In this document: piece after piece, positions 1-64,000 of the stretch | Layout of the letters: each line of letters begins with the position of its first letter | Position numbering within the stretch: the first letter of the stretch is position 1 | The notes under the pieces: generated by a model | The model's input: the letters and a program-made list of their open reading frames with translations, nothing else | Database searches by the model: none | What the model was told of the DNA's origin: nothing | Source: Planctomycetota bacterium | GTDB taxonomy: Bacteria; Planctomycetota; Phycisphaerae; SM23-33 | NCBI GenBank assembly: GCA_029553505.1 | Contig: JAKPKY010000113.1 | Coordinates: 1-64,000, forward strand | Direction of reading: 5' to 3' | DNA: 64,000 nt | Program-made: the position numbers and the translations under genes

Positions 1-141
1 GCAAAAGACGGCCCGTCCCGGAGGGTTGCGACAAAAACCGCCCGTCTGCGGCGTCAGGACTCCTCGCCAACCCGCCAAGGGTTGGCGTCGTCGTCCTTCC
101 TTGCATCCAGACGGTTTTTGTCACAACGCGGCTCCTTGCAG

Positions 142-552
142 TTATCCGGATAGGCTCTTACTGACCAGACGTTTCGGGCGCTGCCCGTCGAATTCCGCGT
201 AGAACACCTGCTGCCAGGGGCCCAGGTCCAGCCGCCCGCCCGTGATGGGCAGGAGCACCTGGTGATGGACCAGCAGGTTCTTCAGGTGCGAATCGCCGTT
301 GGTCTCGCCGGTGCGGTGGTGGCGGTAGTCGCCGCGCGGCGCGAGTTTCTCCAGCCACTCGTCGATGTCGTCGAGGATTCCCGGCTCGTCGTCGTTGACG
401 AACACGCCGGCCGTGATGTGCATCGCCGAGACCAGGACCATTCCCTCCGAAATCCCGCTGCGGGCGACGACGTCCTCGACCCGGTCGGTAATCCTGATAT
501 ACTCCCGGTGTCGGCGGGTGTGGAACGTGAGGTACTCGGTCTGCGATTTCAT
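142..552 (-). CDS. YjbQ / UPF0047 family protein
   Basis: 136 aa ORF; YjbQ-type pattern ([12 protein letters not shown]..., [37 protein letters not shown]). Confidence 0.9.
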
Positions 553-634
553 GCCCCCTATGATAGCAGCGCCGGCGGCGTGGGCAACCGTTCACCCCCT
601 GACTTGACGCCGAAAACGCCGGCGGGAAACGCCC

Positions 635-2413
635 ATGAGAAATGTCGGACAACTCGTCAGCGCCAGGCTGCTGCCGCAGGTATCCCGGCCGTCGCAATAC
701 GTCGGCCTCGAGATCAACCGCCGCTGCGGCGACGCGCAGTCGGCGGAAGTTTCCGTCGCGCTGGCGTTCCCCGATACTTACGCCATCGGCATCAGCCACC
801 TCGGCAGCCAGGTGCTCTACCGGACGCTCAACGACCTGCCCGGCGTCGCCTGCGACCGCGCCTACTGCCCCTTGCCGGACGCCGAGGCCGTTCTCCGCGC
901 CGAGACGATCCCGCTGTTCGGCTGGGAAAGCCGCTGCGCACTGGGCGACTTCGACGTGCTGGGCTTCTCGCTGCCGTACGAGCTGTGCGTGACCAACGTG
1001 CTGACGATGCTGGACCTGGCGGGCGTTCCGCTGCGCTCGGCCGAGCGCGGCGAAGGACACCCGCTCGTTGTCGGCGGCGACGCGCTGGCCGACAGCCCGG
1101 AACCCGTCGCGCCGTTCTTCGACGTGCTGATCGCCGGGGACGGGGAATCGCCGCTGGCGGCGCTGGTCGAACTCGTCCGCCGCGCCAAGCGCGACCGCCT
1201 CCCGCGCGAGCGGACGCTCCTGGAGGCCGCCCGAACCATCGAAGGCGCGTACGTGCCGCGATTTTACCAGCCACAGGCCCGCGACGACGGCGCGACGGAG
1301 CTTCGCCCGCTGCGCCCCGACGTGCCGAGCGCCGTCCGCCGGGCCTGCGTGCGGAACCTCGCCGACTCGCCGGCGCTGGACCGCCCGCTGGTCCCGCTGG
1401 CCGAGGGCGTCCACGATCGCGTGACGATCGAGATCATGCGAGGCTGCCCCAACGCCTGCCGGTTCTGCCAAGCCGGGGCTGTCCGCCTGCCCGTCCGCTG
1501 GAGGCCCGTGGACGAGATTCTCGCCGCCGCCCGACAGGCCGTCGCCGCCACCGGCTACGACGAAATCTCCCTGCTGAGCCTCTCGACCAGCGATTACCCG
1601 CGCCTCGACGAGCTGATCGCCCGCCTCAACACCGAGTTCGCGCCGCGGCACGTGTCGATCTCGCTGCCGAGCCTGCGGGTGGACAGCCAGCTGCGGCTGC
1701 TGCCGGCACTGACCTCGACCGTGCGCAAGGGCGGCTTGACCATCGCGGCAGAGGCGGGCTCCGAACGCCTCCGCCGCGCGATCCGCAAGGGCATCACCGA
1801 GACCGACATGCTCGCCGGCGTGCGCGAGGCATACCGCGCGGGCTGGCGGAAGGTGAAGGTCTACTTCATGGCCGGCCTGCCCGGCGAGACGCCCGACGAC
1901 ATCGACGAGATCTTCCGCCTCTGCCTGCGCCTCTCCGACGCCCGCAGGGACGTGGACGGCCAGCGCGGCGCGATCGGCGCGAGCGTGTCGTGGTTCGTGC
2001 CCAAACCGCACACGCCCATGCAGTGGTGCCCGATGCGCGACGCGGAGTACTTCTTCTCCGTGCGCAGCCGCCTGCGCGAGCTGTCGCGCCGCTCGCCGGT
2101 GAGTTTCCGCTTCCACTGGATCGAGCGGAGCGTGCTGGAGGGCGTGATCGCGCGGGGCGACCGGCGACTGGCCGACGCCATCGAGGCCGCCTGGCGCGCC
2201 GGGGCGCGCCTGGACGCGTGGGACGAGCATTTCCGCTATGAGCACTGGACCGGCGCGTTCGAGCAGACGGGCGTGGACGCGGCGTATTTCGGCCGGCGAG
2301 AGATCCCCGAGTCCGAGCCGCTGCCCTGGGCGCACATCGTCTGCCATCGCGGCCGCGATGTCCTGCTCCGCGAGTATCGCCAGTTGCGCGAGACGCTCGC
2401 CGCCGAAGGCTAG
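635..2413 (+). CDS. B12-binding-domain radical SAM protein, TIGR03960-like
   Basis: N-terminal AFPDTYAIGISHLGSQVLY region; radical SAM motif RGCPNACRFCQAG. Confidence 0.88.
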   Translation: MRNVGQLVSARLLPQVSRPSQYVGLEINRRCGDAQSAEVSVALAFPDTYAIGISHLGSQVLYRTLNDLPGVACDRAYCPLPDAEAVLRAETIPLFGWESRCALGDFDVLGFSLPYELCVTNVLTMLDLAGVPLRSAERGEGHPLVVGGDALADSPEPVAPFFDVLIAGDGESPLAALVELVRRAKRDRLPRERTLLEAARTIEGAYVPRFYQPQARDDGATELRPLRPDVPSAVRRACVRNLADSPALDRPLVPLAEGVHDRVTIEIMRGCPNACRFCQAGAVRLPVRWRPVDEILAAARQAVAATGYDEISLLSLSTSDYPRLDELIARLNTEFAPRHVSISLPSLRVDSQLRLLPALTSTVRKGGLTIAAEAGSERLRRAIRKGITETDMLAGVREAYRAGWRKVKVYFMAGLPGETPDDIDEIFRLCLRLSDARRDVDGQRGAIGASVSWFVPKPHTPMQWCPMRDAEYFFSVRSRLRELSRRSPVSFRFHWIERSVLEGVIARGDRRLADAIEAAWRAGARLDAWDEHFRYEHWTGAFEQTGVDAAYFGRREIPESEPLPWAHIVCHRGRDVLLREYRQLRETLAAEG

Positions 2414-2441
2414 TTGTCCTTCACAATCAAAACTGTAAGCT

Positions 2442-2515
2442 GGGTGCCACCCTCAAGCGTTGTGTGCTTGAGGGTGTCCGCACGGTCAAGCAAACAGCGC
2501 TTGACCGTGGCACCC
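2442..2515. repeat. Composite double-hairpin element with 9-bp terminal inverted repeats
   Basis: GGGTGCCACCCTCAAGCGTTGTGTGCTTGAGGGTGTCCGCACGGTCAAGCAAACAGCGCTTGACCGTGGCACCC. Confidence 0.85.
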
Positions 2516-2563
2516 CGGCGAGGCGTTGACAGCCCGCGCCGCCCGCGCGACAATGCGCGGACC

Positions 2564-3112
2564 ATGGCAGAACCCCATCCCCCGCCGCCGGTGAAGCTGA
2601 TCTGCGGGCTGCTCGCCGCGTCGGACGAGTGGCTCACCGAGGCCCGCGCGATGCTGGCGGAGGCGTTCGGGCCGATCGACCTGACCGGCGAGGTGATGGA
2701 TTTCCCGTTCACCGACTACTACGACGCGGAAATGGGCAGCCCGCTGCTGCGGCAATTCGTGGCGTTCGAGCGGCTCGTGCCGCCGGAATCGCTGGCGGAC
2801 GCGAAGCGCGCGACCAACGAGCTGGAGCGTCGCCTGGCGGCGCGGCAGACAGCCGGGCCGCCCCGGCCGGTCAACCTCGACCCGGGCTACCTGGAAAGCG
2901 GAAAGCTCATCCTGGCGAGCATGAAGAACTTCTCGCACCGGGTGTACCTGTCCGCCGGGGTCTACGCCGAGGTGACGCTGATGTTCCGCCACGGGCGATG
3001 GCGGGCGCTGGAATGGACCTTCCCGGACTACGCCTCCGGGCGGTACGATGCGTTCCTGACCGCCGCGCGGACGCGCATGCGGCGGCAGTGGAAACAGGAG
3101 TCCACGACATGA
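2564..3112 (+). CDS. DUF4416 family protein
   Basis: MAEPHPPPPVKLICGLLAASDEWL... VNLDPGYLESGKLILASMKNFSHRVYL; internal ATG chosen because the ORF 5' part overlaps a repeat. Confidence 0.8.
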   Translation: MAEPHPPPPVKLICGLLAASDEWLTEARAMLAEAFGPIDLTGEVMDFPFTDYYDAEMGSPLLRQFVAFERLVPPESLADAKRATNELERRLAARQTAGPPRPVNLDPGYLESGKLILASMKNFSHRVYLSAGVYAEVTLMFRHGRWRALEWTFPDYASGRYDAFLTAARTRMRRQWKQESTT

Positions 3113-4200
3113 TCCTCTGGGCGGCGCTGGGCGCTTTGGCCCTTTCGTTCGGCATCTCGCTGCTGGCGACGCCCCTGTCGCGGCGCGTGGCGTTCCGTTT
3201 CGGCATGATCGACATGCCCCAGCGGCACAAGGCGCACGCGCGCCCGACGCCGCTGCTGGGCGGGTGCGCGGTCTTCGCGGCGATCCTGGGCCCGGCGCTG
3301 CTGGTGACGGCCATCGCGAGAATCTGGGCGGCCACCCAGATTCCCGCGTGGGTTCCGCCGGCCCTGGCGCAGCACATCACCGGCGCGGCTGCAAAGGCGC
3401 CGTTCGCGCTGGGCGTGCTGGCGGCGGCGGCCGTCCTGCATGTGCTGGGACTCATCGACGACCGCAAGGCCCTCGGCCCGCTCGTCAAGCTCGCCGTGCA
3501 GGTGGCGGTGTGCACGGCCGTGACGCTCGCTTGCGACCTGCGCGTGCTGACGGTCGCCGGCGAACCGCTCAGCGCGATCCTGACGGTGCTCTGGCTGGTG
3601 ACGATCACCAACGCGTTCAACTTCCTGGACAACATGGACGGGTTGTCTGCCGGCGTGGCGGCGATCGTCTGCGCCGCCCTGCTCAGCGCGTCGGTGGGCG
3701 TGGGGCAGTTGTTCGTGCCGGCCTGGCTGTGCCTGATGCTCGGGGCGCTGCTGGGATTCCTCGTCTACAACTTCCCCCCCGCCAGCACCTTCCTGGGCGA
3801 CGCCGGGTCGCTGGTCATCGGCTTCCTGCTGGGCGTGCTGTCGGCCCGCACCACGTACGTCCAGCCGGGGCAGGCGTACTGGTCCTACGGCGTGTTCGTG
3901 CCGCTGGTGCTGATGGCCGTGCCGCTCTACGACACCGTCAGCGTGGTGCTGCTCCGCCTGCGCGACCGCAAGAACCCGATGGTGGGCGACCGGCGGCACT
4001 TCTCGCACCGCCTGGTGCGGCGCGGGATGAGCCAGCGCAGGGCGGTCCTGACGATCTACCTGTGCACGGGCGCGACGGCGATCTCCGCCGTCCTGCTGCC
4101 GCACGTGCGGAGCGTGACGGCGGCCGTGATGATCTTCGCCCAGACGCTGGCCGTGCTGGCGCTGGTGGCGCTGCTGGAAAGCAGCGACGGAAAGGCATGA
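3109..4200 (+). CDS. MraY/WecA-like glycosyl-1-phosphate transferase (glycosyltransferase family 4)
   Basis: NFLDNMDGLSAGVA, FPPASTFLGDAGSLVIGF and DRRHFSHRL motifs, multiple TM segments; 4-nt overlap with previous CDS. Confidence 0.88.
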   Translation: MILWAALGALALSFGISLLATPLSRRVAFRFGMIDMPQRHKAHARPTPLLGGCAVFAAILGPALLVTAIARIWAATQIPAWVPPALAQHITGAAAKAPFALGVLAAAAVLHVLGLIDDRKALGPLVKLAVQVAVCTAVTLACDLRVLTVAGEPLSAILTVLWLVTITNAFNFLDNMDGLSAGVAAIVCAALLSASVGVGQLFVPAWLCLMLGALLGFLVYNFPPASTFLGDAGSLVIGFLLGVLSARTTYVQPGQAYWSYGVFVPLVLMAVPLYDTVSVVLLRLRDRKNPMVGDRRHFSHRLVRRGMSQRRAVLTIYLCTGATAISAVLLPHVRSVTAAVMIFAQTLAVLALVALLESSDGKA

Positions 4201-6458
4201 CCCCCACTCCCGCCCAGAGCGACGCGCGTCCGCTGTTCCCGTCCGTGGGGACGGGGCTTCAGACCGTCGCGGCCGTGGGGCTGCTGGCCATCGCCGCCGC
4301 GCGGTGCCTGGTCAGCGAGGTGCCCTTCCGCTCGGCGCAATTCCCCGACCTCGGCGAGCTGTCGCGCGTCTCGTTCGCGGTGGCGATCCTTTCCGTCGCG
4401 GCGCTCTGGGCGCTGGGCGGCGCGCTGGCGGGTACGCTGCGCATCCGCGGCGCGGCGTTGGGGGTGCTGATCCTCGCGTTCGCCGCCTGGGCGCTGGCGT
4501 CGGCGTGGAACGCCTCCGACCGGCGCAGCGCCCTGGACGGCTGGCTGGAGCAGGTCACGCTCCTGCTGGTGGGTTGGCTGGCGCTGCAGCTGTTCTCCGA
4601 GCCCCGCCGCTGGCGGCTGCTGCTGGCCGTGCTGGCCGGGGCGCTGGTGCTGGCCAGCGCCAAGGCCTTCTGGCAGGTCGCCGTGGAGATTCCCGAACGA
4701 ATCCGCGACTTCGACCTGCACCGCGCCGAACGCTTGGCGCAGTTCGGGGCAGTCGAGGGGTCCATCGAGGCGCAACTGTTCGAGAACCGCCTGCGCGACC
4801 CGACGCCGACGGGTTATTTCGCGGCGCTGGCGAACCTGTTCGCCTCGGCGCTGCTGATGCTGACGGCTGCGACGGCGGGTCTGGCCGCCGACCGGATCGC
4901 CGCCGCGCGGGCCCGTCGCCGCGCGGGCGACGCTTCGCGCGAGCCGGGGCAGATCGACACCGTGCTGCTGTCCGGCGCGCTGCTGGCAGCGGCGGCGCTG
5001 GCGGGCGCTGTCGTGCTCGCGCTGACCCGCAGCCGGGGAGGCATCCTCGCCGGGGCGGCAGCCTTCGCGGCGGCCGTGATCGTCGTGCCGCTGCGCCGCC
5101 GCCTGGCGGCGCACTGGCGGCGATGGCTGCTCGTCGTGGCGGTTGCGTTTCTGGCGGGTGTGGCGGCCGTCGTTGCCTACGGGCTCCGCTTCGACCGCCT
5201 GCCGACCAAGACGATGACCTTCCGCTGGTACTACTGGACGGCGGCGGCCGAGATCGTGCGGGAGCGCCCACTGCTGGGGGCGGGCCCGGCCAACTTCGAC
5301 AGCGCGTACCTGCGCCACCGCCGCCCTGCGGCCGAGGAGGCCGTCAAGATGCCCCACAACGTGCTGGCCCACGCGCCGGCACAGTTCGGGATTCCCGGCG
5401 GGGCGTTGTACCTGGCGATCCTCGCGTGGATGCTGGCGGCTGCGGTCCGACCGCGCGGGCCGCAACCCGACGAACCGCCCGCGCCGCGCGGCGCCCGAAC
5501 CGTCTGGGCGGCCCTCGGCGCGGTGCTGGCGGCGGCATTGTTCGCCCGGCTGGTGCTGGCCCGGACCCTGATCGATGCGAACCTCGCCGTCCTCGACGCG
5601 TTGCTGCCGGCCATGGTGCTGGCCGCGGGGCTGGCGCTGGGCGCGTGGGCGGCGGGACTGCTCGGGCCCGACGGCGCGCCGCGGGGCGGCTTGGCCCGGC
5701 CGATCCTCGCCTGCGGGCTGGGCGCGTTCGTCCTGCACAACATGGTGGAATTCGGACTGTGGGCCCCCGCCACCGCGATGCTGTTCTGGCTGGGCGCCGG
5801 GGCGTGCGCGGCGCAGGGGCCGGGGCGAAGCTGGCGCCTCACGAAATGGCGCTGGCCGGTCGTGCTGGCGGCGCTGGCGGCGGCCGTCGCAGCCGGGGCG
5901 GTGTTGGCCAGGCCCGTCTGCACGCGGAGCCTGCTGACCCTCCAGGCCCGCGAGCCCGACAGCCCCCTGCCGGCAGCGGAGCGGTTCCGCCTCGCCGAGC
6001 AGGCGGCACGGTCCGACCCGCTGGACCCACTGGCAGCCATGGACGCCGCGAAGCTCGCGCTGGAGGCAGCCGCCGCCGACCCCGCCCGCCGGGCCGCGCT
6101 GGTCGGGCGGGCGGTCTCCTGGGCCCGCGAGGCGACGCGGAGAGACCCGCTCGATTTCGCCACCCACCGCCTGCTGTCCGAGGTGCTGTTCGCCGCCGGC
6201 GATCCGGCCTTCCTGGACGCGCTGGCCCGCGCCGTCGAACTCAACCCCCAGGACATGCGCCTGCGGATGGACTACGCCGAACGACTCCTGAACCGCGGGC
6301 AGAAGGCCCAGGCCGCCGACCAGCTCCGCCGCGTGATGGACACCAACGACCGCCAGCGCCGGGCGATCCCCGACGCCATGCAGCAGCTCCAGCCGAACGA
6401 ACTCGCGCGCTGGCGACGCCTGGCCGACCGCGCGGGGTTGGAAGCCAGTAGCCAGTAG
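4197..6458 (+). CDS. O-antigen ligase-like membrane protein with C-terminal TPR-like region
   Basis: Polytopic protein; TRSRGGILAG and LGAGPANFDSAYLRHR...PHNVLAHAPAQFG typical of Wzy/WaaL; ATGA overlap with upstream gene. Confidence 0.8.
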   Translation: MTPTPAQSDARPLFPSVGTGLQTVAAVGLLAIAAARCLVSEVPFRSAQFPDLGELSRVSFAVAILSVAALWALGGALAGTLRIRGAALGVLILAFAAWALASAWNASDRRSALDGWLEQVTLLLVGWLALQLFSEPRRWRLLLAVLAGALVLASAKAFWQVAVEIPERIRDFDLHRAERLAQFGAVEGSIEAQLFENRLRDPTPTGYFAALANLFASALLMLTAATAGLAADRIAAARARRRAGDASREPGQIDTVLLSGALLAAAALAGAVVLALTRSRGGILAGAAAFAAAVIVVPLRRRLAAHWRRWLLVVAVAFLAGVAAVVAYGLRFDRLPTKTMTFRWYYWTAAAEIVRERPLLGAGPANFDSAYLRHRRPAAEEAVKMPHNVLAHAPAQFGIPGGALYLAILAWMLAAAVRPRGPQPDEPPAPRGARTVWAALGAVLAAALFARLVLARTLIDANLAVLDALLPAMVLAAGLALGAWAAGLLGPDGAPRGGLARPILACGLGAFVLHNMVEFGLWAPATAMLFWLGAGACAAQGPGRSWRLTKWRWPVVLAALAAAVAAGAVLARPVCTRSLLTLQAREPDSPLPAAERFRLAEQAARSDPLDPLAAMDAAKLALEAAAADPARRAALVGRAVSWAREATRRDPLDFATHRLLSEVLFAAGDPAFLDALARAVELNPQDMRLRMDYAERLLNRGQKAQAADQLRRVMDTNDRQRRAIPDAMQQLQPNELARWRRLADRAGLEASSQ

Positions 6459-6526
6459 TCAGGAGCCCGTGGCCGGGAATCGAGGTTGTCCGATGCCTCG
6501 GGGCTACCGGCTACCGGCTACTGACT
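6443..6526. repeat. Imperfect inverted repeat (26-nt arms 6443-6468 and 6501-6526)
   Basis: AGCCAGTAGCCAGTAGTCAGGAGCCC versus reverse complement of GGGCTACCGGCTACCGGCTACTGACT, 21/26 identical. Confidence 0.8.
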
Positions 6527-6862
6527 ACGATTCTCGCTACGATACTGGATGACCTGGACCTTCTCCATCGTCACCAGCCCTTCGCGGACGATCCCGTCCA
6601 GCAGCGGAAGCAGCGGCGCGAGCTTCTCGTCGGTGTCCACGATCTCGATGACCATCGGCAGGTCCTCGCTGAGGCGCAGCACCTTGGCCGCGTGCAGCCG
6701 GCTGTTGGCGCCGTAGCCCATGACGCCGCGCAGCACCGTCGCGCCGGCGATGTTCAATTCGCGGGCCTTCAGGACGATGTGCTCGTAGAGCGGCCTGCCG
6801 TCGTGCCGGTCGCTCTCGCCGACGAGGATTCGCAGCAGCGTGGCTTGCCCGGAAAGTTTCAT
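6518..6862 (-). CDS. DUF190 family protein
   Basis: GQATLLRILVGESDRHDGRPLYEHIVLKARELNIAGATVLRGVMGYGANS; next to crcB. Confidence 0.9.
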   Translation of the reverse strand: MKLSGQATLLRILVGESDRHDGRPLYEHIVLKARELNIAGATVLRGVMGYGANSRLHAAKVLRLSEDLPMVIEIVDTDEKLAPLLPLLDGIVREGLVTMEKVQVIQYRSENRSQ

Positions 6863-6914
6863 CGCGTTATCTCCCTGCGTTCCGCGCGGGCGGAGGGCCC
6901 CGGCGGAAGCGCCG

Positions 6915-7301
6915 TCATTTCCACAATCCCAGCAGCGCCCGCCCGGCGAACAGGCCCGCGAAGACCAGCGCGATGCCCAGCGCGCACGAGCCGGCCACGT
7001 TCGCCGCCGCCCAGCCGTACTGGCGGTCCTGGACCAGTTGCACCGTCTCCAGGCTGAACGTGCTGAACGTCGTGAACGCCCCCAGCACGCCGATCAGCAG
7101 CCCGATCCGCAGCGGTTCCGAGACGATCCGCTCGGAGAACACCGCCGCCAGCAGCCCGATGACGAACGAGCCGAGCAGGTTGACCGCGAGCGTCCCCCAG
7201 GGCAGCACGCCCCCGGCGATCCGCTGCACCAGCCCGCCCAGGCCGTACCGCGCCAGCGCCCCGACCGCCCCGCCGATCGCTATGCAAAGAAGTTTATGCA
7301 T
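6915..7301 (-). CDS. crcB: Fluoride ion channel CrcB/FluC
   Basis: GGAVGALARYGLG, WGTLAVNLLGSFVIG, GVLGAFTTFSTFSLE motifs. Confidence 0.93.
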   Translation of the reverse strand: MHKLLCIAIGGAVGALARYGLGGLVQRIAGGVLPWGTLAVNLLGSFVIGLLAAVFSERIVSEPLRIGLLIGVLGAFTTFSTFSLETVQLVQDRQYGWAAANVAGSCALGIALVFAGLFAGRALLGLWK

Positions 7302-7329
7302 GTTGTTTCCGGGCTTGATATATTTTTGT

Positions 7330-7358
7330 TTGACAATGCCATTTTGATGTCCGATAAT
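7330..7358 (+). promoter_or_regulatory. Predicted sigma70-type promoter TTGACA-17-GATAAT
   Basis: Exact -35 consensus, 17-nt spacer, 5/6 -10, no + strand protein gene downstream. Confidence 0.7.
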
Positions 7359-7364
7359 ACTGTT

Positions 7365-7434
7365 AATTCAGGATATCTGAAGGTGGATGGCCCTGAGCCA
7401 TCGGGAAAAGGTCCGCAAGGGCCTTTTCTTTTTT
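7365..7434 (+). ncRNA. Candidate small RNA with three hairpins and intrinsic terminator
   Basis: Hairpins TTCAG/CTGAA, GATGGC/GCCATC, AAAAGGTCC-GCAA-GGGCCTTTT then TCTTTTTT; preceded by the 7330 promoter. Confidence 0.55.
7406..7434 (+). terminator. Rho-independent terminator with GCAA tetraloop and T tract
   Basis: 9-bp stem (one G.U), GNRA loop, T-rich tail on + strand. Confidence 0.75.
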
Positions 7435-8218
7435 ATGGCAACAACTTTCGCCCGTATATCTTTTTTCCGCTTCCCTTGTAATACTTTTCCATCAGTATTT
7501 TCGTGACCTTGTCCCCAAAAATATCCGTTCTGTTGTCCTCGATCTTCCGGGCCTCCAGCAGGATTTCTCTTCGACTGGGATGAGCCAGCAGGTCCGCGAG
7601 TTGAAGACCCGATATGTTGTTTTGCTTCGGCTTGACCTTTAGCTGCCGACTGGTGAGAACGGTTTGGAATTGGTCCGCACTGACGTATTCCGTACCTTGT
7701 TCCCAAAGGCGGGAAAAGGCGTCTTTAAGCCGCCGATCTTCTTTTCCGTTACGCGATTCCGCCAAAGCATCTCCACAACAGTTCAATTGTTTCAGGAAGA
7801 AAACATACCTTTCCAGCATCACCTTCAGACAGTAGTGATACGGATCGTGCCGCCAGACATGATATTGGTTCCGATGTTCCAATTTATCAATCACAACCGT
7901 TACAACTGTGTATTCCCACCGTTTCAAGACCGCCAATAGGTCCGTATCGAATGCCTCACGTGTGTGGGGATCTCGTAAAACGCGAAACGGGGGATGCCCC
8001 GCGATGAGTTCCTTGCGGTGCAGAATGACCGGATCATCCGGATGGGAATGGAAGTAACGGTTCTTCAGGCTCTCCATCTCCGGGTGAACCGCTTCCCGAA
8101 CATGATTCAACGATAGGATCACGCCGGTCAGGCTCAGGAAGCGATGGTTGGGATCGTGCGCGCTTCCCAGATCGGAATTGCCGACTTCGTCAATGTAGAT
8201 TCTTTGTTTCGGCTGCAT
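7433..8218 (-). CDS. DUF3800 domain-containing protein
   Basis: RIYIDEVGNSDLG start and GLQLADLLAHPSRR C-terminal motif; AT-richer than neighbours. Confidence 0.78.
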   Translation of the reverse strand: MQPKQRIYIDEVGNSDLGSAHDPNHRFLSLTGVILSLNHVREAVHPEMESLKNRYFHSHPDDPVILHRKELIAGHPPFRVLRDPHTREAFDTDLLAVLKRWEYTVVTVVIDKLEHRNQYHVWRHDPYHYCLKVMLERYVFFLKQLNCCGDALAESRNGKEDRRLKDAFSRLWEQGTEYVSADQFQTVLTSRQLKVKPKQNNISGLQLADLLAHPSRREILLEARKIEDNRTDIFGDKVTKILMEKYYKGSGKKIYGRKLLP

Positions 8219-8238
8219 TCAACCCCCAAGTTTCCACA

Positions 8239-8970
8239 CTACCACCTCGCCTCGTGGAACGGGCCCATGCCGTCGTCCTTGGGCTTGGGTTTCGGTAACG
8301 TGCCGATTACCGACTCCGCCAGGCGCAGGTCGCCCGGCGTGGTGATCTTGACGTTCCGCGGGTCGCCCATCACCACGTTGACGGGGTGCCCGAGGCGCTC
8401 GACAAGCTGGGCGTCGTCGGTGGCGTCGGCGACGGGCCCGGCGTAGGCCCGCACGAGCAGCTCGCGCCGGAAAACCTGCGGCGTCTGCGCTTCCCAGAGC
8501 CCCTCGCGCGGAAGCGTCTGGGCGATCACGCCGGCGCCGGAAACCTTCTTGAGCGTTCCGTGCAGCGGATAGGCGAGGATGGCCGCGCCGGTCTTGCCGG
8601 CCTCGGCGAACACCGCGTCGATCCACAACGCCGAGACGCACGGGCGGACGGCGTCGTGGACGGCCACCAGCTCCGCCTCGTCCGAGACCCGCGCCAGGGC
8701 GTTGCGGACGGAATCGGCCCGCGTGGCCCCGCCCGTCACCACCGTCACACCCATGAAACCCAGCGCCCCGCCGAACCGGGCGCGGACCTCCTCCTCGTCG
8801 GCGGCCGAGACGACCAGGAGGGTCTGCACCACGTCGTCGCGCCCGGTGAAGACTTCCAGCGTGCGGAGGAAGACCGGCTGACCGGCAATCCGCTGGAAAA
8901 TCTTGTTCGCCTTGTCGCCGAAGCGTTTGCCCGACCCCGCCGCGGGCACGATGACCGAAACTTTCGCCAT
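8239..8970 (-). CDS. ispD: 2-C-methyl-D-erythritol 4-phosphate cytidylyltransferase
   Basis: VIVPAAGSGKRFG, VAVHDAVRPCVS, LWEAQTPQVFRRELL, GDPRNVKITTPGDL. Confidence 0.92.
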   Translation of the reverse strand: MAKVSVIVPAAGSGKRFGDKANKIFQRIAGQPVFLRTLEVFTGRDDVVQTLLVVSAADEEEVRARFGGALGFMGVTVVTGGATRADSVRNALARVSDEAELVAVHDAVRPCVSALWIDAVFAEAGKTGAAILAYPLHGTLKKVSGAGVIAQTLPREGLWEAQTPQVFRRELLVRAYAGPVADATDDAQLVERLGHPVNVVMGDPRNVKITTPGDLRLAESVIGTLPKPKPKDDGMGPFHEARW

Positions 8971-9103
8971 GTCTTCTCCCTGGGCGCCAGGCCCGCGGCC
9001 ATGATACCGCCCGCCGGCGGGCCCGGCAACTCGCAGGCGGACGCGGGGGCGGACAAACCATCCGTGAAACAAATCACGATGTGAGGAATCCGCCCGCACC
9101 CCC

Positions 9104-9132
9104 TTTACACGGTTGGGGCGGAGGGCTATCAT
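9104..9132 (+). promoter_or_regulatory. Predicted promoter of the rnf cluster (TTTACA-17-TATCAT)
   Basis: 5/6 -35, 17-nt spacer, 5/6 -10 just upstream of 9181. Confidence 0.5.
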
Positions 9133-9180
9133 TCGCCTTTTCCGCGCCGCATCCCAGCCGCGGCCGGCAGGAGCGCCCCC

Positions 9181-9474
9181 GTGAGCCGCCCCGAGGAATC
9201 GAGCAAACCCGGATGCCCCGGCAGTTGCCCCGCCTGCCCCGCAGGCAAGGAAGACGCCCCCCCGTGCAGGGAGGGGCTGACCGGTTGGCGGCTGGCGGCG
9301 ATGGCCGGCCTGGCGTTCCTCCTGCCGCTGGCGCTGGCGGGGATCGGCGCGGTCCTCGGCGGAAGCGACGAGATCCGCCAACTCGCCGGCGCGGCGATCG
9401 GGCTGGCCGCAGGCGTGGCGATTGCCGTGATCGGCGCCCGCTGGGTCCGACGGGCAGCGAAGGAGAATCCATGA
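9181..9474 (+). CDS. Small Cys-rich two-TM protein, possible Rnf accessory
   Basis: 97 aa; N-terminal CPGSCPACPAGKEDAPPC then two hydrophobic segments; ATGA overlap with rnfC. Confidence 0.6.
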   Translation: MSRPEESSKPGCPGSCPACPAGKEDAPPCREGLTGWRLAAMAGLAFLLPLALAGIGAVLGGSDEIRQLAGAAIGLAAGVAIAVIGARWVRRAAKENP

Positions 9475-10826
9475 GTGCGATGACCGATACCCTCCCGGGC
9501 AGCGGGACGTTTGCCCGGGGCGTCCACCCCCCCGAGCGCAAGGGCCTGTCCGGCCCGAAGGCGATCGAGGTCCTGCCCACCCCCAAGCAGGTGGCCATTC
9601 CGCTGCTCCAGCACACCGGCGCGCCCTGCGAACCGGCGGTCAAGCCGCGCGACGCCGTCGCGCTGGGGCAGGTCATCGGCACGTCGCAGGCGTTCATCTC
9701 CGCGCCGGTCCACGCGTCGGTGGCGGGCGTGGCGCAGATGGGCTCGGTGGCCACCCTGCCCAACGGGCGGCACGTCAAGACCGTGCCCATCAAGGCCGAG
9801 GGCGAGCAGCTCGAAGGCGAGGCCCTGCTGGCCGACGTGTTCGGCGGCGACTGGCCCACCCAGGGCCTGCACACGCATGAGCCCAAGGCCATCGCCCAGG
9901 CCGTCCGCGACGCGGGCATCGTGGGCCTCGGCGGCGCGGCGTTTCCCACCAGCGTGAAGTTCGCCCGCAATGAAGCCAAGCCCGTGGACGTTCTGCTGGT
10001 CAACGGCTGCGAGTGCGAGCCGTACCTGACGGCGGACTATCGCCTGATGATGGAATACCCCGCGCCGATCGTCACAGGCGCGTTGCTGGCGGCGCACGCG
10101 GCCGGGGCCAAGCGCGTCGTCATCGCCATCGAGGACAACAAGCGCGACGCGGCGGAGAAGGTTCGCGCCGCGGCCGGCGGAACCCACGTCGAGGTCGCGG
10201 TGCTGCACACCAAGTACCCGATGGGCGGCGAGAGGCAGACGATCCTGGCGGCGCTGAAGCGCGAGGTTCCCACCGGCGGGCTTCCGCTGGACGTGGGCGT
10301 GGTGGTGATCAACGTGGGCACGGCGGCCGCGGTCGCCCGGGCGGTCCTGCGGGGCAAGCCCCTGACGCACCGCGTCGTCTCCGTCACCGGGGCGGGCGTG
10401 CGCGAGCCGAAGAACCTGCTCGTGCCCGTCGGCGTCAGCTACGGGGAACTGATCGACTTCTGCGGCGGGCTGACCGACGACGCGGCGCGGATCGTCGCCG
10501 GCGGGCCGATGATGGGCTTCACCCTCGCCGACCTGTCCACGCCCGTGACCAAGGGAACCAGCGGCGTGACCGTCCTGACCCGCGACGACGTCCGCCGCGC
10601 CGAGCAGACCAACTGCGTCCGCTGCGGGCGCTGCGTGGACGTCTGCCCGCTGCGCCTGGTTCCCACCAAGATGGCGATGGCCGCCAAGTTCCGCGACTGG
10701 GAACTGGCGAAACGATATCACCTCCAGGCGTGCTGCGAGTGCGGCTGCTGCGGGTACGCCTGCCCCGCGAGCATCCCCCTGGTGCAGTTGATCCGCCTGG
10801 GCAAGGCCCAGATTCCCAAGGAATAA
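9471..10826 (+). CDS. rnfC: Electron transport complex subunit RnfC
   Basis: GLGGAAFPTSVKF, LLVNGCECEPYLTADYRLM, CVRCGRCVDVCP, CCECGCCGYACP. Confidence 0.95.
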   Translation: MSAMTDTLPGSGTFARGVHPPERKGLSGPKAIEVLPTPKQVAIPLLQHTGAPCEPAVKPRDAVALGQVIGTSQAFISAPVHASVAGVAQMGSVATLPNGRHVKTVPIKAEGEQLEGEALLADVFGGDWPTQGLHTHEPKAIAQAVRDAGIVGLGGAAFPTSVKFARNEAKPVDVLLVNGCECEPYLTADYRLMMEYPAPIVTGALLAAHAAGAKRVVIAIEDNKRDAAEKVRAAAGGTHVEVAVLHTKYPMGGERQTILAALKREVPTGGLPLDVGVVVINVGTAAAVARAVLRGKPLTHRVVSVTGAGVREPKNLLVPVGVSYGELIDFCGGLTDDAARIVAGGPMMGFTLADLSTPVTKGTSGVTVLTRDDVRRAEQTNCVRCGRCVDVCPLRLVPTKMAMAAKFRDWELAKRYHLQACCECGCCGYACPASIPLVQLIRLGKAQIPKE

Positions 10827-10874
10827 GACGCGAACTTCGAACTCCGACCTACGAACTTCGAACTGGACCACGAT

Positions 10875-11939
10875 ATGGCAGAGAACACGGAACACGCTGC
10901 GGAAACAACGGGGGAACTCGAGGTCGCGCCGGGCCCGCACCTGGCCAGCCGGGCGCTGACCACGCGGCGGATGATGCTCGACGTGCTGATCGCCCTGCTG
11001 CCGGCGACGGCCGTGGCGATCTGGGTCTTCCAGTGGTACGCCGCCGCGCAGATCGCCGTCTGCGTGGCCAGTTGCGTGGCGACCGAGTGGCTGCTGATGA
11101 CGCTCTGGTGGCGCAAGGGCGTGACGGTCAAGGATTGCTCGGCCGTCGTGACGGGCCTGATCCTGGCGTTCTCGATTCCCGCGGCCTGCCCGTGGTGGGT
11201 CAGCGTCATCGCCTCGTTCGTGGCCATCGCCCTGGGCAAGGTGGTCTTCGGGGGCGTGGGAATGAACATCTTCAACCCCGCGATGGTCGGGCGGGCGTTC
11301 GTGATGGTGTCGTTCGCGGGCTTCCTGGCCGCGGGCGGATACGTGGCCCGGACGGCCGGCGTGGTCGGCGAGGTGGGCAACGTCACGCAGACGGTGCCCT
11401 GGCTGTTCACCCGGCACATCCCCGACGCGATGTCGCAGGCGACGCCCATGACGGCGGCCTTCAAGGCCGGAAAGGGCTTCGACCTGATGGCGTTGTTCCT
11501 GGGCAACACCAACGGCTCGATGGGCGAGACCAGCGCCCTGGCGTGCCTGATCGGCGGGCTGTACCTGTGCCTGCGCCGGACGGCCGCCTGGCAGATCCCC
11601 CTCGGCGCGATCGTCGGACTGGGCGTGCTGGCCGGCATCGACAACCTCGTGAACCCCGCGGCCGAATGGACCGCGCTGCACCACCTGCTCGGCGGGGCGT
11701 TCCTGCTGGGCGCGTTCTTCATCGTCACCGACCCGGTCTCCAGCCCGCTGACGCCGTGGGGGCGGTTCCTCTACGGCGTGCTGTTCGGCGTGCTGGTGAT
11801 GCTGGTCCGCCTGCTGACCAACTACCCCGAGGGCGTGATGTTCAGCGTGCTGCTGGTCAACGCGATCGCGCCGCTGCTGAACCGCTGGACGATCCCGCGC
11901 CCCGTGGGCGGGCCCGTGCCGGTGCGGGTGAAAAAGTAA
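10875..11939 (+). CDS. rnfD: Electron transport complex subunit RnfD
   Basis: GMNIFNPAMVGRAF and FIVTDPVSSPLTPWGR. Confidence 0.94.
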   Translation: MAENTEHAAETTGELEVAPGPHLASRALTTRRMMLDVLIALLPATAVAIWVFQWYAAAQIAVCVASCVATEWLLMTLWWRKGVTVKDCSAVVTGLILAFSIPAACPWWVSVIASFVAIALGKVVFGGVGMNIFNPAMVGRAFVMVSFAGFLAAGGYVARTAGVVGEVGNVTQTVPWLFTRHIPDAMSQATPMTAAFKAGKGFDLMALFLGNTNGSMGETSALACLIGGLYLCLRRTAAWQIPLGAIVGLGVLAGIDNLVNPAAEWTALHHLLGGAFLLGAFFIVTDPVSSPLTPWGRFLYGVLFGVLVMLVRLLTNYPEGVMFSVLLVNAIAPLLNRWTIPRPVGGPVPVRVKK

Positions 11940-11982
11940 ACTCGTTTCCGAGACCCGAAGGACATTCAACAGGTTCACGCAC

Positions 11983-12627
11983 ATGAAAAACAGTTCCCTG
12001 GGACAGGCGTGGCTGGTTCTGCTGCTGTCGCTGGCGTTCGGGGCGGCGCTGGCGGGCGTGCAGGTCGGCTGGGGGCCGATCATCGAGCAGAACAAGCGAA
12101 ACAAGACCTACGACCAGATTCCCCGCCTGGTGCACGACGTCGAGGCGGTCGATCTCACCGGAAAGCCCGCGAAGCTCTCGGGCGTCAAGGAGGCCACCGA
12201 GGAAGTGCCTTACGACGACGGAAAATCCGTCGCCTTCAAGGTGTTCTGGCAGGGCAAGGACCCCGCCGGAAAGGTTCACCTCGGATGGGTCATCAAGGGC
12301 AAGGGCAACGGGTACGCCGACGTGATCGAGGTGCTCATCGGCCTGGACCGCAAGGCCGAGCGCATCACCGGCTTGACCGTGCTGTTCAACAACGAGACGC
12401 CGGGCCTGGGCAACAAGATCACCACCGAAAAGTTCCAGGACCAGTTCCGCGGTCTGGACGCGGCGAAGCCGGTCGGATACGAGAAATCCGCCCCCGCGCC
12501 GGGTTCCAACCGCATCCAGGCCATCAGCGGCGCGACGATCTCCTCCGAGAGCGTCTGCAACATCGTCAACCAGGCCGTCGCGGGCTTCCGGGCCCAGCTT
12601 CCGGCGCTGAACCAGAAGGACCACTGA
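11983..12627 (+). CDS. rnfG: Electron transport complex subunit RnfG
   Basis: NNETPGLGNKI and flavinylation motif ISGATISS. Confidence 0.93.
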   Translation: MKNSSLGQAWLVLLLSLAFGAALAGVQVGWGPIIEQNKRNKTYDQIPRLVHDVEAVDLTGKPAKLSGVKEATEEVPYDDGKSVAFKVFWQGKDPAGKVHLGWVIKGKGNGYADVIEVLIGLDRKAERITGLTVLFNNETPGLGNKITTEKFQDQFRGLDAAKPVGYEKSAPAPGSNRIQAISGATISSESVCNIVNQAVAGFRAQLPALNQKDH

Positions 12628-12629
12628 CC

Positions 12630-13277
12630 ATGGCGAAAGACGGACCGACCCCCCTGGAGCGGTTCCTGCGGGGCATCATCCCGGAGAACCCGGTGTTCCG
12701 ACAGGTGCTGGGCACCTGCCCGACGCTCGCGATCACCGGCACCGTGCGGCAGGCGATCACCATGAGCGCCGCCGTGATGTTCGTGCTGATCTGCGCGAAC
12801 CTCATCACCAGTCTGATCCGCAACCTGCTCAAGCCGCATCTGCGGATCCTGGTGTTCACGCTGACCATCGCCGCGTTCGTGACGATCGCCGACAAGTTCC
12901 TCGCGGCGTTCGTTCCGGACATGAGCGAGAAGCTCGGGCCGTACATCCCGCTGATCATCGTCAACTGCATCATCATCTGCCGGTGCGAGGTGTGCGCCAG
13001 CAAGCAGGGGCTGGCGGCGTCGGCCGCCGACGCGGTCGGGCAGGGACTGGGCAACACGCTGGCGCTGGTGGCGATGGCCACCGTGCGCGAGCTGCTGGGC
13101 AGCGGGTCGTGGTTCGACATTCCGCTGTTCTGGAAGGAAGGGACGGCCGGCGAGCAGTTCCGCTGGTCGATCATGAACCAGCCCCCGGGGGCGTTCCTCA
13201 CGTTCGGCCTGCTGCTGGGCGCGGTCGTCTGGATCGACCAGCTCCACCAGAAGCGCGCCGCGGCGGCCAAGAGGTGA
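12630..13277 (+). CDS. rnfE: Electron transport complex subunit RnfE
   Basis: [17 protein letters not shown] and [16 protein letters not shown]. Confidence 0.94.
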
Positions 13278-13281
13278 CCGA

Positions 13282-14097
13282 ATGGAATACCTGAGCCAAA
13301 TCGTCCTGATCGCGATCGGCGCGGCGCTGATCAACAACTTCGTGCTGCATTACTTCGTGGGCATCTGCCCGTTCATCGGCGTGTCGCGCCGGGTGGACAT
13401 GGCCTTCGGAATGGGCGCCGCGGTGACGTTCGTCATCTCCATCGCCGCGATGCTCAGCTGGGTGCTGACGTACTACGTGCTCCAGCCCGGCGCGCCGCTG
13501 GCGAAATGGATCGCGGGCCTGTTCCTGCCCGCCGAGACCGCCGCCCAGGTGGACCTGAGCGTCCTGACCTACATCGTCTACATCTTCGTGATCGCCTCCA
13601 GCGTGCAGTTCGTCGAGATGTACCTGCGGAAGTTCCTGCCCGCGCTCTACAAGAGCTTCGGCGTGTTCCTCCCGCTGATCACCACGAACTGCGCGATCCT
13701 CTTCGCCTGCCTGTACGTCATGAAGATGGTCGTGGGCGTCGAGCCCGCCGAGCAGTGGGGGCTCGTGCCCTCGCTGACGCTGGCGTTCTTCGCGGGCATC
13801 GGGTTCACGCTGGCGATCGTGATCATGGCCGGCATCCGCGAGGAACTGGACCACTGCGACGTCCCGGCGCCCCTGCGGGGACCGGGCATCACGCTGATCG
13901 TCTCGGGCATCCTGGCGCTGGCGTTCCTGGCGTTCACGGGGATGGACCGCAAGCTGGAGAAGATGTTCCAGGGCGACCCGCCCGCCGCAACGGCTGCACA
14001 GGCCCCGCAGGCAACCACCGCCGCCAGCCCGGCCTGGAAGGCGCCCGCGCCGGCGACGCAGGGCGAATCGCCCGACACCACCACGCAACGGCAATGA
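13282..14097 (+). CDS. rnfA: Electron transport complex subunit RnfA
   Basis: [18 protein letters not shown] and [12 protein letters not shown]. Confidence 0.94.
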
Positions 14098-14110
14098 GTG
14101 AGAGGACGTC

Positions 14111-15028
14111 ATGACCACACTGATCCTGATCCTGGCCGCCGGAACCATGCTGCTGCTGGCGGTCGTGATGGCGCTGGTCCTGGGTTGGGCCAACCGGGCG
14201 TTCCACGTCGAGGTCAACCCGCTCGTGGAAAAGGCGCTGGCCCTGCTTCCGGGCGCCAACTGCGGCGGATGCGGGTTCGTCGGATGCGGCGAATACGCCG
14301 AGGCCGTCGTCCACGGAAAAGCGGCGCCGGACAAGTGCCCCGTCGGCGGAGAGACCTGCGCCCAGGAGCTGGCGGCCCTGCTGGGCATCGACCTGAAGCC
14401 CACGTTCCCTTACCGCCCCGTCGTCCACTGCGGCGCGACCTACGCCGACCGCCTCGGACGGACGCCCTATCGCGGGCGGAAAACCTGCGCCAGCGCCAAT
14501 CTCGTCGCGGGCGTGCAGGGGTGCACGTACGGCTGCCTGGGGTTCGGCGACTGCCGCACCGCCTGCCGGTTCGACGCACTGGAGATCCGCGACGGGCTGG
14601 CCGTCGTTGATTATGAAAAATGCACCGGCTGCGGCGCCTGCGCCAAGGTCTGCCCCCGCAACCTCATCACGATGGTCCCCTTCAAGGCCGACCGCATGTA
14701 CGTCGTCGCCTGCAGCAACCAGGACTTCGGGAAGGACGTCAAGGCCGTCTGCAACGTCGGATGCATCGGATGCAAGGCCTGCATGAGGCTCGCGCCGGAA
14801 CTGTTCAACGTCACCGACAACATCGCGCGGATCGACTACGACAAGTACGACCCCGAGAAGATGGAGCAGGTCGTGCTCGCGCTCCAGAAGTGCCCCACCA
14901 AGCGAATCGTCCCGATGGGCAAGCCCTCGCCCAAGGACCTGGAGGCCGTCAAGGACGAGCACCTGCCCAAGCACCCCATCCAGGCCGACTTCAAGACCAC
15001 CGTTGACAAGACGGAGTGGAAGGGATAG
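14111..15028 (+). CDS. rnfB: Electron transport complex subunit RnfB
   Basis: LLPGANCGGCGFVGCGEYAEAVV plus ferredoxin-type CxxCxxCxxxC clusters. Confidence 0.95.
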   Translation: MTTLILILAAGTMLLLAVVMALVLGWANRAFHVEVNPLVEKALALLPGANCGGCGFVGCGEYAEAVVHGKAAPDKCPVGGETCAQELAALLGIDLKPTFPYRPVVHCGATYADRLGRTPYRGRKTCASANLVAGVQGCTYGCLGFGDCRTACRFDALEIRDGLAVVDYEKCTGCGACAKVCPRNLITMVPFKADRMYVVACSNQDFGKDVKAVCNVGCIGCKACMRLAPELFNVTDNIARIDYDKYDPEKMEQVVLALQKCPTKRIVPMGKPSPKDLEAVKDEHLPKHPIQADFKTTVDKTEWKG

Positions 15029-15039
15029 GCCAAAAGGGC

Positions 15040-15059
15040 AAAGGCCGAAGGGCGAAGGG
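15040..15059. repeat. Dispersed repeat AAAGGCCGAAGGGCGAAGGG
   Basis: Exact reverse-complement copy at 17829-17848. Confidence 0.8.
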
Positions 15060-15095
15060 GAAAGGGAAACCGTTTCGTCGGAGCTGGTTTCCCTT

Positions 15096-15482
15096 TCAAC
15101 GTTCTTCCCATTTCCGCTCGATGGCCCGTCGGCGGCGCGCGGAGAGGTGGGCGAACAGCCCCGCCGCCGCGGCGCAGAAGCCGATCGTCCCGCCCGCCAG
15201 CGCCGCGAGGGTTGGTTCCGGCAGCGGTTGTTTGCGAAGGAAGGTCAGGGCGGCGATCATTCCGAATCCGGCCGCCGCCCCCAGCCCCGCGCCGCGCAGC
15301 ACGCCCCCGCGCACCGTTTTGGCGCTGCCGCCGAACGGAATCACCCCACAGACCGCCAGCACGAACGCCCCAACCGGCTGGCCCAGGTACAGCGTGGGAA
15401 AGTACCCCGCCGCGAAGAACCCCGCCGCCGACCACAAGGCGACGCTCACCCGCCATCCGGTGCTGCGCTTCCCGCGAGGCAT
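15096..15482 (-). CDS. Hypothetical membrane protein
   Basis: 128 aa with hydrophobic segments, starting immediately after apbE on the same strand. Confidence 0.55.
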   Translation of the reverse strand: MPRGKRSTGWRVSVALWSAAGFFAAGYFPTLYLGQPVGAFVLAVCGVIPFGGSAKTVRGGVLRGAGLGAAAGFGMIAALTFLRKQPLPEPTLAALAGGTIGFCAAAAGLFAHLSARRRRAIERKWEER

Positions 15483-15484
15483 CG

Positions 15485-16582
15485 TCACCTGCCCCCCGCC
15501 GGCAGGCGGGATGGCGCGCCGTGCCATTGCACCCCGGCGGGTGGTTCGACCAGCAGTCCGCGCAGGCCCACCGTCGCGTGGATGGTGTAGTGGTCTGACG
15601 TTCCAGCGACGATCATCGCCTCGACGCCCGCGCCCCGGGGCAGCAGCGCCAGTCCCTCGGGGCCCAACACGCTCAGGGCGGTCGCCCAGCCGTCGGCGAG
15701 CGTTGCCGTCGGCGCGACGACCGTCACGGAGGGGGCGGCGTCGGCGGGCAGGCCCGTGCGCGGGTCGAGGATGTGGCTGTAGCGCTTGCCCGCGATTTCG
15801 GTGAAGCGTTCGTAGTTTCCGCTGGTGCACACCGCGCCGTCGGAAATCGCCAGCAGCGTCAGCGGCGCGTCCGTCTCCGGGCGGAAGGGGTTCCGCACCG
15901 CGACATGCCACGCGCCGCCGTCGCGCCGCCGCCCGAAGCAGCGGATGTCGCCCCCCACGTCCACCAGCCCGCCCAGGCACCCCGCCCGGCGAAGCGCCTC
16001 AGCGGCGCGGTCGATGCCGTATCCCTTGGCGATGCCCCCGAGGTCCACCGCGGCCGTCGCCTTGCGCTTGACCGCCCCGCCGTCGCGCAGCTCCATGTCG
16101 GGCCAGCGCGATTCATCCCTCGCCGCAGCCAGGCGCTCCGCCGTCGGCGGCGCGCCGTCCTGCCCCGCCTGCATCCACAGCAGGATCAGCGGGCGGATCG
16201 TCACGTCGAACGCCCCGTCGCTCTGTTCCCACAGGCGGCGCGAGGCGCGAAGCACCTCGACGGTCTGCGGGGCCAGTTCCACGAGTTGTCCCGCGGGCGC
16301 GGCGTTGAATTTCGAGACGTCGGAGAGCTCGATCCGCCGGCTCATCTGGAGCTCGACGTTGCGCAGCTCGTTTTCGGCGGCCTGGAGCGCCTCGTCGGCC
16401 TCCTCGTCGCGGTCCGCCTCCACGACGGCCAGCAGGTGCGTCCGCGTGCCCATGACGGCCTCGGGGCGGCTCTCGCGGACGATCAGCAGCGCGTCGCGCC
16501 CGCGGCTCATCCACAGCCCCGTCGCCGCCAGCGCCGCCACCACCGCCACCACGCCGACGCCGAGAATCCGCTTTGCGTTCAT
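15485..16582 (-). CDS. apbE: FAD:protein FMN transferase (ApbE)
   Basis: [59 protein letters not shown]. Confidence 0.93.
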
Positions 16583-16603
16583 GCGGCACCTGTCTCCCGC
16601 CGG

Positions 16604-16957
16604 TCAGCGCCCGCCGGGGTATTCCGCGACGATGATCGAGTGCATTCCGCCACGCGGGGTGAACCGCCCCGTCACGGTCATCCGGCGCGGGCGCAACACG
16701 CCCACCAGGTCGTCCAGGATGCGGTTGACCACGTCCTCGTAGAATACGCCGACGTTGCGGAAGCCCTGAAGATAGAACTTGAGGCTCTTGAGCTCGACGC
16801 ACAGGCGGTCGGCGACGTATTCGATCTCGAGGGTCCCGAAGTCCGGCTGGGCGGTCTTCGGGCAGACGCTGGTGAACTCCGGCGCGACGTGGCGGATGAC
16901 GTAGTCACGCCCGGGGTGCGGGTTGTCGAACGTTTCGAGAAGTTTCTTGTCGGCCAT
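16604..16957 (-). CDS. queF: NADPH-dependent 7-cyano-7-deazaguanine reductase QueF
   Basis: [24 protein letters not shown] and [14 protein letters not shown]. Confidence 0.94.
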
Positions 16958-17047
16958 GGTCTCGTTTCCCGGCCCCGCGCGGGGCGTTTTGCGACTTCGA
17001 TCATACAACGATTGCACGCCCGTGGAAAGCCCGCTACGCTGGAGGAC

Positions 17048-17803
17048 ATGGCTTCGTCGCAAACGCAACCGGCCGTCGTGCTCCTGTCCGGCGGGCTGGA
17101 TTCCGCCACCACGCTGGCGTTCGCCCGCTCGCGCGGGTTCGTCTGCCATGCGCTGAGCTTCGACTACGGGCAACGGCACAAGTTCGAGCTGGCGGCAGCC
17201 AGGCGGGTGGCCACGGCGCTGGGCGCGATCGAGCATCGCATCGTGCGGATCGACCTGTCGGCCGGGGGTGGCTTCGGCCACAGCGCCCTGACCGACGAAA
17301 TCTCCGTTCCGAAAGACCGTCCTCTGGAAGACCAGCCTTCCCAAGAGGGAAATCCGAAATCCGAAATCCGAAATCCGAAAATAAAAATCCCCGTCACGTA
17401 CGTTCCGGCGCGGAACACGATTTTCCTGTCGATCGCGCTGGGATACGCCGAGGTGCTCGGCGCGTTCGACATCTTCCTGGGCGTCAACGCGGTGGATTAC
17501 AGCGGGTATCCCGACTGCCGCCCGGAGTTCGTGGAGGCGTTCGAGCGCCTGGCGAACCTGGCGACGGCGGCCGCTGTCGAGGGGAAGGGACGGTTCGCCG
17601 TCCACGCGCCGCTGATCGGCATGACCAAGGGGCAGATCATCCGCGCGGGGCTGGAGATGGGGGTGGACTACTCGCTGACGCACAGCTGCTACGATCCGTC
17701 GTCCGACGGGCGGGCCTGCGGACACTGCGACGCCTGTCGCCTGCGCCGCGCGGGATTCGCCGAGGCGGGCGCCGCCGACCCCACCCGCTACGTCGAAGCG
17801 TGA
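17048..17803 (+). CDS. queC: 7-cyano-7-deazaguanine synthase QueC with in-frame repeat-derived segment
   Basis: [58 protein letters not shown]. Confidence 0.94.
17349..17383 (+). repeat. Heptamer repeat (GAAATCC)n inside queC
   Basis: Three perfect GAAATCC units then GAAAATAAAAATCC; translates as [15 protein letters not shown]. Confidence 0.9.
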
Positions 17804-17828
17804 GGAAAAGACCCGACGGAACGGGATT

Positions 17829-17848
17829 CCCTTCGCCCTTCGGCCTTT
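17829..17848. repeat. Inverted copy of the 15040 repeat
   Basis: CCCTTCGCCCTTCGGCCTTT. Confidence 0.8.
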
Positions 17849-17912
17849 CCCCTGTCAGCACTCAATAACCGTTCCCACTCACCACTCTGCACTATCCACT
17901 CTGCCCTCTTCT

Positions 17913-20069
17913 TCAGCTTTTCATGAACCGGAACGGTCCCTTGGGTTTCTTGGGGCGGTTGTCGCGCGGGGCGCGTCCGGGCAGGGCGATGGTGGTTTCG
18001 CGGCTGGCGGCTTCGGCCTCGCGGGCCTCGATGTGCCGGCGGATGACGTACTGCTCCAGCACGCCGCCGAACGTCGAGGTCATGATGTAGAGGTTCAGCC
18101 CCGACGGCATGTCGTAGAAGATCACCAGCATCATGATGGGCATCATGATGCGCATCATCTTCTGCTGGCGGGCCTGGTCTTCGGTGGCGGCCGGCGCCTG
18201 CCCCGCCATCTGCGGGTTGAGCTTGCTCTGGAGGTACATCGAGATCGCCACGAGGATCGGCAACAGGTGCAGGCTGCTTCCGATCAGCGGCAGCGGGCGG
18301 CCCCAGGAGAACACCTGGTCCGGCGCCGCCAGGTCCGTCAGCCAGAACGGAAGGAACGCCGCGTGGCGCAGCCCCACCGACGCCCGCAGCGCCGTCCACA
18401 GCGCGATCCAGATCGGCATCTGGAGGAACATCGGAAGGCACCCCAGCAGCGGCGTGGCGCCCTGCTCCTTGTAGAACTTCATCATCTCGCGGTTGAGGGT
18501 GTCCTTGTCGTCGGCGTACTTCTCCTTGAGTTTCTGCATCGCCGGCTGGAGCTTCTGCATCTTGCTCATCGACACCTGCCCGCGCTTGGTGAGCGGGTGC
18601 AGCACCACGCGGACCAGCAGCACGAGGATGATGATCGCCACGCCGTAATTGCCCAGGGCGACCTTGGCGAAGACCTGGAGCAGCCACATCAGGCCCAGCA
18701 CCAGCCAGTCGGCGGCGCAGAAGCACGAGCCGACGTTGATGGTGCTGACGTAGTTGAGCCTGCGGTAGTCCTCGCGGAAATAGGGGAAGGCGTCGTTGAC
18801 GAAGACGTCGCGGTCCTTGGGCCCGGCGAAGACGTCGAAGTCGATCCGCGCGCTCTGCCCGGCCTTTAGCGCCATCGCGGGCATCGTCGCCATCGGAAGG
18901 AAGATCGACGACGTGGGCGACTCGCGCGCCGCCGCCGCCTGGAACCACACCGCCGGCGCGGGCGTTTCGCCCTCGGCCGGGGGCGCCAGGTGCATCATCG
19001 CGCCGAAGAACTGGTTCGTCTCGCCCAGCCAGACCACCGGCTCGGCGTCGTCGCTGCCGCCGAGTTTGCGGGGCTCGCCGAGCTTCCACTTGTCCAGTTC
19101 GGCGCGGGCCTTGAGCATCACCTGCACCGACTTGTCCGACGACCGGACGTACCCGTAGGCGAGGTGGCGCATGTCTTCCTTGATGTTCTCGCGCGGCACG
19201 CCCGCGGCGCCGTACTGCACCAGTTCGACGGAGACCGGCGCGGACGAATGGTTCTCCACCTCGAGGGACAGGCGCACCGTGTAGTCGTTTCGCCGGACGG
19301 TGTAGGTCTTGCGAACGGTCAAAAAGCGGAACGGCGCGGCCGCCACCAGCGAGGCCCCGGCCGGCACGTCGCGATAGAGCGACCAGTACAGCGTCACCGA
19401 CTGCTCGTTTTCCGCGGCCTTGCGCTCGCCCAGGCACCAGTCCTTCCGCGACAGGTCGCCCTCCCAGAGCGTCTTTCCGGAAGAATCCCGGACGACGAGG
19501 CGCTGGCTGGCCATCGGAAGGTAGTCCCGCCCCTCGTGGCGGACGGGATTCAGCAGGCTGTAGTTCCCGAGGTACTTATCCGGCTGCTCGCGCCGGGCCC
19601 GCGCGTATTCCTCGGTTTTGTGGGCGAGGCGCTTGTCATCGACCGTTTCGAAGAAGTTCGCCAGCTTGAGGGTGTCCACGGCCGCGCCGCGGGTGGAAAC
19701 GTCCAACTGGAAGAGGAAGTCCTTTTTCCCCTCGCTCGCCAGTTCCAACCCGCCGATCGCGTACCACTCGGTACGGCGCTGGACTTCCTCCAGCCAGGGA
19801 GCGACCCCGGACGCGGCTTCCGCCGGGGCGGACGCGGGCGACGGCGCCGGTTCTTCCGCGGACGTCACGGAGGGAGAAGCGGCGGCGGGTGCGGCCGGGG
19901 CAGAGGCGGGCGCCGTGGCCGGCTGCGTCTCGACCGGCGCGGATGCCGGCGCGGACGCCGGCTGGGTCTCCGCCACCCCCTGCGCGCGATCCTTCTGCGC
20001 CTGCCACCACACCACCAGCAGCACGGCTGCGAATGCCAGCACCACCACGGACAGTCTGCGAACGTTCAC
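17913..20069 (-). CDS. yidC: Membrane protein insertase YidC
   Basis: Long periplasmic domain, KLQPAMQKLKEKYADDKDTLNREMMKFYKEQGATPLLGCLPMFLQMPIWIALW. Confidence 0.95.
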   Translation of the reverse strand: MNVRRLSVVVLAFAAVLLVVWWQAQKDRAQGVAETQPASAPASAPVETQPATAPASAPAAPAAASPSVTSAEEPAPSPASAPAEAASGVAPWLEEVQRRTEWYAIGGLELASEGKKDFLFQLDVSTRGAAVDTLKLANFFETVDDKRLAHKTEEYARARREQPDKYLGNYSLLNPVRHEGRDYLPMASQRLVVRDSSGKTLWEGDLSRKDWCLGERKAAENEQSVTLYWSLYRDVPAGASLVAAAPFRFLTVRKTYTVRRNDYTVRLSLEVENHSSAPVSVELVQYGAAGVPRENIKEDMRHLAYGYVRSSDKSVQVMLKARAELDKWKLGEPRKLGGSDDAEPVVWLGETNQFFGAMMHLAPPAEGETPAPAVWFQAAAARESPTSSIFLPMATMPAMALKAGQSARIDFDVFAGPKDRDVFVNDAFPYFREDYRRLNYVSTINVGSCFCAADWLVLGLMWLLQVFAKVALGNYGVAIIILVLLVRVVLHPLTKRGQVSMSKMQKLQPAMQKLKEKYADDKDTLNREMMKFYKEQGATPLLGCLPMFLQMPIWIALWTALRASVGLRHAAFLPFWLTDLAAPDQVFSWGRPLPLIGSSLHLLPILVAISMYLQSKLNPQMAGQAPAATEDQARQQKMMRIMMPIMMLVIFYDMPSGLNLYIMTSTFGGVLEQYVIRRHIEAREAEAASRETTIALPGRAPRDNRPKKPKGPFRFMKS

Positions 20070-20079
20070 TCGCGGCTCC

Positions 20080-20853
20080 TCATCGACCTTCCAGCAGGCG
20101 CGTCCCGAGGTAGTCGTCCAACTCGGGCGTCGCCTTGACCTTTTCGACCACCGGTTCGATGGGGTACGCCACCCGCACGAACCGAACCAGTCCGGGCTCG
20201 ACCAGCACGTAGCTGGCGCGCGGGTCGTGGTCCCGCGGCTGGCCCACCGACCCGACGTTGATCAGCGCCTTGCGCCCCGGGTCCACCTCGTAGACGCCGT
20301 CCAGCTCGTCGGGGCTGTAGAAATCCGGCGTCTCCAGGAACACGCCCGGCACGTGCGTGTGCCCGACGAAGCACAGGTGGCTGAACCGGTCGAACAGTCC
20401 CTGCACCTTTCCGGGGGCGTTGTAGATGTCGTCAGGGAAGATGTATTCGTTGACGGGCCGGCGCGGGCTTCCGTGCACGAACGCCAGCGTGCCGAGGTTC
20501 AGGTGTTCGGCGTCGAGGGTGTGCTTGACCTGGAGGCTTCCGAAGAACTCCCATCGGGCCTTCCGGCGATCGGCGTCGGGTTCGCTTTCGAGCCGCTGGC
20601 GGGTCCAGTAGCAGGCGGCTTCCGCCCCGACGTTGAACTTCACCGGTTCGTACAGCACCGCGTAGTCGTGGTTGCCCATCAGCGTGACGGCCACCCGCGA
20701 AATCACCAGGTCCAGGCACTCGCCGGGCTCCGGGCCGTAGCCCACCACGTCGCCCAGGCAGACGATCTGCTCGACGTTGCGCGCGGCGATGTCGTCCATG
20801 ACGGCCGTCAGGGCCTCGACGTTCGCGTGGATGTCGCTGATGATCGCTATCAT
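20080..20853 (-). CDS. Metallophosphoesterase (YfcE/MJ0936-like)
   Basis: MIAIISDIHANVEAL, CLGDVVGYGPEP, MGNHD, FVGHTHVPGVF, INVGSVGQPRDHDPRASYVL. Confidence 0.9.
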   Translation of the reverse strand: MIAIISDIHANVEALTAVMDDIAARNVEQIVCLGDVVGYGPEPGECLDLVISRVAVTLMGNHDYAVLYEPVKFNVGAEAACYWTRQRLESEPDADRRKARWEFFGSLQVKHTLDAEHLNLGTLAFVHGSPRRPVNEYIFPDDIYNAPGKVQGLFDRFSHLCFVGHTHVPGVFLETPDFYSPDELDGVYEVDPGRKALINVGSVGQPRDHDPRASYVLVEPGLVRFVRVAYPIEPVVEKVKATPELDDYLGTRLLEGR

Positions 20854-20951
20854 GTCCGGTTCGTCTTCCCGCGTCGGCGGATCGTCCGGACGGGGCGCAC
20901 GGATCGAGCGCATCCGTCCCGGGCGACTCCCGTCGCCGATCCGAAGCGGCT

Positions 20952-20981
20952 ATGCTATCGGCCCCGCCCGCCGCCTGTCAA
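20952..20981 (-). promoter_or_regulatory. Predicted promoter TTGACA-18-TAGCAT
   Basis: Perfect -35, 4/6 -10 upstream of the metallophosphoesterase gene. Confidence 0.4.
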
Positions 20982-21047
20982 ACCCGATTGCGCGAAGGCC
21001 CTTGGCGTGCGGGCTCGCCGGCCCTACAATACCGCCCCGAGACGGAC

Positions 21048-21749
21048 ATGAAACCGCCGGTATCCATCGCGATTGAAACCTCCTGCCGCGTCGGCGGGGT
21101 GGCGCTGGGGCGCGGGGACGAGTTGCTCGCCGTCGTCCCGTTCGACGCTTCCGCCCGCCACGCCGTGCAACTGGTCGCGCGCCTCGACGTGATGCTGCGC
21201 GACGCGGACCTGCGCGCGGAGGATCTCGACGAAGTCTACGTCTCGGCCGGGCCGGGAAGCTTCACCGGCCTGCGCGTCGGCGTGACCGTCGCCCGCACGC
21301 TCGCCCAGGCGTCGCCCCGCCTGCGGTGCGTGGCGGTTCCGACGGCGCAGGCCGTCGCCGAAAACGCCCGCGATTTTCCCTGGCAGCATCTGGGCGTCGT
21401 GTTCGACTCCAAGGACGACCTGATCTACGCCGTGCAGTTCGCCCGCCGCGACGGGCGGATCGTGCCCGCGGCCGAGCCCGCCGTCTGCACCGTCGCCGAA
21501 TTCCTCGCCGCCGCCCCGCGACCCCTGACGCTCACGGGCGAAGGCCTGGGCTACCACGACCTCCGCGCCGAGGGCGTGACGCTGCTGGACGAGTCGCTCC
21601 GCCTGCCCACGCCTGAGGGCGTGTGGCGCGTCGGACGCCGGCTGGCCGACGAAGGGCAGTTCACCGAGTACCATCACCTCCTGCCCCTCTACACGCGCCA
21701 CCCCGAGGCCGTGCGCCTCTGGGAGCAGCGACACGGGCCGGACGCCTGA
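21048..21749 (+). CDS. tsaB: tRNA threonylcarbamoyladenosine biosynthesis protein TsaB
   Basis: IAIETSCRVGGVALG, YVSAGPGSFTGLRVGVTVARTLAQ. Confidence 0.92.
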   Translation: MKPPVSIAIETSCRVGGVALGRGDELLAVVPFDASARHAVQLVARLDVMLRDADLRAEDLDEVYVSAGPGSFTGLRVGVTVARTLAQASPRLRCVAVPTAQAVAENARDFPWQHLGVVFDSKDDLIYAVQFARRDGRIVPAAEPAVCTVAEFLAAAPRPLTLTGEGLGYHDLRAEGVTLLDESLRLPTPEGVWRVGRRLADEGQFTEYHHLLPLYTRHPEAVRLWEQRHGPDA

Positions 21750-21839
21750 GAGCCTGTCCCAGCACGAAGGGCAACGCTGGACAACCCCGCCCCCCGCCGG
21801 ATACCATGAATCGGGCGATACAACGGAAAGGGACTCCCC

Positions 21840-22295
21840 ATGCAGGTTCAGACCCAGTTCTCGATTTACCTGATCAACAAACCGGGCGTTCTGGCGGCCG
21901 TCACCGCCGCGCTGGCCAAGGCGCACGTCAACATCATGGCCCTGGCGCTGATGGACAGCGGCGAGCACGGAACGCTGCGGATTGTCTGCGACGACCCCGA
22001 GAAGACCCGCAAGGTCCTCGGAAAGACGCACGACCGCTGGACGGAGACCGAGGTGCTCACGATGGAGATGGACAACGAGCCGGGCGCGTTCTCCGCGGTG
22101 GCGCAGGAGCTGGCCGACAACCACGTGAACATCACGTACGCCTACATCACCGGCGGGGCGCGCGGCGGAAAGAGCACGACGGTCTTCAAGATCGCCGACG
22201 TCAAGAAGGCCCAGAAGGTCCTCCAGGGGATGGAGAAGCGCCGACAGAAATCCGAGGGGAACGTCCGCGCCGCGCCCGACCGCCGACCGGGATGA
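21840..22295 (+). CDS. ACT domain-containing protein
   Basis: Two ACT-like segments: INKPGVLAAVTAALAKAHVNIMALAL and NEPGAFSAVAQELADNHVNITYAYI. Confidence 0.88.
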   Translation: MQVQTQFSIYLINKPGVLAAVTAALAKAHVNIMALALMDSGEHGTLRIVCDDPEKTRKVLGKTHDRWTETEVLTMEMDNEPGAFSAVAQELADNHVNITYAYITGGARGGKSTTVFKIADVKKAQKVLQGMEKRRQKSEGNVRAAPDRRPG

Positions 22296-22298
22296 GAC

Positions 22299-23108
22299 TC
22301 AGCGGCAGGGCTTGGCCGTCAGCAGGAACTTCCCGGGCGGCGCCGCCGTCACGGCGTACCCGATGGCGTCCTGGAGGCGGCGCTGGGCCGATCCGCTCGT
22401 GTGCGGAAGCAGCGCCGTCGTCAACGTCGCGCCCGTCGCGCCGTATCGCCGCTCGTACTCGGCCACCAGCGCCGGCGCGAACCGCGCCAGCACCGGCGGA
22501 ACCCGCACCTGCCGGCTCTGCACGTCGATGACGAACCGCTCCTCGTCGTCCAGGAACTCCTCGACTCGCTGGCGGATCGCCCGGCGGATTCCCTCCGGCT
22601 GGAACGGCTCGCGGGGCATGCGGGCGCGGGTCGCGCGGAGCCCCGGCGACGCGACGAGCGTTTGCCAGCCGTCGGCGGCCAGCAGGTCGTCGATCTTCGC
22701 CAGGGTCATCGTGCGGCCGTCGATGACGAACTCGCGATGCTCCATCCGCTCGCGGTGGAGCGTCTTCGGACAGTCGCACGCCAGCGCGATCTTCAGCGCC
22801 CAGGCGGCGCGGGCGTTGTACCAGTAGGCCACCACGTGCTCGGGCGTCGGGAAAAGGGTGGGCGTGCTCCGCGGGCCGGTGACGACCCACCGCCGCAGCT
22901 GGGCGTCCAGTCGGTCGGCGTGGGCCCGAAGCTCGGCGATCTCCACGCGCCCGGACTCGCCGACGGCGGCGTCCAGCACGGCCCCCAGGTCGCGGACGTC
23001 CAGCGACGGGCGGACGCCCTCGGCGTCCAGGACGATCGGCGCCGGAGGGGCGCAGCCGGCGCACAGCGCCGCGAAAACAAGTACAGCCTTGAAACCGGAC
23101 GCTCTCAT
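22299..23108 (-). CDS. DUF547 domain-containing lipoprotein-like protein
   Basis: AYWYNARAAWALKIAL and FVIDVQSRQVRVPPVLARF; LCAGCA lipobox-like N-terminus. Confidence 0.7.
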   Translation of the reverse strand: MRASGFKAVLVFAALCAGCAPPAPIVLDAEGVRPSLDVRDLGAVLDAAVGESGRVEIAELRAHADRLDAQLRRWVVTGPRSTPTLFPTPEHVVAYWYNARAAWALKIALACDCPKTLHRERMEHREFVIDGRTMTLAKIDDLLAADGWQTLVASPGLRATRARMPREPFQPEGIRRAIRQRVEEFLDDEERFVIDVQSRQVRVPPVLARFAPALVAEYERRYGATGATLTTALLPHTSGSAQRRLQDAIGYAVTAAPPGKFLLTAKPCR

Positions 23109-23167
23109 GGGAATGATTGTAGGCTCCGCCCGCCGCGGGGCAAGACTTCAAGAGGAATCGCCGTCGC

Positions 23168-24790
23168 ATGGGATCGCCGAAACGCAAATGGGTCCGTCGG
23201 ATCGTCAAGACATTCGCGGCGCTGGCGCTGCTGGTCACGATCGTCGCGCTGCTGGCCAAGCCGTGGATCATCCCGGCCGTCCTCCGCTGGCAGGCGAGCA
23301 GCGCGCTGGCGGATTACTGGGACGGCCGGCTGGAAATCGGCGAGGTCGACTTCCGCTGGTCCGAACCCATCGAGCTGCGCAATATCCGCCTGTCCGACGC
23401 GCGCGGGCGGATGTGGGCCAGCGTCGGCTCGGTCCGCGTGACGCTGCGGAACTGGCCGAGCACGCGCCCCGTCCTGACGGACGTCGAGGTTTCCTCGGTG
23501 AACCTGACGGCGTACTTCGACGCGGGGCGGCTGGCCGCCCCCCTGCTCACCCCCCCGCCGCGCGAGCCGATCGACTGGAAGAAGTACGTGGACCTGCAAA
23601 CGCTGACGGTGCGGGACATTTCGTTCTCTGCCGTGGACGACAGCGGCGCGTCGTACCGCTGGGACGGCGTGCAGTTCGCCAGCCGGCGCGAGGGCGCCGT
23701 CCACCGCGCGACGCTGCGGCGCTCCGTCGGGCAGGACGAGAACCTGGCGATGACGGTCCTGGTCGGCAATGACGACCTGCGGGCGCAGGGCGAACTGGAC
23801 ATCGAGCACCGCCTCAGCGCCGCGCAGACCTCGACGATGCTCGCGGCGTTCGACGTGCCCGGCGTGCGGGAGATACGCGGCCGGCTGGTCGCGCGCCTGA
23901 AGTTCGACGGCCCGCTGGACGACCCGGCCCGCATCCGCCCCAAGGGGACGATCCACCTGGCCGACGTGGGCGTGTTCGGCCCGCACGGGCAGATCGCCCG
24001 CGACGGGCGCGCCGCCTGCCTCGTGCAGGGGCGATCCGCCGAGCTGCTGCAACTGGCGGCGACCGTCTGCGACGGCACGCTGGACGCCTCGGCCGCGTTC
24101 GACTTCGACGAGTCCTTCTCCTGCCGCGGACAGGTCCAGGGCGAGGGAATCGACCTGCTCCTGCTGACGCGCGCGCTGGCCGGCGAGGCGTCCGCCAGCA
24201 AGGGAAAACTCACCTTCCGATACGCCTTCAAGCACGACGGCGCGGCGCCGGACGGCGTCCTGGGGCGCGGGTCCGTCTTCGTCGACGACGTCGAGGTGGT
24301 CCGGATCCCCGTCATCACCGAGCTGTTCCGCTCGCAGAAATTCGACCTGCTCCGCTCGGACATCAACGTCGAGTTCGTCCACGAGGATTCCGCCGTCATG
24401 CTGGGCAGCCCCGCCCAGCTGGCCAACCGCCTCTCGGCGTTCCAGGCCGAACCCGGCGGAACGTTCGACTTCCGCCAGAAAACCGTGGACATGCACGTCT
24501 ACGTCGTGCCGCTCAAGCAGATCCAGCCGCTGATGCACCTGCCGATCATCGGGCTGTTCACCAACGTGGCCCAGAGGCTCACGCGCCTGCACGTGCGCGG
24601 GCACTGGTCCGACCCGTCCGACAAGCTGGTGACCAAGGAGCCGCTGGGCGACATCCAGCAGGCGACGGTGGACTTCTTCACCGGCGCGGCCCGGACCGGC
24701 GGCGACCTGGGCACGGGCGTGCTGCGCGGCGTGGGCGACCTGCTCAAGCTGCTCAACGGAAGCCGAAAGCAACCCGCGCCCGCGCAGTGA
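23168..24790 (+). CDS. AsmA-like membrane-anchored protein
   Basis: N-terminal TM anchor, AsmA-like repeats, C-terminal LIGLFTNVAQRLTRLHVRGHWSDPSDKLV. Confidence 0.65.
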   Translation: MGSPKRKWVRRIVKTFAALALLVTIVALLAKPWIIPAVLRWQASSALADYWDGRLEIGEVDFRWSEPIELRNIRLSDARGRMWASVGSVRVTLRNWPSTRPVLTDVEVSSVNLTAYFDAGRLAAPLLTPPPREPIDWKKYVDLQTLTVRDISFSAVDDSGASYRWDGVQFASRREGAVHRATLRRSVGQDENLAMTVLVGNDDLRAQGELDIEHRLSAAQTSTMLAAFDVPGVREIRGRLVARLKFDGPLDDPARIRPKGTIHLADVGVFGPHGQIARDGRAACLVQGRSAELLQLAATVCDGTLDASAAFDFDESFSCRGQVQGEGIDLLLLTRALAGEASASKGKLTFRYAFKHDGAAPDGVLGRGSVFVDDVEVVRIPVITELFRSQKFDLLRSDINVEFVHEDSAVMLGSPAQLANRLSAFQAEPGGTFDFRQKTVDMHVYVVPLKQIQPLMHLPIIGLFTNVAQRLTRLHVRGHWSDPSDKLVTKEPLGDIQQATVDFFTGAARTGGDLGTGVLRGVGDLLKLLNGSRKQPAPAQ

Positions 24791-24804
24791 AAAGCCCCCG
24801 CGGG

Positions 24805-24938
24805 GAAATTCGAAGCACGAATCTCGAAATCCGAAACAAATCCAAAACAGCAAATCCGAAACAAAAAGCGGCGGTTTCGATTCCGCGTTTGTCGTTTGGA
24901 GGATTCGTGCTTGTTTCGGATTTCGTGCTTCGAATTTC
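24805..24938. repeat. Inverted-repeat element of GAAATCCGAAAC family
   Basis: Arms 24805-24837 and 24913-24938 match 26/26 except one 7-nt insertion (TCTCGAA). Confidence 0.85.
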
Positions 24939-24956
24939 GGATTTGGGGGGCGCATA

Positions 24957-24992
24957 GGCAGGCGCATAGGGTCAGGCAGGCGCATAGGGTCA
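24957..24992. repeat. Perfect 2x18-nt tandem repeat GGCAGGCGCATAGGGTCA
   Basis: Direct inspection. Confidence 0.9.
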
Positions 24993-25023
24993 GGAACCTT
25001 TTCCCGCTTTCCCCCATCCGCCG

Positions 25024-25515
25024 TCACAAGGACAGGACGTAATGGATCTGCCGGGCGACCTCGCGGAAACCGACGGCGGGGTACAGGTGCTGGCCGACCT
25101 CGTTGCAGGCCAGCGTTTCGATCTTCGCCTGCCGCAGGCCCTGCCGACGGAAGTAGTCCAGGGCCGCCAGCAGGAGCTTCCGCCCCACTCCCTTGCCCTG
25201 GGCCCCGCGGGCGACGGCCAGGTTGGGTATCAGACCGCGCTTGGCCGCAACGTGGATGGCCGTGGTGATGTATCCCGCCGCCTCGCCGCCGATCTCGGCC
25301 AGGAAGCAGCCTGCGGGGTTGGCGGCGAACTCCTTGCGGACCGCGTCCGCCTTGATCTCCTGCCACGAGACGCCCGCCCGGCCCAGCATCTGCTCGATCA
25401 TCGCGTCCAGGGAAACCGGGCCGAAAACCTCCGCGGTAATCGCCACCGCCCGCTCCGCGTCGCCGGGGCGGCTGGCGCGGATCGCCACCTCACTACCGCC
25501 ATCCTGCCTGACCAT
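25024..25515 (-). CDS. GNAT family N-acetyltransferase
   Basis: IRASRPGDAERAVAI, LAVARGAQGKGVGRKLLLAALDYFRRQGLRQAKIETLACNEVGQHLYPAVGF. Confidence 0.88.
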   Translation of the reverse strand: MVRQDGGSEVAIRASRPGDAERAVAITAEVFGPVSLDAMIEQMLGRAGVSWQEIKADAVRKEFAANPAGCFLAEIGGEAAGYITTAIHVAAKRGLIPNLAVARGAQGKGVGRKLLLAALDYFRRQGLRQAKIETLACNEVGQHLYPAVGFREVARQIHYVLSL

Positions 25516-25673
25516 GCGCTGCTCCCTTCCCAGAGAAATCCTGATGCTCTATCGAAAAGATCGGAAAGCAGGGTGGCACGACTTGCTTGTAAGCCGTGTT
25601 CCGGGCGAATCCATCAACACGCCCGTACGGACTCGCCACCCACGCGTTCCACACAGACAGTTCCCGGCAGCGT

Positions 25674-26123
25674 TCAATCCGGCGCTGGTTTCTTCTCTTC
25701 CAGTTTCAGCCGGATCAACGCCGAGTATCTTTCGGCATGGGCGTTTGCCGCCGAGTAGCCTTCGACGCGCAGGACAGGACGGTCGGTTCCGTTGCCGCCG
25801 AAATGGATATCCATTTTCGAAAGAAACTGGAAATGAATATCGTGAACGCTACTTCCGTATTCGGGGCGGCGGCCTATGGCGGCGGGACCGGGCACGGCAT
25901 AATCCCCGGATGATTCCTCCAGGTATTTCTCCCGGTACAGTTCCTGCATGTCCTGCGGCATTCGCCCCTTGTCCTCCACAAAGAGCAGTAATAGTGCGCC
26001 GAATGCGGCCGCCTCCACTTCCACCTTCCTGTGAGTGCAGATATGACTCCAATATCTCCACGCAAATACAAGGAACGCGAACACGATGATACAGACCCCA
26101 ATCAATATCCTGCGTGCGGTCAT
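25674..26123 (-). CDS. Hypothetical single-TM protein
   Basis: MTARRILIGVCIIVFAFLVFAWRYW anchor; AGGGG Shine-Dalgarno upstream; AT-richer than neighbours. Confidence 0.5.
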   Translation of the reverse strand: MTARRILIGVCIIVFAFLVFAWRYWSHICTHRKVEVEAAAFGALLLLFVEDKGRMPQDMQELYREKYLEESSGDYAVPGPAAIGRRPEYGSSVHDIHFQFLSKMDIHFGGNGTDRPVLRVEGYSAANAHAERYSALIRLKLEEKKPAPD

Positions 26124-26274
26124 GATCGTTGCCCCTTCTTCCCGGAAGATCGACGCGAAGGCCATTGAATTCCTGGAAGCGTCGTCCAGATTGTATCCTT
26201 TTCTCCCGTCCACCGGCATGTTACCAACTCGTTCGAGATGTGATTTCTCTCTCAATCCTTTTTCTTCTCTTTAA

Positions 26275-26294
26275 GGCCCGAAGGGCCGACCGGA
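26275..26294. repeat. Dispersed 20-mer GGCCCGAAGGGCCGACCGGA
   Basis: Identical copy at 36726-36745; internal hairpin GGCCC-GAA-GGGCC. Confidence 0.85.
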
Positions 26295-26302
26295 CGGTAG
26301 CC

Positions 26303-26371
26303 GTAGGGTGGGCAGCTTCGCTGCCCACGGAATCCCGGCATTGTCCGTGGGCAACAAGTTGCCCACCCTAC
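26303..26371. repeat. MITE-like palindromic element with 11-bp perfect terminal inverted repeats
   Basis: GTAGGGTGGGC...GCCCACCCTAC; internal GGGCAGC/GCTGCCC and TGCCCACGG/CCGTGGGCA. Confidence 0.85.
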
Positions 26372-26437
26372 CGCTGATTTGTGTTCGCGATGTTCGCGGC
26401 TATAAAAGGACGAAAACAGCGTAACGAAAAACCGCAG

Positions 26438-26506
26438 GAACCCCCGCTTGACAGCGGGGGCTTGTAAAAAACACCCTCAAGCAAACAACGCTTGAGGGTG
26501 GCACCC
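26438..26506. repeat. CCCGCTTGACAGCGGGGG unit plus single-module copy of the CCTCAAGC hairpin element
   Basis: First unit recurs at 31504; second (26471-26506) matches modules at 2442 and 38588. Confidence 0.8.
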
Positions 26507-26523
26507 GTTTTGTTTCGGATTTG

Positions 26524-27738
26524 TCACGGCAGATCGTTCTTCATGATCTCGCGGAGGGCGACGGTGGCGTAGCAGCCGGACGGCGCGGTGAACGTGACCT
26601 CGATGAACTCGCCGCGCGCGTCGCGCCAGGCGGCGAGGTTCGGCTCGCCCAGGCGGAACCGCAGCGGCCGGCGCGTGCCCTTGGCGCGCAGGTGGTCCAC
26701 GCGCGTGAAGTCCTCCTGCGTGACGCGGTACTTGGCCAGGATTTCCCGCTCGATGCGTCCGGGCTCGCCCTCGGCGAGGTTGCAGCGATAGCCGACGATC
26801 GGGCCCGTGGGGCTGATCTCGAAGGCGCTCGCCCGCGGCTGCTCGCGCGCGGCGTCTTCGACGAGGAACACCCCGCCGGAGTCGGTCTTCTCCGCCAGGT
26901 CGCCGGGCAGGACGGCATCGAGCCCGTCGAGCCGCGCGATGAGCACGTCGTTGAAGATCTCGCTCTGGAAGGCCGAGACGTAGAGTCGCTTCATCCGCTT
27001 GTCGATGGCGGCCAGCGCCGCCACCGGGCTGCGGCGGCGCTTGTAGGCGATCAGCGCCTTGCGCGGGTCCACGTAGTGCCTCGGCCAGCGCTGCAGGGCG
27101 CGGTCGAGGTAGCCCGCGTCGAAGGCGTCGCGTGCGGCCTTGCAGTCGGGCGGGTCGTCGGGGATCGAGCGGCCCAGGAAGATGCGGACGAACTCGTCGA
27201 GATCGTTGCGGACCATGGCGGCGCCGAGTGCGGCCGTGTCGCCCCGGGCGCCGAACCGCTGCTCGCCGAAAAAGTTCGGCACGCCGCGCCGCTCGAGCGC
27301 CTCCAGGACGCGCCGGGCGGCGGGCAGCTTGCCCTCGCCCACGCCGCGGATGCGGATGGCGAACCGGTTGCCCGCGAGGTGGCCGATCCGCAGTTTGTTT
27401 CCGTGGAAGGTGATGTCGGAGACCTGCACTTGGCTGTCGCGGAAGCGGCGGAGGCGGTCGACGTCGGCGTGCTCCAGGCTCATCCACTGGGTGGTGACGG
27501 CCTGGGCGTCCTTCAGCCCGGCCACGCCGATGTCCGTCGGGCGGACGCCCATGTGCCGGGCGATGCGGTTGACCGCCACCGGCGTCGGGACGCCCGTCTT
27601 CGTCACGCGGAAGTAGGCGTGCGTTCCTCGCCCGCAGGGGGCGTACAGCGCCGCCTCGTCCACGCGGAAGTCCTCCACGTTCTCCTTGATCCGCCCGCCG
27701 ATTCCCGGCAGGTGGTTTGTCAGGTACGGAAGGTCCAT
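26524..27738 (-). CDS. truD: tRNA pseudouridine synthase TruD
   Basis: GTHAYFRVTKTGVPTPVAVNRIARHMGVRPTDIGVAGLKDAQAVTTQWMSLE; NFFGEQRFG. Confidence 0.92.
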   Translation of the reverse strand: MDLPYLTNHLPGIGGRIKENVEDFRVDEAALYAPCGRGTHAYFRVTKTGVPTPVAVNRIARHMGVRPTDIGVAGLKDAQAVTTQWMSLEHADVDRLRRFRDSQVQVSDITFHGNKLRIGHLAGNRFAIRIRGVGEGKLPAARRVLEALERRGVPNFFGEQRFGARGDTAALGAAMVRNDLDEFVRIFLGRSIPDDPPDCKAARDAFDAGYLDRALQRWPRHYVDPRKALIAYKRRRSPVAALAAIDKRMKRLYVSAFQSEIFNDVLIARLDGLDAVLPGDLAEKTDSGGVFLVEDAAREQPRASAFEISPTGPIVGYRCNLAEGEPGRIEREILAKYRVTQEDFTRVDHLRAKGTRRPLRFRLGEPNLAAWRDARGEFIEVTFTAPSGCYATVALREIMKNDLP

Positions 27739-27754
27739 GGGGTCCTCGCGGTTC

Positions 27755-28309
27755 TCAGCGGGCGCCGGGCCAGGGGGTCTCTTCGCAGCCGTTGGCGCGG
27801 TTCGCCTGGCGCGCCAGCGTGAACAGCAGATCGCTCAGGCGGTTGAGGTAGTGCAGGACGATGCGCGGGATTCGGCTTTCGCTGTCCACGGCCTTGACCG
27901 CGGCGCGCTCCGCGCGTCGGCAGACGGTCCGCGCCACGTGCAGCCTGGCGGCGAGTTCGCAGCCTCGCGGCAGGATGAAGTGCCCCAGGTCGCCCAGCTG
28001 CCCGGCGGCGCGGTCCATCTGCTGCTCCATGCGGCGGACGGGTGTTTCGTCGAGGGTGACCTTCGGCGCGGCGCCGGTGCCGGCGGCGGCCAGCAGCGCC
28101 CCCACCACCATCAGCTCCTGCTGGGTCTGGGCGAGCACGTCGCGGATCTCGGCGCAGGCGTCGTCGCAGGCGGACAGGCACAGGCCTAGGTGCGAGCTCA
28201 GTTCGTCCACGGAGCCGACGGCCTCCAGCATCGCGTCGCTCTTGGGGACGCGTCGTCCGCCGGGGCGGGTGGTGAAACCCTCGTCGCCGCCGCTGGTGTA
28301 GATGGTCAT
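27755..28309 (-). CDS. Cob(I)yrinic acid a,c-diamide adenosyltransferase, PduO type
   Basis: IYTSGGDEGFTTRPGGRRVPKSD, ELSSHLGLCLSACDD, FILPRGCELAARLHVARTVCRRAER, YLNRLSDLLFTLAR. Confidence 0.9.
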   Translation of the reverse strand: MTIYTSGGDEGFTTRPGGRRVPKSDAMLEAVGSVDELSSHLGLCLSACDDACAEIRDVLAQTQQELMVVGALLAAAGTGAAPKVTLDETPVRRMEQQMDRAAGQLGDLGHFILPRGCELAARLHVARTVCRRAERAAVKAVDSESRIPRIVLHYLNRLSDLLFTLARQANRANGCEETPWPGAR

Positions 28310-28558
28310 GGCTGCTCCTTGTTGAAGGCGCTGGGTCAAGTCCCTCTCCATACAGCGCCGCGGGCGAGAATGCAACCTTCGCGGTTCGGCGCCGGCGGCG
28401 GGCGCACCCGATCGGGCGGCCAAAACGCCGCGCCGCGAGAGGGAAAACGGCGGGATTTTCGCCCCGTCGGCGAGGGAAAAAGACAGCGGCGCCGCAGGCG
28501 GGCGCGGAGCGCCGAGAGCAAGTTGTTAATCCTTACACTGCAATCGGTTATGTACCAC

Positions 28559-28585
28559 AAAAACCCGTCCCTGCGCGGGCTTTTT
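28559..28585. terminator. Possible bidirectional terminator in divergent intergenic region
   Basis: AAAAACCCG...CGGGCTTTTT. Confidence 0.5.
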
Positions 28586-28586
28586 A

Positions 28587-31201
<2,615 letters not shown>

Positions 31202-31229
31202 GCCCGTCAATTGCCCATTGGCGGGGCGC

Positions 31230-31252
31230 CACGCACAACTCCGTTGTGCGTG
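31230..31252. repeat. Perfect 10-bp hairpin with 3-nt loop after gyrB
   Basis: CACGCACAAC-TCC-GTTGTGCGTG. Confidence 0.75.
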
Positions 31253-31253
31253 C

Positions 31254-31319
31254 GTGCCGTGGTTTGCAAAACGTGGGTGCCGTGGTTTGCGGCGCGTGGG
31301 TACGGGTGCCGTGGTTTGC
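31254..31319 (+). repeat. Three direct copies of GTGCCGTGGTTTGC
   Basis: 31254-31267, 31277-31290, 31306-31319, all identical. Confidence 0.9.
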
Positions 31320-31348
31320 GGAGTCCCGACGGGACGAAGCAACCACGT
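31305..31348. repeat. Palindromic element GGTGCCGTGGTTTGCGGAGTCCCG-A-CGGGACGAAGCAACCACGT
   Basis: Related inverted copy at 38485-38535. Confidence 0.8.
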
Positions 31349-31352
31349 AGCG

Positions 31353-31431
31353 GCAGGGATGAACACGGATGCACGCGGATCGCTGGTTTTCACAACCATT
31401 CTTATCCGCGTTTATTCCTGTTTATCCCTGC
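31353..31431. repeat. Bare palindromic GCAGGGAT element (28-nt arms, 23-nt spacer)
   Basis: Arms 31353-31380 and 31404-31431 match 23/28; same family flanks rusA-like gene. Confidence 0.85.
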
Positions 31432-31503
31432 CGATTGTTTTGTTGGAATCAAGACTGGGGCTTCCCGGGGGTGACAATTTCCCGTGCGTCGGAGAAGCAG
31501 AAA

Positions 31504-31531
31504 GAAACCCCGCTTGACAGCGGGGGCTTGT
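31504..31531. repeat. CCCCGCTTGACAGCGGGGGCTTGT unit
   Basis: Nearly identical to 26438-26465. Confidence 0.8.
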
Positions 31532-31656
31532 TCGAACCTCTTCCCTCCGGCTGGGGCATCCGTCTCTTTGATCCCGTTCCCCCCTTCCTCACTCGACATT
31601 GGTCATTAGACATTTGTCATTGGTTTTTCTGTTCGCGTTGTTCGCGGCAAAAAAAC

Positions 31657-31786
31657 GGACAGGCGAGATGCCTGTCCAACAAAACGGCGCGAAAAAAGGG
31701 CGACGCACAAGGTGGAGGGAGACCTTGGCATCGCCCCAAGTAGCCGCATCCCAGATGTAGGCGGAGGGAGACCTACATCGCTTGGG
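31657..31786. repeat. Array of three consecutive hairpins, two with apical GGAGGGAG
   Basis: GGACAGGC/GCCTGTCC; GGGCGA-CAAGGT/ACCTTG-TCGCCC; CCCAAG-GATGTAGG/CCTACATC-CTTGGG. Confidence 0.65.
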
Positions 31787-32282
31787 TTGCAGCGGACAAC
31801 CGTCTGTCACAGCCGTAATTATATTTCGGAAGCGCCCGCCCGCAATCTTTAACCCATTTCACGAGCGGATTTTCTGCTCTTTCGCAAGGCGGGACTTCCG
31901 AAAAACGCGGTTTCGCAAACAGGCACAGACTTCCGGAAACGGTTTCTGACATCCCACATCGACGGCGTGTTCCGCAGCGAATCGTCGAGGCTGGATTGCA
32001 GCCTCCCGGGGAGGCGCGGCGTCGCGGACGCATCCCCGGAATGGACCGTTTGCGACCCCGGACGGCGAGGCGTTCTCCCGGCGTGGGGCTGCTCCGCCGC
32101 GACGACGCCAACACCCCGTCGCCCATCCGGACGCCGGGCACTCCGTCGCCGCGACGCCCGCACTCCGTCACATCCCGCTGCTTCGACTCTCGGCCTTCCC
32201 TGGCCGATCTGCTCCTCGGACGCCGTGCGTCAATCCAGCCGTGGCAGGCAATCCCGGCGCCCGGCTCTCTCTCCCGATTCGT

Positions 32283-35200
32283 TCAGCTGCACCCCAGCGA
32301 CGAGCCGCAGTTGTAGCACTTGTAGCAGTTTCCGTTCCGCACGGTGATCGACCCGCAGACGTCGCAGGCGGGCGCGTCTTCCTGGTAGTGGGAGAACTGC
32401 TGGTCGATGCGCTCGATCCGCGCCAGGCGCGGAGAGAGCGTTTCGGTGGCGGCCTGCGCCTGGGCCCGCACGGCGCCCTTGGTGTCCCCGTTTCCGCCGC
32501 CGGGGCGGTCGGAGACGTAGCTGCCGGACGAAGAGGCGCCCACAGGCCTCCGGACATCCTTGTCAGAGGCCTGTGTGGCGCGGCCAGGTTCCGAGGACGC
32601 TTCGTCATCCTTGACTGCCTCGGGCGCTGCTTTCGTTGCCGGCTTGAAGCCGGGAATCCCCGGGAGAACCGTCCCGCCGGAGCCCTCGGAACGATTCGGC
32701 ACGTTCTGGTTTCGGTACTCCTCCAGGAAGGTGATTCCCAGCCAGCGGAAGACGTAATCCACGATGCTCTTGGCGAAGGGGATGTCGCGGTTCTTGGTCA
32801 TGCCCGTGGGCTCGAACCGCTGGTGCGAGAACTTCTTGACGAGCGCCTCCAGGGGCACGCCGTACTGGAGGCAAAGGCTGATGGCCGTCGCGAAGGCGTC
32901 CATCATCCCGCCGACAGTCGAGCCTTCTTTCGCCATGGTGATGAACAGTTCGCCGGGCGTCCCGTCCTCGTAGAGCCCGACGTTGAGGTATCCCTCGTGC
33001 CCGGCGACGTCGAACTTGTGGGTGATCGACGGGCGGGTCGCCGGCAGGCGGTGGCGGTGCGGCGCGTTCTTGGCCAGCTCGAGCTGCTCGGCGCTGATCG
33101 CTTCCACGGCCTCCTTGATGGCGAGTTTCTTGTCGGCGTTCTTGTCCACGTTCAGCGGCTGGGTGCGCTTCGACCCGTCGCGGTAGATCGCCACCGCCTT
33201 CAGGCCGAGTTTCCAACCGTCCACGTAGACTTGGCGGATGTCCTCGGGGGTGGCCTCCTTGGGCATGTTGACCGTCTTGGAGATCGCGCCGGACAGGAAC
33301 GGCTGGACCGCCGACATCATGCGGATGTGGCCCATGTAGTGGATGCAGCGCTGCCCGTTGGCGGGCTTGAACGCGCAGTCGAAGACGGGCAGATGCTCCT
33401 CGGACAGGTGCGGGGCGCCCTCGATGGTGTCGTGCTCGTCGATGAACTCGATGATCTCCGAGACCTGCTGGGCGGTGTATCCGAGGCGTTCCAGCGCCAG
33501 CGGGACGGTGCGGTTGACGATCTTGAACATTCCGCCGCCGGCCAGCAGCTTGTACTTGACCAGCGCGATGTCCGGCTCGATGCCCGTCGTGTCGCAGTCC
33601 ATCATGAACCCGATGGTCCCGGTCGGCGCCAGGACGCTCACTTGGGCGTTGCGGTACCCGAACTGCTCCCCGGCTTCGAGGGCCTCGTCCCACGCGGCGG
33701 CGGCGGCCTCCAGCAGCTCGTCTGCGCAGTGCGCTCCGTCGATGTGGTCGACGGCCTGCCGGTGCATCCCGATGACCCGCAGCATGGACTGGCGGTTGCG
33801 GTAGTACTGGGGGAAGGTTCCCATCCGGCTGGCGAGTTCGGCGCTGGTGGCGTAGGCGGTTCCGGTCATGACGGCAGTGACCGCGCCCGCGACCGCGCGC
33901 CCGCCGTCGCTGTCGTACGGCAGGCCCAGCGACATGATCAGCGCGCCGAGGTTCGCATAGCCCAGGCCCAGGGGGCGGAACTCGTGGCTGTTGCGGCAGA
34001 TCCGCTCGCTCGGGTAGCTGGCGTGGTCCACCAGCGTCTCCTGGGCGATCACCAACACCCGCACGGCCGCGCGGAACCGCGCCACGTCGAACGACCCGTC
34101 GGGCAGGCGGAACTTCATCAGGTTCAGGCTCGCCAGGTTGCAGGCCGAATCGTTCAGGAACATGTATTCGCTGCACGGGTTCGACGCGCAGATCTCGCCG
34201 CTGTCCGGGCAGGTGTTCCAGCGGTTGACCGTCGTGTGGTACTGCACGCCCGGGTCGCCGCAGATGTGCGTGCCCTGGGCGATCAGGTCCAGCAGTTCCT
34301 TGGCCTTGTGCTTGCCCATCGGCTGGCCACTCGTCACCGCGTAGGTCTGCCAGTCCGCGTCGTCCTGCGCCGCCTGCATGAACTCGTCCGTCACGCGGAT
34401 CGACAGGTTGGCGTTCTGGAACATCACCGAACTGTACGCCTCGCCGCCGAACGAGCCGTCATAGCCCGCGTCGATCAGCGCCCAGGCCTTCTTCTCCTCG
34501 TCCATCTTGGCGGTGATGAACTCGCGGATGTCCGGATGGTCGCACCGCAGCGACTGCATCTTGGCGGCGCGGCGCGTCTTTCCGCCCGACTTGATCACGC
34601 CGGCGATCTGGTCGTACACCCGCATGAAGCTCAGCGGACCCGAAGGCGTGCCGCCGCCGGCCAGCTTTTCTCGGCTGGACCGCAGCGTCGACAGGTCAGT
34701 GCCCGTTCCGCTGCCGTACTTGAACAGCATGGCCTCGGCCGTCGCGAGGCGCATGATGTCCTCCATGCTGTCCTCGACCGACTGGATGAAGCACGCCGAC
34801 GCCTGCGGATACTCGTAGTTACGGAGCGTGCGGACGGCCTGGTTCTGCTTGGCGTCCCAGTGGAAGTTGCCCTCCGAGCCCGGCACGCCGTTGACGTGGT
34901 ACAGACCGACGTTGAACCACACCGGCGAATTGAACGACGCGTACTGGTTCACGCACAGGTACGTCAGCTCGTTGTAGAAGCGCTCGGCGTCGGCCTCGTC
35001 GGCGAACACGCCGTCGGCGGCCGCCCAGTCCGTGATCGTGCGCGTCACGCGATGGACCAGCTGGCGGACCGACTTCTCCCGCTCGGTCTTGCCGTTCTCC
35101 CCGTAGAAATACTTGCTGACCACCACGTTCGTGGCGAGCTGGCTCCAGTCGGCCGGAACTTCCACGTCCGACTGCTCGAAGATCGTATTGCCCTTCTCGT

Positions 35201-35381
35201 CGGCGATGCGGGCCGAACGCTTCTCCCACGTCACCTGGTCCAGCGGGTTCTCGCCCGGCGTGGAGAAGGTGGGTTCAATCCGCAGCCCCGACTGTCCGTT
35301 GCGGCCGGCGGGAAGCTGCTGATTCTCATTGCTCTCCGAAGGGTTTTTCGTCTCGCGCCGCACCATTTGCACTGCTCCCAA
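32283..35381 (-). CDS. nrdJ: Vitamin B12-dependent (class II) ribonucleoside-diphosphate reductase
   Basis: RFYNELTYLCVNQYASFNSPVWFNVGLY, SACFIQSVEDSMEDIM, NPCSEYMFLNDSACNLASLNLM, C-terminal Cys-rich GNCYKCYNCGSSLGCS. Confidence 0.95.
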   Translation of the reverse strand: MGAVQMVRRETKNPSESNENQQLPAGRNGQSGLRIEPTFSTPGENPLDQVTWEKRSARIADEKGNTIFEQSDVEVPADWSQLATNVVVSKYFYGENGKTEREKSVRQLVHRVTRTITDWAAADGVFADEADAERFYNELTYLCVNQYASFNSPVWFNVGLYHVNGVPGSEGNFHWDAKQNQAVRTLRNYEYPQASACFIQSVEDSMEDIMRLATAEAMLFKYGSGTGTDLSTLRSSREKLAGGGTPSGPLSFMRVYDQIAGVIKSGGKTRRAAKMQSLRCDHPDIREFITAKMDEEKKAWALIDAGYDGSFGGEAYSSVMFQNANLSIRVTDEFMQAAQDDADWQTYAVTSGQPMGKHKAKELLDLIAQGTHICGDPGVQYHTTVNRWNTCPDSGEICASNPCSEYMFLNDSACNLASLNLMKFRLPDGSFDVARFRAAVRVLVIAQETLVDHASYPSERICRNSHEFRPLGLGYANLGALIMSLGLPYDSDGGRAVAGAVTAVMTGTAYATSAELASRMGTFPQYYRNRQSMLRVIGMHRQAVDHIDGAHCADELLEAAAAAWDEALEAGEQFGYRNAQVSVLAPTGTIGFMMDCDTTGIEPDIALVKYKLLAGGGMFKIVNRTVPLALERLGYTAQQVSEIIEFIDEHDTIEGAPHLSEEHLPVFDCAFKPANGQRCIHYMGHIRMMSAVQPFLSGAISKTVNMPKEATPEDIRQVYVDGWKLGLKAVAIYRDGSKRTQPLNVDKNADKKLAIKEAVEAISAEQLELAKNAPHRHRLPATRPSITHKFDVAGHEGYLNVGLYEDGTPGELFITMAKEGSTVGGMMDAFATAISLCLQYGVPLEALVKKFSHQRFEPTGMTKNRDIPFAKSIVDYVFRWLGITFLEEYRNQNVPNRSEGSGGTVLPGIPGFKPATKAAPEAVKDDEASSEPGRATQASDKDVRRPVGASSSGSYVSDRPGGGNGDTKGAVRAQAQAATETLSPRLARIERIDQQFSHYQEDAPACDVCGSITVRNGNCYKCYNCGSSLGCS

Positions 35382-35594
35382 ACCATTTATGATGAAGAAT
35401 GAATTAATTGTTCTCGCTTGGGCCCCGAGTTTCGGGGCGGCGTCGGTTTCTCAGCCACACGGGCACAACGCGGGCGCAAAAGCAGCACATTGGCCGCATC
35501 CGTCTTTGCTTTTCAATCCATTCTGCCCTGGCCGACAGAGACGATGTGTTGCCGCATCCCATACATGCCATGAAACCGACGAATAGTAACGATA

Positions 35595-35642
35595 GCCCAA
35601 CATATAGTGTCCTTCAAGGGAAATATCTCCAAAATATTGTGA
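35595..35642 (-). promoter_or_regulatory. Tandem NrdR boxes upstream of nrdJ
   Basis: GCCCAACATATAGTGT (35595-35610) and CTCCAAAATATTGTGA (35627-35642), 32-bp start-to-start, against consensus acaCwAtATaTwGtgt. Confidence 0.78.
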
Positions 35643-35719
35643 TCTTCTCTAACTAATTGGAAAAGCGATACTTCCGGGACACTCCGTCGCAATGTCAACA
35701 CCTCTCAACACCGTACATC

Positions 35720-35749
35720 ATTCTAACATGCGAGGGCGTTTTTTGTCAA
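35720..35749 (-). promoter_or_regulatory. Predicted promoter TTGACA-18-TAGAAT toward nrdJ
   Basis: 6/6 -35 and 5/6 -10 on minus strand. Confidence 0.6.
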
Positions 35750-35953
35750 GCGCCCTATATATGGGGCCTCGGATAAAAATGTGCACAACCTATTGGCTTC
35801 CTGTGGAAAACATGTAGATTCATTGTGGTGTTGCGCGGGGCGGGCGAGGCAGTGCGGAAACACCTGGCCTTTTATTGCGTCTCCACCCATAATTATCGCA
35901 CTCAAAACTCCGCGAAAAGCGCCCGTTTTTTGGCAAAATGCCTGGAGATTGCG

Positions 35954-36574
35954 ATGAAACTTCGACCGATCTGCGTCTTTCTCGGCGGGATCGCGGCGGG
36001 AATCGTCGGAACGTGGCTGGTCCTGAGCTACAGGAATTCCACCGGCCTGTTCGTCGGCGACACCGGCTCGGCCATGACGCGCCCCTCTCACTGGGCGCGC
36101 AAGATCGACCGCCCGCCGCTGCGGAACTTCCACCAGGTCGCGCCCGGCCTCTACCGCGGCGCCCAGCCGGACGCCGCCGGCTTCCGCGAGTTGGAGAAGA
36201 TGGGCGTGCGCACGGTGGTCAACCTGCGACTGACCGGCTCCGACCGCGACGAGCTCAAGGGCACCGCGCTGGCCTACGAGCATATCGCCGTGGAGGCGTG
36301 GGATCTGGACGAGGACGAGGTGGTGCGCTTCCTGCGGATCGCGCGCGACCCGGCGCGGGCGCCGCTGTTCGTGCATTGCAGCCACGGCGCCGACCGCACC
36401 GGCGCGATGTGCGCCGTCTATCGCGTGGTCGTGCAGGGCTGGAGCAAGGACGACGCGATCGACGAGATGACCCACGGCGGATTCGGCTACCACGTGATGT
36501 GGGACGACCTGCTCGATTACCTCCGCGGCCTGGACGTGGAGAAGCTTCGCCGCCTGTCCGCCCCGCCGCCGTAA
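35954..36574 (+). CDS. Membrane-anchored dual-specificity/tyrosine phosphatase-like protein
   Basis: N-terminal TM; CX5R signature HCSHGADRTGAMCAVYRVV. Confidence 0.8.
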   Translation: MKLRPICVFLGGIAAGIVGTWLVLSYRNSTGLFVGDTGSAMTRPSHWARKIDRPPLRNFHQVAPGLYRGAQPDAAGFRELEKMGVRTVVNLRLTGSDRDELKGTALAYEHIAVEAWDLDEDEVVRFLRIARDPARAPLFVHCSHGADRTGAMCAVYRVVVQGWSKDDAIDEMTHGGFGYHVMWDDLLDYLRGLDVEKLRRLSAPPP

Positions 36575-36678
36575 CGCCCGCCGCGCGGCCCGCAGCATCG
36601 CATGCATTCATCTTCGGGTAGGCGCCACGCGGCCGTACGGCTTGCCGTTCGGCTAGGTTTCCTTCCCCAAGACAGTTC

Positions 36679-36704
36679 GCAGGGATCAACAGGAGGAACG
36701 CGGA
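36679..36704 (+). repeat. Degenerate single arm of the GCAGGGAT repeat
   Basis: GCAGGGATCAACAGGAGGAACGCGGA versus GCAGGGATAAACAGGAATAAACGCGGA. Confidence 0.65.
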
Positions 36705-36725
36705 CAGGCACGGGGAAGCTGTGCA

Positions 36726-36745
36726 GGCCCGAAGGGCCGACCGGA
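36726..36745. repeat. Second copy of GGCCCGAAGGGCCGACCGGA
   Basis: Identical to 26275-26294. Confidence 0.85.
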
Positions 36746-36860
36746 CTTTTTCGTTTCCCCCATGCCATGGCCGGGCGAAAGTCATACAATACGATCGCCG
36801 AACGGGATTGATTGTGTCCCCTGTGTTCCCACGGGAAACTCCGATGGAAAGGCGACACCA

Positions 36861-38417
36861 ATGATCCGTTACTCGTGCTCCAAGTGCGGCAAGAAGTTTC
36901 AAGCCTCCGACGACTCGTCAGGCAAAAAGGTCCGGTGTCCCGAGTGCGGCATCGAATTGACGCCGATGGAACCGGACGCCTCCCAGGCCGTCTCGCCCCC
37001 CGGCGGAGAGAACGCGCAACCGTCGAACTCATGCCCGCATTGCGGGCGCGAGCTGCCCCAAGGCGCGTGCGTGTGCGTCCATTGCGGGCTGGACCTTCGC
37101 ACCGGCCGCCCCCTCGCCACGACCGTCGAGAGGTCCCCCCAGCGCAAGGGTCCGATCCTCGCCGGGACGGGCAGGGGGAAAAAACTCGCCATCGCGGCGG
37201 TTCTTTGCGTCGCCTTGGGAGTCGCGGCTGTCGGAGCCTTCTGGCTGACCCGCAAGGGAGATGCGGACAACGAACGCGACGGCGACTCCGCCTCGCTGCC
37301 CAGGATTCATGCCTTCCAGGGGCCCCAGCCGTGGGAGTTCGCCGTCCGGATCGAGGCCGAATCCATTCCCGAGGACAAAGAGACCGAAGCGATATCCGAG
37401 TTCCGATCCATGCAAACCCTCGTCCGTCCGGGGGAGTACAGAGGCATTCCCGTGCTTCCGGTGCTGTCGCCCCGGCACAACGCGAATGCCGCATACGATC
37501 CCGAGAGCCGGAAGGGATCGGTCGAATCGATCCATCACATTCAGTTGACCGGAAAGGACGACGCCGTATTCCTCCGGCTGGAGAAATTTCCTGAATTGGC
37601 CAAGCATCCGGCCGACGTCAAACCGCAGGGGTGGAATGACCTTCTCCTCTGGAAGGAAAACGATCACGACGTACGTTTCCAGTTGCTTTACACCGACTAC
37701 GCCAGCGTGGTGGATGGATTGTTCCGGGGCAAGGTCCAGCCGGACGGATCCATACGCGGAACCGTGGAGGGAACCGTCTTCCTGTTTCACGGGCGTCTCG
37801 CCGTGGCCAGGTGCAACATCAAGACGGGCGCCTTCTCCCTGACTGCGGCGCCGGACAGTCCGGATCGACACATGAATCCTTTCGGAGAGCCGGCCGTGGC
37901 GTTCTCCGGACAGAAAACCTGGAAGCTCAAACTGGCGTACTCCGTTCCCTTGAAAAAAACCTTTCACGTACCTGATGCCCAGAAGGCCAGGCAGTATGCG
38001 GACCTTCGCTCCACCGCCGGCGGAGGGGTCACCCTGGTCAACGATCACAGAACGGCTCGGTTGATCGTCATGTGCTCCCCGACAATCCGGCTGGAAGGCG
38101 ATGGCCGGAAAATCTTCCTGACGTGCGAAAAGGCCTGTTCGCTTCCGAGAGCCCCGAAAACCGCCCTGCCTCCCGAGACCCTGTCCTTTGACCTTTGGGA
38201 GTCGGACCAGAGATCGATCTGCTTTCCTCTACGGGTGCGAGTCGGATCGCTCTACCTTGATTGCGTGGTCTTCGGTAAGTTTGACGCCACCGGCAAATTG
38301 CATGCGGTTTTCGACGGAAGCGTCTTTTGCCCGTCCGTAGGAATGGGACAATCCGACCGATACGACCTGGTCGCGGACGGCAATTTCTCCCTGGAGCCTG
38401 TCGCGTCTGCCGACTAA
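36861..38417 (+). CDS. Zinc-ribbon-containing membrane protein of unknown function
   Basis: MIRYSCSKCGKKFQASDDSSGKKVRCPECG, second CPHCGRELPQGACVCVHCG ribbon, then TM. Confidence 0.65.
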   Translation: MIRYSCSKCGKKFQASDDSSGKKVRCPECGIELTPMEPDASQAVSPPGGENAQPSNSCPHCGRELPQGACVCVHCGLDLRTGRPLATTVERSPQRKGPILAGTGRGKKLAIAAVLCVALGVAAVGAFWLTRKGDADNERDGDSASLPRIHAFQGPQPWEFAVRIEAESIPEDKETEAISEFRSMQTLVRPGEYRGIPVLPVLSPRHNANAAYDPESRKGSVESIHHIQLTGKDDAVFLRLEKFPELAKHPADVKPQGWNDLLLWKENDHDVRFQLLYTDYASVVDGLFRGKVQPDGSIRGTVEGTVFLFHGRLAVARCNIKTGAFSLTAAPDSPDRHMNPFGEPAVAFSGQKTWKLKLAYSVPLKKTFHVPDAQKARQYADLRSTAGGGVTLVNDHRTARLIVMCSPTIRLEGDGRKIFLTCEKACSLPRAPKTALPPETLSFDLWESDQRSICFPLRVRVGSLYLDCVVFGKFDATGKLHAVFDGSVFCPSVGMGQSDRYDLVADGNFSLEPVASAD

Positions 38418-38440
38418 CAAACGCCGGAAAAGGGGGTGGC

Positions 38441-38535
38441 GTGGTTTGTCCCGAAGTCCCGAAGGGACACCTGCGGCGGGACAACCACGTGGTTGCTTCG
38501 TCCCGCCGGCGCGGGACTCCGCAATCCACGGCACC
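38441..38535. repeat. Two back-to-back GTGGTTTG/AACCAC palindromic elements
   Basis: Arms 38441-38453/38477-38488 with inner GTCCC-GAA-GGGAC; second element 38485-38535 related to 31305-31348 in inverse orientation. Confidence 0.8.
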
Positions 38536-38587
38536 CTCCAAGAATCCTGTTCGCGGTGTTCGCGCGAACGAACCACGTCGTTCCGAT

Positions 38588-38674
38588 GGGTGCCACGGTC
38601 AAGACCGATGTTGTCGATCGAGCTTGACCGTGCGAAAGACACCCTCAAGCCCACAACGCTTGAGGGTGGCACCC
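38588..38674. repeat. Composite double-hairpin element with 9-bp terminal inverted repeats
   Basis: GGGTGCCAC...GTGGCACCC enclosing a GGTCAAG/CTTGACC and a CCCTCAAGC/GCTTGAGGG hairpin; inverted copy of 2442-2515. Confidence 0.85.
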
Positions 38675-38702
38675 CGCTTATTCTACGAACTACGGGAAAA
38701 AT

Positions 38703-39155
38703 TCACTTCCACGGCGCGGGTTGGAGGCCAGCCTGTTTCTGGTACGCGCAGATTTCGCCCGTGTGATGCTGGAAGTGGCGCAGGGCGTAGACCACCCACT
38801 CGAGCGTGGTGGCGGCCTGGACGTCCGGCATGGGCGTGGCCAGCCCCGCGTCGCCGATGCCGTCCAGCCAGGCCATCGTCTTGTCGCGGACCTGCGAAAG
38901 ATACCGGAGCATGCTCTCCTGCGAGGGCGTTTCGTCGTCCGACATCTCCCAGACCTTCTTTCCGAGATTCTCGAAGATCGCCCGGTCCCGGCAGGTGTAG
39001 AACTCCCCGCACTGGAGCGCGTGGGCCGCGGCGCGGGCCGGGCCGTCAAACGGCGACTTGCCCCGCCGCCAGGCGTCCTCGCGGAAAGAAGGGATCGCCG
39101 CCTCCAGGACGGCAAAGGCGTTCGCGAACTGCCGCTTCAACGATTCCGTCAACAT
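38703..39155 (-). CDS. DinB-like protein
   Basis: Four-helix DinB pattern: HALQCGEFYTCRD, TLEWVVYALRHFQHHTGEICAYQKQAG. Confidence 0.82.
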   Translation of the reverse strand: MLTESLKRQFANAFAVLEAAIPSFREDAWRRGKSPFDGPARAAAHALQCGEFYTCRDRAIFENLGKKVWEMSDDETPSQESMLRYLSQVRDKTMAWLDGIGDAGLATPMPDVQAATTLEWVVYALRHFQHHTGEICAYQKQAGLQPAPWK

Positions 39156-39718
39156 GCCAGCCTCCCGCATTGCGTCATGCCTTCACGCGCGCGGACGCGC
39201 CGCACTTGCTTATGTTTGAGATTGTACGCCGAAGCAACCAGTCGGGTCGAGCGTACAGGCAGGAAATGCCGTTCGAGTTCGTGGTGTTCGCGGAATTCGC
39301 GGCTAATTTCTTTTCCTGTCGGCTTTGCGGGGTTGCTCCGCCGCGCGTCGCAAACCACGGCGCCCAGCCACGCGCCCGAACGCCTCCAAGCATAAGGCAC
39401 ACATACGGATAAGACGCCACAAATCCACAGGTCGAAAAATATCCCGCGGACAAGTATTCATTTTCCCCTTATTTCCCGCCATTCGGACGGCCGCATGAAT
39501 ACCGGCGATTTTGAAAAATACACCACAATAATTCAATCCGGGACACAGAAAAGCGGCTAGGCAAATTTCATTTCGCCGTTATGGTGACGGTGTCGCGGCA
39601 AAGTCATTTCCGTACAGGCAGTGCCCTTCGTCAACAAGACCGGTGTTCCCGCTCCCGCGGGAATCGCGTTTTCAAGTCGGGTCCAAGAGGTCACGGGGAA
39701 CAGGAAAGGAAACCGAAC

Positions 39719-42700
39719 ATGCGCACTGTGACACATCTGGTTTTGGCTGTGACGGCGATGGTGTTGCTGGTCAGCGGCCCGGCGTCGGCGCAAACCGCGG
39801 TCGAAGCCGTCGCCGACCATTACGGCAACATCAGTGCCCCCACCACCGTCCAGGGCGGAAACGGCGACGGGGAAACCCTTCTCGTCAAGAACGCCAGCAG
39901 CAACAGCCGCAAGGCATGGGTCCGCTTCGACCTGACCGGCTTGAATCCCGACCTCGACGCCGACGCCACCTTCCGCTTCCGCCAGGCCGACATCGGCGAC
40001 AGTTACACCGGAACCCTCGCCGTCTGGGCGCTCGTCACCGGATTCACGCCCGGCGGCGGAATCCTCGACACGGACTGGGACGAAGACGCCCTCACGTGGA
40101 ACAACGCCCCCGCCAACAGCACCGCCAGCAAGAACAACTTCACCGAAGACGCCATCAAGATCGGAACCATCAACTTCAACACCGGCACCGAAGACACCGG
40201 GTACGTCTATTCCATCAACATCGGCCCGCTCGCGGATTTGCTCCAGGCCGACAACACCGTCACGCTGATGATCAGCGTCGATTCCCAGTCCAACCAGAAC
40301 TACCTGTTCAACATCGCCTCCAGCGAGCACAGCACGCTGACGGGCCCAGAGTTGGTCTATGTCCCCGCCGCCTCGCCCGACACGGTCGTAGCCGTCGCCG
40401 ACCATTACGGAAACATCAGCGCCCCCACCACCGTCCAGGGCGGCAACGGCGACGGGGAAACCCTCCTCGTCAAGTACGCCAGCAGCAACAGCCGCAAGGC
40501 ATGGGTCCGCTTCGACCTGACGGGCCTTTCCTTCGACTCCCAGGCCGACACGACCTTCCGCTTCCGCCAGGCCGACATCGCCACCGAGTACACCGGCACC
40601 CTGGCCGTCTGGGCTCTCAACAGCGGTTTCACTCCCGGCGGCGGAATCCTCGACACGGACTGGGACGAAGACGCCCTCACGTGGAACAACGCGCCCGCCA
40701 ACAACACCTCCAGCAAGAACAACTTCACCGCCGACGCGATCAAGATCGGAACCATCAGCTTCAACACCGCCGCGGAAGACACCGGATACGTCTATTCCAT
40801 CAACATCGGCGCGCTGGAGGATTTCCTCCAGGCCGACAACACCGTCACGCTGATGATCAGCGTCGATTACCAATCCAACTCGAGCCCATCCTTCAACATC
40901 GCCTCCAGCGAGCACAGCACACTCACGGGCCCGGAACTCGTTCTGGCGCCCCCTACGGCGCCGAACAAGTTCAATGCCGTCGCCGACCATTACGGAAACA
41001 TCAGCTCCCCCGGCACGGTCCAGGAGGGCAACGGCGACGGGGAAACCCTCTTTGTCAAGTATGCCACCAGCAACAGCCGCAAGGCCTGGATCCGCTTCGA
41101 CCTGACCGACGTCCAGAGCCCCGGCATCGCCACCTTCCGCTTCCGCCAGGCCGACGTCGCCACCGAGTACACCGGCGCGCTGGGCATCTGGGCTCTCAAC
41201 AGCGGTTTCACTCCCGGCGGCGGAATCCTCGACACGGACTGGGACGAAGACGCCCTGACGTGGAACAACGCGCCCGCCAACAACACCTCCAGCAAGAACG
41301 CTTTCACCGCCGACGCAACCAAGATCGGCGTCATCTCCTTCAACACCGCCGTTCAGGGCACCGGATACGTTTACGCCATCACCGTCGACGATCTCTCGCA
41401 GTTCGTCCAGTCCGACGGGTCGGTCACGTTCATGATCGCCGTCGACAGCCAGTCCAACGCCACCGCCACGTTCGGCATCGCGTCCAGCGAGCACGGCACG
41501 ATCCCGGGTCCGGAACTGGTCCTGGCGACGGGCTCGAATCCGCAGGTCCTCGTGGTGGATTCCCAGACCGGCCCGTACTACACTATCCAGTCGGCCCTCG
41601 ACGAAGCCGCCGCGGGCGACACCGTGCAGGTTCACGCGGGCGTCTATCACGAGCACGTCCACTTCGTCAACACCGGCACGGCGGAGCATCCCATCACCCT
41701 CGCGGGCGATTCCGGGGCCATTCTCGACGGCAGCATCGACGTGAGCCTGAGCTGGACCGCCGCCAACGACATCGGCACGGGCGTGTACCGGGCGTCGGTC
41801 AGCGGATTCGTTCCCTTCACCGTCACCGCCAACGGGAAAGTCGTCACCTCGGTCACGGAAAGCAAGTGCGACAGTCCGACCGACCCGTATTACTGGCCGG
41901 ATTTCTTCGCCAACGGTTTCCCGGCGTACGGCTGGACGGGCGTCAAGGGCGTCGTGATGTGGCATTCCTCGGCCAGCGAGCTTCTGATCCGCTTTAACGG
42001 GGCGCTCAACCCCAATTCGATGACGATGACAGCCGCCCCGCGCCAGAACTGCATCGCCATCAACAGTCAGAACTATTGCGTCATCAGCGGACTGACGATC
42101 CGCAACGCGTCCGACGGCATTTCCATCGCCAACTCCGTCGGCACGATCGTGGAAGACTGCGTCATCGGCCCGGTGGAATGGGGCATCAACCTTGAATCGG
42201 GTTCGGACAGCTGCATCCTCCGCAACAACGAGATCTTCTTCGATCCGTACGCCGGGGCGGATCCCTTCCCCGAGTCCAGTTACGAGAACTGGGAAGTCAC
42301 CAAGAGAGTGGGCGAGTACAACCGCTGGGCCATTCGCGCCAACCAGGGAACGCTGGGCGGTCACGAAATCCACAACAACCTGATCCACGACCACTGGGAC
42401 GGGATCAACCTGGAGAGCAATTCGTCGCAGCTCGCCGGAAACAACGTCCATCACAACTACATCTACCTGACGTTCGACAACGCGGTCAAACTGTCCTACG
42501 TGCAGGAGGACACCGAGCTGCACGACAACGTGATCGAATGGGGCCGGCGCGGGCTTCGCATCTCGGAGATCAGTTCCGGTCCCCTGTTCATCTATCGCAA
42601 CATCTTCCTCGAAACCAAGAGCAGCGGTCTCGTTGTCTACACCAACAACTCGCTCCAGCCGGCCGAGGTGTGGGTCTATCACAACACGAACACCTCGGAT

Positions 42701-43183
42701 GATGCCGTCTATTGCGACTTCGGCCAAAGCCAGGACACCGTCTACGTGCCCAACTACCACTACTACAACAACCTGTTCTGGTGCAACCGGGCGCTGGGCA
42801 AGAACATGGCCTACCTGCCCAACTGGATTTACAGCGATTACGACATCTATGTTCGCGCCCGCACCGGCGATCGCCCCTGGACGTCGGAAGGGGACACTTG
42901 GGGCGATTCGGCGTGGAACACCGGCGTGAGCAACGTGAACGCCGTTCCCTACGACCAGAACGCCATGTGGATCACCGAAATCGGCGGCGGGCAGACGTTC
43001 TTCGTAGATTCGGACAACCGCGACATGGCGTTGTGCAGCGACAGCCGGGCGAGGGAAGCCGGCCTGGACTTGTCCACCCTCCGGGGCGGCACGCTGCCCG
43101 GTTGCGGGTCCGGCTATTTCTCGGGCGACGCGCCGGACGTCGGCGCCCTCCAGTACGGCGAGTCGATGCCAGACCTTCCTTGA
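39719..43183 (+). CDS. Secreted DNRLRE-domain (x3) and right-handed beta-helix protein
   Basis: Signal peptide; modules starting AVADHYGNIS at 39806, 40391, 40976 (exact 585-nt spacing); beta-helix part with YTIQSALDEAAAGDTVQVHAGVY. Confidence 0.85.
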   Translation: MRTVTHLVLAVTAMVLLVSGPASAQTAVEAVADHYGNISAPTTVQGGNGDGETLLVKNASSNSRKAWVRFDLTGLNPDLDADATFRFRQADIGDSYTGTLAVWALVTGFTPGGGILDTDWDEDALTWNNAPANSTASKNNFTEDAIKIGTINFNTGTEDTGYVYSINIGPLADLLQADNTVTLMISVDSQSNQNYLFNIASSEHSTLTGPELVYVPAASPDTVVAVADHYGNISAPTTVQGGNGDGETLLVKYASSNSRKAWVRFDLTGLSFDSQADTTFRFRQADIATEYTGTLAVWALNSGFTPGGGILDTDWDEDALTWNNAPANNTSSKNNFTADAIKIGTISFNTAAEDTGYVYSINIGALEDFLQADNTVTLMISVDYQSNSSPSFNIASSEHSTLTGPELVLAPPTAPNKFNAVADHYGNISSPGTVQEGNGDGETLFVKYATSNSRKAWIRFDLTDVQSPGIATFRFRQADVATEYTGALGIWALNSGFTPGGGILDTDWDEDALTWNNAPANNTSSKNAFTADATKIGVISFNTAVQGTGYVYAITVDDLSQFVQSDGSVTFMIAVDSQSNATATFGIASSEHGTIPGPELVLATGSNPQVLVVDSQTGPYYTIQSALDEAAAGDTVQVHAGVYHEHVHFVNTGTAEHPITLAGDSGAILDGSIDVSLSWTAANDIGTGVYRASVSGFVPFTVTANGKVVTSVTESKCDSPTDPYYWPDFFANGFPAYGWTGVKGVVMWHSSASELLIRFNGALNPNSMTMTAAPRQNCIAINSQNYCVISGLTIRNASDGISIANSVGTIVEDCVIGPVEWGINLESGSDSCILRNNEIFFDPYAGADPFPESSYENWEVTKRVGEYNRWAIRANQGTLGGHEIHNNLIHDHWDGINLESNSSQLAGNNVHHNYIYLTFDNAVKLSYVQEDTELHDNVIEWGRRGLRISEISSGPLFIYRNIFLETKSSGLVVYTNNSLQPAEVWVYHNTNTSDDAVYCDFGQSQDTVYVPNYHYYNNLFWCNRALGKNMAYLPNWIYSDYDIYVRARTGDRPWTSEGDTWGDSAWNTGVSNVNAVPYDQNAMWITEIGGGQTFFVDSDNRDMALCSDSRAREAGLDLSTLRGGTLPGCGSGYFSGDAPDVGALQYGESMPDLP

Positions 43184-43213
43184 TCCCCCGGTGAACACAG
43201 AGCTCCGAAGCGC

Positions 43214-43250
43214 AAGGGAGGCCGGCCCGGACATCGGGTCGGCCTTCCTT
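43214..43250 (+). terminator. Terminator-like hairpin after 39719-43183
   Basis: AAGGGAGGCCGGCCCG-GACAT-CGGGTCGGCCTTCCTT. Confidence 0.6.
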
Positions 43251-43358
43251 GTTGATGGAAACGAAACGCGGGGACGCCGAATCGCTTTCGTCACGACATC
43301 GCCTTGTTCCCAGCCGTCGCGGCGGGTATCATGCGTGTTGGACAGGAGACAGTGCAAC

Positions 43359-44475
43359 ATGGTCGAACGCGAATCGCTGAAGCAGTCCATCGACTCTCTT
43401 CGGGCCCGGATCGTATCGCTCCGGGACTCTCTTTGACCTGCCGGCCCGGCAGGCGGAAATGGCGGACCTCGAGACCCGGATGGGCGTCCCCGGATTCTGG
43501 AACAACCAGGAAGCCGCGCAGGCGGTGGTGACGAAACTCAAGGCCGCCAAGGGCGTCGTGACGCCCGTCCAGGAGATCAGCCGGGGCGTCGAAGATCTCG
43601 AAACCCTCTACGAGCTGGCCGAGGAGGACGGCGGCGACGACACCTTCGCCGAGATCGCCCGCGAGGTCGAGCGGCTCGAGGGCGACATGGACCGCCTGGA
43701 GCTTCGGACGATGCTCTCCGGCCCGCACGACGCGGGCAACTGCTACTTCGCCATCCACGCCGGCGCGGGCGGCACCGAAAGCTGCGACTGGGCGGAGATG
43801 CTCCTGCGGATGTACCTGCGCTACTTCGAGCGGAACGGGTACAAGGCGCAGGAGGTGGACCGTCTCGACGGTGAGGAGGCGGGCATCCGCTCGGCCACCC
43901 TGTACGTGACTGGCCCCTGCGCGTACGGATACCTCTCGTGCGAGCGCGGGGTGCACCGCCTGGTGCGCATCAGCCCGTACGATTCGCAGAGCCGCCGGCA
44001 CACCAGCTTCGCCAGCGTGGACGTGATCCCGGAGATGGAGGACATCGACATCGACATCGACTGGGAGAAGGACGTCCGCGAGGACACCTTCTGCGCCAGC
44101 GGGGCCGGCGGGCAGCACGTCAACAAGACCGCCAGCGCCGTCCGCCTGGTGCACAAGCCCACGGGCATCGTCGTGCAGTGCCAGAACGAGCGGTCGCAGC
44201 ACAAGAACCGCGCCGAGGCGCGGAAGATGCTCGCGGCCAAGCTCTACCAGAACGAGCAGGCCAAGCGGGACGCCGAACTGGCCAAGATGTATGGGGAGAA
44301 GGGCGAGATCGCCTTCGGCAACCAGATTCGCTCGTACGTGCTGTACCCCTACCAGCTGGTGCGGGACGAACGAACGGAGCTCAAGAGCCCCCATACCGAC
44401 CGCATTCTGGACGGCGAGATCCAGGAGTTCATCGACGCGTACCTGCGGCGCCGCGCGAGCGTCAAAAAGCAATAG
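43359..44475 (+). CDS. prfB: Peptide chain release factor 2, join(43359..43433,43435..44475) with +1 programmed frameshift
   Basis: Short ORF ends ...RDS CTT TGA C at 43431-43437; +1 frame continues [38 protein letters not shown]. Confidence 0.93.
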
Positions 44476-44573
44476 CGCCTGAAAGCGAATCTTCCGGGAA
44501 AGGCTTCACTTTTCCGGCGAAATCGGGCAAACTGATGGAGTCGTGAAGGGTCCGAGTTTCTGGACAATCCTAG

Positions 44574-44623
44574 GAAACGATCTCAGAACTCGCACGGAGC
44601 CGAGAGAGTTCCGGGATCGTTTC
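44574..44623. repeat. 18-nt imperfect inverted repeat upstream of 44642
   Basis: GAAACGATCTCAGAACTC / GAGTTCCGGGATCGTTTC, 16/18. Confidence 0.75.
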
Positions 44624-44641
44624 TAAACCCCGGGAGAAGTT

Positions 44642-46927
44642 ATGTACTCAAGAACCATCCTGGCCATCGTGACGGTTGTCGTCCTGTTCCTCGGTTCGAA
44701 CCTCCAGGCGGCCGACCCGCCCAAGAAAGCTCCTGGATTCTCCGACGAAGCCGTCGCCGCGGCGATCCAGAAGGGCGTGCAGTTCCTGCTGTCCAAGCAG
44801 GACGCCCACGGCACCTGGGGCGCCTTCGGAAAGGAAGGACAGGGACACTTCTACCCCACGGGCCCCACCGCCATGGCCACCTACGCGCTGCTGGCTGCCG
44901 GAGTCAGCGCCCAGGACCCCCGCCTCGACAAGGCGCTGAACTTCCTCGCCAATACCCCGACGACCAAGACCTACTGCCTGGGGCTCAACTGCCAGGCGTT
45001 CGTGCTGGCCGCCAAACAGAACGACAAGTGGCTCGAACCGCTCCGGCGCGATGTGGAAAAACTCATCAAGTCCACCAAGGACGGAAGTTACGGCTACGAA
45101 TCCAAGGCCGACGGCAAGAGCGCCGGCGACAACTCCAACAGCCAGTACGGGCTGCTGGGGGTCTGGGGCGGGGCGATGGCCGACATGGAGATCCCCCGCG
45201 ACTACTGGTGGCAGGTGATGAAGCACTGGCTGGGCTCGCAGAACGGCGACGGCGGATGGGGGTATCGCAAGGGAGACAGCACGCGTGCGACGATGGCGGC
45301 CGCCGGCGTTGCGAGCCTCTACGTCTGCTTCGACAACCTCTTCGCCGAGGGATTCCGCAAGTGCAACGTGGCAGCGGAGTTCGACCCCATCGACAGCGGC
45401 CTGAACTGGTTCCACAAAAATTACGCCGCCTCCGCCGAACGCATCAACCTCTATTATTTTTACGGCGTGGAACGCGTGGCGCTGGCCAGCGGGTTCAAAT
45501 ATTTCGGAAGCACCGACTGGTACAAAGCCGGCGCGACCATTCTGCTCAACAACCAGCGTTCCAACGGGTGCTGGGACCAGCAATGGAGCGACGTGGTGGG
45601 AACGTCCTTCGCCCTGCTGTTCCTGGTGCGCGGTCAGCACCCCGTGCTGTTCAACAAGCTGGAGTTCAAGGGCGACTGGAACAACCGCCCGCGCGACATG
45701 GCCAGCCTGACCCGCTGGATCAGCCGCACCTTCGAAACCACCGTCAACTGGCAGGTCATCAACCTCGAGGCCCCGGTGCGCGAGTGGCACGACGCGCCCA
45801 TCCTCTACATCTCCGGTTCCAAGGCGCCCAAGTTCACCGACGAGGACATCGAGAAGCTCCGCCAGTACGTCTGGCAGGGAGGAACCATCTTCAGCGTCAC
45901 CGAGTGCCACGGCGGAGAGTTCCGAAAGTCCATGCGCGACGTCTACAAGAAACTCTTCCCCTCCTACCCCCTGACGGAAGTCGATCCGAAGGACGACCTG
46001 TACCACATCTACTTCAAGAAGTTCCCCGCACGGATGAGCCTGTGGACGATCTCCAACGGCATCCGCCCGCTGGTCATCCACACCGACGACGACCTCTCGC
46101 TGGACTGGCAGCTCCAGCGGATGGCGATGGCCAAGCCGTCGTTTGACATCGCCGCCAATATCTTCATGTACGTCACGGACAAGCAACTTCGCAGCCGCGG
46201 GGTGAGCCTCTGGCCGGAGGCCCCCACGGTCAAGCCCGCGCGGACCGTCAAGATCGCCCGAATCCGCCACGAGGGCAACTGCGACCCGGAACCGCTGGCG
46301 TATGAGCGGTTCGCCCGCATGCTGCTGAAGGAAACCCAGACCGGTCTGGAAGTCGTCGGCCCCATCGAGATCTCCAAGCTTGCCGACAGCGGGGCCAAGC
46401 TCGCCACCCTCACCGGGACCGGGGCGTTCGCCTTCTCGTCGTCCGACAAGGAGGCGCTCAAGAAATTCGTCGAGTCGGGCGGCACGCTCCTGATCGATCC
46501 CGCGGGCGGGGCCGCCTGCGGCGGCGCGGCGTTTGACAAGTCGGCCCGGAAGCTTTTGGCCGAACTCTACGGGCTGGACCGTCTCCGGCCGCTGGCCATG
46601 CTCTCTCCGCTCTTCCAGCGCAAGGGCCTGGAGATCGAGCGGGTGTGGTATCGACCCATCACCCGCAAGAAGCTCTCCAACGCCAAGACGGCCAACCTCC
46701 AGGCCGTCGTCAGCGCCGACGGCAGGCTGGGCGTGCTGTACAGCAGTGAAGACCTCACCGCCGGTCTGGTGGGTTATCCCGCCGCGTCCCTGGACGGCTA
46801 CGATCCCGGCGGATCGCAACAGCCCAACTCCGCCTACCAGATCCTGCGGAACATCGTGCTGATGGTCGCGGACGAAACGTCCAAGCCCCCGCCGGCGGCC
46901 TCACAACCCGTCACGGCGGAAAAATAA
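44642..46927 (+). CDS. Squalene-cyclase-fold plus DUF4159 protein, paralog 1
   Basis: DAHGTWGAF, QNGDGGWGYRKGD repeats; DAPILYISGSKAPKFTDEDIEKLRQYVWQGGTIFSVTECHG. Confidence 0.82.
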   Translation: MYSRTILAIVTVVVLFLGSNLQAADPPKKAPGFSDEAVAAAIQKGVQFLLSKQDAHGTWGAFGKEGQGHFYPTGPTAMATYALLAAGVSAQDPRLDKALNFLANTPTTKTYCLGLNCQAFVLAAKQNDKWLEPLRRDVEKLIKSTKDGSYGYESKADGKSAGDNSNSQYGLLGVWGGAMADMEIPRDYWWQVMKHWLGSQNGDGGWGYRKGDSTRATMAAAGVASLYVCFDNLFAEGFRKCNVAAEFDPIDSGLNWFHKNYAASAERINLYYFYGVERVALASGFKYFGSTDWYKAGATILLNNQRSNGCWDQQWSDVVGTSFALLFLVRGQHPVLFNKLEFKGDWNNRPRDMASLTRWISRTFETTVNWQVINLEAPVREWHDAPILYISGSKAPKFTDEDIEKLRQYVWQGGTIFSVTECHGGEFRKSMRDVYKKLFPSYPLTEVDPKDDLYHIYFKKFPARMSLWTISNGIRPLVIHTDDDLSLDWQLQRMAMAKPSFDIAANIFMYVTDKQLRSRGVSLWPEAPTVKPARTVKIARIRHEGNCDPEPLAYERFARMLLKETQTGLEVVGPIEISKLADSGAKLATLTGTGAFAFSSSDKEALKKFVESGGTLLIDPAGGAACGGAAFDKSARKLLAELYGLDRLRPLAMLSPLFQRKGLEIERVWYRPITRKKLSNAKTANLQAVVSADGRLGVLYSSEDLTAGLVGYPAASLDGYDPGGSQQPNSAYQILRNIVLMVADETSKPPPAASQPVTAEK

Positions 46928-46960
46928 AAGCGATTCCCTTTCGACGTGGAGGTGATCGGG

Positions 46961-49246
46961 ATGGACAGAATCGCGACTCTTGCGATTTTCCTGTCGCTGC
47001 TGGTCTTTGGTTCCGGGGCGCAGGCCGCCGACAAGAATCCGCCGGTGGTGTACAGCGATCGGGCGGTGGATCAGGCGATCGAAAAAGGCATCGCCTACCT
47101 CTGGTCGCAGCAGGCGCCCGACGGCAGTTGGGGCGCCGTGCCTGAAGGCCCAAAGAACAAAGGCGAGACCAACGTCGGCGCGACGGCCATCTGCGCCTAC
47201 GCCCTGCTGGAAAACGGAATCAGCCCCCAGGACAAGCGCCTGGCCAAGGCGCTGGACTTCCTGTCCAAGACGCCGGGGGAATCGACCTACGGAATCGGCC
47301 TGCGCGCCTGCGCCTGGGAGGCCGCCACGCGATACGACCCCAAGTTCCGCCGCTACCTCGCCGCGGACGTGCGCTTGCTGGTGAACTCCATCAGCCGCCA
47401 GGGGCGATACGGGTACCTCTCGCGCGGGCAGACCCCGGCGGCCAACGCCTCCTGGTCCAACTCGCGGACCCAGTACGGAAACCTGGGCGTCTGGGTCGGC
47501 GCCCGCGGCGACGTCGAGGTGCCGACGGGATACTGGCAGCTCGCGATGAACCATTGGATCAAGGACCAGAAGAGCGACGGCGGATGGGGTTACAACCGCG
47601 AGCACGACGACTATTCCCACATCTCGATGACCCTTGCGGGCGTCGCGAGCCTCTACGTCTGCCTGGACAACCTCTACGCGGCGCGGTTCGCCAACTGCCG
47701 CGCGAACACCGAGATCCCCGCGCTGGACAAGGGCATGGCCTGGCTGGAAAAGAACTTCCTGGACGCCTTCAAGTCCGGCGGAAGGAACTGGCTGCTCTAC
47801 TCGCTCTATGGCATCGAGCGCGTGGCGCTCGCGAGCGGGTACAAATACTTCGGAGAGCACGACTGGTACAAACTCGGCGCCACGAAGCTGCTGGGCCTGC
47901 AGGCCAAGAACGGCTCCTGGGTCGATCCGTACTCCATGAAGCTGTTCGGGCCGCACGTCTCCACCGGATACGCCCTGCTGTTCCTCGTGCGCGGGCGGCA
48001 CACCGTGGTCTTCAACAAGCTCCAGTACGACGGCGACTGGAACAACCGCCCCCGCGACATGGCGACCCTGACCCGCTGGCTCAGCCGGACATTCGAGGCC
48101 ACCCTCAACTGGCAGATCATCAATCTCAAAGTGCCCGTCAGCGAGTGGCACGACGCGCCGATCCTCTACCTCGCCGGCGACGAGACGCCCAAGTTCACCG
48201 ACGAGCAGATCGACAAGCTCCGACAGTACGTCCTCCAGGGGGGCACGCTCTTCAGCGTCTCCGAATGCTCGGGACACGGATTCCGAAAAGGCATCCGCGA
48301 GCTGTATCAGAAACTCTTTCCCGAATATCCGCTGACGGCGATTCCTCCCGACCACCCCCTCTACTCGGTGCATTTCAAGATTCCGGGCCGGCCGGCAATG
48401 TTCGTGGCCTCCAACGGAATCCGCCCACTGGTCGTCCACGTCGACGACGACCTGGCGCGCCACTGGCAACTCGACCTGAGCGCGACGCAGAAAAACTCCT
48501 TCGAGACAGCCGCGAACCTCGTGATGTATATCACCGACAAGCGATTCCGCCATCGCGGCGTGTCGCCCTGGCCCGAGAAGCCCTCCGTCAAGCCCGAGCG
48601 GACGGTCAAACTGACCGTCGTGCAGCACGAGGGCAACTGCAACCCCGAGCCGCTTGCCCACGAGCGATTCGCCCGGCTGCTGCTGAAAAACACCAAAACG
48701 GCGCTGGAGATTTCCGGACCGGTTCCGGCGGACCAGCTGCCCGGCGGCGCGGCGTCCGTGGCGGTGCTGACGGGGACGCGGGCGTTTGCCCTTCCGGCGC
48801 AACAGAAGGCGGCGCTCAAGGCGTTCGTCGAGGGCGGCGGATTGCTGGTCGTCAGCGCCGCGGGCGGGTCGGCCGGCGAGGCCAAGGACTTCGACGCCTC
48901 CGCACGCAAGCTTCTGGACGAACTCTTCGGCGCCGACAAGCTCCGTGCGCTGGCGACGACGTCGCCGTTGTTCCAGATCAAGGGCATGGAGATCGAGTCG
49001 GTCAAGTATCGCCCCATGACCCGGCGCAAGCTCGGAGGCATGAAGGGCCCGAACCTGCGGGCCGTCATGGCCGATGACGGGAGAATTCTCGTGCTGTACA
49101 GCTCGGAGGACCTGACGGCCGGGCTGGTGGGCTACCCCGCCTACGGGGTGGACGGATACGACCCCGGCGAAGGAGACGAGGGCGGCTCCGCCTACGAGAT
49201 CATGCGGAACATCGTCCTGTTCGCGGCGAAACCCGCCAAGGGTTAA
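46961..49246 (+). CDS. Squalene-cyclase-fold plus DUF4159 protein, paralog 2
   Basis: Collinear with paralog 1, same length (761 aa), 33-nt gap; signal peptide MDRIATLAIFLSLLVFGSGAQA. Confidence 0.82.
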   Translation: MDRIATLAIFLSLLVFGSGAQAADKNPPVVYSDRAVDQAIEKGIAYLWSQQAPDGSWGAVPEGPKNKGETNVGATAICAYALLENGISPQDKRLAKALDFLSKTPGESTYGIGLRACAWEAATRYDPKFRRYLAADVRLLVNSISRQGRYGYLSRGQTPAANASWSNSRTQYGNLGVWVGARGDVEVPTGYWQLAMNHWIKDQKSDGGWGYNREHDDYSHISMTLAGVASLYVCLDNLYAARFANCRANTEIPALDKGMAWLEKNFLDAFKSGGRNWLLYSLYGIERVALASGYKYFGEHDWYKLGATKLLGLQAKNGSWVDPYSMKLFGPHVSTGYALLFLVRGRHTVVFNKLQYDGDWNNRPRDMATLTRWLSRTFEATLNWQIINLKVPVSEWHDAPILYLAGDETPKFTDEQIDKLRQYVLQGGTLFSVSECSGHGFRKGIRELYQKLFPEYPLTAIPPDHPLYSVHFKIPGRPAMFVASNGIRPLVVHVDDDLARHWQLDLSATQKNSFETAANLVMYITDKRFRHRGVSPWPEKPSVKPERTVKLTVVQHEGNCNPEPLAHERFARLLLKNTKTALEISGPVPADQLPGGAASVAVLTGTRAFALPAQQKAALKAFVEGGGLLVVSAAGGSAGEAKDFDASARKLLDELFGADKLRALATTSPLFQIKGMEIESVKYRPMTRRKLGGMKGPNLRAVMADDGRILVLYSSEDLTAGLVGYPAYGVDGYDPGEGDEGGSAYEIMRNIVLFAAKPAKG

Positions 49247-50475
49247 GGCGAGCCCACTGCGTCAGCCGGCGAGGCTTTCTGTCGGATCGTCAGTTTTCGC
49301 AAGAGCAGCAACAGGACCGCCCCTCCGCCCAGTCCGACGCCCGTCACCATCAGGCGGACCTTCGCACCCCATGCGGAATGGCGCGCCGCCCAGCCGGCCG
49401 TCAGCAATGCCGCGACGGAAACCGCCATCGCCACCACGGCCAGCACACGCGCGCCGTCTTTCGACGCCAGCGCCCGCGCCGTCGCGAGGTGCGCGACCAG
49501 CACCAGCGCGAGCAGCACCGCAAGCTGCGGAGCAGCGCCGGCGATCTCGACCGGAACGGTATTGAGCCACCAGACGGTCGCCAGCAGCATGGCCGGGGGC
49601 AGGAGTACGGCGGCGAGCATGGCCCGCCCGCGCCCGCCGAGCAGCAGCCCCCCCGCCATCGCGGCGGCGGCCGGAAGACGCAAATCCCCCACCCACTGCG
49701 AGGGAACCGGCGCGGACCCGTAATCGATCAACCAGACCGCCCCGGCCAGCGCCGAAAGCACGCCCGACGCGCAGAGCGCCAGGAACACCCGTCCCCTGCG
49801 GCCGATCCGCAGCCCGGCAGGATGCCCCTGCCCGACGGACTTGGACGCAAGGTCGTGACCGAACAGCACGCCCATCGCCGCCGCGTAAATGCCCAGCACG
49901 ACCATCATGCGGGTGATGAGCAGCGGTCGGGCATCGAGGGTTCCGGCCGTGCTGCCCTCGGACGGCGCGCCCTCCTCCACGGCAGCATGCAGCGGAAGTC
50001 GCCACGCGTCGAAGGCGTCTTCCGGAACGTCCAGCGATCGCACGGGGACCGCCCGCGCCGCCACCAAGACGATTGCGCCGCCCACCAGCGCGGTGACGAT
50101 CACGCTGGGAAGTTTCAACCCCGCTGTCAGCGCGCCGTTGATTGCGCCGAGAACCAGCCCCGCGCCGCCCGCGGCCACGAACGCCGTCGCCGCGGGAACC
50201 TTCGCGCGGAGCAACCCTGCCGCCACCAGCCCACCGACGCCCATCACGCCCCAGACGCTCAGGTCGATCACCCCGCAACGCAGCGCCAGCAGCATGCCCA
50301 GCGCCGCCGGCAGGCACGGCGAGAGCATCACGCCCACGACGTTGCTGCGATAGAAGTCACCGTCCGACTGCCACGTCGGCAGCAGCGCCGCCGCCAGCGC
50401 CGCCAGCAGCGCGATGCACGCCAGGTCTCGCGCCCAGGGGTGGGCCAGGTCGGCCGGCGCCAGCTTGTCTTCCAT
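49243..50475 (-). CDS. ABC transporter permease-like membrane protein (RbsC/BPD_transp_2 type)
   Basis: Polytopic; RCGVIDLSVWGVMGVGGLVAAGLLR...GAINGALTAGLKLPSVIVTA. Confidence 0.65.
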   Translation of the reverse strand: MEDKLAPADLAHPWARDLACIALLAALAAALLPTWQSDGDFYRSNVVGVMLSPCLPAALGMLLALRCGVIDLSVWGVMGVGGLVAAGLLRAKVPAATAFVAAGGAGLVLGAINGALTAGLKLPSVIVTALVGGAIVLVAARAVPVRSLDVPEDAFDAWRLPLHAAVEEGAPSEGSTAGTLDARPLLITRMMVVLGIYAAAMGVLFGHDLASKSVGQGHPAGLRIGRRGRVFLALCASGVLSALAGAVWLIDYGSAPVPSQWVGDLRLPAAAAMAGGLLLGGRGRAMLAAVLLPPAMLLATVWWLNTVPVEIAGAAPQLAVLLALVLVAHLATARALASKDGARVLAVVAMAVSVAALLTAGWAARHSAWGAKVRLMVTGVGLGGGAVLLLLLRKLTIRQKASPADAVGSP

Positions 50476-50542
50476 CCAGGGCAAGAATTCCTCCCGCCAG
50501 GTCGAGCGCCGCCTGTGGCGGCAGGCTTCGGTATACAAGAAA

Positions 50543-50570
50543 GCCCCCGGCAGCGAAAGCCGCCGGGGGC
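50543..50570 (-). terminator. Intrinsic terminator of acyl-CoA dehydrogenase gene
   Basis: GCCCCCGGC...GCCGGGGGC followed on minus strand by TTTCTT. Confidence 0.75.
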
Positions 50571-50613
50571 GATTTGTGACGCAAAATTGCGACGCAGACT
50601 TAGAGCTAGGCTC

Positions 50614-52359
50614 TTAGTCCACCACGGGCACCGGGCCCGCCAGCACCTCGAACTCGTCCACCGGTGCGAGGTTCCCGGAGCAGGCCTGCTCCTTCAGCAT
50701 GCGGATTTCCGGCATGCGCCAGGCGAGCCAGTACTTCGCCAGCGGAAGGCGCTCGGGGTCGGCGGCCGCGTGATCGCAGAACAGCGACGCCACCACCAGG
50801 TACACGCCGATGTCCACCAGCCGGCGGGCGTGCAGGTCGCGGTAGGCGGTTCCCGGCTGGGCCTTGACGAACTCCACCGCCTCGTCCAGCAGCGCCAGTC
50901 CAACACGGATTTCCTCAACGAGCGGGGCGACCTCTTCCGGCCAGTCGCGGGCGATCAGCTCCTCGACGATCGTGTGGCACGTCCCGCTCACCACGCCGGC
51001 GACGGCAGCGACCACCTGAAGCTGGCTGGTGCCCTCGTAAATGGTGGTGATGCGGCTGTCACGCAGGTGCCGCTCGACGGAATAGTCCTTCATGTATCCG
51101 CTGCCGCCGAGCACCGCGATGGCGTCGTTGGACACCCGCATGGACATTTCCGACGCGTAGTACTTGCTCATCGGCGTGAGCACTTTGTTGGCGCGTCCGT
51201 ACTTGCGGGCTTCGGTGCGGAGGTCCTTCTTCTCGGTCGGGTCGGTGACGTTCCCGAACTCGAGCTTCCGCAGCGCGCCGTTCTCCAGGTCCACGCAGTA
51301 CGCGCCGTGGTAGGTCAGCGCCCGGGCGGCCAGCAGGTCCACGCGGCTCTTGACCAGCAACTCGCGGACGGCGGGGAAGTTCTCGATGGCGGTGTCGAAC
51401 TGCTTACGGCTGTGGGCGTAGTCGCGGGCGACGCGGTAGGCCGCCTCGCCGATGCCCAGGCTCTGCGCGGCGATGCCCACGCGCGCCCCGTTCATCAGGC
51501 TCATGACGTAGGTGATCAGCCCGCGCTGGCGCTCGCCGATGAGCTTGGCGGGCGTGTGGTCGAAGAAGATCTCGCACGTCGGGCTTCCGTGAATGCCCAG
51601 CTTGTTCTCCAGGCGGCGGATCTTGACGGTGTCGTCGTTGCGGCAGACCAGCAGGCTCAGTCCCCGCCCGTCGGAGATTTCCGGCTCGGTGCGGGACAGC
51701 ACCAGCAGCACCTCGCCGCAGCCGTTGGTGATGAACCGCTTGACGCCGTGGATGAACCAGTTGCCCTGGTCGTCCTGGTAGGCGCGGGTCTTGACGGCCT
51801 GCAGGTCGCTGCCCGCGTCGGGCTCGGTGAGAACCATGGCGCCGGTCCACTCGCCGCTGGCCATCTTCGGCAGGTACTCCTGCTTGATCTCCTCGGACGC
51901 GAAGGCGTTGATCGTGTCGGCGTTGCCCTGGAGCCCGTAGATGTTCATCAGCGAGGCGTCGGCGCGGGAGACCATGTCGTTGGTCATGGTGAACAGCACC
52001 TGGGGGCAGTTGATCCCGCCGAAGCGGTACGGAAGGGTGAAGCCCATCAGGTCGGCCTTCGCCAGCAGGCGGATCGCCTGGGCGATGCCCGGCGCGCGGG
52101 TGACCGTTCCGTCCTCGTTGAGCTGGTTGCCCGCCAGGTCGGTGTCTCCGGCGGTCGGGGCGATGTGCGAACCGGTGATCTCGCCCAGGGAATCGAGGAT
52201 CCGCTCGTAGTTGTCCACCGCGTCGGCTGCGTCGGCGGGCGCGAAGTCGTACTCCTTCGCGAAGCAGAAGCCCTCTTCCTGGATCGCCGCGATCCGCTTG
52301 AGGTTCATGTGATGAAAGAGGAATTGAATATCCTCATTGTCTCGGTAGAAATTGGCCAT
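50614..52359 (-). CDS. Acyl-CoA dehydrogenase
   Basis: MVLTEPDAGSDLQAVKTRA, FITNGCGEVLLVLSRTE, GGSGYMKDYSVERHLRDSRITTIYEGTSQLQV. Confidence 0.94.
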   Translation of the reverse strand: MANFYRDNEDIQFLFHHMNLKRIAAIQEEGFCFAKEYDFAPADAADAVDNYERILDSLGEITGSHIAPTAGDTDLAGNQLNEDGTVTRAPGIAQAIRLLAKADLMGFTLPYRFGGINCPQVLFTMTNDMVSRADASLMNIYGLQGNADTINAFASEEIKQEYLPKMASGEWTGAMVLTEPDAGSDLQAVKTRAYQDDQGNWFIHGVKRFITNGCGEVLLVLSRTEPEISDGRGLSLLVCRNDDTVKIRRLENKLGIHGSPTCEIFFDHTPAKLIGERQRGLITYVMSLMNGARVGIAAQSLGIGEAAYRVARDYAHSRKQFDTAIENFPAVRELLVKSRVDLLAARALTYHGAYCVDLENGALRKLEFGNVTDPTEKKDLRTEARKYGRANKVLTPMSKYYASEMSMRVSNDAIAVLGGSGYMKDYSVERHLRDSRITTIYEGTSQLQVVAAVAGVVSGTCHTIVEELIARDWPEEVAPLVEEIRVGLALLDEAVEFVKAQPGTAYRDLHARRLVDIGVYLVVASLFCDHAAADPERLPLAKYWLAWRMPEIRMLKEQACSGNLAPVDEFEVLAGPVPVVD

Positions 52360-52377
52360 CGCTTCTTTCTCTTTTTT

Positions 52378-52405
52378 GCAGGGATAAACGCGGATGCACG
52401 CAGAT
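52378..52405 (+). repeat. Left arm of inverted repeat flanking the rusA-like gene
   Basis: GCAGGGATAAACGCGGATGCACGCAGAT; 25/28 to 31353-31380. Confidence 0.85.
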
Positions 52406-52419
52406 AAAAATTTGTTCTC

Positions 52420-52893
52420 TTATCCTAACATTGAAACTCGTACACACGCACCTGATTGCTCGTGGACCTTACCACACTGGCATTTTTCTTGTTGGCCTAC
52501 ACATCTCTTTTCCAACACTAGTTTCACAACGCGATCATCGTCACACTTCGCCAATGCGCCCTGGACTTTACAGGCACATTTAATTCCGCTTTCTTTGAAG
52601 CCTTTGCTGCCTTCCACCTGCGAATTGTGAGACACAAAGAGCGCGTCCAGCACAGGTTTAACCAGATTGTCAAGATCACCGCTAGATTTCAGTGGATTCG
52701 GCATCCAGAATGTTACTTCCACATCAAAGAGATTGTTATCTGCGGCCTGCCAACCATTTTCTTTCGCTTTTTTGGCGGCAGTAACTACCGCTTCTCTCCA
52801 TTTCCATTGCTTGCTACTACCCCACGGAACAGGTTCTCCTTCTCCTCCGGGTACAAAGAAAACGATCTCCCGTGCGTGAGATTTCGCTGTCAT
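52420..52893 (-). CDS. RusA-like Holliday junction resolvase
   Basis: GDLDNLVKPVLDALF ... DDDRVVKLVLEKR matches RusA DxDN/DD..K pattern; AT-richer than flanks. Confidence 0.75.
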   Translation of the reverse strand: MTAKSHAREIVFFVPGGEGEPVPWGSSKQWKWREAVVTAAKKAKENGWQAADNNLFDVEVTFWMPNPLKSSGDLDNLVKPVLDALFVSHNSQVEGSKGFKESGIKCACKVQGALAKCDDDRVVKLVLEKRCVGQQEKCQCGKVHEQSGACVRVSMLG

Positions 52894-52909
52894 CTTGTAC
52901 CTTTTTTCT

Positions 52910-52937
52910 ATCCGTGTTCATCTGCGTTCATCCCTGC
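52910..52937 (-). repeat. Right arm of inverted repeat flanking the rusA-like gene
   Basis: Reverse complement GCAGGGATGAACGCAGATGAACACGGAT, 23/28 to left arm. Confidence 0.85.
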
Positions 52938-52983
52938 CTGTACGCTCATCCCTGCGGGATTCCGGCAGTTCGGACCCTTCGGG

Positions 52984-54042
52984 CTATTTGCACTTTTCCG
53001 CCAGCGATTCGACCTTCACGCCGCCGCGGACGGCCTTGATGATCTTGGGAACCACCACGTTCAGGTCGCCCACGATGCCGAAATGGGCGATGGAGAAGAT
53101 CGGCGCGTCGGGGTCGTTGTTGATCGCGAGGATCTTGGCGGCTTCCTGCATGCCCGCGCGATGCTGGACGGCGCCGCTGATGCCCGCGGCGATATACAGC
53201 GCCGGGCGCACCGTGGTTCCGGTCTGCCCGACCTGGTGGTCGTGGTCGATGAAGCCAAGGTCCACCGCGGCGCGGGATCCGCCCACCGCCCCGCCGAGCG
53301 CGTTGGCCAGGTCCCACAGGGGACGAAAGTTTTCGCGGCTGCCCACGCCCGCCCCGCCCGCGACGATGATCCGGGCCGCCTTGAGGTTCACCTTCTTCTC
53401 ACGCCGGTGGCTTTCCTCGATCGTCAGCGGAAGCGTCACGCCGTCCAGGTCGGCCTTGACGCGGACGATCTCGCCCTTGCGCGACGCGTCGGCGGCGGGC
53501 ATGTGCATCACGCCTTCGCGCACTGTCGCCATCTGGGGCCAGCGGCTCGGGTTGACGATCGTCGCGATGATGTTTCCGCCGAACGCCGGGCGGATCTGGA
53601 ACAGCAGGTTCTTGTGCTCGACCTTGGAGACCGGGTCGCTGTGGTCGCCGATCTGGAGGTCGGTGCAGTCGGCCGTCAGCCCGCACTTCATGGCCGACGC
53701 CACCGTGGGCGCCAGATCGCGCCCGATCGGCGTCGCGCCGTACAGGCACACCTGCGGCTTGTACTGCTCGATCAGGCGGCAGATGAGGTGACAGTAGCCT
53801 TTCGCCTGGTAGTGCCCCAGGCGCTCGTCCTCGGCAAGGTACACCTTGTCGGCGCCGTGGGCGATCAGCTTGCTCGCCAGCGGCGCGACGTTCTTGCCCA
53901 GCAGGACGGCCGCCAGCGGAACGCCCAGCGTGCACGCCAGTTCCTGCCCCTTGCTCATCAGTTCCAGCGGAACGTCCGACAGTTTGCCGTCTTCCTGCTC
54001 GGCAAAGATCCAGACTTCGCCTTTTCGGTTGACTTCGATCAT
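52984..54042 (-). CDS. etfA: Electron transfer flavoprotein subunit alpha
   Basis: GGAGVGSRENFRPLWDLANALGGAVGGSRAAVD, GQTGTTVRPALYIAAGISGAVQHRAGM. Confidence 0.94.
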   Translation of the reverse strand: MIEVNRKGEVWIFAEQEDGKLSDVPLELMSKGQELACTLGVPLAAVLLGKNVAPLASKLIAHGADKVYLAEDERLGHYQAKGYCHLICRLIEQYKPQVCLYGATPIGRDLAPTVASAMKCGLTADCTDLQIGDHSDPVSKVEHKNLLFQIRPAFGGNIIATIVNPSRWPQMATVREGVMHMPAADASRKGEIVRVKADLDGVTLPLTIEESHRREKKVNLKAARIIVAGGAGVGSRENFRPLWDLANALGGAVGGSRAAVDLGFIDHDHQVGQTGTTVRPALYIAAGISGAVQHRAGMQEAAKILAINNDPDAPIFSIAHFGIVGDLNVVVPKIIKAVRGGVKVESLAEKCK

Positions 54043-54071
54043 CGTGTTTCCTTGGGTAACTCGTTAACTGG

Positions 54072-54995
54072 TTAACCGATCGTATGCTCTTCGATCAACT
54101 CGCCGATCAGGCGGGCGATGCCTTCGTCGTTCGGCGGGAATTCCTTGTATTCCCCGCCGGTCAGCACCACCGACTGGATGCGGTGCACCTTGGTCGGGCT
54201 GCCGCTCATGCCGCACCAGGCCAGGTCCGCGCCCAGATCGTCCAGGTTCCACTGCTCGATCAGCAGGCCGCGCTCGGCAAGCTTTCCGCAGTGCTTTTCG
54301 ACCTCGGCGGCCTTCAACTCGGCCGTGTAGTTCTCGAAATCGCCCTCGAGGATGTGCTCGGCCTTGGCCTGCACCTCGGCCTTGGACAGGGCCTTCTTGT
54401 ACTTCATCAGCCTCTTGGCCGCCTGGGGACGCGGCGTGTTGGCGCTCTCCATCACGGTCACCAGCGCGGGCATTGGGCAGGAGACGATTTCCCAGCCGTT
54501 GCCGACATTGCGCTTCAGGCGGATCGTCCGCTCGCGGCAGCCGAGGAACTCCTCCATGTACGTCACCAGGTTATAGCCCAGCTTTTCCGCCAGCTGCGGG
54601 CCGACCTGCGCGGTGTCTCCGTCGATCGCCTGCCGCCCGCAGAACACCAGGTCGGCGCCGAGCTTTTTGACGGCGCAGGAGAGGATGTAGCTGGTGGCGA
54701 GGGTGTCGGAAGCGGCCGCCCGGCGGTCGGTGATCAGCACGGACCGGTCGGCCCCGCGGAAGAGGCTCTCGCGGAGGACGGCGCAGGCGGCGGGCAGGCC
54801 CATCGTCACCACGGTGACGGTCCCGCCGTACTGGTCGCGGACGGCCAGCGCCGCCTCGAGGGCGTTCAGGTCCTCGGGGTTGAACACGGCCGGCAACGCC
54901 GCCCGGTTGACCGTTCCGTCTTCCTTCATCGCCTCGCCGGTGATCTTCTTGGTGTCCGGCACCTGCTTGACGCAAACCACGCAGTTGTATCCCAC
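54072..54995 (-). CDS. etfB: Electron transfer flavoprotein subunit beta
   Basis: CVKQVPDTKKITGEAMKEDGTVNR, LVFCGRQAIDGDTAQVGPQLAEKLG. Confidence 0.94.
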   Translation of the reverse strand: MGYNCVVCVKQVPDTKKITGEAMKEDGTVNRAALPAVFNPEDLNALEAALAVRDQYGGTVTVVTMGLPAACAVLRESLFRGADRSVLITDRRAAASDTLATSYILSCAVKKLGADLVFCGRQAIDGDTAQVGPQLAEKLGYNLVTYMEEFLGCRERTIRLKRNVGNGWEIVSCPMPALVTVMESANTPRPQAAKRLMKYKKALSKAEVQAKAEHILEGDFENYTAELKAAEVEKHCGKLAERGLLIEQWNLDDLGADLAWCGMSGSPTKVHRIQSVVLTGGEYKEFPPNDEGIARLIGELIEEHTIG

Positions 54996-55154
54996 GTTCG
55001 ACTCCCAAATAGTCCTTACACGCCCATGCTCCGGGTCTTACAACGTCGGGCGTTGCCTTGAGACAGCGCACTCCCGCCCTCGGCGGGTCGCGAGCCTGAT
55101 AAGGGTACGAATGCCCCCCGGTCAAGTCAAGGCGATTTGCCCCCCGGCGCAAAG

Positions 55155-55183
55155 AACGGGGCCGCCCCAGGGGCAGCCCCGTT
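55155..55183 (-). terminator. Intrinsic terminator of the minus-strand C39-like gene
   Basis: AACGGGGC...GCCCCGTT followed on minus strand by CTTTG. Confidence 0.6.
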
Positions 55184-55208
55184 TGCGCACCGAGGCCTGC
55201 GGAAAATG

Positions 55209-55736
55209 TCAATCCATGTGTTCGACTTCTTTTTGTGCGGGCGGATTCCCGAGCAAGACCATGGCAAAATGCTCAAGCCGTTCGCCCGTTCGCGGTTCCA
55301 CGTGATGCCAACGAGCAAGAAATTCCTCGTCCGTCAGCCAGGTCCGCCGATAGGACCAGGGATCCTCGAACACGAGAATTCCGTCCTGATGCCCGATGGC
55401 GATGGCGTAGTGCCCGTCATGCGTGTCTTCCCGCCAGTCGGCAAGGGTCATGTACTTGTCGGCCCATGCCTGAACCAGCACGATGACGGGAATGTGCCGG
55501 TCCACGTATTCCTTGAGGGTCTCCAAGGACACCCCGACCTCCGCGAAGACCCGGCCCCACTTCTCCCTGGCGACGGCAATCATGTTCTTCGCGGGGGTTC
55601 CATCCTTTCCGGTGCTCAGTTGCTTCATCAGTTCGTCTTCGCGAACGTCCATGCCGTAGTAGGTCAGGACGAGTTGCAGCGCCTTGGCCCCACAGTCAAA
55701 ATCGAATGTCTGTTTCCCGATGGGCAGGTCGATCAT
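55209..55736 (-). CDS. C39-like cysteine peptidase family protein
   Basis: FDFDCGAKALQLVLTYYGMDVREDEL (Cys), DGHYAIAIGHQDGILVFEDPW (His/Asp). Confidence 0.75.
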   Translation of the reverse strand: MIDLPIGKQTFDFDCGAKALQLVLTYYGMDVREDELMKQLSTGKDGTPAKNMIAVAREKWGRVFAEVGVSLETLKEYVDRHIPVIVLVQAWADKYMTLADWREDTHDGHYAIAIGHQDGILVFEDPWSYRRTWLTDEEFLARWHHVEPRTGERLEHFAMVLLGNPPAQKEVEHMD

Positions 55737-55810
55737 CGCGGCGTCCTCGTTCCAAACCGTCGCGCGCCAGACCTCCGCAAGGGAGGATACGGGGCGCGAC
55801 GGACAGGGAT

Positions 55811-56857
55811 TCATTTCCCGACCGTAGGCTGCCTCGCCGAGCGCCGTTCGCGGGCGGCGCGGTTGGCGGCCAAGTCGATGGCGAGATGGATGGCCGCCTT
55901 CATGCTGGCCGGGTCGGCCTTTCCTTTTCCGGCGATGTCGAAGGCCGTCCCGTGATCCGGACTCGTGCGGACGATCGGCAGGCCCAGCGTGACGTTGACC
56001 GCGTCGCGCCACCCCAGCAGCTTGACGGGGATCAGCCCCTGGTCGTGATACATGGCCACGACGCAGTCGAATTTTCCCTCGAGGGCCTTGAGGAAGACGG
56101 TATCGGCTGGGAACGGCCCGCTGACGCGGATGCCCGCCTCGGACGCCATGAGCACGGCCGGCGCGATGACCCGCTGCTCCTCGTCGCCGAAGGCGCCGTC
56201 CTCGCCCGCGTGCGGGTTGAGCCCACAGACGGCAATCCGCGGGCTTTCGACCGCAAACCATTCCCGCAGGGCGCGGTCGGCCAGGTCGATCGGGTTGAAC
56301 ACGCAGCCGATGGTCAGCAGGTCGCGAATGCCCATCAGCGAGGTGTGGATGGTCGCCAGGACCACCCGCAGGCGGGGCGAGACGAACATCATCGCCACGT
56401 GGCGGCACTTGCATTTCTCGGCGAGCAGCTCGGTGTGCCCGGGGTACTTGCGATGCCCTGCGAGATGCCACGACGCCTTGGAGATCGGCGCGGTGATGAT
56501 CGCGTCGATCAGCCCGTTCTGGGCGGCGGAAATCGCGTCCTCGCAGAACGCCATGGAGGATTTTCCGCCGATCTTGCTGGGCCCGCGGGGCATCGTCGCC
56601 GGCTGGGTGATCTCGTCGTAGTCCAGCACCACCAGGTCGCTGACGTAGCGGCGGATGTCCTCGTGGTGGTCGCGGTAGAACGGCAGGGAGATTTCGAGCT
56701 GGTCGGCCGTGTAGGCGAGTTGCTCGCTGAGCCCGAAGATGACGAAGCTCGCGCGGCGGCGCAGGTCGGCGTCGGCCAGCGCCTTGACGATGATCTCGGC
56801 CCCGATCCCGCAGGGGTCGCCCATCGTGATCCCGATTGTTGGACGATTCTCCGCCAC
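55811..56857 (-). CDS. pdxA: 4-hydroxythreonine-4-phosphate dehydrogenase
   Basis: IGITMGDPCGIGAEI, GHTELLAEKCKCRHVAMMFVSPRLRV, GLNPHAGEDGAFGDEE, MYHDQGLIPVKLLGW. Confidence 0.94.
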   Translation of the reverse strand: MAENRPTIGITMGDPCGIGAEIIVKALADADLRRRASFVIFGLSEQLAYTADQLEISLPFYRDHHEDIRRYVSDLVVLDYDEITQPATMPRGPSKIGGKSSMAFCEDAISAAQNGLIDAIITAPISKASWHLAGHRKYPGHTELLAEKCKCRHVAMMFVSPRLRVVLATIHTSLMGIRDLLTIGCVFNPIDLADRALREWFAVESPRIAVCGLNPHAGEDGAFGDEEQRVIAPAVLMASEAGIRVSGPFPADTVFLKALEGKFDCVVAMYHDQGLIPVKLLGWRDAVNVTLGLPIVRTSPDHGTAFDIAGKGKADPASMKAAIHLAIDLAANRAARERRSARQPTVGK

Positions 56858-57014
56858 GTCGTTCTTCTCTCCCGCAAAAAAGGTGAGAGGTTAGAGAGAA
56901 GGCGATGCTCTTGCCGTTCGCGAAAATCCCGCACGCACATGGCGGCATAACCGCAAACAGGGCAACAACGTCACGACGGCTCTCTCACCTCTCCCCTCTC
57001 ACCTCTTCCCTTTC

Positions 57015-57656
57015 TCAGTCGAACCCGGCCTGTCGGAGCTTTTCGAGCGTCAGTCCGCCGCCCGGCGTGCCGAGGCGTCCCAGGCACTTCAGCACGTATT
57101 TCCCGATGACGTCGGTCTCGACGTTCACGCGTCCGCCGACCTTCAGCCGGCCGAGGGTCGTCTCCGCCAGCGTCGTCGGGATCAGCGCCACGCTGAACCG
57201 CTCTTCCGTCACGTCCACGAGCGTCAGCGACACGCCGTCCAGCGCCACCGAACCCTTGGGCACCATCTGGGCGGTCAGGTCGCGCGGGGCGGCGAAGTCC
57301 AGCACCCACTGCCCGCCGCGACGAATGGCGCGAAGTTCCGCCTGCCCGTCCACGTGCCCCTGCACGATATGCCCGTCCAGCGCGTCGCCCGCGCGAAGCG
57401 ATCGCTCCAGGTTCACGCCCGCCCCAACGCTCAGTTCGCCCAGGGTGGTGCGGGCGAGGGTCTCGGCTACAACGTCAAACTCGGCCGCGGCGCCCTCGAT
57501 GGCGCAGGCGGTCAGGCATGCGCCGTTGACGGCTACGCTGTCGCCCAACGCCAGTCCTTCCGCCAGCGGGCCCAGGTCGATGCGCAGTCGCCGCCCCGCC
57601 GGGCTCGCAGCCGCCGAGAGCACCTTTCCGACATGTCGCACGATTCCGGTAAACAT
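57015..57656 (-). CDS. ribE: Riboflavin synthase alpha subunit
   Basis: MFTGIVRHVGKV, DSVAVNGACLTA, IVQGHVDGQAEL, GSVALDGVSLTL. Confidence 0.93.
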   Translation of the reverse strand: MFTGIVRHVGKVLSAAASPAGRRLRIDLGPLAEGLALGDSVAVNGACLTACAIEGAAAEFDVVAETLARTTLGELSVGAGVNLERSLRAGDALDGHIVQGHVDGQAELRAIRRGGQWVLDFAAPRDLTAQMVPKGSVALDGVSLTLVDVTEERFSVALIPTTLAETTLGRLKVGGRVNVETDVIGKYVLKCLGRLGTPGGGLTLEKLRQAGFD

Positions 57657-57784
57657 GGCATCCTCGCGTCGCGGCAGCCGGCTGCCGCCGCCTCGCCGGG
57701 GCAAAAACCCACTCGCCCCAGGGCGAAAATGTTATAATAGTCAGGCCCGGGCCGCGTTAATGTATTGTAAGCGAAGGTACTGAG

Positions 57785-58720
57785 ATGACGGAACTTGAAA
57801 AACTCGCCGCCCTCCGGAACAACATCGAATCGGTCCTCCTGGGCAAGCACGAGGCGGTCCGCCAGGTCCTCGTGGCGCTGCTGGCCAGGGGACACGTCCT
57901 GCTGGAAGACGTCCCCGGCGTCGGGAAGACCGTCCTGACCCGCGCCATCGCCCGGTCCATCGACTGCCAGTTCAGCCGCATCCAGCTCACCCCCGACCTG
58001 CTGCCCAGCGACATCCTGGGCGTCAGCGTCTACGACTCGGCGACGGGAGAGTTCACCTTCAAGCGCGGGCCGATCTTCGCGCACATCCTGCTGGCCGACG
58101 AGATCAACCGCACCACCCCGCGCACCCAGAGCGCCCTGCTGGAGGCGATGAACGAGTCGCAGGTCTCCACCGACGGGAAGACCTACCCCCTGGGCCCGCC
58201 GTTCATGGTGCTGGCGACGCAGAACCCCTACGAGTTCGAGGGAACGTATTTCCTACCGGAAAACCAGCTCGACCGGTTCATGATCCGCGTACGGGTGGGC
58301 TACCCGGACAAGGGGACCGAGCGGGAGATTCTCAAGACCCAGCCGGCGCGGACGCGCCTGGGAGCGCTGCGCCCGGTGATGGGCGTGGGCGACGTGATCG
58401 CGTTGCAGGACCGGGTGTTGACGGTGCGGGTGGACGACGCGATCCTGGACTACATTCTGGCCATCGCCGAGGCGACCCGCCGCAGCGACGAACTGACCAT
58501 CGGGGTCTCGCCGCGCGGTTCGCTGTCGCTGACCCAGGCGGCGCGGGCGTCGGCGATGCTGGACGGGCGCGAGTACGTCGTGCCGGACGACGTCAAGGCG
58601 CTCGCCACGCCTGTCTGCGCCCACCGCCTGCTGACCCGCGCGTTCACGCACGACGGATCCGCCGCAGCCGCCGAGGCCATCTTCGAGAAAATCCTCGAGA
58701 CCATTCCCGTTCCCCAGTGA
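57785..58720 (+). CDS. MoxR family AAA+ ATPase
   Basis: VLLEDVPGVGKTVL Walker A, ILLADEINRTTPRTQSALLEAMNE. Confidence 0.95.
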   Translation: MTELEKLAALRNNIESVLLGKHEAVRQVLVALLARGHVLLEDVPGVGKTVLTRAIARSIDCQFSRIQLTPDLLPSDILGVSVYDSATGEFTFKRGPIFAHILLADEINRTTPRTQSALLEAMNESQVSTDGKTYPLGPPFMVLATQNPYEFEGTYFLPENQLDRFMIRVRVGYPDKGTEREILKTQPARTRLGALRPVMGVGDVIALQDRVLTVRVDDAILDYILAIAEATRRSDELTIGVSPRGSLSLTQAARASAMLDGREYVVPDDVKALATPVCAHRLLTRAFTHDGSAAAAEAIFEKILETIPVPQ

Positions 58721-58735
58721 TCGCGGAGATGTCCC

Positions 58736-59905
58736 ATGCCCCAGCGCCGCCCCAGGGCTATTCCGACGCGCTTCCGCCTGACCGGCGCGGGATGGGCGTT
58801 CCTCGGCATCAGCCTGCTGGTGGGCGTGGTGGCCGTCCGCAACCCCAACGCGATGATGTACGTCCTGTTCGGCGTGATGATGGGCTGCCTGCACATGTCC
58901 GCGGTCATCGCGCGCCGATCGGTCCTTGCGGTGGAGATCCATCGCGAGGTTCCCGACCGCGCCTGGCAGAACCAGACGGTGCATTTCGGGTACTTCCTGC
59001 GGAACATCCGCCGGCGCACCCCCTGCCTGGGTTTGAAGGTCGAGGAACTCGCGCCCGAGGGCATCGAGAAGGCGGCGGGGTATTGCGTCCACCTGCCCTC
59101 GCGCAGCGTGTTCCGGGCGGGCGCCCGCTTCATCGCGCACCGGCGGGGGCGCATCCGCCTGCACGAGGTGCAACTGGGCACGCGGTTTCCTTTCGGGCTG
59201 GTGGACGCGTTCATCCGCCTGCCGCGCAGCGCGTCGCTGGTCATCTGGCCGGCGAAAGGGCGCATCCGGCGCGAACTGCTTCTCCGCGGCGCAGTGGAGA
59301 CGTCGTCGTTCGCCCCCAGCCCCGCCACCGGCGGGCAGGACGAGTTCTTCGGGCTGCGCGAGTATCGCCCCGATGACAACCCGCGGTGGATCCACTGGCG
59401 GCGTTCCGCCACCCGCCGCACGCCTGTCGTTCGCGAGATGGCCAAGCCGCTGCCCGAAATGCTCTACGTGATGCTGGACACCCACACACGGGACCTTTCG
59501 GAACTGGGACTGGCACGCCGGGAACGCATGATCCGCTTCGCCGCCACGCTGATCGACCGGGCGTTCGTGCGGGGATACAAGGTGGGCCTGGCGTTCGCGC
59601 GGCGACTCGACGCCGCCGTATACCCGGCGGAAATGGGGCGCGGACACCGGCGCGACCTGCTCGATGCGCTGGCGGATGTCGAGACGCAGCAGGACCTGCC
59701 CCTGGACCGGGCGATCTCCCTGCTGCCCCGCGGGATGTTCCACCAGGCGCAGGTGGTGCTCGTCACCCCCGACGACCGCAAGCTCCCGGATGAACCCCTC
59801 CGCGCCGTCCGTCGCGCCTGCCGACACCTGACCGTCCTGGACTCGGAGCAACTGGACCGGATCTTCGAGGACAACGTCCATCCCTCCCAAGAGGAGGCCT
59901 CCTGA
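58736..59905 (+). CDS. DUF58 domain-containing protein
   Basis: TM pair then DEFFGLREYRPDDNPRWIHWRRSATRRTPVVREM. Confidence 0.93.
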   Translation: MPQRRPRAIPTRFRLTGAGWAFLGISLLVGVVAVRNPNAMMYVLFGVMMGCLHMSAVIARRSVLAVEIHREVPDRAWQNQTVHFGYFLRNIRRRTPCLGLKVEELAPEGIEKAAGYCVHLPSRSVFRAGARFIAHRRGRIRLHEVQLGTRFPFGLVDAFIRLPRSASLVIWPAKGRIRRELLLRGAVETSSFAPSPATGGQDEFFGLREYRPDDNPRWIHWRRSATRRTPVVREMAKPLPEMLYVMLDTHTRDLSELGLARRERMIRFAATLIDRAFVRGYKVGLAFARRLDAAVYPAEMGRGHRRDLLDALADVETQQDLPLDRAISLLPRGMFHQAQVVLVTPDDRKLPDEPLRAVRRACRHLTVLDSEQLDRIFEDNVHPSQEEAS

Positions 59906-62172
59906 TGCCGCTCCGAAGCTTCACCCAGGCGGAACTCCTCGTCACCGAACGCAAGAGGTTCGAGAGGCCCTTGCTGCTGATGATTTGGCTGGGGATCCTC
60001 CTGTTCAGCCTGCGCGATCCCGCGGGGAACCTGTTCTTCCTCCTGCTGGCCACCCTCGCCGTCGGAGTCAACGTCCTGGCGAGTCAGCGGGGACACGAAG
60101 TCTACGTCCATCGCGTGTTCGTCAACACGGGCGTGTTGATGGCCGCCGCGGCCCTGATCGTCGAGCTGTTCAGGAACACCGAGTCTCTCGAAGCCCTCGG
60201 GCATTTCATGATCCTGATCCAGCTGTGCAAGCTGTTCGAGCGGAAAACCAACCGCGACTACGTGCAGATGCTCCTGCTGAGCCTGCTGCTGGTGCTGGGC
60301 GCCACGCTGCGGACCGGCGCGCTGTGGTACGCGATCCTGCTGGTCGTCTACCTGCTGGTGGCCTGTTATACGGCCATGATTTTCACCCTCAAACGGGGCC
60401 TGGACGCCGTGGCGGCCGATCGCCTGTCGAACGAGCGCGCCCCGCTGGAGGCGCGGCGCCTGGCGTGGAACGTCGGTCGGCACTGGCCGGCGCGGGCACT
60501 GCGAAGGCGGGTGGCGCTGGTGATGGCCGGGGCGCTGGCGACCGGTGTGCTGGTGTTTCTGGCGGCGCCGCATGGTTCCCTCACGGCCGAAGATATCGGA
60601 GCCCGTGATCCCAAGGCGATCACCGGATTTCCCGACACCATCCGCCTCGGGCAGGCGCGGCAGGTGTACCAGTCCGATCGCGTCGTCATGAAGGTCCGTC
60701 TGGGAACCGACGAGCCCGGCCGAGCCCTCCCCCCCACCGCCTATTACCTGCGACTGCGGGCCTACTCCTTCTATGAGAACTCGCAGTGGCTCTCCGGTCC
60801 TTCGCTGGGATTCTACGGCGTCCAAACCCCTTGGACTCCGAACCCCCCGCCCGATGCGCTGCTGGAAGGGGCGTTGCTCCAGGAGGTGGCGGCGATTTCC
60901 TGGTTGACGCCGGGCGGATTCGCCGCGTACGCGCCCGTCAAGGTCGAAAGCGACGACGCAAAAATCCGCATCTCGCCCCAGTTGGATCTCACCCTGATGC
61001 CCCACGCGCATACGACGACCATGATCCGCTACCGCGTCTGGTCCTGGCTGACCCTGAACCCCGCACAACGGGAATACCTGGCCGGACTGCGGAAGGAATT
61101 CGGCCTCGGAACGCCGAGAACCGGCGCGTACGTTCACCCGCGCGTCAACGAACTGGCGAGGAAATGGTGCGACGATTTGCTCCAAAAGCGAGAGCAAGGC
61201 GGGGAATCGCGCGAGCAGCTCGATCTGGCGATCGCCTCACGGCTGGCTGGCAGGCTTAAGAGCTCGTTCCGCTACACACTGGACCTCAGCAAGGCCGACT
61301 ATTCCCGCGACGGCGTGGAGGACTTCCTGTTCCACATGAAACGCGGGCACTGCGAGTATTTCGCCACGGCGATGGCGGTCATGTGCAACGCGCTGGACGT
61401 GCGGGCGCGCCTGGTCATCGGGTTCCACGTGGACCCCACGGGACTCAGCGGAGACCTGCTGCTCGTGCGCGAGCGCGACGCGCACGCCTGGGTCGAGGTT
61501 TTCACGCCCACCTCTGACTGGGTCCTGTTCGACCCAACCCCCTCCGCGAGCGAACCGGCTTCCTCTTCCTGGTGGCAGTCTGTCAACGACTTCTGGGAGA
61601 GTCTGGCGTTCAGCTGGCGCGAACGGGTGATCGGGTTCGACAGTTTCGCCCGTCGCAACCTCTGGCAGGCAATCGGCAAGCGCCTCGCCGACGCGTGGAA
61701 CGCGGTCGTCGCCGCCTGCGTTGCGCTGGGCAGCGCCCTGTGGAACCTGCTGGTCAACGGCCGGCTGGACACGCCGGTGATCTGGCTGGTGGCGGTCCTG
61801 GCCCTCGCCACGGTGGGCATCGAGGCGTTCCTCGTATTCCGCCACGTGTTCCGATGGCGCCGCCAACGCCGCCTGGCGCAGAGTCGTTACGCGGTTCCGC
61901 TGTCGCACCTGAAGTTCATCCAACGGCTCTTTGACGCCCTGGAGCGTCAGGGGGTTTCGTTGCGTGTCGAACAGACACCGCTGGCCGCCGCCCGCGCCGC
62001 AGCCCGAACGCTGAACCTGCCCGCCTCTACCTTGGAGGAAATCGTGGCGTTCTACTACCGCCTGCGATGGGGCCGGCATCGCGCCGAGGAGGAAGAAATC
62101 CGCCGCGTGGACGGACAGGTGGACGGCATCCTGCGCCGCCTTGCCGAGCAGACCGCCGCCGTCCGCGCCTGA
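59905..62172 (+). CDS. TgpA-like DUF3488/transglutaminase-like membrane protein
   Basis: DFLFHMKRGHCEYFATAMAVMCNALDVRARLVIGFHVD...DAHAWVEVFTPTSDWVLFDPTPS; C-terminal DUF4129-like part. Confidence 0.92.
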   Translation: MPLRSFTQAELLVTERKRFERPLLLMIWLGILLFSLRDPAGNLFFLLLATLAVGVNVLASQRGHEVYVHRVFVNTGVLMAAAALIVELFRNTESLEALGHFMILIQLCKLFERKTNRDYVQMLLLSLLLVLGATLRTGALWYAILLVVYLLVACYTAMIFTLKRGLDAVAADRLSNERAPLEARRLAWNVGRHWPARALRRRVALVMAGALATGVLVFLAAPHGSLTAEDIGARDPKAITGFPDTIRLGQARQVYQSDRVVMKVRLGTDEPGRALPPTAYYLRLRAYSFYENSQWLSGPSLGFYGVQTPWTPNPPPDALLEGALLQEVAAISWLTPGGFAAYAPVKVESDDAKIRISPQLDLTLMPHAHTTTMIRYRVWSWLTLNPAQREYLAGLRKEFGLGTPRTGAYVHPRVNELARKWCDDLLQKREQGGESREQLDLAIASRLAGRLKSSFRYTLDLSKADYSRDGVEDFLFHMKRGHCEYFATAMAVMCNALDVRARLVIGFHVDPTGLSGDLLLVRERDAHAWVEVFTPTSDWVLFDPTPSASEPASSSWWQSVNDFWESLAFSWRERVIGFDSFARRNLWQAIGKRLADAWNAVVAACVALGSALWNLLVNGRLDTPVIWLVAVLALATVGIEAFLVFRHVFRWRRQRRLAQSRYAVPLSHLKFIQRLFDALERQGVSLRVEQTPLAAARAAARTLNLPASTLEEIVAFYYRLRWGRHRAEEEEIRRVDGQVDGILRRLAEQTAAVRA

Positions 62173-63999
62173 TCACCTCGCCGGACGGGTTCCCAACCAC
62201 TTCAACCGATCCGCCGCGGGCTCGATGAACGGGCTGACCGGTGCGCCGGTGACGCGCTTGAAATACGTCTCCGCCGGCGAAACGTCGGGGCGCTTCCGCA
62301 ACTGGGGCTTCTGGAGCACGAGTCTGCCCAGCTCGTAGTTGGCCTCGATGGCGGCGTCGTTCAATTCGCGAGACAGCGCGATCAGCGCCTCGACGCGATC
62401 CCGCTCGCTGGGGGCGGTCATCGCCAGCGCCAGGCGGAGGTTGTCCTCCATCCGCGTCTTTTCCGCCTGGAGCGATGGATCCTGCATGATCGCCAGCAGT
62501 TGCCCGTAATAGTTGTCCGCCAGGGGATTGGCCTGAAGGTACTCCGCGAGCACCGTTGCGGTCGCCGGATCGTCCGCCGCCTGGTTTTCCCGGATCAGCC
62601 AGAGCAGCCTGGCCGCCGCCAGGCGCACCTCGGCGGCATAGTCCCGCAAAGGGACCGCGGGGGGCTCCTCGAACACCTCCCCGGCGCGGGTGTATCCTCC
62701 GGGCCTTGGGGTTTCGTTCGCGTAGCTCGTAAGACGGCTCTCGCTTTTTTCGAGCGCCTCGTCGGCCAGGGTAATCCGTCGGGACCTCTCCTCGTCGGTG
62801 AGTTTCTCCCGCGGTCGGGCCAAGCTTCGCACCAGGAACTCGGCGATCCGGAACTCGGCGAAGGCCGCCTGCGGCGTGCCGGGGAAGTCCTTTGTCAGCG
62901 CCTCCCAGGCGGGTCGGGAGGTCGGCAGCGCGTAGCGGGCACTGTAGCGGATGAGCCCTTCGTCAAACGCGCGGCGGTCCAACTGGAGCGACAGACACTG
63001 CGCACGGATCCATGCGACCTCGGCGCTGCGGGGCCCGGGCGGATATCGCCGGAGGAACCGCTCGCATTGCTCGATCAGTTGCCCCTTCCGTTTGGTCAGC
63101 AGGTCGCGGGCATGGTCCAGAAGCTGCGGCTCGGTGACGCCCAGGGCGCCAACCTGCCGCGCCCATTCCTCACGGGCCACGGCGGGAAAGATCGCGTCGT
63201 TCGCCGAGAGGGGCGACCGGAATTCCCCCGCGCCATCGAGCAGTTCCGACAGTTTGAGCGTGGTGATCCGGGCATAGGCCAGCTCGCGCGGTCCGACCCG
63301 GGTGTAAAACACGGCCGTCGGGGCGGCGAGCATCACCGTCAGCACCGGCCAGACGACGCCCGGACGGAACCGCGTCAGGCGCGCCAGCGACAGGACCAGC
63401 GTCGCGGCGATGATCGCGGCGACCAGCGCCACCAGGAACGGAACCAGCAGCAGCCAGCGCTGGAGCGGCACGATGGCGGCGTCCACCCCCGCGTAGGCGG
63501 ACAGGCCCAGGTAGGCAGCCAGCGGCGCCAGACCCAGCAACACGGCGACAAAAGGCATGTCGCTGCGCAGACGGGTTCGCGCCGCCAGCGCGCAACCCAG
63601 CGCGAGCGTCAGGCCCAGCAGCGGCGCATGCCCCACCGCGATGACGATGACCACGAAAATCGCCGCGAAGCCCGCGCGATAAAGCACGGCCACGAGGATC
63701 GGAACGAAGATGACCGTCGCCAGCAGCAGACCCGTCACCAGGATCATCCAGGGATGCGTGAAAATGCTCAACGGGCTGACCAGCACCGCCCCCAGGGGCG
63801 TGACCAGGTCGTGACGGTACGCCTGGGCGGAGAAATCCAGCCATTCGCCGCGGAACAGGTACTGCCAGAAGGCGTTGACCGCCAGGAATCCGACGACGTT
63901 CAGCAGCATGAACCCACCGAGGCGCCACCAGCTGGTGGGGCGCAGCAGCGGGGCACTGCCCCGGTGGTGGTCATAGTCCCGCGTACTTGTCTCAGCCAT
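62173..63999 (-). CDS. Large membrane protein of unknown function
   Basis: 608 aa, several TM segments then long helical soluble region; stop abuts the convergent gene. Confidence 0.65.
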   Translation of the reverse strand: MAETSTRDYDHHRGSAPLLRPTSWWRLGGFMLLNVVGFLAVNAFWQYLFRGEWLDFSAQAYRHDLVTPLGAVLVSPLSIFTHPWMILVTGLLLATVIFVPILVAVLYRAGFAAIFVVIVIAVGHAPLLGLTLALGCALAARTRLRSDMPFVAVLLGLAPLAAYLGLSAYAGVDAAIVPLQRWLLLVPFLVALVAAIIAATLVLSLARLTRFRPGVVWPVLTVMLAAPTAVFYTRVGPRELAYARITTLKLSELLDGAGEFRSPLSANDAIFPAVAREEWARQVGALGVTEPQLLDHARDLLTKRKGQLIEQCERFLRRYPPGPRSAEVAWIRAQCLSLQLDRRAFDEGLIRYSARYALPTSRPAWEALTKDFPGTPQAAFAEFRIAEFLVRSLARPREKLTDEERSRRITLADEALEKSESRLTSYANETPRPGGYTRAGEVFEEPPAVPLRDYAAEVRLAAARLLWLIRENQAADDPATATVLAEYLQANPLADNYYGQLLAIMQDPSLQAEKTRMEDNLRLALAMTAPSERDRVEALIALSRELNDAAIEANYELGRLVLQKPQLRKRPDVSPAETYFKRVTGAPVSPFIEPAADRLKWLGTRPAR

Positions 64000-64000
64000 G

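Follow-up and report, generated by a model that had tools for sequence, protein, structure and literature searches.

A small RNA gene convergent with a DUF3800 gene in a Planctomycetota bacterium: a possible RNA antidote to an RNase-H-fold nuclease

A structured RNA gene beside a DUF3800 gene

The stretch of DNA analysed here (the window) comprises 64 000 nucleotides of a contig from a Planctomycetota bacterium. As the earlier note stated, the region 7330–7434 lies between two genes on the minus strand, crcB (6915–7301; PF02537) and a gene encoding a 261-residue DUF3800 protein (7433–8218; PF12686, E 9.7e-13). On the plus strand, the −35 element TTGACA (7330–7335) and the −10 element GATAAT (7353–7358) flank a 17-nt spacer and match 11 of 12 consensus positions. 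This promoter was the best of four promoter-like sites in the 4 kb scanned, where 0.4 were expected, and transcription is expected to start near 7365. The RNA proper (7363–7434, plus strand) folds as had been described, with hairpin H1 (TTCAG GATAT CTGAA, 7367–7381, five pairs) and hairpin H2 (GATGGC CCTGA GCCATC, 7386–7402) followed by an intrinsic terminator (7403–7434; stem 7403–7430, T-run to 7434). A linker, AGGTGGA (7381–7387), joins the two hairpins and overlaps both, as A7381 closes H1 and G7386 doubles as the outer base of H2. The minimum free energy was −30.1 kcal/mol (z −3.0), with only one of 200 shuffled sequences as stable. The T-run overlaps the DUF3800 stop codon (7433–7435), placing the two genes tail-to-tail. 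Terminator hairpins numbered four in the scanned 4 kb against 3.5 expected, so the hairpin by itself is not above chance.

Conservation provided the stronger evidence. A covariance model (R1) and an alignment (A2) were built from eight RNAs of the same class, termed class A, taken from eight other genomes with the window left out. R1 nevertheless found the window RNA at 7363–7433 on the plus strand (53.2 bits, E 2.1e-12), the only significant match in the 64 kb (next best E 2.1). Because the RNA is conserved to the extent that a model built without the window recovers it, we conclude from comparative sequence evidence that 7330–7434 is a small RNA gene and not a chance arrangement. In an alignment of 18 class-A RNAs fitted to the model (A5), 95.9% of pair cells were standard pairs and 11 pairs had changes on both sides. 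Double-change cells numbered 53, compared with a mean of 16.8 in shuffled alignments (0/500 as high), and the signal was lost once partners were slid by one to three columns. The plain MAFFT alignment A2 gave 18 double-change cells against 6.7 in shuffles (0/500). Among the 18 sequences, H1 was 100% paired with changes on both sides in three of its five pairs, H2 had such changes in four of seven pairs, the linker was present in 17 (AGTTGGA in L054/L098) and the terminator stem was common to all homologues. The hairpins noticed earlier are thus conserved. Upstream, the best promoter match ended 4–5 nt before the start of the RNA model in all 19 class-A copies; individually, the match was significant in most of these and weak in two (genomes G113 and G025). 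The fixed spacing is a stronger point than the match in any single copy.

These data bear on the simplest explanation, anticipated in the earlier note, that the hairpin serves only as a terminator, bidirectional or for the minus strand, or as a cis-antisense element between DUF3800 and crcB. In favour of this reading, the terminator stem is flanked on both sides by tracts of A and T and directly adjoins the stop codon of DUF3800. The reading fails because the promoter, H1, the linker and H2, which lie far outside the terminator, are conserved and covary as well, and the same class of RNA occurs at sites lacking DUF3800 or crcB. We therefore regard it as extremely improbable.

Several other candidates were considered and rejected. 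The sole open frame on the plus strand spans the region, but length differences between homologues are not multiples of three, arguing against a small protein; the H1 loop is 4 or 5 nt long among class-A homologues. An Rfam search of the window gave no gathering-level match and no fluoride riboswitch for crcB, and the matches to Atu_C8, Histone3 and ctRNA were attributed to chance. When 60 relatives were searched by BLASTn, no copy of the RNA emerged and the matches were all short, either terminator-like or within coding sequence, because the sequence diverges while the structure is kept. Short terminator-like pieces were likewise all that BLASTn found on plasmids, and an exact-pattern scan of viral contigs gave no match to the RNA.

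Association of the RNA with DUF3800

DUF3800 homologues were collected by following the neighbouring gene rather than the RNA, in a sample of 397 genomes of the class. A homologue of the window protein was carried by 13 genomes. (The sole genome-contig match to the DUF3800 query, L042, proved to be a chance peptide match in a valyl-tRNA-synthetase-like frame.) Nine clade-A DUF3800 genes had a 3′ flank that could be read, and at each of their stop codons the RNA was present in convergent orientation. A search of 294 genomes of the phylum with R1 yielded three matches, all adjoining DUF3800; one of the three, the single strong extra match in the phylum, comes from genome G533 outside the class. 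When promoter-plus-terminator units were scored strictly by computer, these were found antisense at 11 of 44 DUF3800 3′ ends, a lower bound as the strict score misses visible units, compared with none of 167 other ORF ends; a single unit (1/44) was seen on the 5′ side, and the random rate was 0.6%.

When the RNA classes were mapped onto a tree of 50 DUF3800 sequences, they needed the minimum of eight changes, compared with a shuffled mean of 25.6 (0/200); classes B, D and 'none' were assigned by eye, and a few of the loci under 'none' may hold an unclassified RNA. Support for clades A1 and A2, the latter containing the window protein, was 98–100%. Certain DUF3800 clades lack an RNA of this kind. 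Judged by this tree, RNA class follows protein clade exactly. Co-inheritance with DUF3800, together with this tracking of the protein clade, points to the protein as the partner of the RNA. The earlier note had seen the layout of a trans-acting sRNA. A free-standing gene with promoter, terminator and covarying hairpins is what we find, while the base-pairing sense of 'trans-acting' is unsupported. Such an sRNA could use AGGTGGA, which is unpaired and nearly invariant, as an mRNA seed, with DUF3800 a mere passenger, and the promoter–RNA–terminator layout and the existence of RNAs without DUF3800 would suit it. It does not account for the RNA being present at nine of nine clade-A genes, for its class tracking the protein, or for unrelated DUF3800 clades having other RNAs at the same place, and we consider it improbable.

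Some of those other RNAs are recognized by Rfam. DUF3800-V RNAs (L085 and L091), DUF3800-IX RNAs (L074 and L080) and a DUF3800-VII RNA (L087) are all convergent at the DUF3800 stop, and the window RNA shares their position and orientation; like them, the class-A RNA is structured, conserved and encoded at a DUF3800 gene. The DUF3800-I model had no match in the seven genomes searched. We also observed a second, far wider class of RNA convergent at DUF3800 3′ ends, with the form GGATYGGG-loop-CCCGGTCGGCG followed by a terminator and with no match to the Rfam DUF3800 models. It occurs in genomes of the phylum (L024, L058, L059, L069, L073 and L090), on plasmids of Bradyrhizobium, Sinorhizobium, Methylobacterium and Shinella (L143, L144, L145 and L149) and on Paracoccus phage Pkon1 and Pseudomonas phage JBD68 (L146 and L148). 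Class-B RNAs at L143:3221–3288, L090:1326–1394 and L073:2216–2284 gave sub-threshold matches (21–23 bits, cut-off 39) to BjrC68 (RF02353), a Bradyrhizobium sRNA that has already been studied by experiment; from this resemblance, BjrC68 may belong to the DUF3800 RNAs itself. In another clade, convergent promoter–RNA–terminator units without an Rfam match were seen at the DUF3800 genes of L082, L089 and L072, the RNAs of the first two beginning GGAGRCTCGGCC.

Comparison with a sister genome (G001), whose crcB is 96% identical, showed crcB and ispD to be adjacent there, with approximately 38 bp in place of the block at 7296–8240 (edges approximate). Since the same crcB–ispD adjacency is found in G012, the block was gained by the window lineage. 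It has a GC content of 49% compared with 69–71% in its surroundings, and it contains the RNA and DUF3800 only. The sequence comparison thus indicates that a single insert of approximately 940 bp brought both genes into the site between ispD and crcB. Relatives of the DUF3800 protein are also present on plasmids and phages. The insert altered the start of crcB at 7296–7301 (MHKLL, compared with MKLL in the sister) and separated the gene from its former upstream region, while DUF3800 now lies approximately 20 bp behind ispD; the minus-strand genes may form one operon.

RNA copies without an intact DUF3800 gene

R1 identified 18 strong RNAs in the class sample. Seven adjoin an open DUF3800 gene and one a 43-residue C-terminal remnant (G025), while eight have no detectable DUF3800 neighbour. 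The remaining two adjoin clade-A genes with one premature in-frame stop (L053 in G082 and L055 in G113), which could be a sequencing error as both are draft metagenome-assembled genomes; their RNAs are among the best-scoring of all. Three genomes (G085, G270 and G271) have the RNA and no PF12686 protein anywhere. In total, five RNA-bearing genomes lack any PF12686, two of them with weak RNA matches only; these are small numbers of draft genomes, in which DUF3800 could sit elsewhere or on missing contigs, and all such presence counts ignore phylogeny. The orphan RNAs retain promoter, stems and terminator. The opposite case was not found in the class sample: wherever the 3′ flank of a clade-A DUF3800 gene could be read, the RNA was there; G186 has an N-terminal relic of DUF3800 (51 residues) only, without RNA. 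This one-way pattern of loss is predicted for an antidote, because a toxin can be lost from such a pair but the antidote cannot go first.

Some orphans lie beside genes for PIN, BsuBI/PstI, DUF2283, ParE/RelB-like or Vsr proteins. Those at L121 (G270), L122 (G320) and L120 (G271) are tail-to-tail, at 20–40 nt, with a PIN-domain gene, a BsuBI/PstI restriction endonuclease gene and a DUF2283 gene; possibly this reflects chance within defence islands, or an exchange of partners. Neighbours of this kind, together with the single insert holding both genes, would fit a structural RNA or DNA site that promotes mobility or recombination of defence cargo and has no role towards the protein. A sigma-70 promoter conserved at fixed spacing is not expected of such an element, and neither a recombinase nor shared insert ends were seen, which makes this quite improbable, slightly more so than a base-pairing sRNA.

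The window protein matches PF12686 well above threshold (49.5 bits, cut-off 21). A sequence search of the PDB found no relative, but its AlphaFold2 model (pLDDT 92.2) gave RNase HII (1eke) as the best PDB fold match (E 4.8e-3, probability 0.99), with moderate TM-scores of 0.39/0.45. In 12 sequences, residues D10, E11, D161 and D209 do not vary and E154 hardly does. An RNase-H-like nuclease fold is predicted for the protein, in agreement with the published RNase H fold of DUF3800, which has a catalytic rearrangement and was earlier linked to putative non-coding RNAs (PMC10910872).

We suggest, with the balance tipping slightly in favour, that the locus is a two-gene module in which an antitoxin-like RNA binds and restrains an RNase-H-fold DUF3800 nuclease. 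The sRNA of approximately 70 nt would be made from its own promoter, tail-to-tail with DUF3800, and would bind the protein to keep its nuclease activity in check. The module could then work as an addiction or anti-phage unit, with the nuclease released once the supply of RNA falls. The logic would be type III-like, with AbiF and its ncRNA the nearest worked example. This antidote reading is favoured because the RNA is kept where DUF3800 is broken, a remnant or absent, with promoters persisting in the orphans; because of the invariable pairing in clade A, the match between RNA class and protein clade and the one-piece insert; because of the predicted fold with its conserved acidic residues; and because the abiF motif, from the same survey as the DUF3800 RNAs, turned out to be an antitoxin RNA that acts by binding its partner protein. 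Against it stand the convergent gene order without RNA repeats, which differs from classic type III modules, the moderate fold match to RNase HII and the lack of any PADLOC model matching the locus.

Alternatively, the DUF3800 nuclease could depend on the RNA as a cofactor, for its activation or positioning, in an effector ribonucleoprotein; RNA-only loci would then be decaying remains. Tight pairing and co-inheritance, the RNase-H-like fold and the presence of DUF3800 in some Cas12a2 and type VI-F loci (PMC10910872, PMC12669027) are all compatible with this. Retention of promoter, stems and terminator in the orphans is unexpected for a cofactor that has lost its use, and the aligned class-A RNAs contain no long variable unpaired stretch to act as a guide, so a guide RNA was rejected. 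We judge an effector ribonucleoprotein to be rather unlikely, while more plausible than a base-pairing sRNA. Extending the antidote reading, DUF3800 genes and their convergent sRNAs in general might constitute widespread, unrecognized RNA-antidote modules with an RNase-H-fold toxin, in which the window class would be a separate family of antitoxin RNA whose orphans persist after toxin loss; we hold this wider proposal tentatively, at somewhat less than an even chance.

Relation to known RNA–protein systems

DUF3800-associated RNAs are a known kind, reportedly described as motifs in the survey of Weinberg et al. in 2017, from which the abiF motif is also said to come. We found no described function for them in the literature searched: so far they have been predicted motifs without a function, while DUF3800 nucleases in CRISPR loci have gone without explanation. 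By sequence and structure the class-A RNA is a class outside Rfam, set apart from the Rfam models only. The window locus adds this class to those known, along with a fixed convergent layout of RNA and protein across several DUF3800 clades. One-piece insertion, co-inheritance and retention of the RNA upon decay of the protein gene are genetic evidence; with it, the observation of an RNA near a DUF becomes an antidote hypothesis that can be tested.

The closest relatives by type are the Rfam DUF3800 RNAs (DUF3800-I, RF02969; -V, RF02964; -VII, RF02967; -IX, RF02968), which are likewise short structured sRNAs at DUF3800 genes, those of models V, VII and IX at the same convergent 3′-end position. 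The window RNA differs in fitting none of them in sequence or structure, with no match at E ≤ 10 in window positions 7200–7550 or at the class-A loci.

Type III toxin–antitoxin systems (ToxIN, CptIN and TenpIN) share the proposed logic of an RNA restraining a nuclease protein. In the classic examples the RNA consists of tandem repeats, lies upstream of the toxin and is cotranscribed with it, and the toxin has the ToxN fold. The window locus has instead a single RNA unit on the opposite strand with its own promoter, and its protein is predicted to be RNase-H-like, with no ToxN, CptN or TenpN-fold toxin among the fold matches shown.

DUF3800 proteins also serve as accessory nucleases in some Cas12a2 (V-A2) and type VI-F CRISPR loci (PMC10910872, PMC12669027), which share the protein family and RNase H fold. 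Beside the window gene no CRISPR element was observed, and the module is a stand-alone one.

The abiF system (RF03085; for example RCd22/AbiFCd), in which the ncRNA neutralizes the toxic AbiF (Abi_2) protein by direct binding (PMC12373285), resembles the window locus in pairing a protein with one structured ncRNA and in its occurrence on mobile elements. The two differ in their proteins, AbiF being an RNase of the HEPN type, linked to Cas13, whereas an RNase-H-like fold is predicted for DUF3800, and in their layout, the abiF RNA lying upstream of AbiF in C. difficile and the DUF3800 RNA being convergent with its gene.

Follow-up and report, generated by a model that had tools for sequence, protein, structure and literature searches.

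A RusA-like gene as a possible unusual occupant of a dispersed palindromic arm–nuclease element

Organization of the RusA locus

The window, a 64,000-nucleotide stretch of DNA from a Planctomycetota bacterium, contains a RusA-like open reading frame (ORF) that is enclosed between a 28-nucleotide arm and its inverted copy (Table 1). The ORF is separated from the arms by 14 nucleotides (positions 52406–52419) and 16 nucleotides (52894–52909), in agreement with the initial annotation of this DNA, which also correctly placed the ORF between the genes encoding acyl-CoA dehydrogenase and the etfA/etfB pair (52984–54995), all of which are on the minus strand. The space between the arms has room only for the RusA-like ORF and contains no RAYT (Y1 transposase) gene. 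The arms start with GCAGGGAT, and their ends carry neither a GTAG nor a CGTC tag. A bare palindrome of these arms is present elsewhere in the window, as had been annotated: both arms of the RusA locus and the arm at 31353–31380 match a joint degenerate consensus with zero mismatches, and the number of matches expected by chance is 0.00 (100 shuffles). Fold computation predicts that the bare palindrome forms a long hairpin as single-stranded DNA (−22.2 kcal/mol, z −7.3), and no known RNA family was found at its position.

Table 1 Features of the RusA locus and of the bare palindrome in the window.
Feature	Position	Strand	Remark
Entire loaded element (RusA-like gene between arm and inverted arm)	52378..52937		Ortholog with the same arms in congener
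Left 28-nt arm, GCAGGGATAAACGCGGATGCACGCAGAT, 10-nt units	52378..52405	+	
Right 28-nt arm, GCAGGGATGAACGCAGATGAACACGGAT on minus strand	52910..52937	-	
RusA-like ORF, 157 aa, AT-rich	52420..52893	-	DLDN...K and DD motifs align with RusA
Partial extra arm start (GCAGGGATGAGCGTACAG), directly outside right arm	52938..52955	-	Common to congener
Bare element: two arms with 23-nt loop between	31353..31431		
Acyl-CoA dehydrogenase gene (acd), host gene adjoining element	50614..52359	-	
etfA, host gene on the other side of element	52984..54042	-	
etfB, after etfA	54072..54995	-	

Proteins of the RusA family resolve four-way junctions, and the catalytic acidic residues and lysine of the Escherichia coli enzyme are D70, D72, K76, and D91. 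Judged by its sequence, the product of the ORF is a divergent RusA. It matches the Pfam family PF05866 with 26.5 bits, above the cut-off of 22.8, and the copy from a congener (G001) scores 18.7 bits, which is below the cut-off. Residues D73, D75, and K79 and the DD motif of the window protein are in register with other RusA proteins in an alignment, and one of these proteins aligns in turn to the solved E. coli enzyme (1q8r). The dN/dS ratio of the ORF between the window species and the congener is 0.21, which indicates that the protein is maintained by selection. The G+C content of the ORF is 47.5%, compared with 66.4% for the window, so that its description as AT-rich in the initial annotation is accurate. 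The structure model of the protein is poor (mean pLDDT 53), and a fold search with this model returned no credible match. In the congener, an ATG located within the arm can serve as the start of the reading frame (MNTDRE..., L027:2950-2985); several proteins of the GxxExxY nuclease family also seem to start with arm-encoded residues.

Copies of the repeat in the genome

The genome that includes the window is a 2.5-Mb draft that is 73% complete; all the genomes used in the analysis are drafts. The arm core GGGATNAACNCNGAT, referred to as GAT-type, has 26 matches in the draft, mostly in inverted pairs, and the reversed-pattern control has 0. Of the GAT-type copies that were read, approximately nine are bare, consisting of an inverted pair separated by a short loop, four are pairs with a filling, and four are arms that are single or decayed. 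The fillings are the RusA-like gene of the window, a gene of a GxxExxY PD-(D/E)XK nuclease (C198; PF13366, 131 bits), a 227-residue HEPN-like ORF with its best Pfam match under the cut-off (C72), and a second palindromic repeat (C99). Another arm family, composed of 9-nucleotide CACAGAG-type units (pattern CRCRGAG), has 101 matches, compared with two for the reversed control; many of its copies are bare pairs, and one (C145) is loaded with a GxxExxY gene. Palindromes of the CACAGAG-type are nested in or positioned beside GAT-type arms at L012:1500-1672 (C99) and in L015 (C139). The elements contain no transposase, no target-site duplication is visible beside the GAT-type copies that were read, and no transposition event was seen.

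The same sites in related genomes

The flanks of sites common to the window genome and the congener are approximately 90–97% identical. Most palindromes occur in both congeners and look old and decaying. Clean empty sites from which target duplications could be defined were sought within the genus and not found, the palindromes being mostly shared or the sites rearranged. The site that contains the HEPN-like ORF (C72) is bare in the congener, where the same arms and flanks surround a 41-nucleotide loop. Loaded and bare forms are alternative states of this one orthologous site, which bears out the earlier proposal of empty and loaded versions of a single element.

The RusA site is loaded in both species, and its filling is excessively divergent: the RusA gene has a dS of 0.65 between the two species, compared with values of 0.161, 0.13, and 0.115 for etfA, acd, and the GxxExxY gene that fills the C198 copy, respectively. 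From both sides, the sequence identity drops from 93–100% to mostly 76–82% on entering the arms. One 60-nucleotide block within the RusA gene is 97% identical between the species, as if the gene had been partly converted. The simplest reading of these differences is an exchange of the RusA filling in one or both lineages; alternatively, part of the high dS may stem from a low-GC3 gene evolving faster.

The initial annotation had suggested comparing the acd–etfA locus in close relatives for an empty site. Outside the genus, 14 of 19 other genomes with an etfA–acd pair, from the same family, order, and class, have a clean junction of 20–82 nucleotides. The simplest interpretation is therefore that the block of arm, RusA, and arm was gained within this genus. 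The remaining five genomes contain different inserts of 284–876 nucleotides, and the junction thus appears to have taken inserts more than once. One of these inserts, at the junction of an order-level relative (L095 in G026), is a four-helix-bundle-like gene between inverted tandem-unit arms, with both the gene type and the arms read by eye. Other relatives have further inserts at the junction (L088, L092, L093, and L101).

Genes located between inverted arms

A gene was considered to have arms if its flanks contained an inverted repeat with a score of at least 14, a threshold that was chosen after the first data. Arms were present at 29 of 30 GxxExxY genes in a first sample and at 100 of 120 loci in an enlarged one, in which the remaining 17% had no arms above the threshold. 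The corresponding value for shuffles, which preserve base composition only, was one in 360; the stronger guard is provided by control genes, and arms were found at none of 21 etfA and two of 30 HicA genes. Inverted tandem-unit arms also flank 25 of the 30 sampled four-helix-bundle genes (PF05635), a set that, like that of PF13366, consists of the best-scoring matches and could favor some subtypes. Genes of the two kinds occur within approximately 2 kb of each other at G000:C194 37694-39322, in G135:C237 and G090:C78, and in G131:C1 near position 3453000.

Outside the phylum, plasmid-borne GxxExxY genes have arms in Bacteroides, Bernardetia, and Sphingomonas; those of Gemmatirosa and Persicobacter are without arms, and those of Fusobacteria and Treponema are under the threshold. 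The flanks of two copies from viral contigs resemble arms. The first copy has a score of 26. The second has a downstream arm that overlaps the end of the gene and a score within the range of the shuffles, and its arms are identified by reading the sequence only. The GxxExxY structure obtained from these two copies is poor (pLDDT 36.5).

Three other kinds of gene were considered as regular cargo of the arms and rejected. Among 30 RusA loci of the phylum, the locus in the window is the only one with arms (0 of 29 others), and neither a phage match nor a viral-contig relative was found. HicAB is excluded by its frequency of two in 30, which is the same as the background. None of five relatives of the HEPN-like ORF has arms; for one of these (L384), hardly any upstream sequence is available. 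A HicA/HicB-like pair is positioned between GAT-type arms at L064:9198-10060 (G142:C13), with several more arm pairs within 10 kb.

The initial annotation had suggested testing whether other arm pairs carry RusA homologs, and had named a lack of arms at RusA homologs elsewhere as evidence against its proposal. That lack is what the 29 other loci display, and among the arm pairs examined in 40 relatives, only the one at the same locus of the congener encloses RusA. RusA is probably not the owner of the arms. RusA and this type of HEPN have been seen in arms only here, and their presence may be accidental.

Arm type and nuclease lineage

The units of the arms belong to the types GAT, GAG, AAG, AAT, and others. 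When these are placed on a tree built from 79 GxxExxY proteins, 21 changes of type are required, compared with 42.4 for shuffled types (0 of 200 shuffles), the count being approximate as the tree is based on few columns and has many open forks. Because the relatedness of genomes could produce such a match, the types were permuted only within the 16 genomes that contain several of them; the mean was 32.8 changes, and none of 2000 permutations was as low as 21. Across 149 genomes, the presence of GAT-type arms is associated with that of GxxExxY (Fisher p 3e-5, without correction for relatedness). The type of arm unit thus follows the nuclease tree even within genomes. Such co-segregation shows joint inheritance of arms and nuclease and says nothing about binding of the arms by the nuclease. 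No description of the association was found in the open-access literature searched; the publications found there that mention GxxExxY do not deal with repeats, and the repeat-related work found is that on REP/RAYT and on rRNA intervening sequences.

Proposed mechanism and alternatives

Taken together, the observations suggest that the palindromes are single-gene cassettes with swapped contents, the usual nuclease of which evolves together with the arms. With moderate confidence, the RusA locus can be explained as one of the loaded copies of a palindromic element that is dispersed in the genome and has constant arms, in which an arm-matched GxxExxY nuclease that acts on the arms is the usual gene and RusA is a passenger. 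The constant part of such an element is the pair of inverted arms, composed of 9–10-nucleotide tandem units and enclosing either a short loop, as in the bare majority of copies, or a single gene. This gene is usually that of a GxxExxY PD-(D/E)XK nuclease of a lineage matched to the arm type; in the window, the slot is held by the putative divergent junction resolvase. The matched nuclease may recognize the arms, either in the form of duplex arrays or when folded into a cruciform or hairpin, and cut or nick the DNA there. Repair or recombination could then copy the palindrome, or the content between its arms, into other arm copies, and bare palindromes would be non-autonomous copies served in trans. 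The RusA gene could have entered as a passenger by arm-to-arm exchange, perhaps favored because a junction-cutting enzyme may do a similar job, which would make it a substitute or a passenger in the element.

More tentatively, elements of this kind may be widespread in bacteria as transposase-free selfish elements, in which GxxExxY reads the arms of its own palindrome and spreads bare palindromes in trans, with a slot that RusA or other small genes can occupy. A sister class would consist of four-helix-bundle genes, which have arms of their own with a shorter period. This would provide a candidate function for GxxExxY, a common nuclease family without an assigned role in the open-access literature searched, as well as a possible source of the palindromic repeats that abound in bacterial genomes. 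Since the arm type predicts the nuclease lineage, matched and mismatched pairs offer a direct test of recognition. The RusA swap can serve as a natural experiment to ask if the activity in common is that of cutting junctions.

A less probable, still credible account dispenses with an enzyme belonging to the arms: single genes would be swapped in and out of old dispersed repeats by host homologous recombination between arms or by breakage of hairpins. It accommodates the alternation of bare and loaded states, the strongly diverged filling at a fixed site, the variety of fillings (RusA, HEPN-like, HicAB-like), and the lack of a transposase inside; however, it does not predict the near-constant packaging of GxxExxY between arms or the match of nuclease lineage and arm type within genomes. 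It is improbable that this arm family has RusA as its autonomous enzyme, in a minimal mobile element able to resolve its own cruciform. The junction-resolving activity of the family, the catalytic-type residues kept in the ORF, its purifying selection, and the predicted strong hairpins of bare arm pairs would fit such an element, but it is confined to a single locus in two congeners, the other RusA loci lack arms, and arms of this family enclose GxxExxY as well in the same genome. Of the earlier idea that a nuclease is the own gene of the element, the part concerning a nuclease agrees with GxxExxY as the usual occupant, and that concerning RusA is not supported. Least probable of all is chance: a horizontally acquired RusA gene would have come to lie between two older repeats that are unrelated, or a foreign gene would be surrounded by arms that are only transcription terminators. 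The ORF is AT-rich relative to its host and repeats are common in the genome, but the arms fit the ORF at distances of 14 and 16 nucleotides, and control genes lack arms. Simple insertion, raised in the initial annotation, is unlikely, given that arms and gene are missing together from other genera and that other genes are found in the same arrangement; the gene may nevertheless have been exchanged into a palindrome that was already there.

Comparison with known systems

The window protein shares the Pfam match and the DLDN...K and DD motifs with RusA Holliday-junction resolvases (PF05866; 1q8r). Unlike them, it lacks the PPSxN start and has an insertion of approximately 24 extra residues and a Cys-rich tail. 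With arm-flanked members of the GxxExxY family (TIGR04256/PF13366), the usual occupants of such arm pairs, the locus shares inverted arms of 9–10-nucleotide units near both ends of one gene; it differs in that the gene is RusA-like, GxxExxY being located in the C198 copy of the same arm family. Mobile insertion cassettes are similar in that a passenger gene lies between mobile ends and no transposase is present. A distinguishing mark of these cassettes is that their ends are those of a known insertion sequence.

The intervening sequences of 23S rRNA, which carry an S23 four-helix-bundle ORF (PMC4990558), resemble the locus as small selfish elements with one short ORF. However, the cases in the literature are within rRNA genes and encode a different protein, and the arms of the PF05635 genes sampled here have a period of approximately 6–8 nucleotides by eye, in contrast to the 9–10-nucleotide units of the element in the window.

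By behavior, the nearest known system is that of REP/REPIN palindromes, which form REPtrons with RAYT tyrosine transposases (PMC3116915, PMC3733652). Both systems are intergenic and combine many bare palindromes with a few copies that flank one gene, and in both the repeat type goes with the gene lineage. By contrast, the gene here encodes a PD-(D/E)XK nuclease, or RusA in the window, rather than an HUH transposase, and the arms are arrays of 9–10-nucleotide units without the GTAG/CGTC tag. Because the defining RAYT gene is absent, the RusA locus is compared with REP/RAYT and kept outside that class. On this reading, the arm–nuclease element may work like REP/RAYT without the RAYT, and RusA is an unusual occupant of it.
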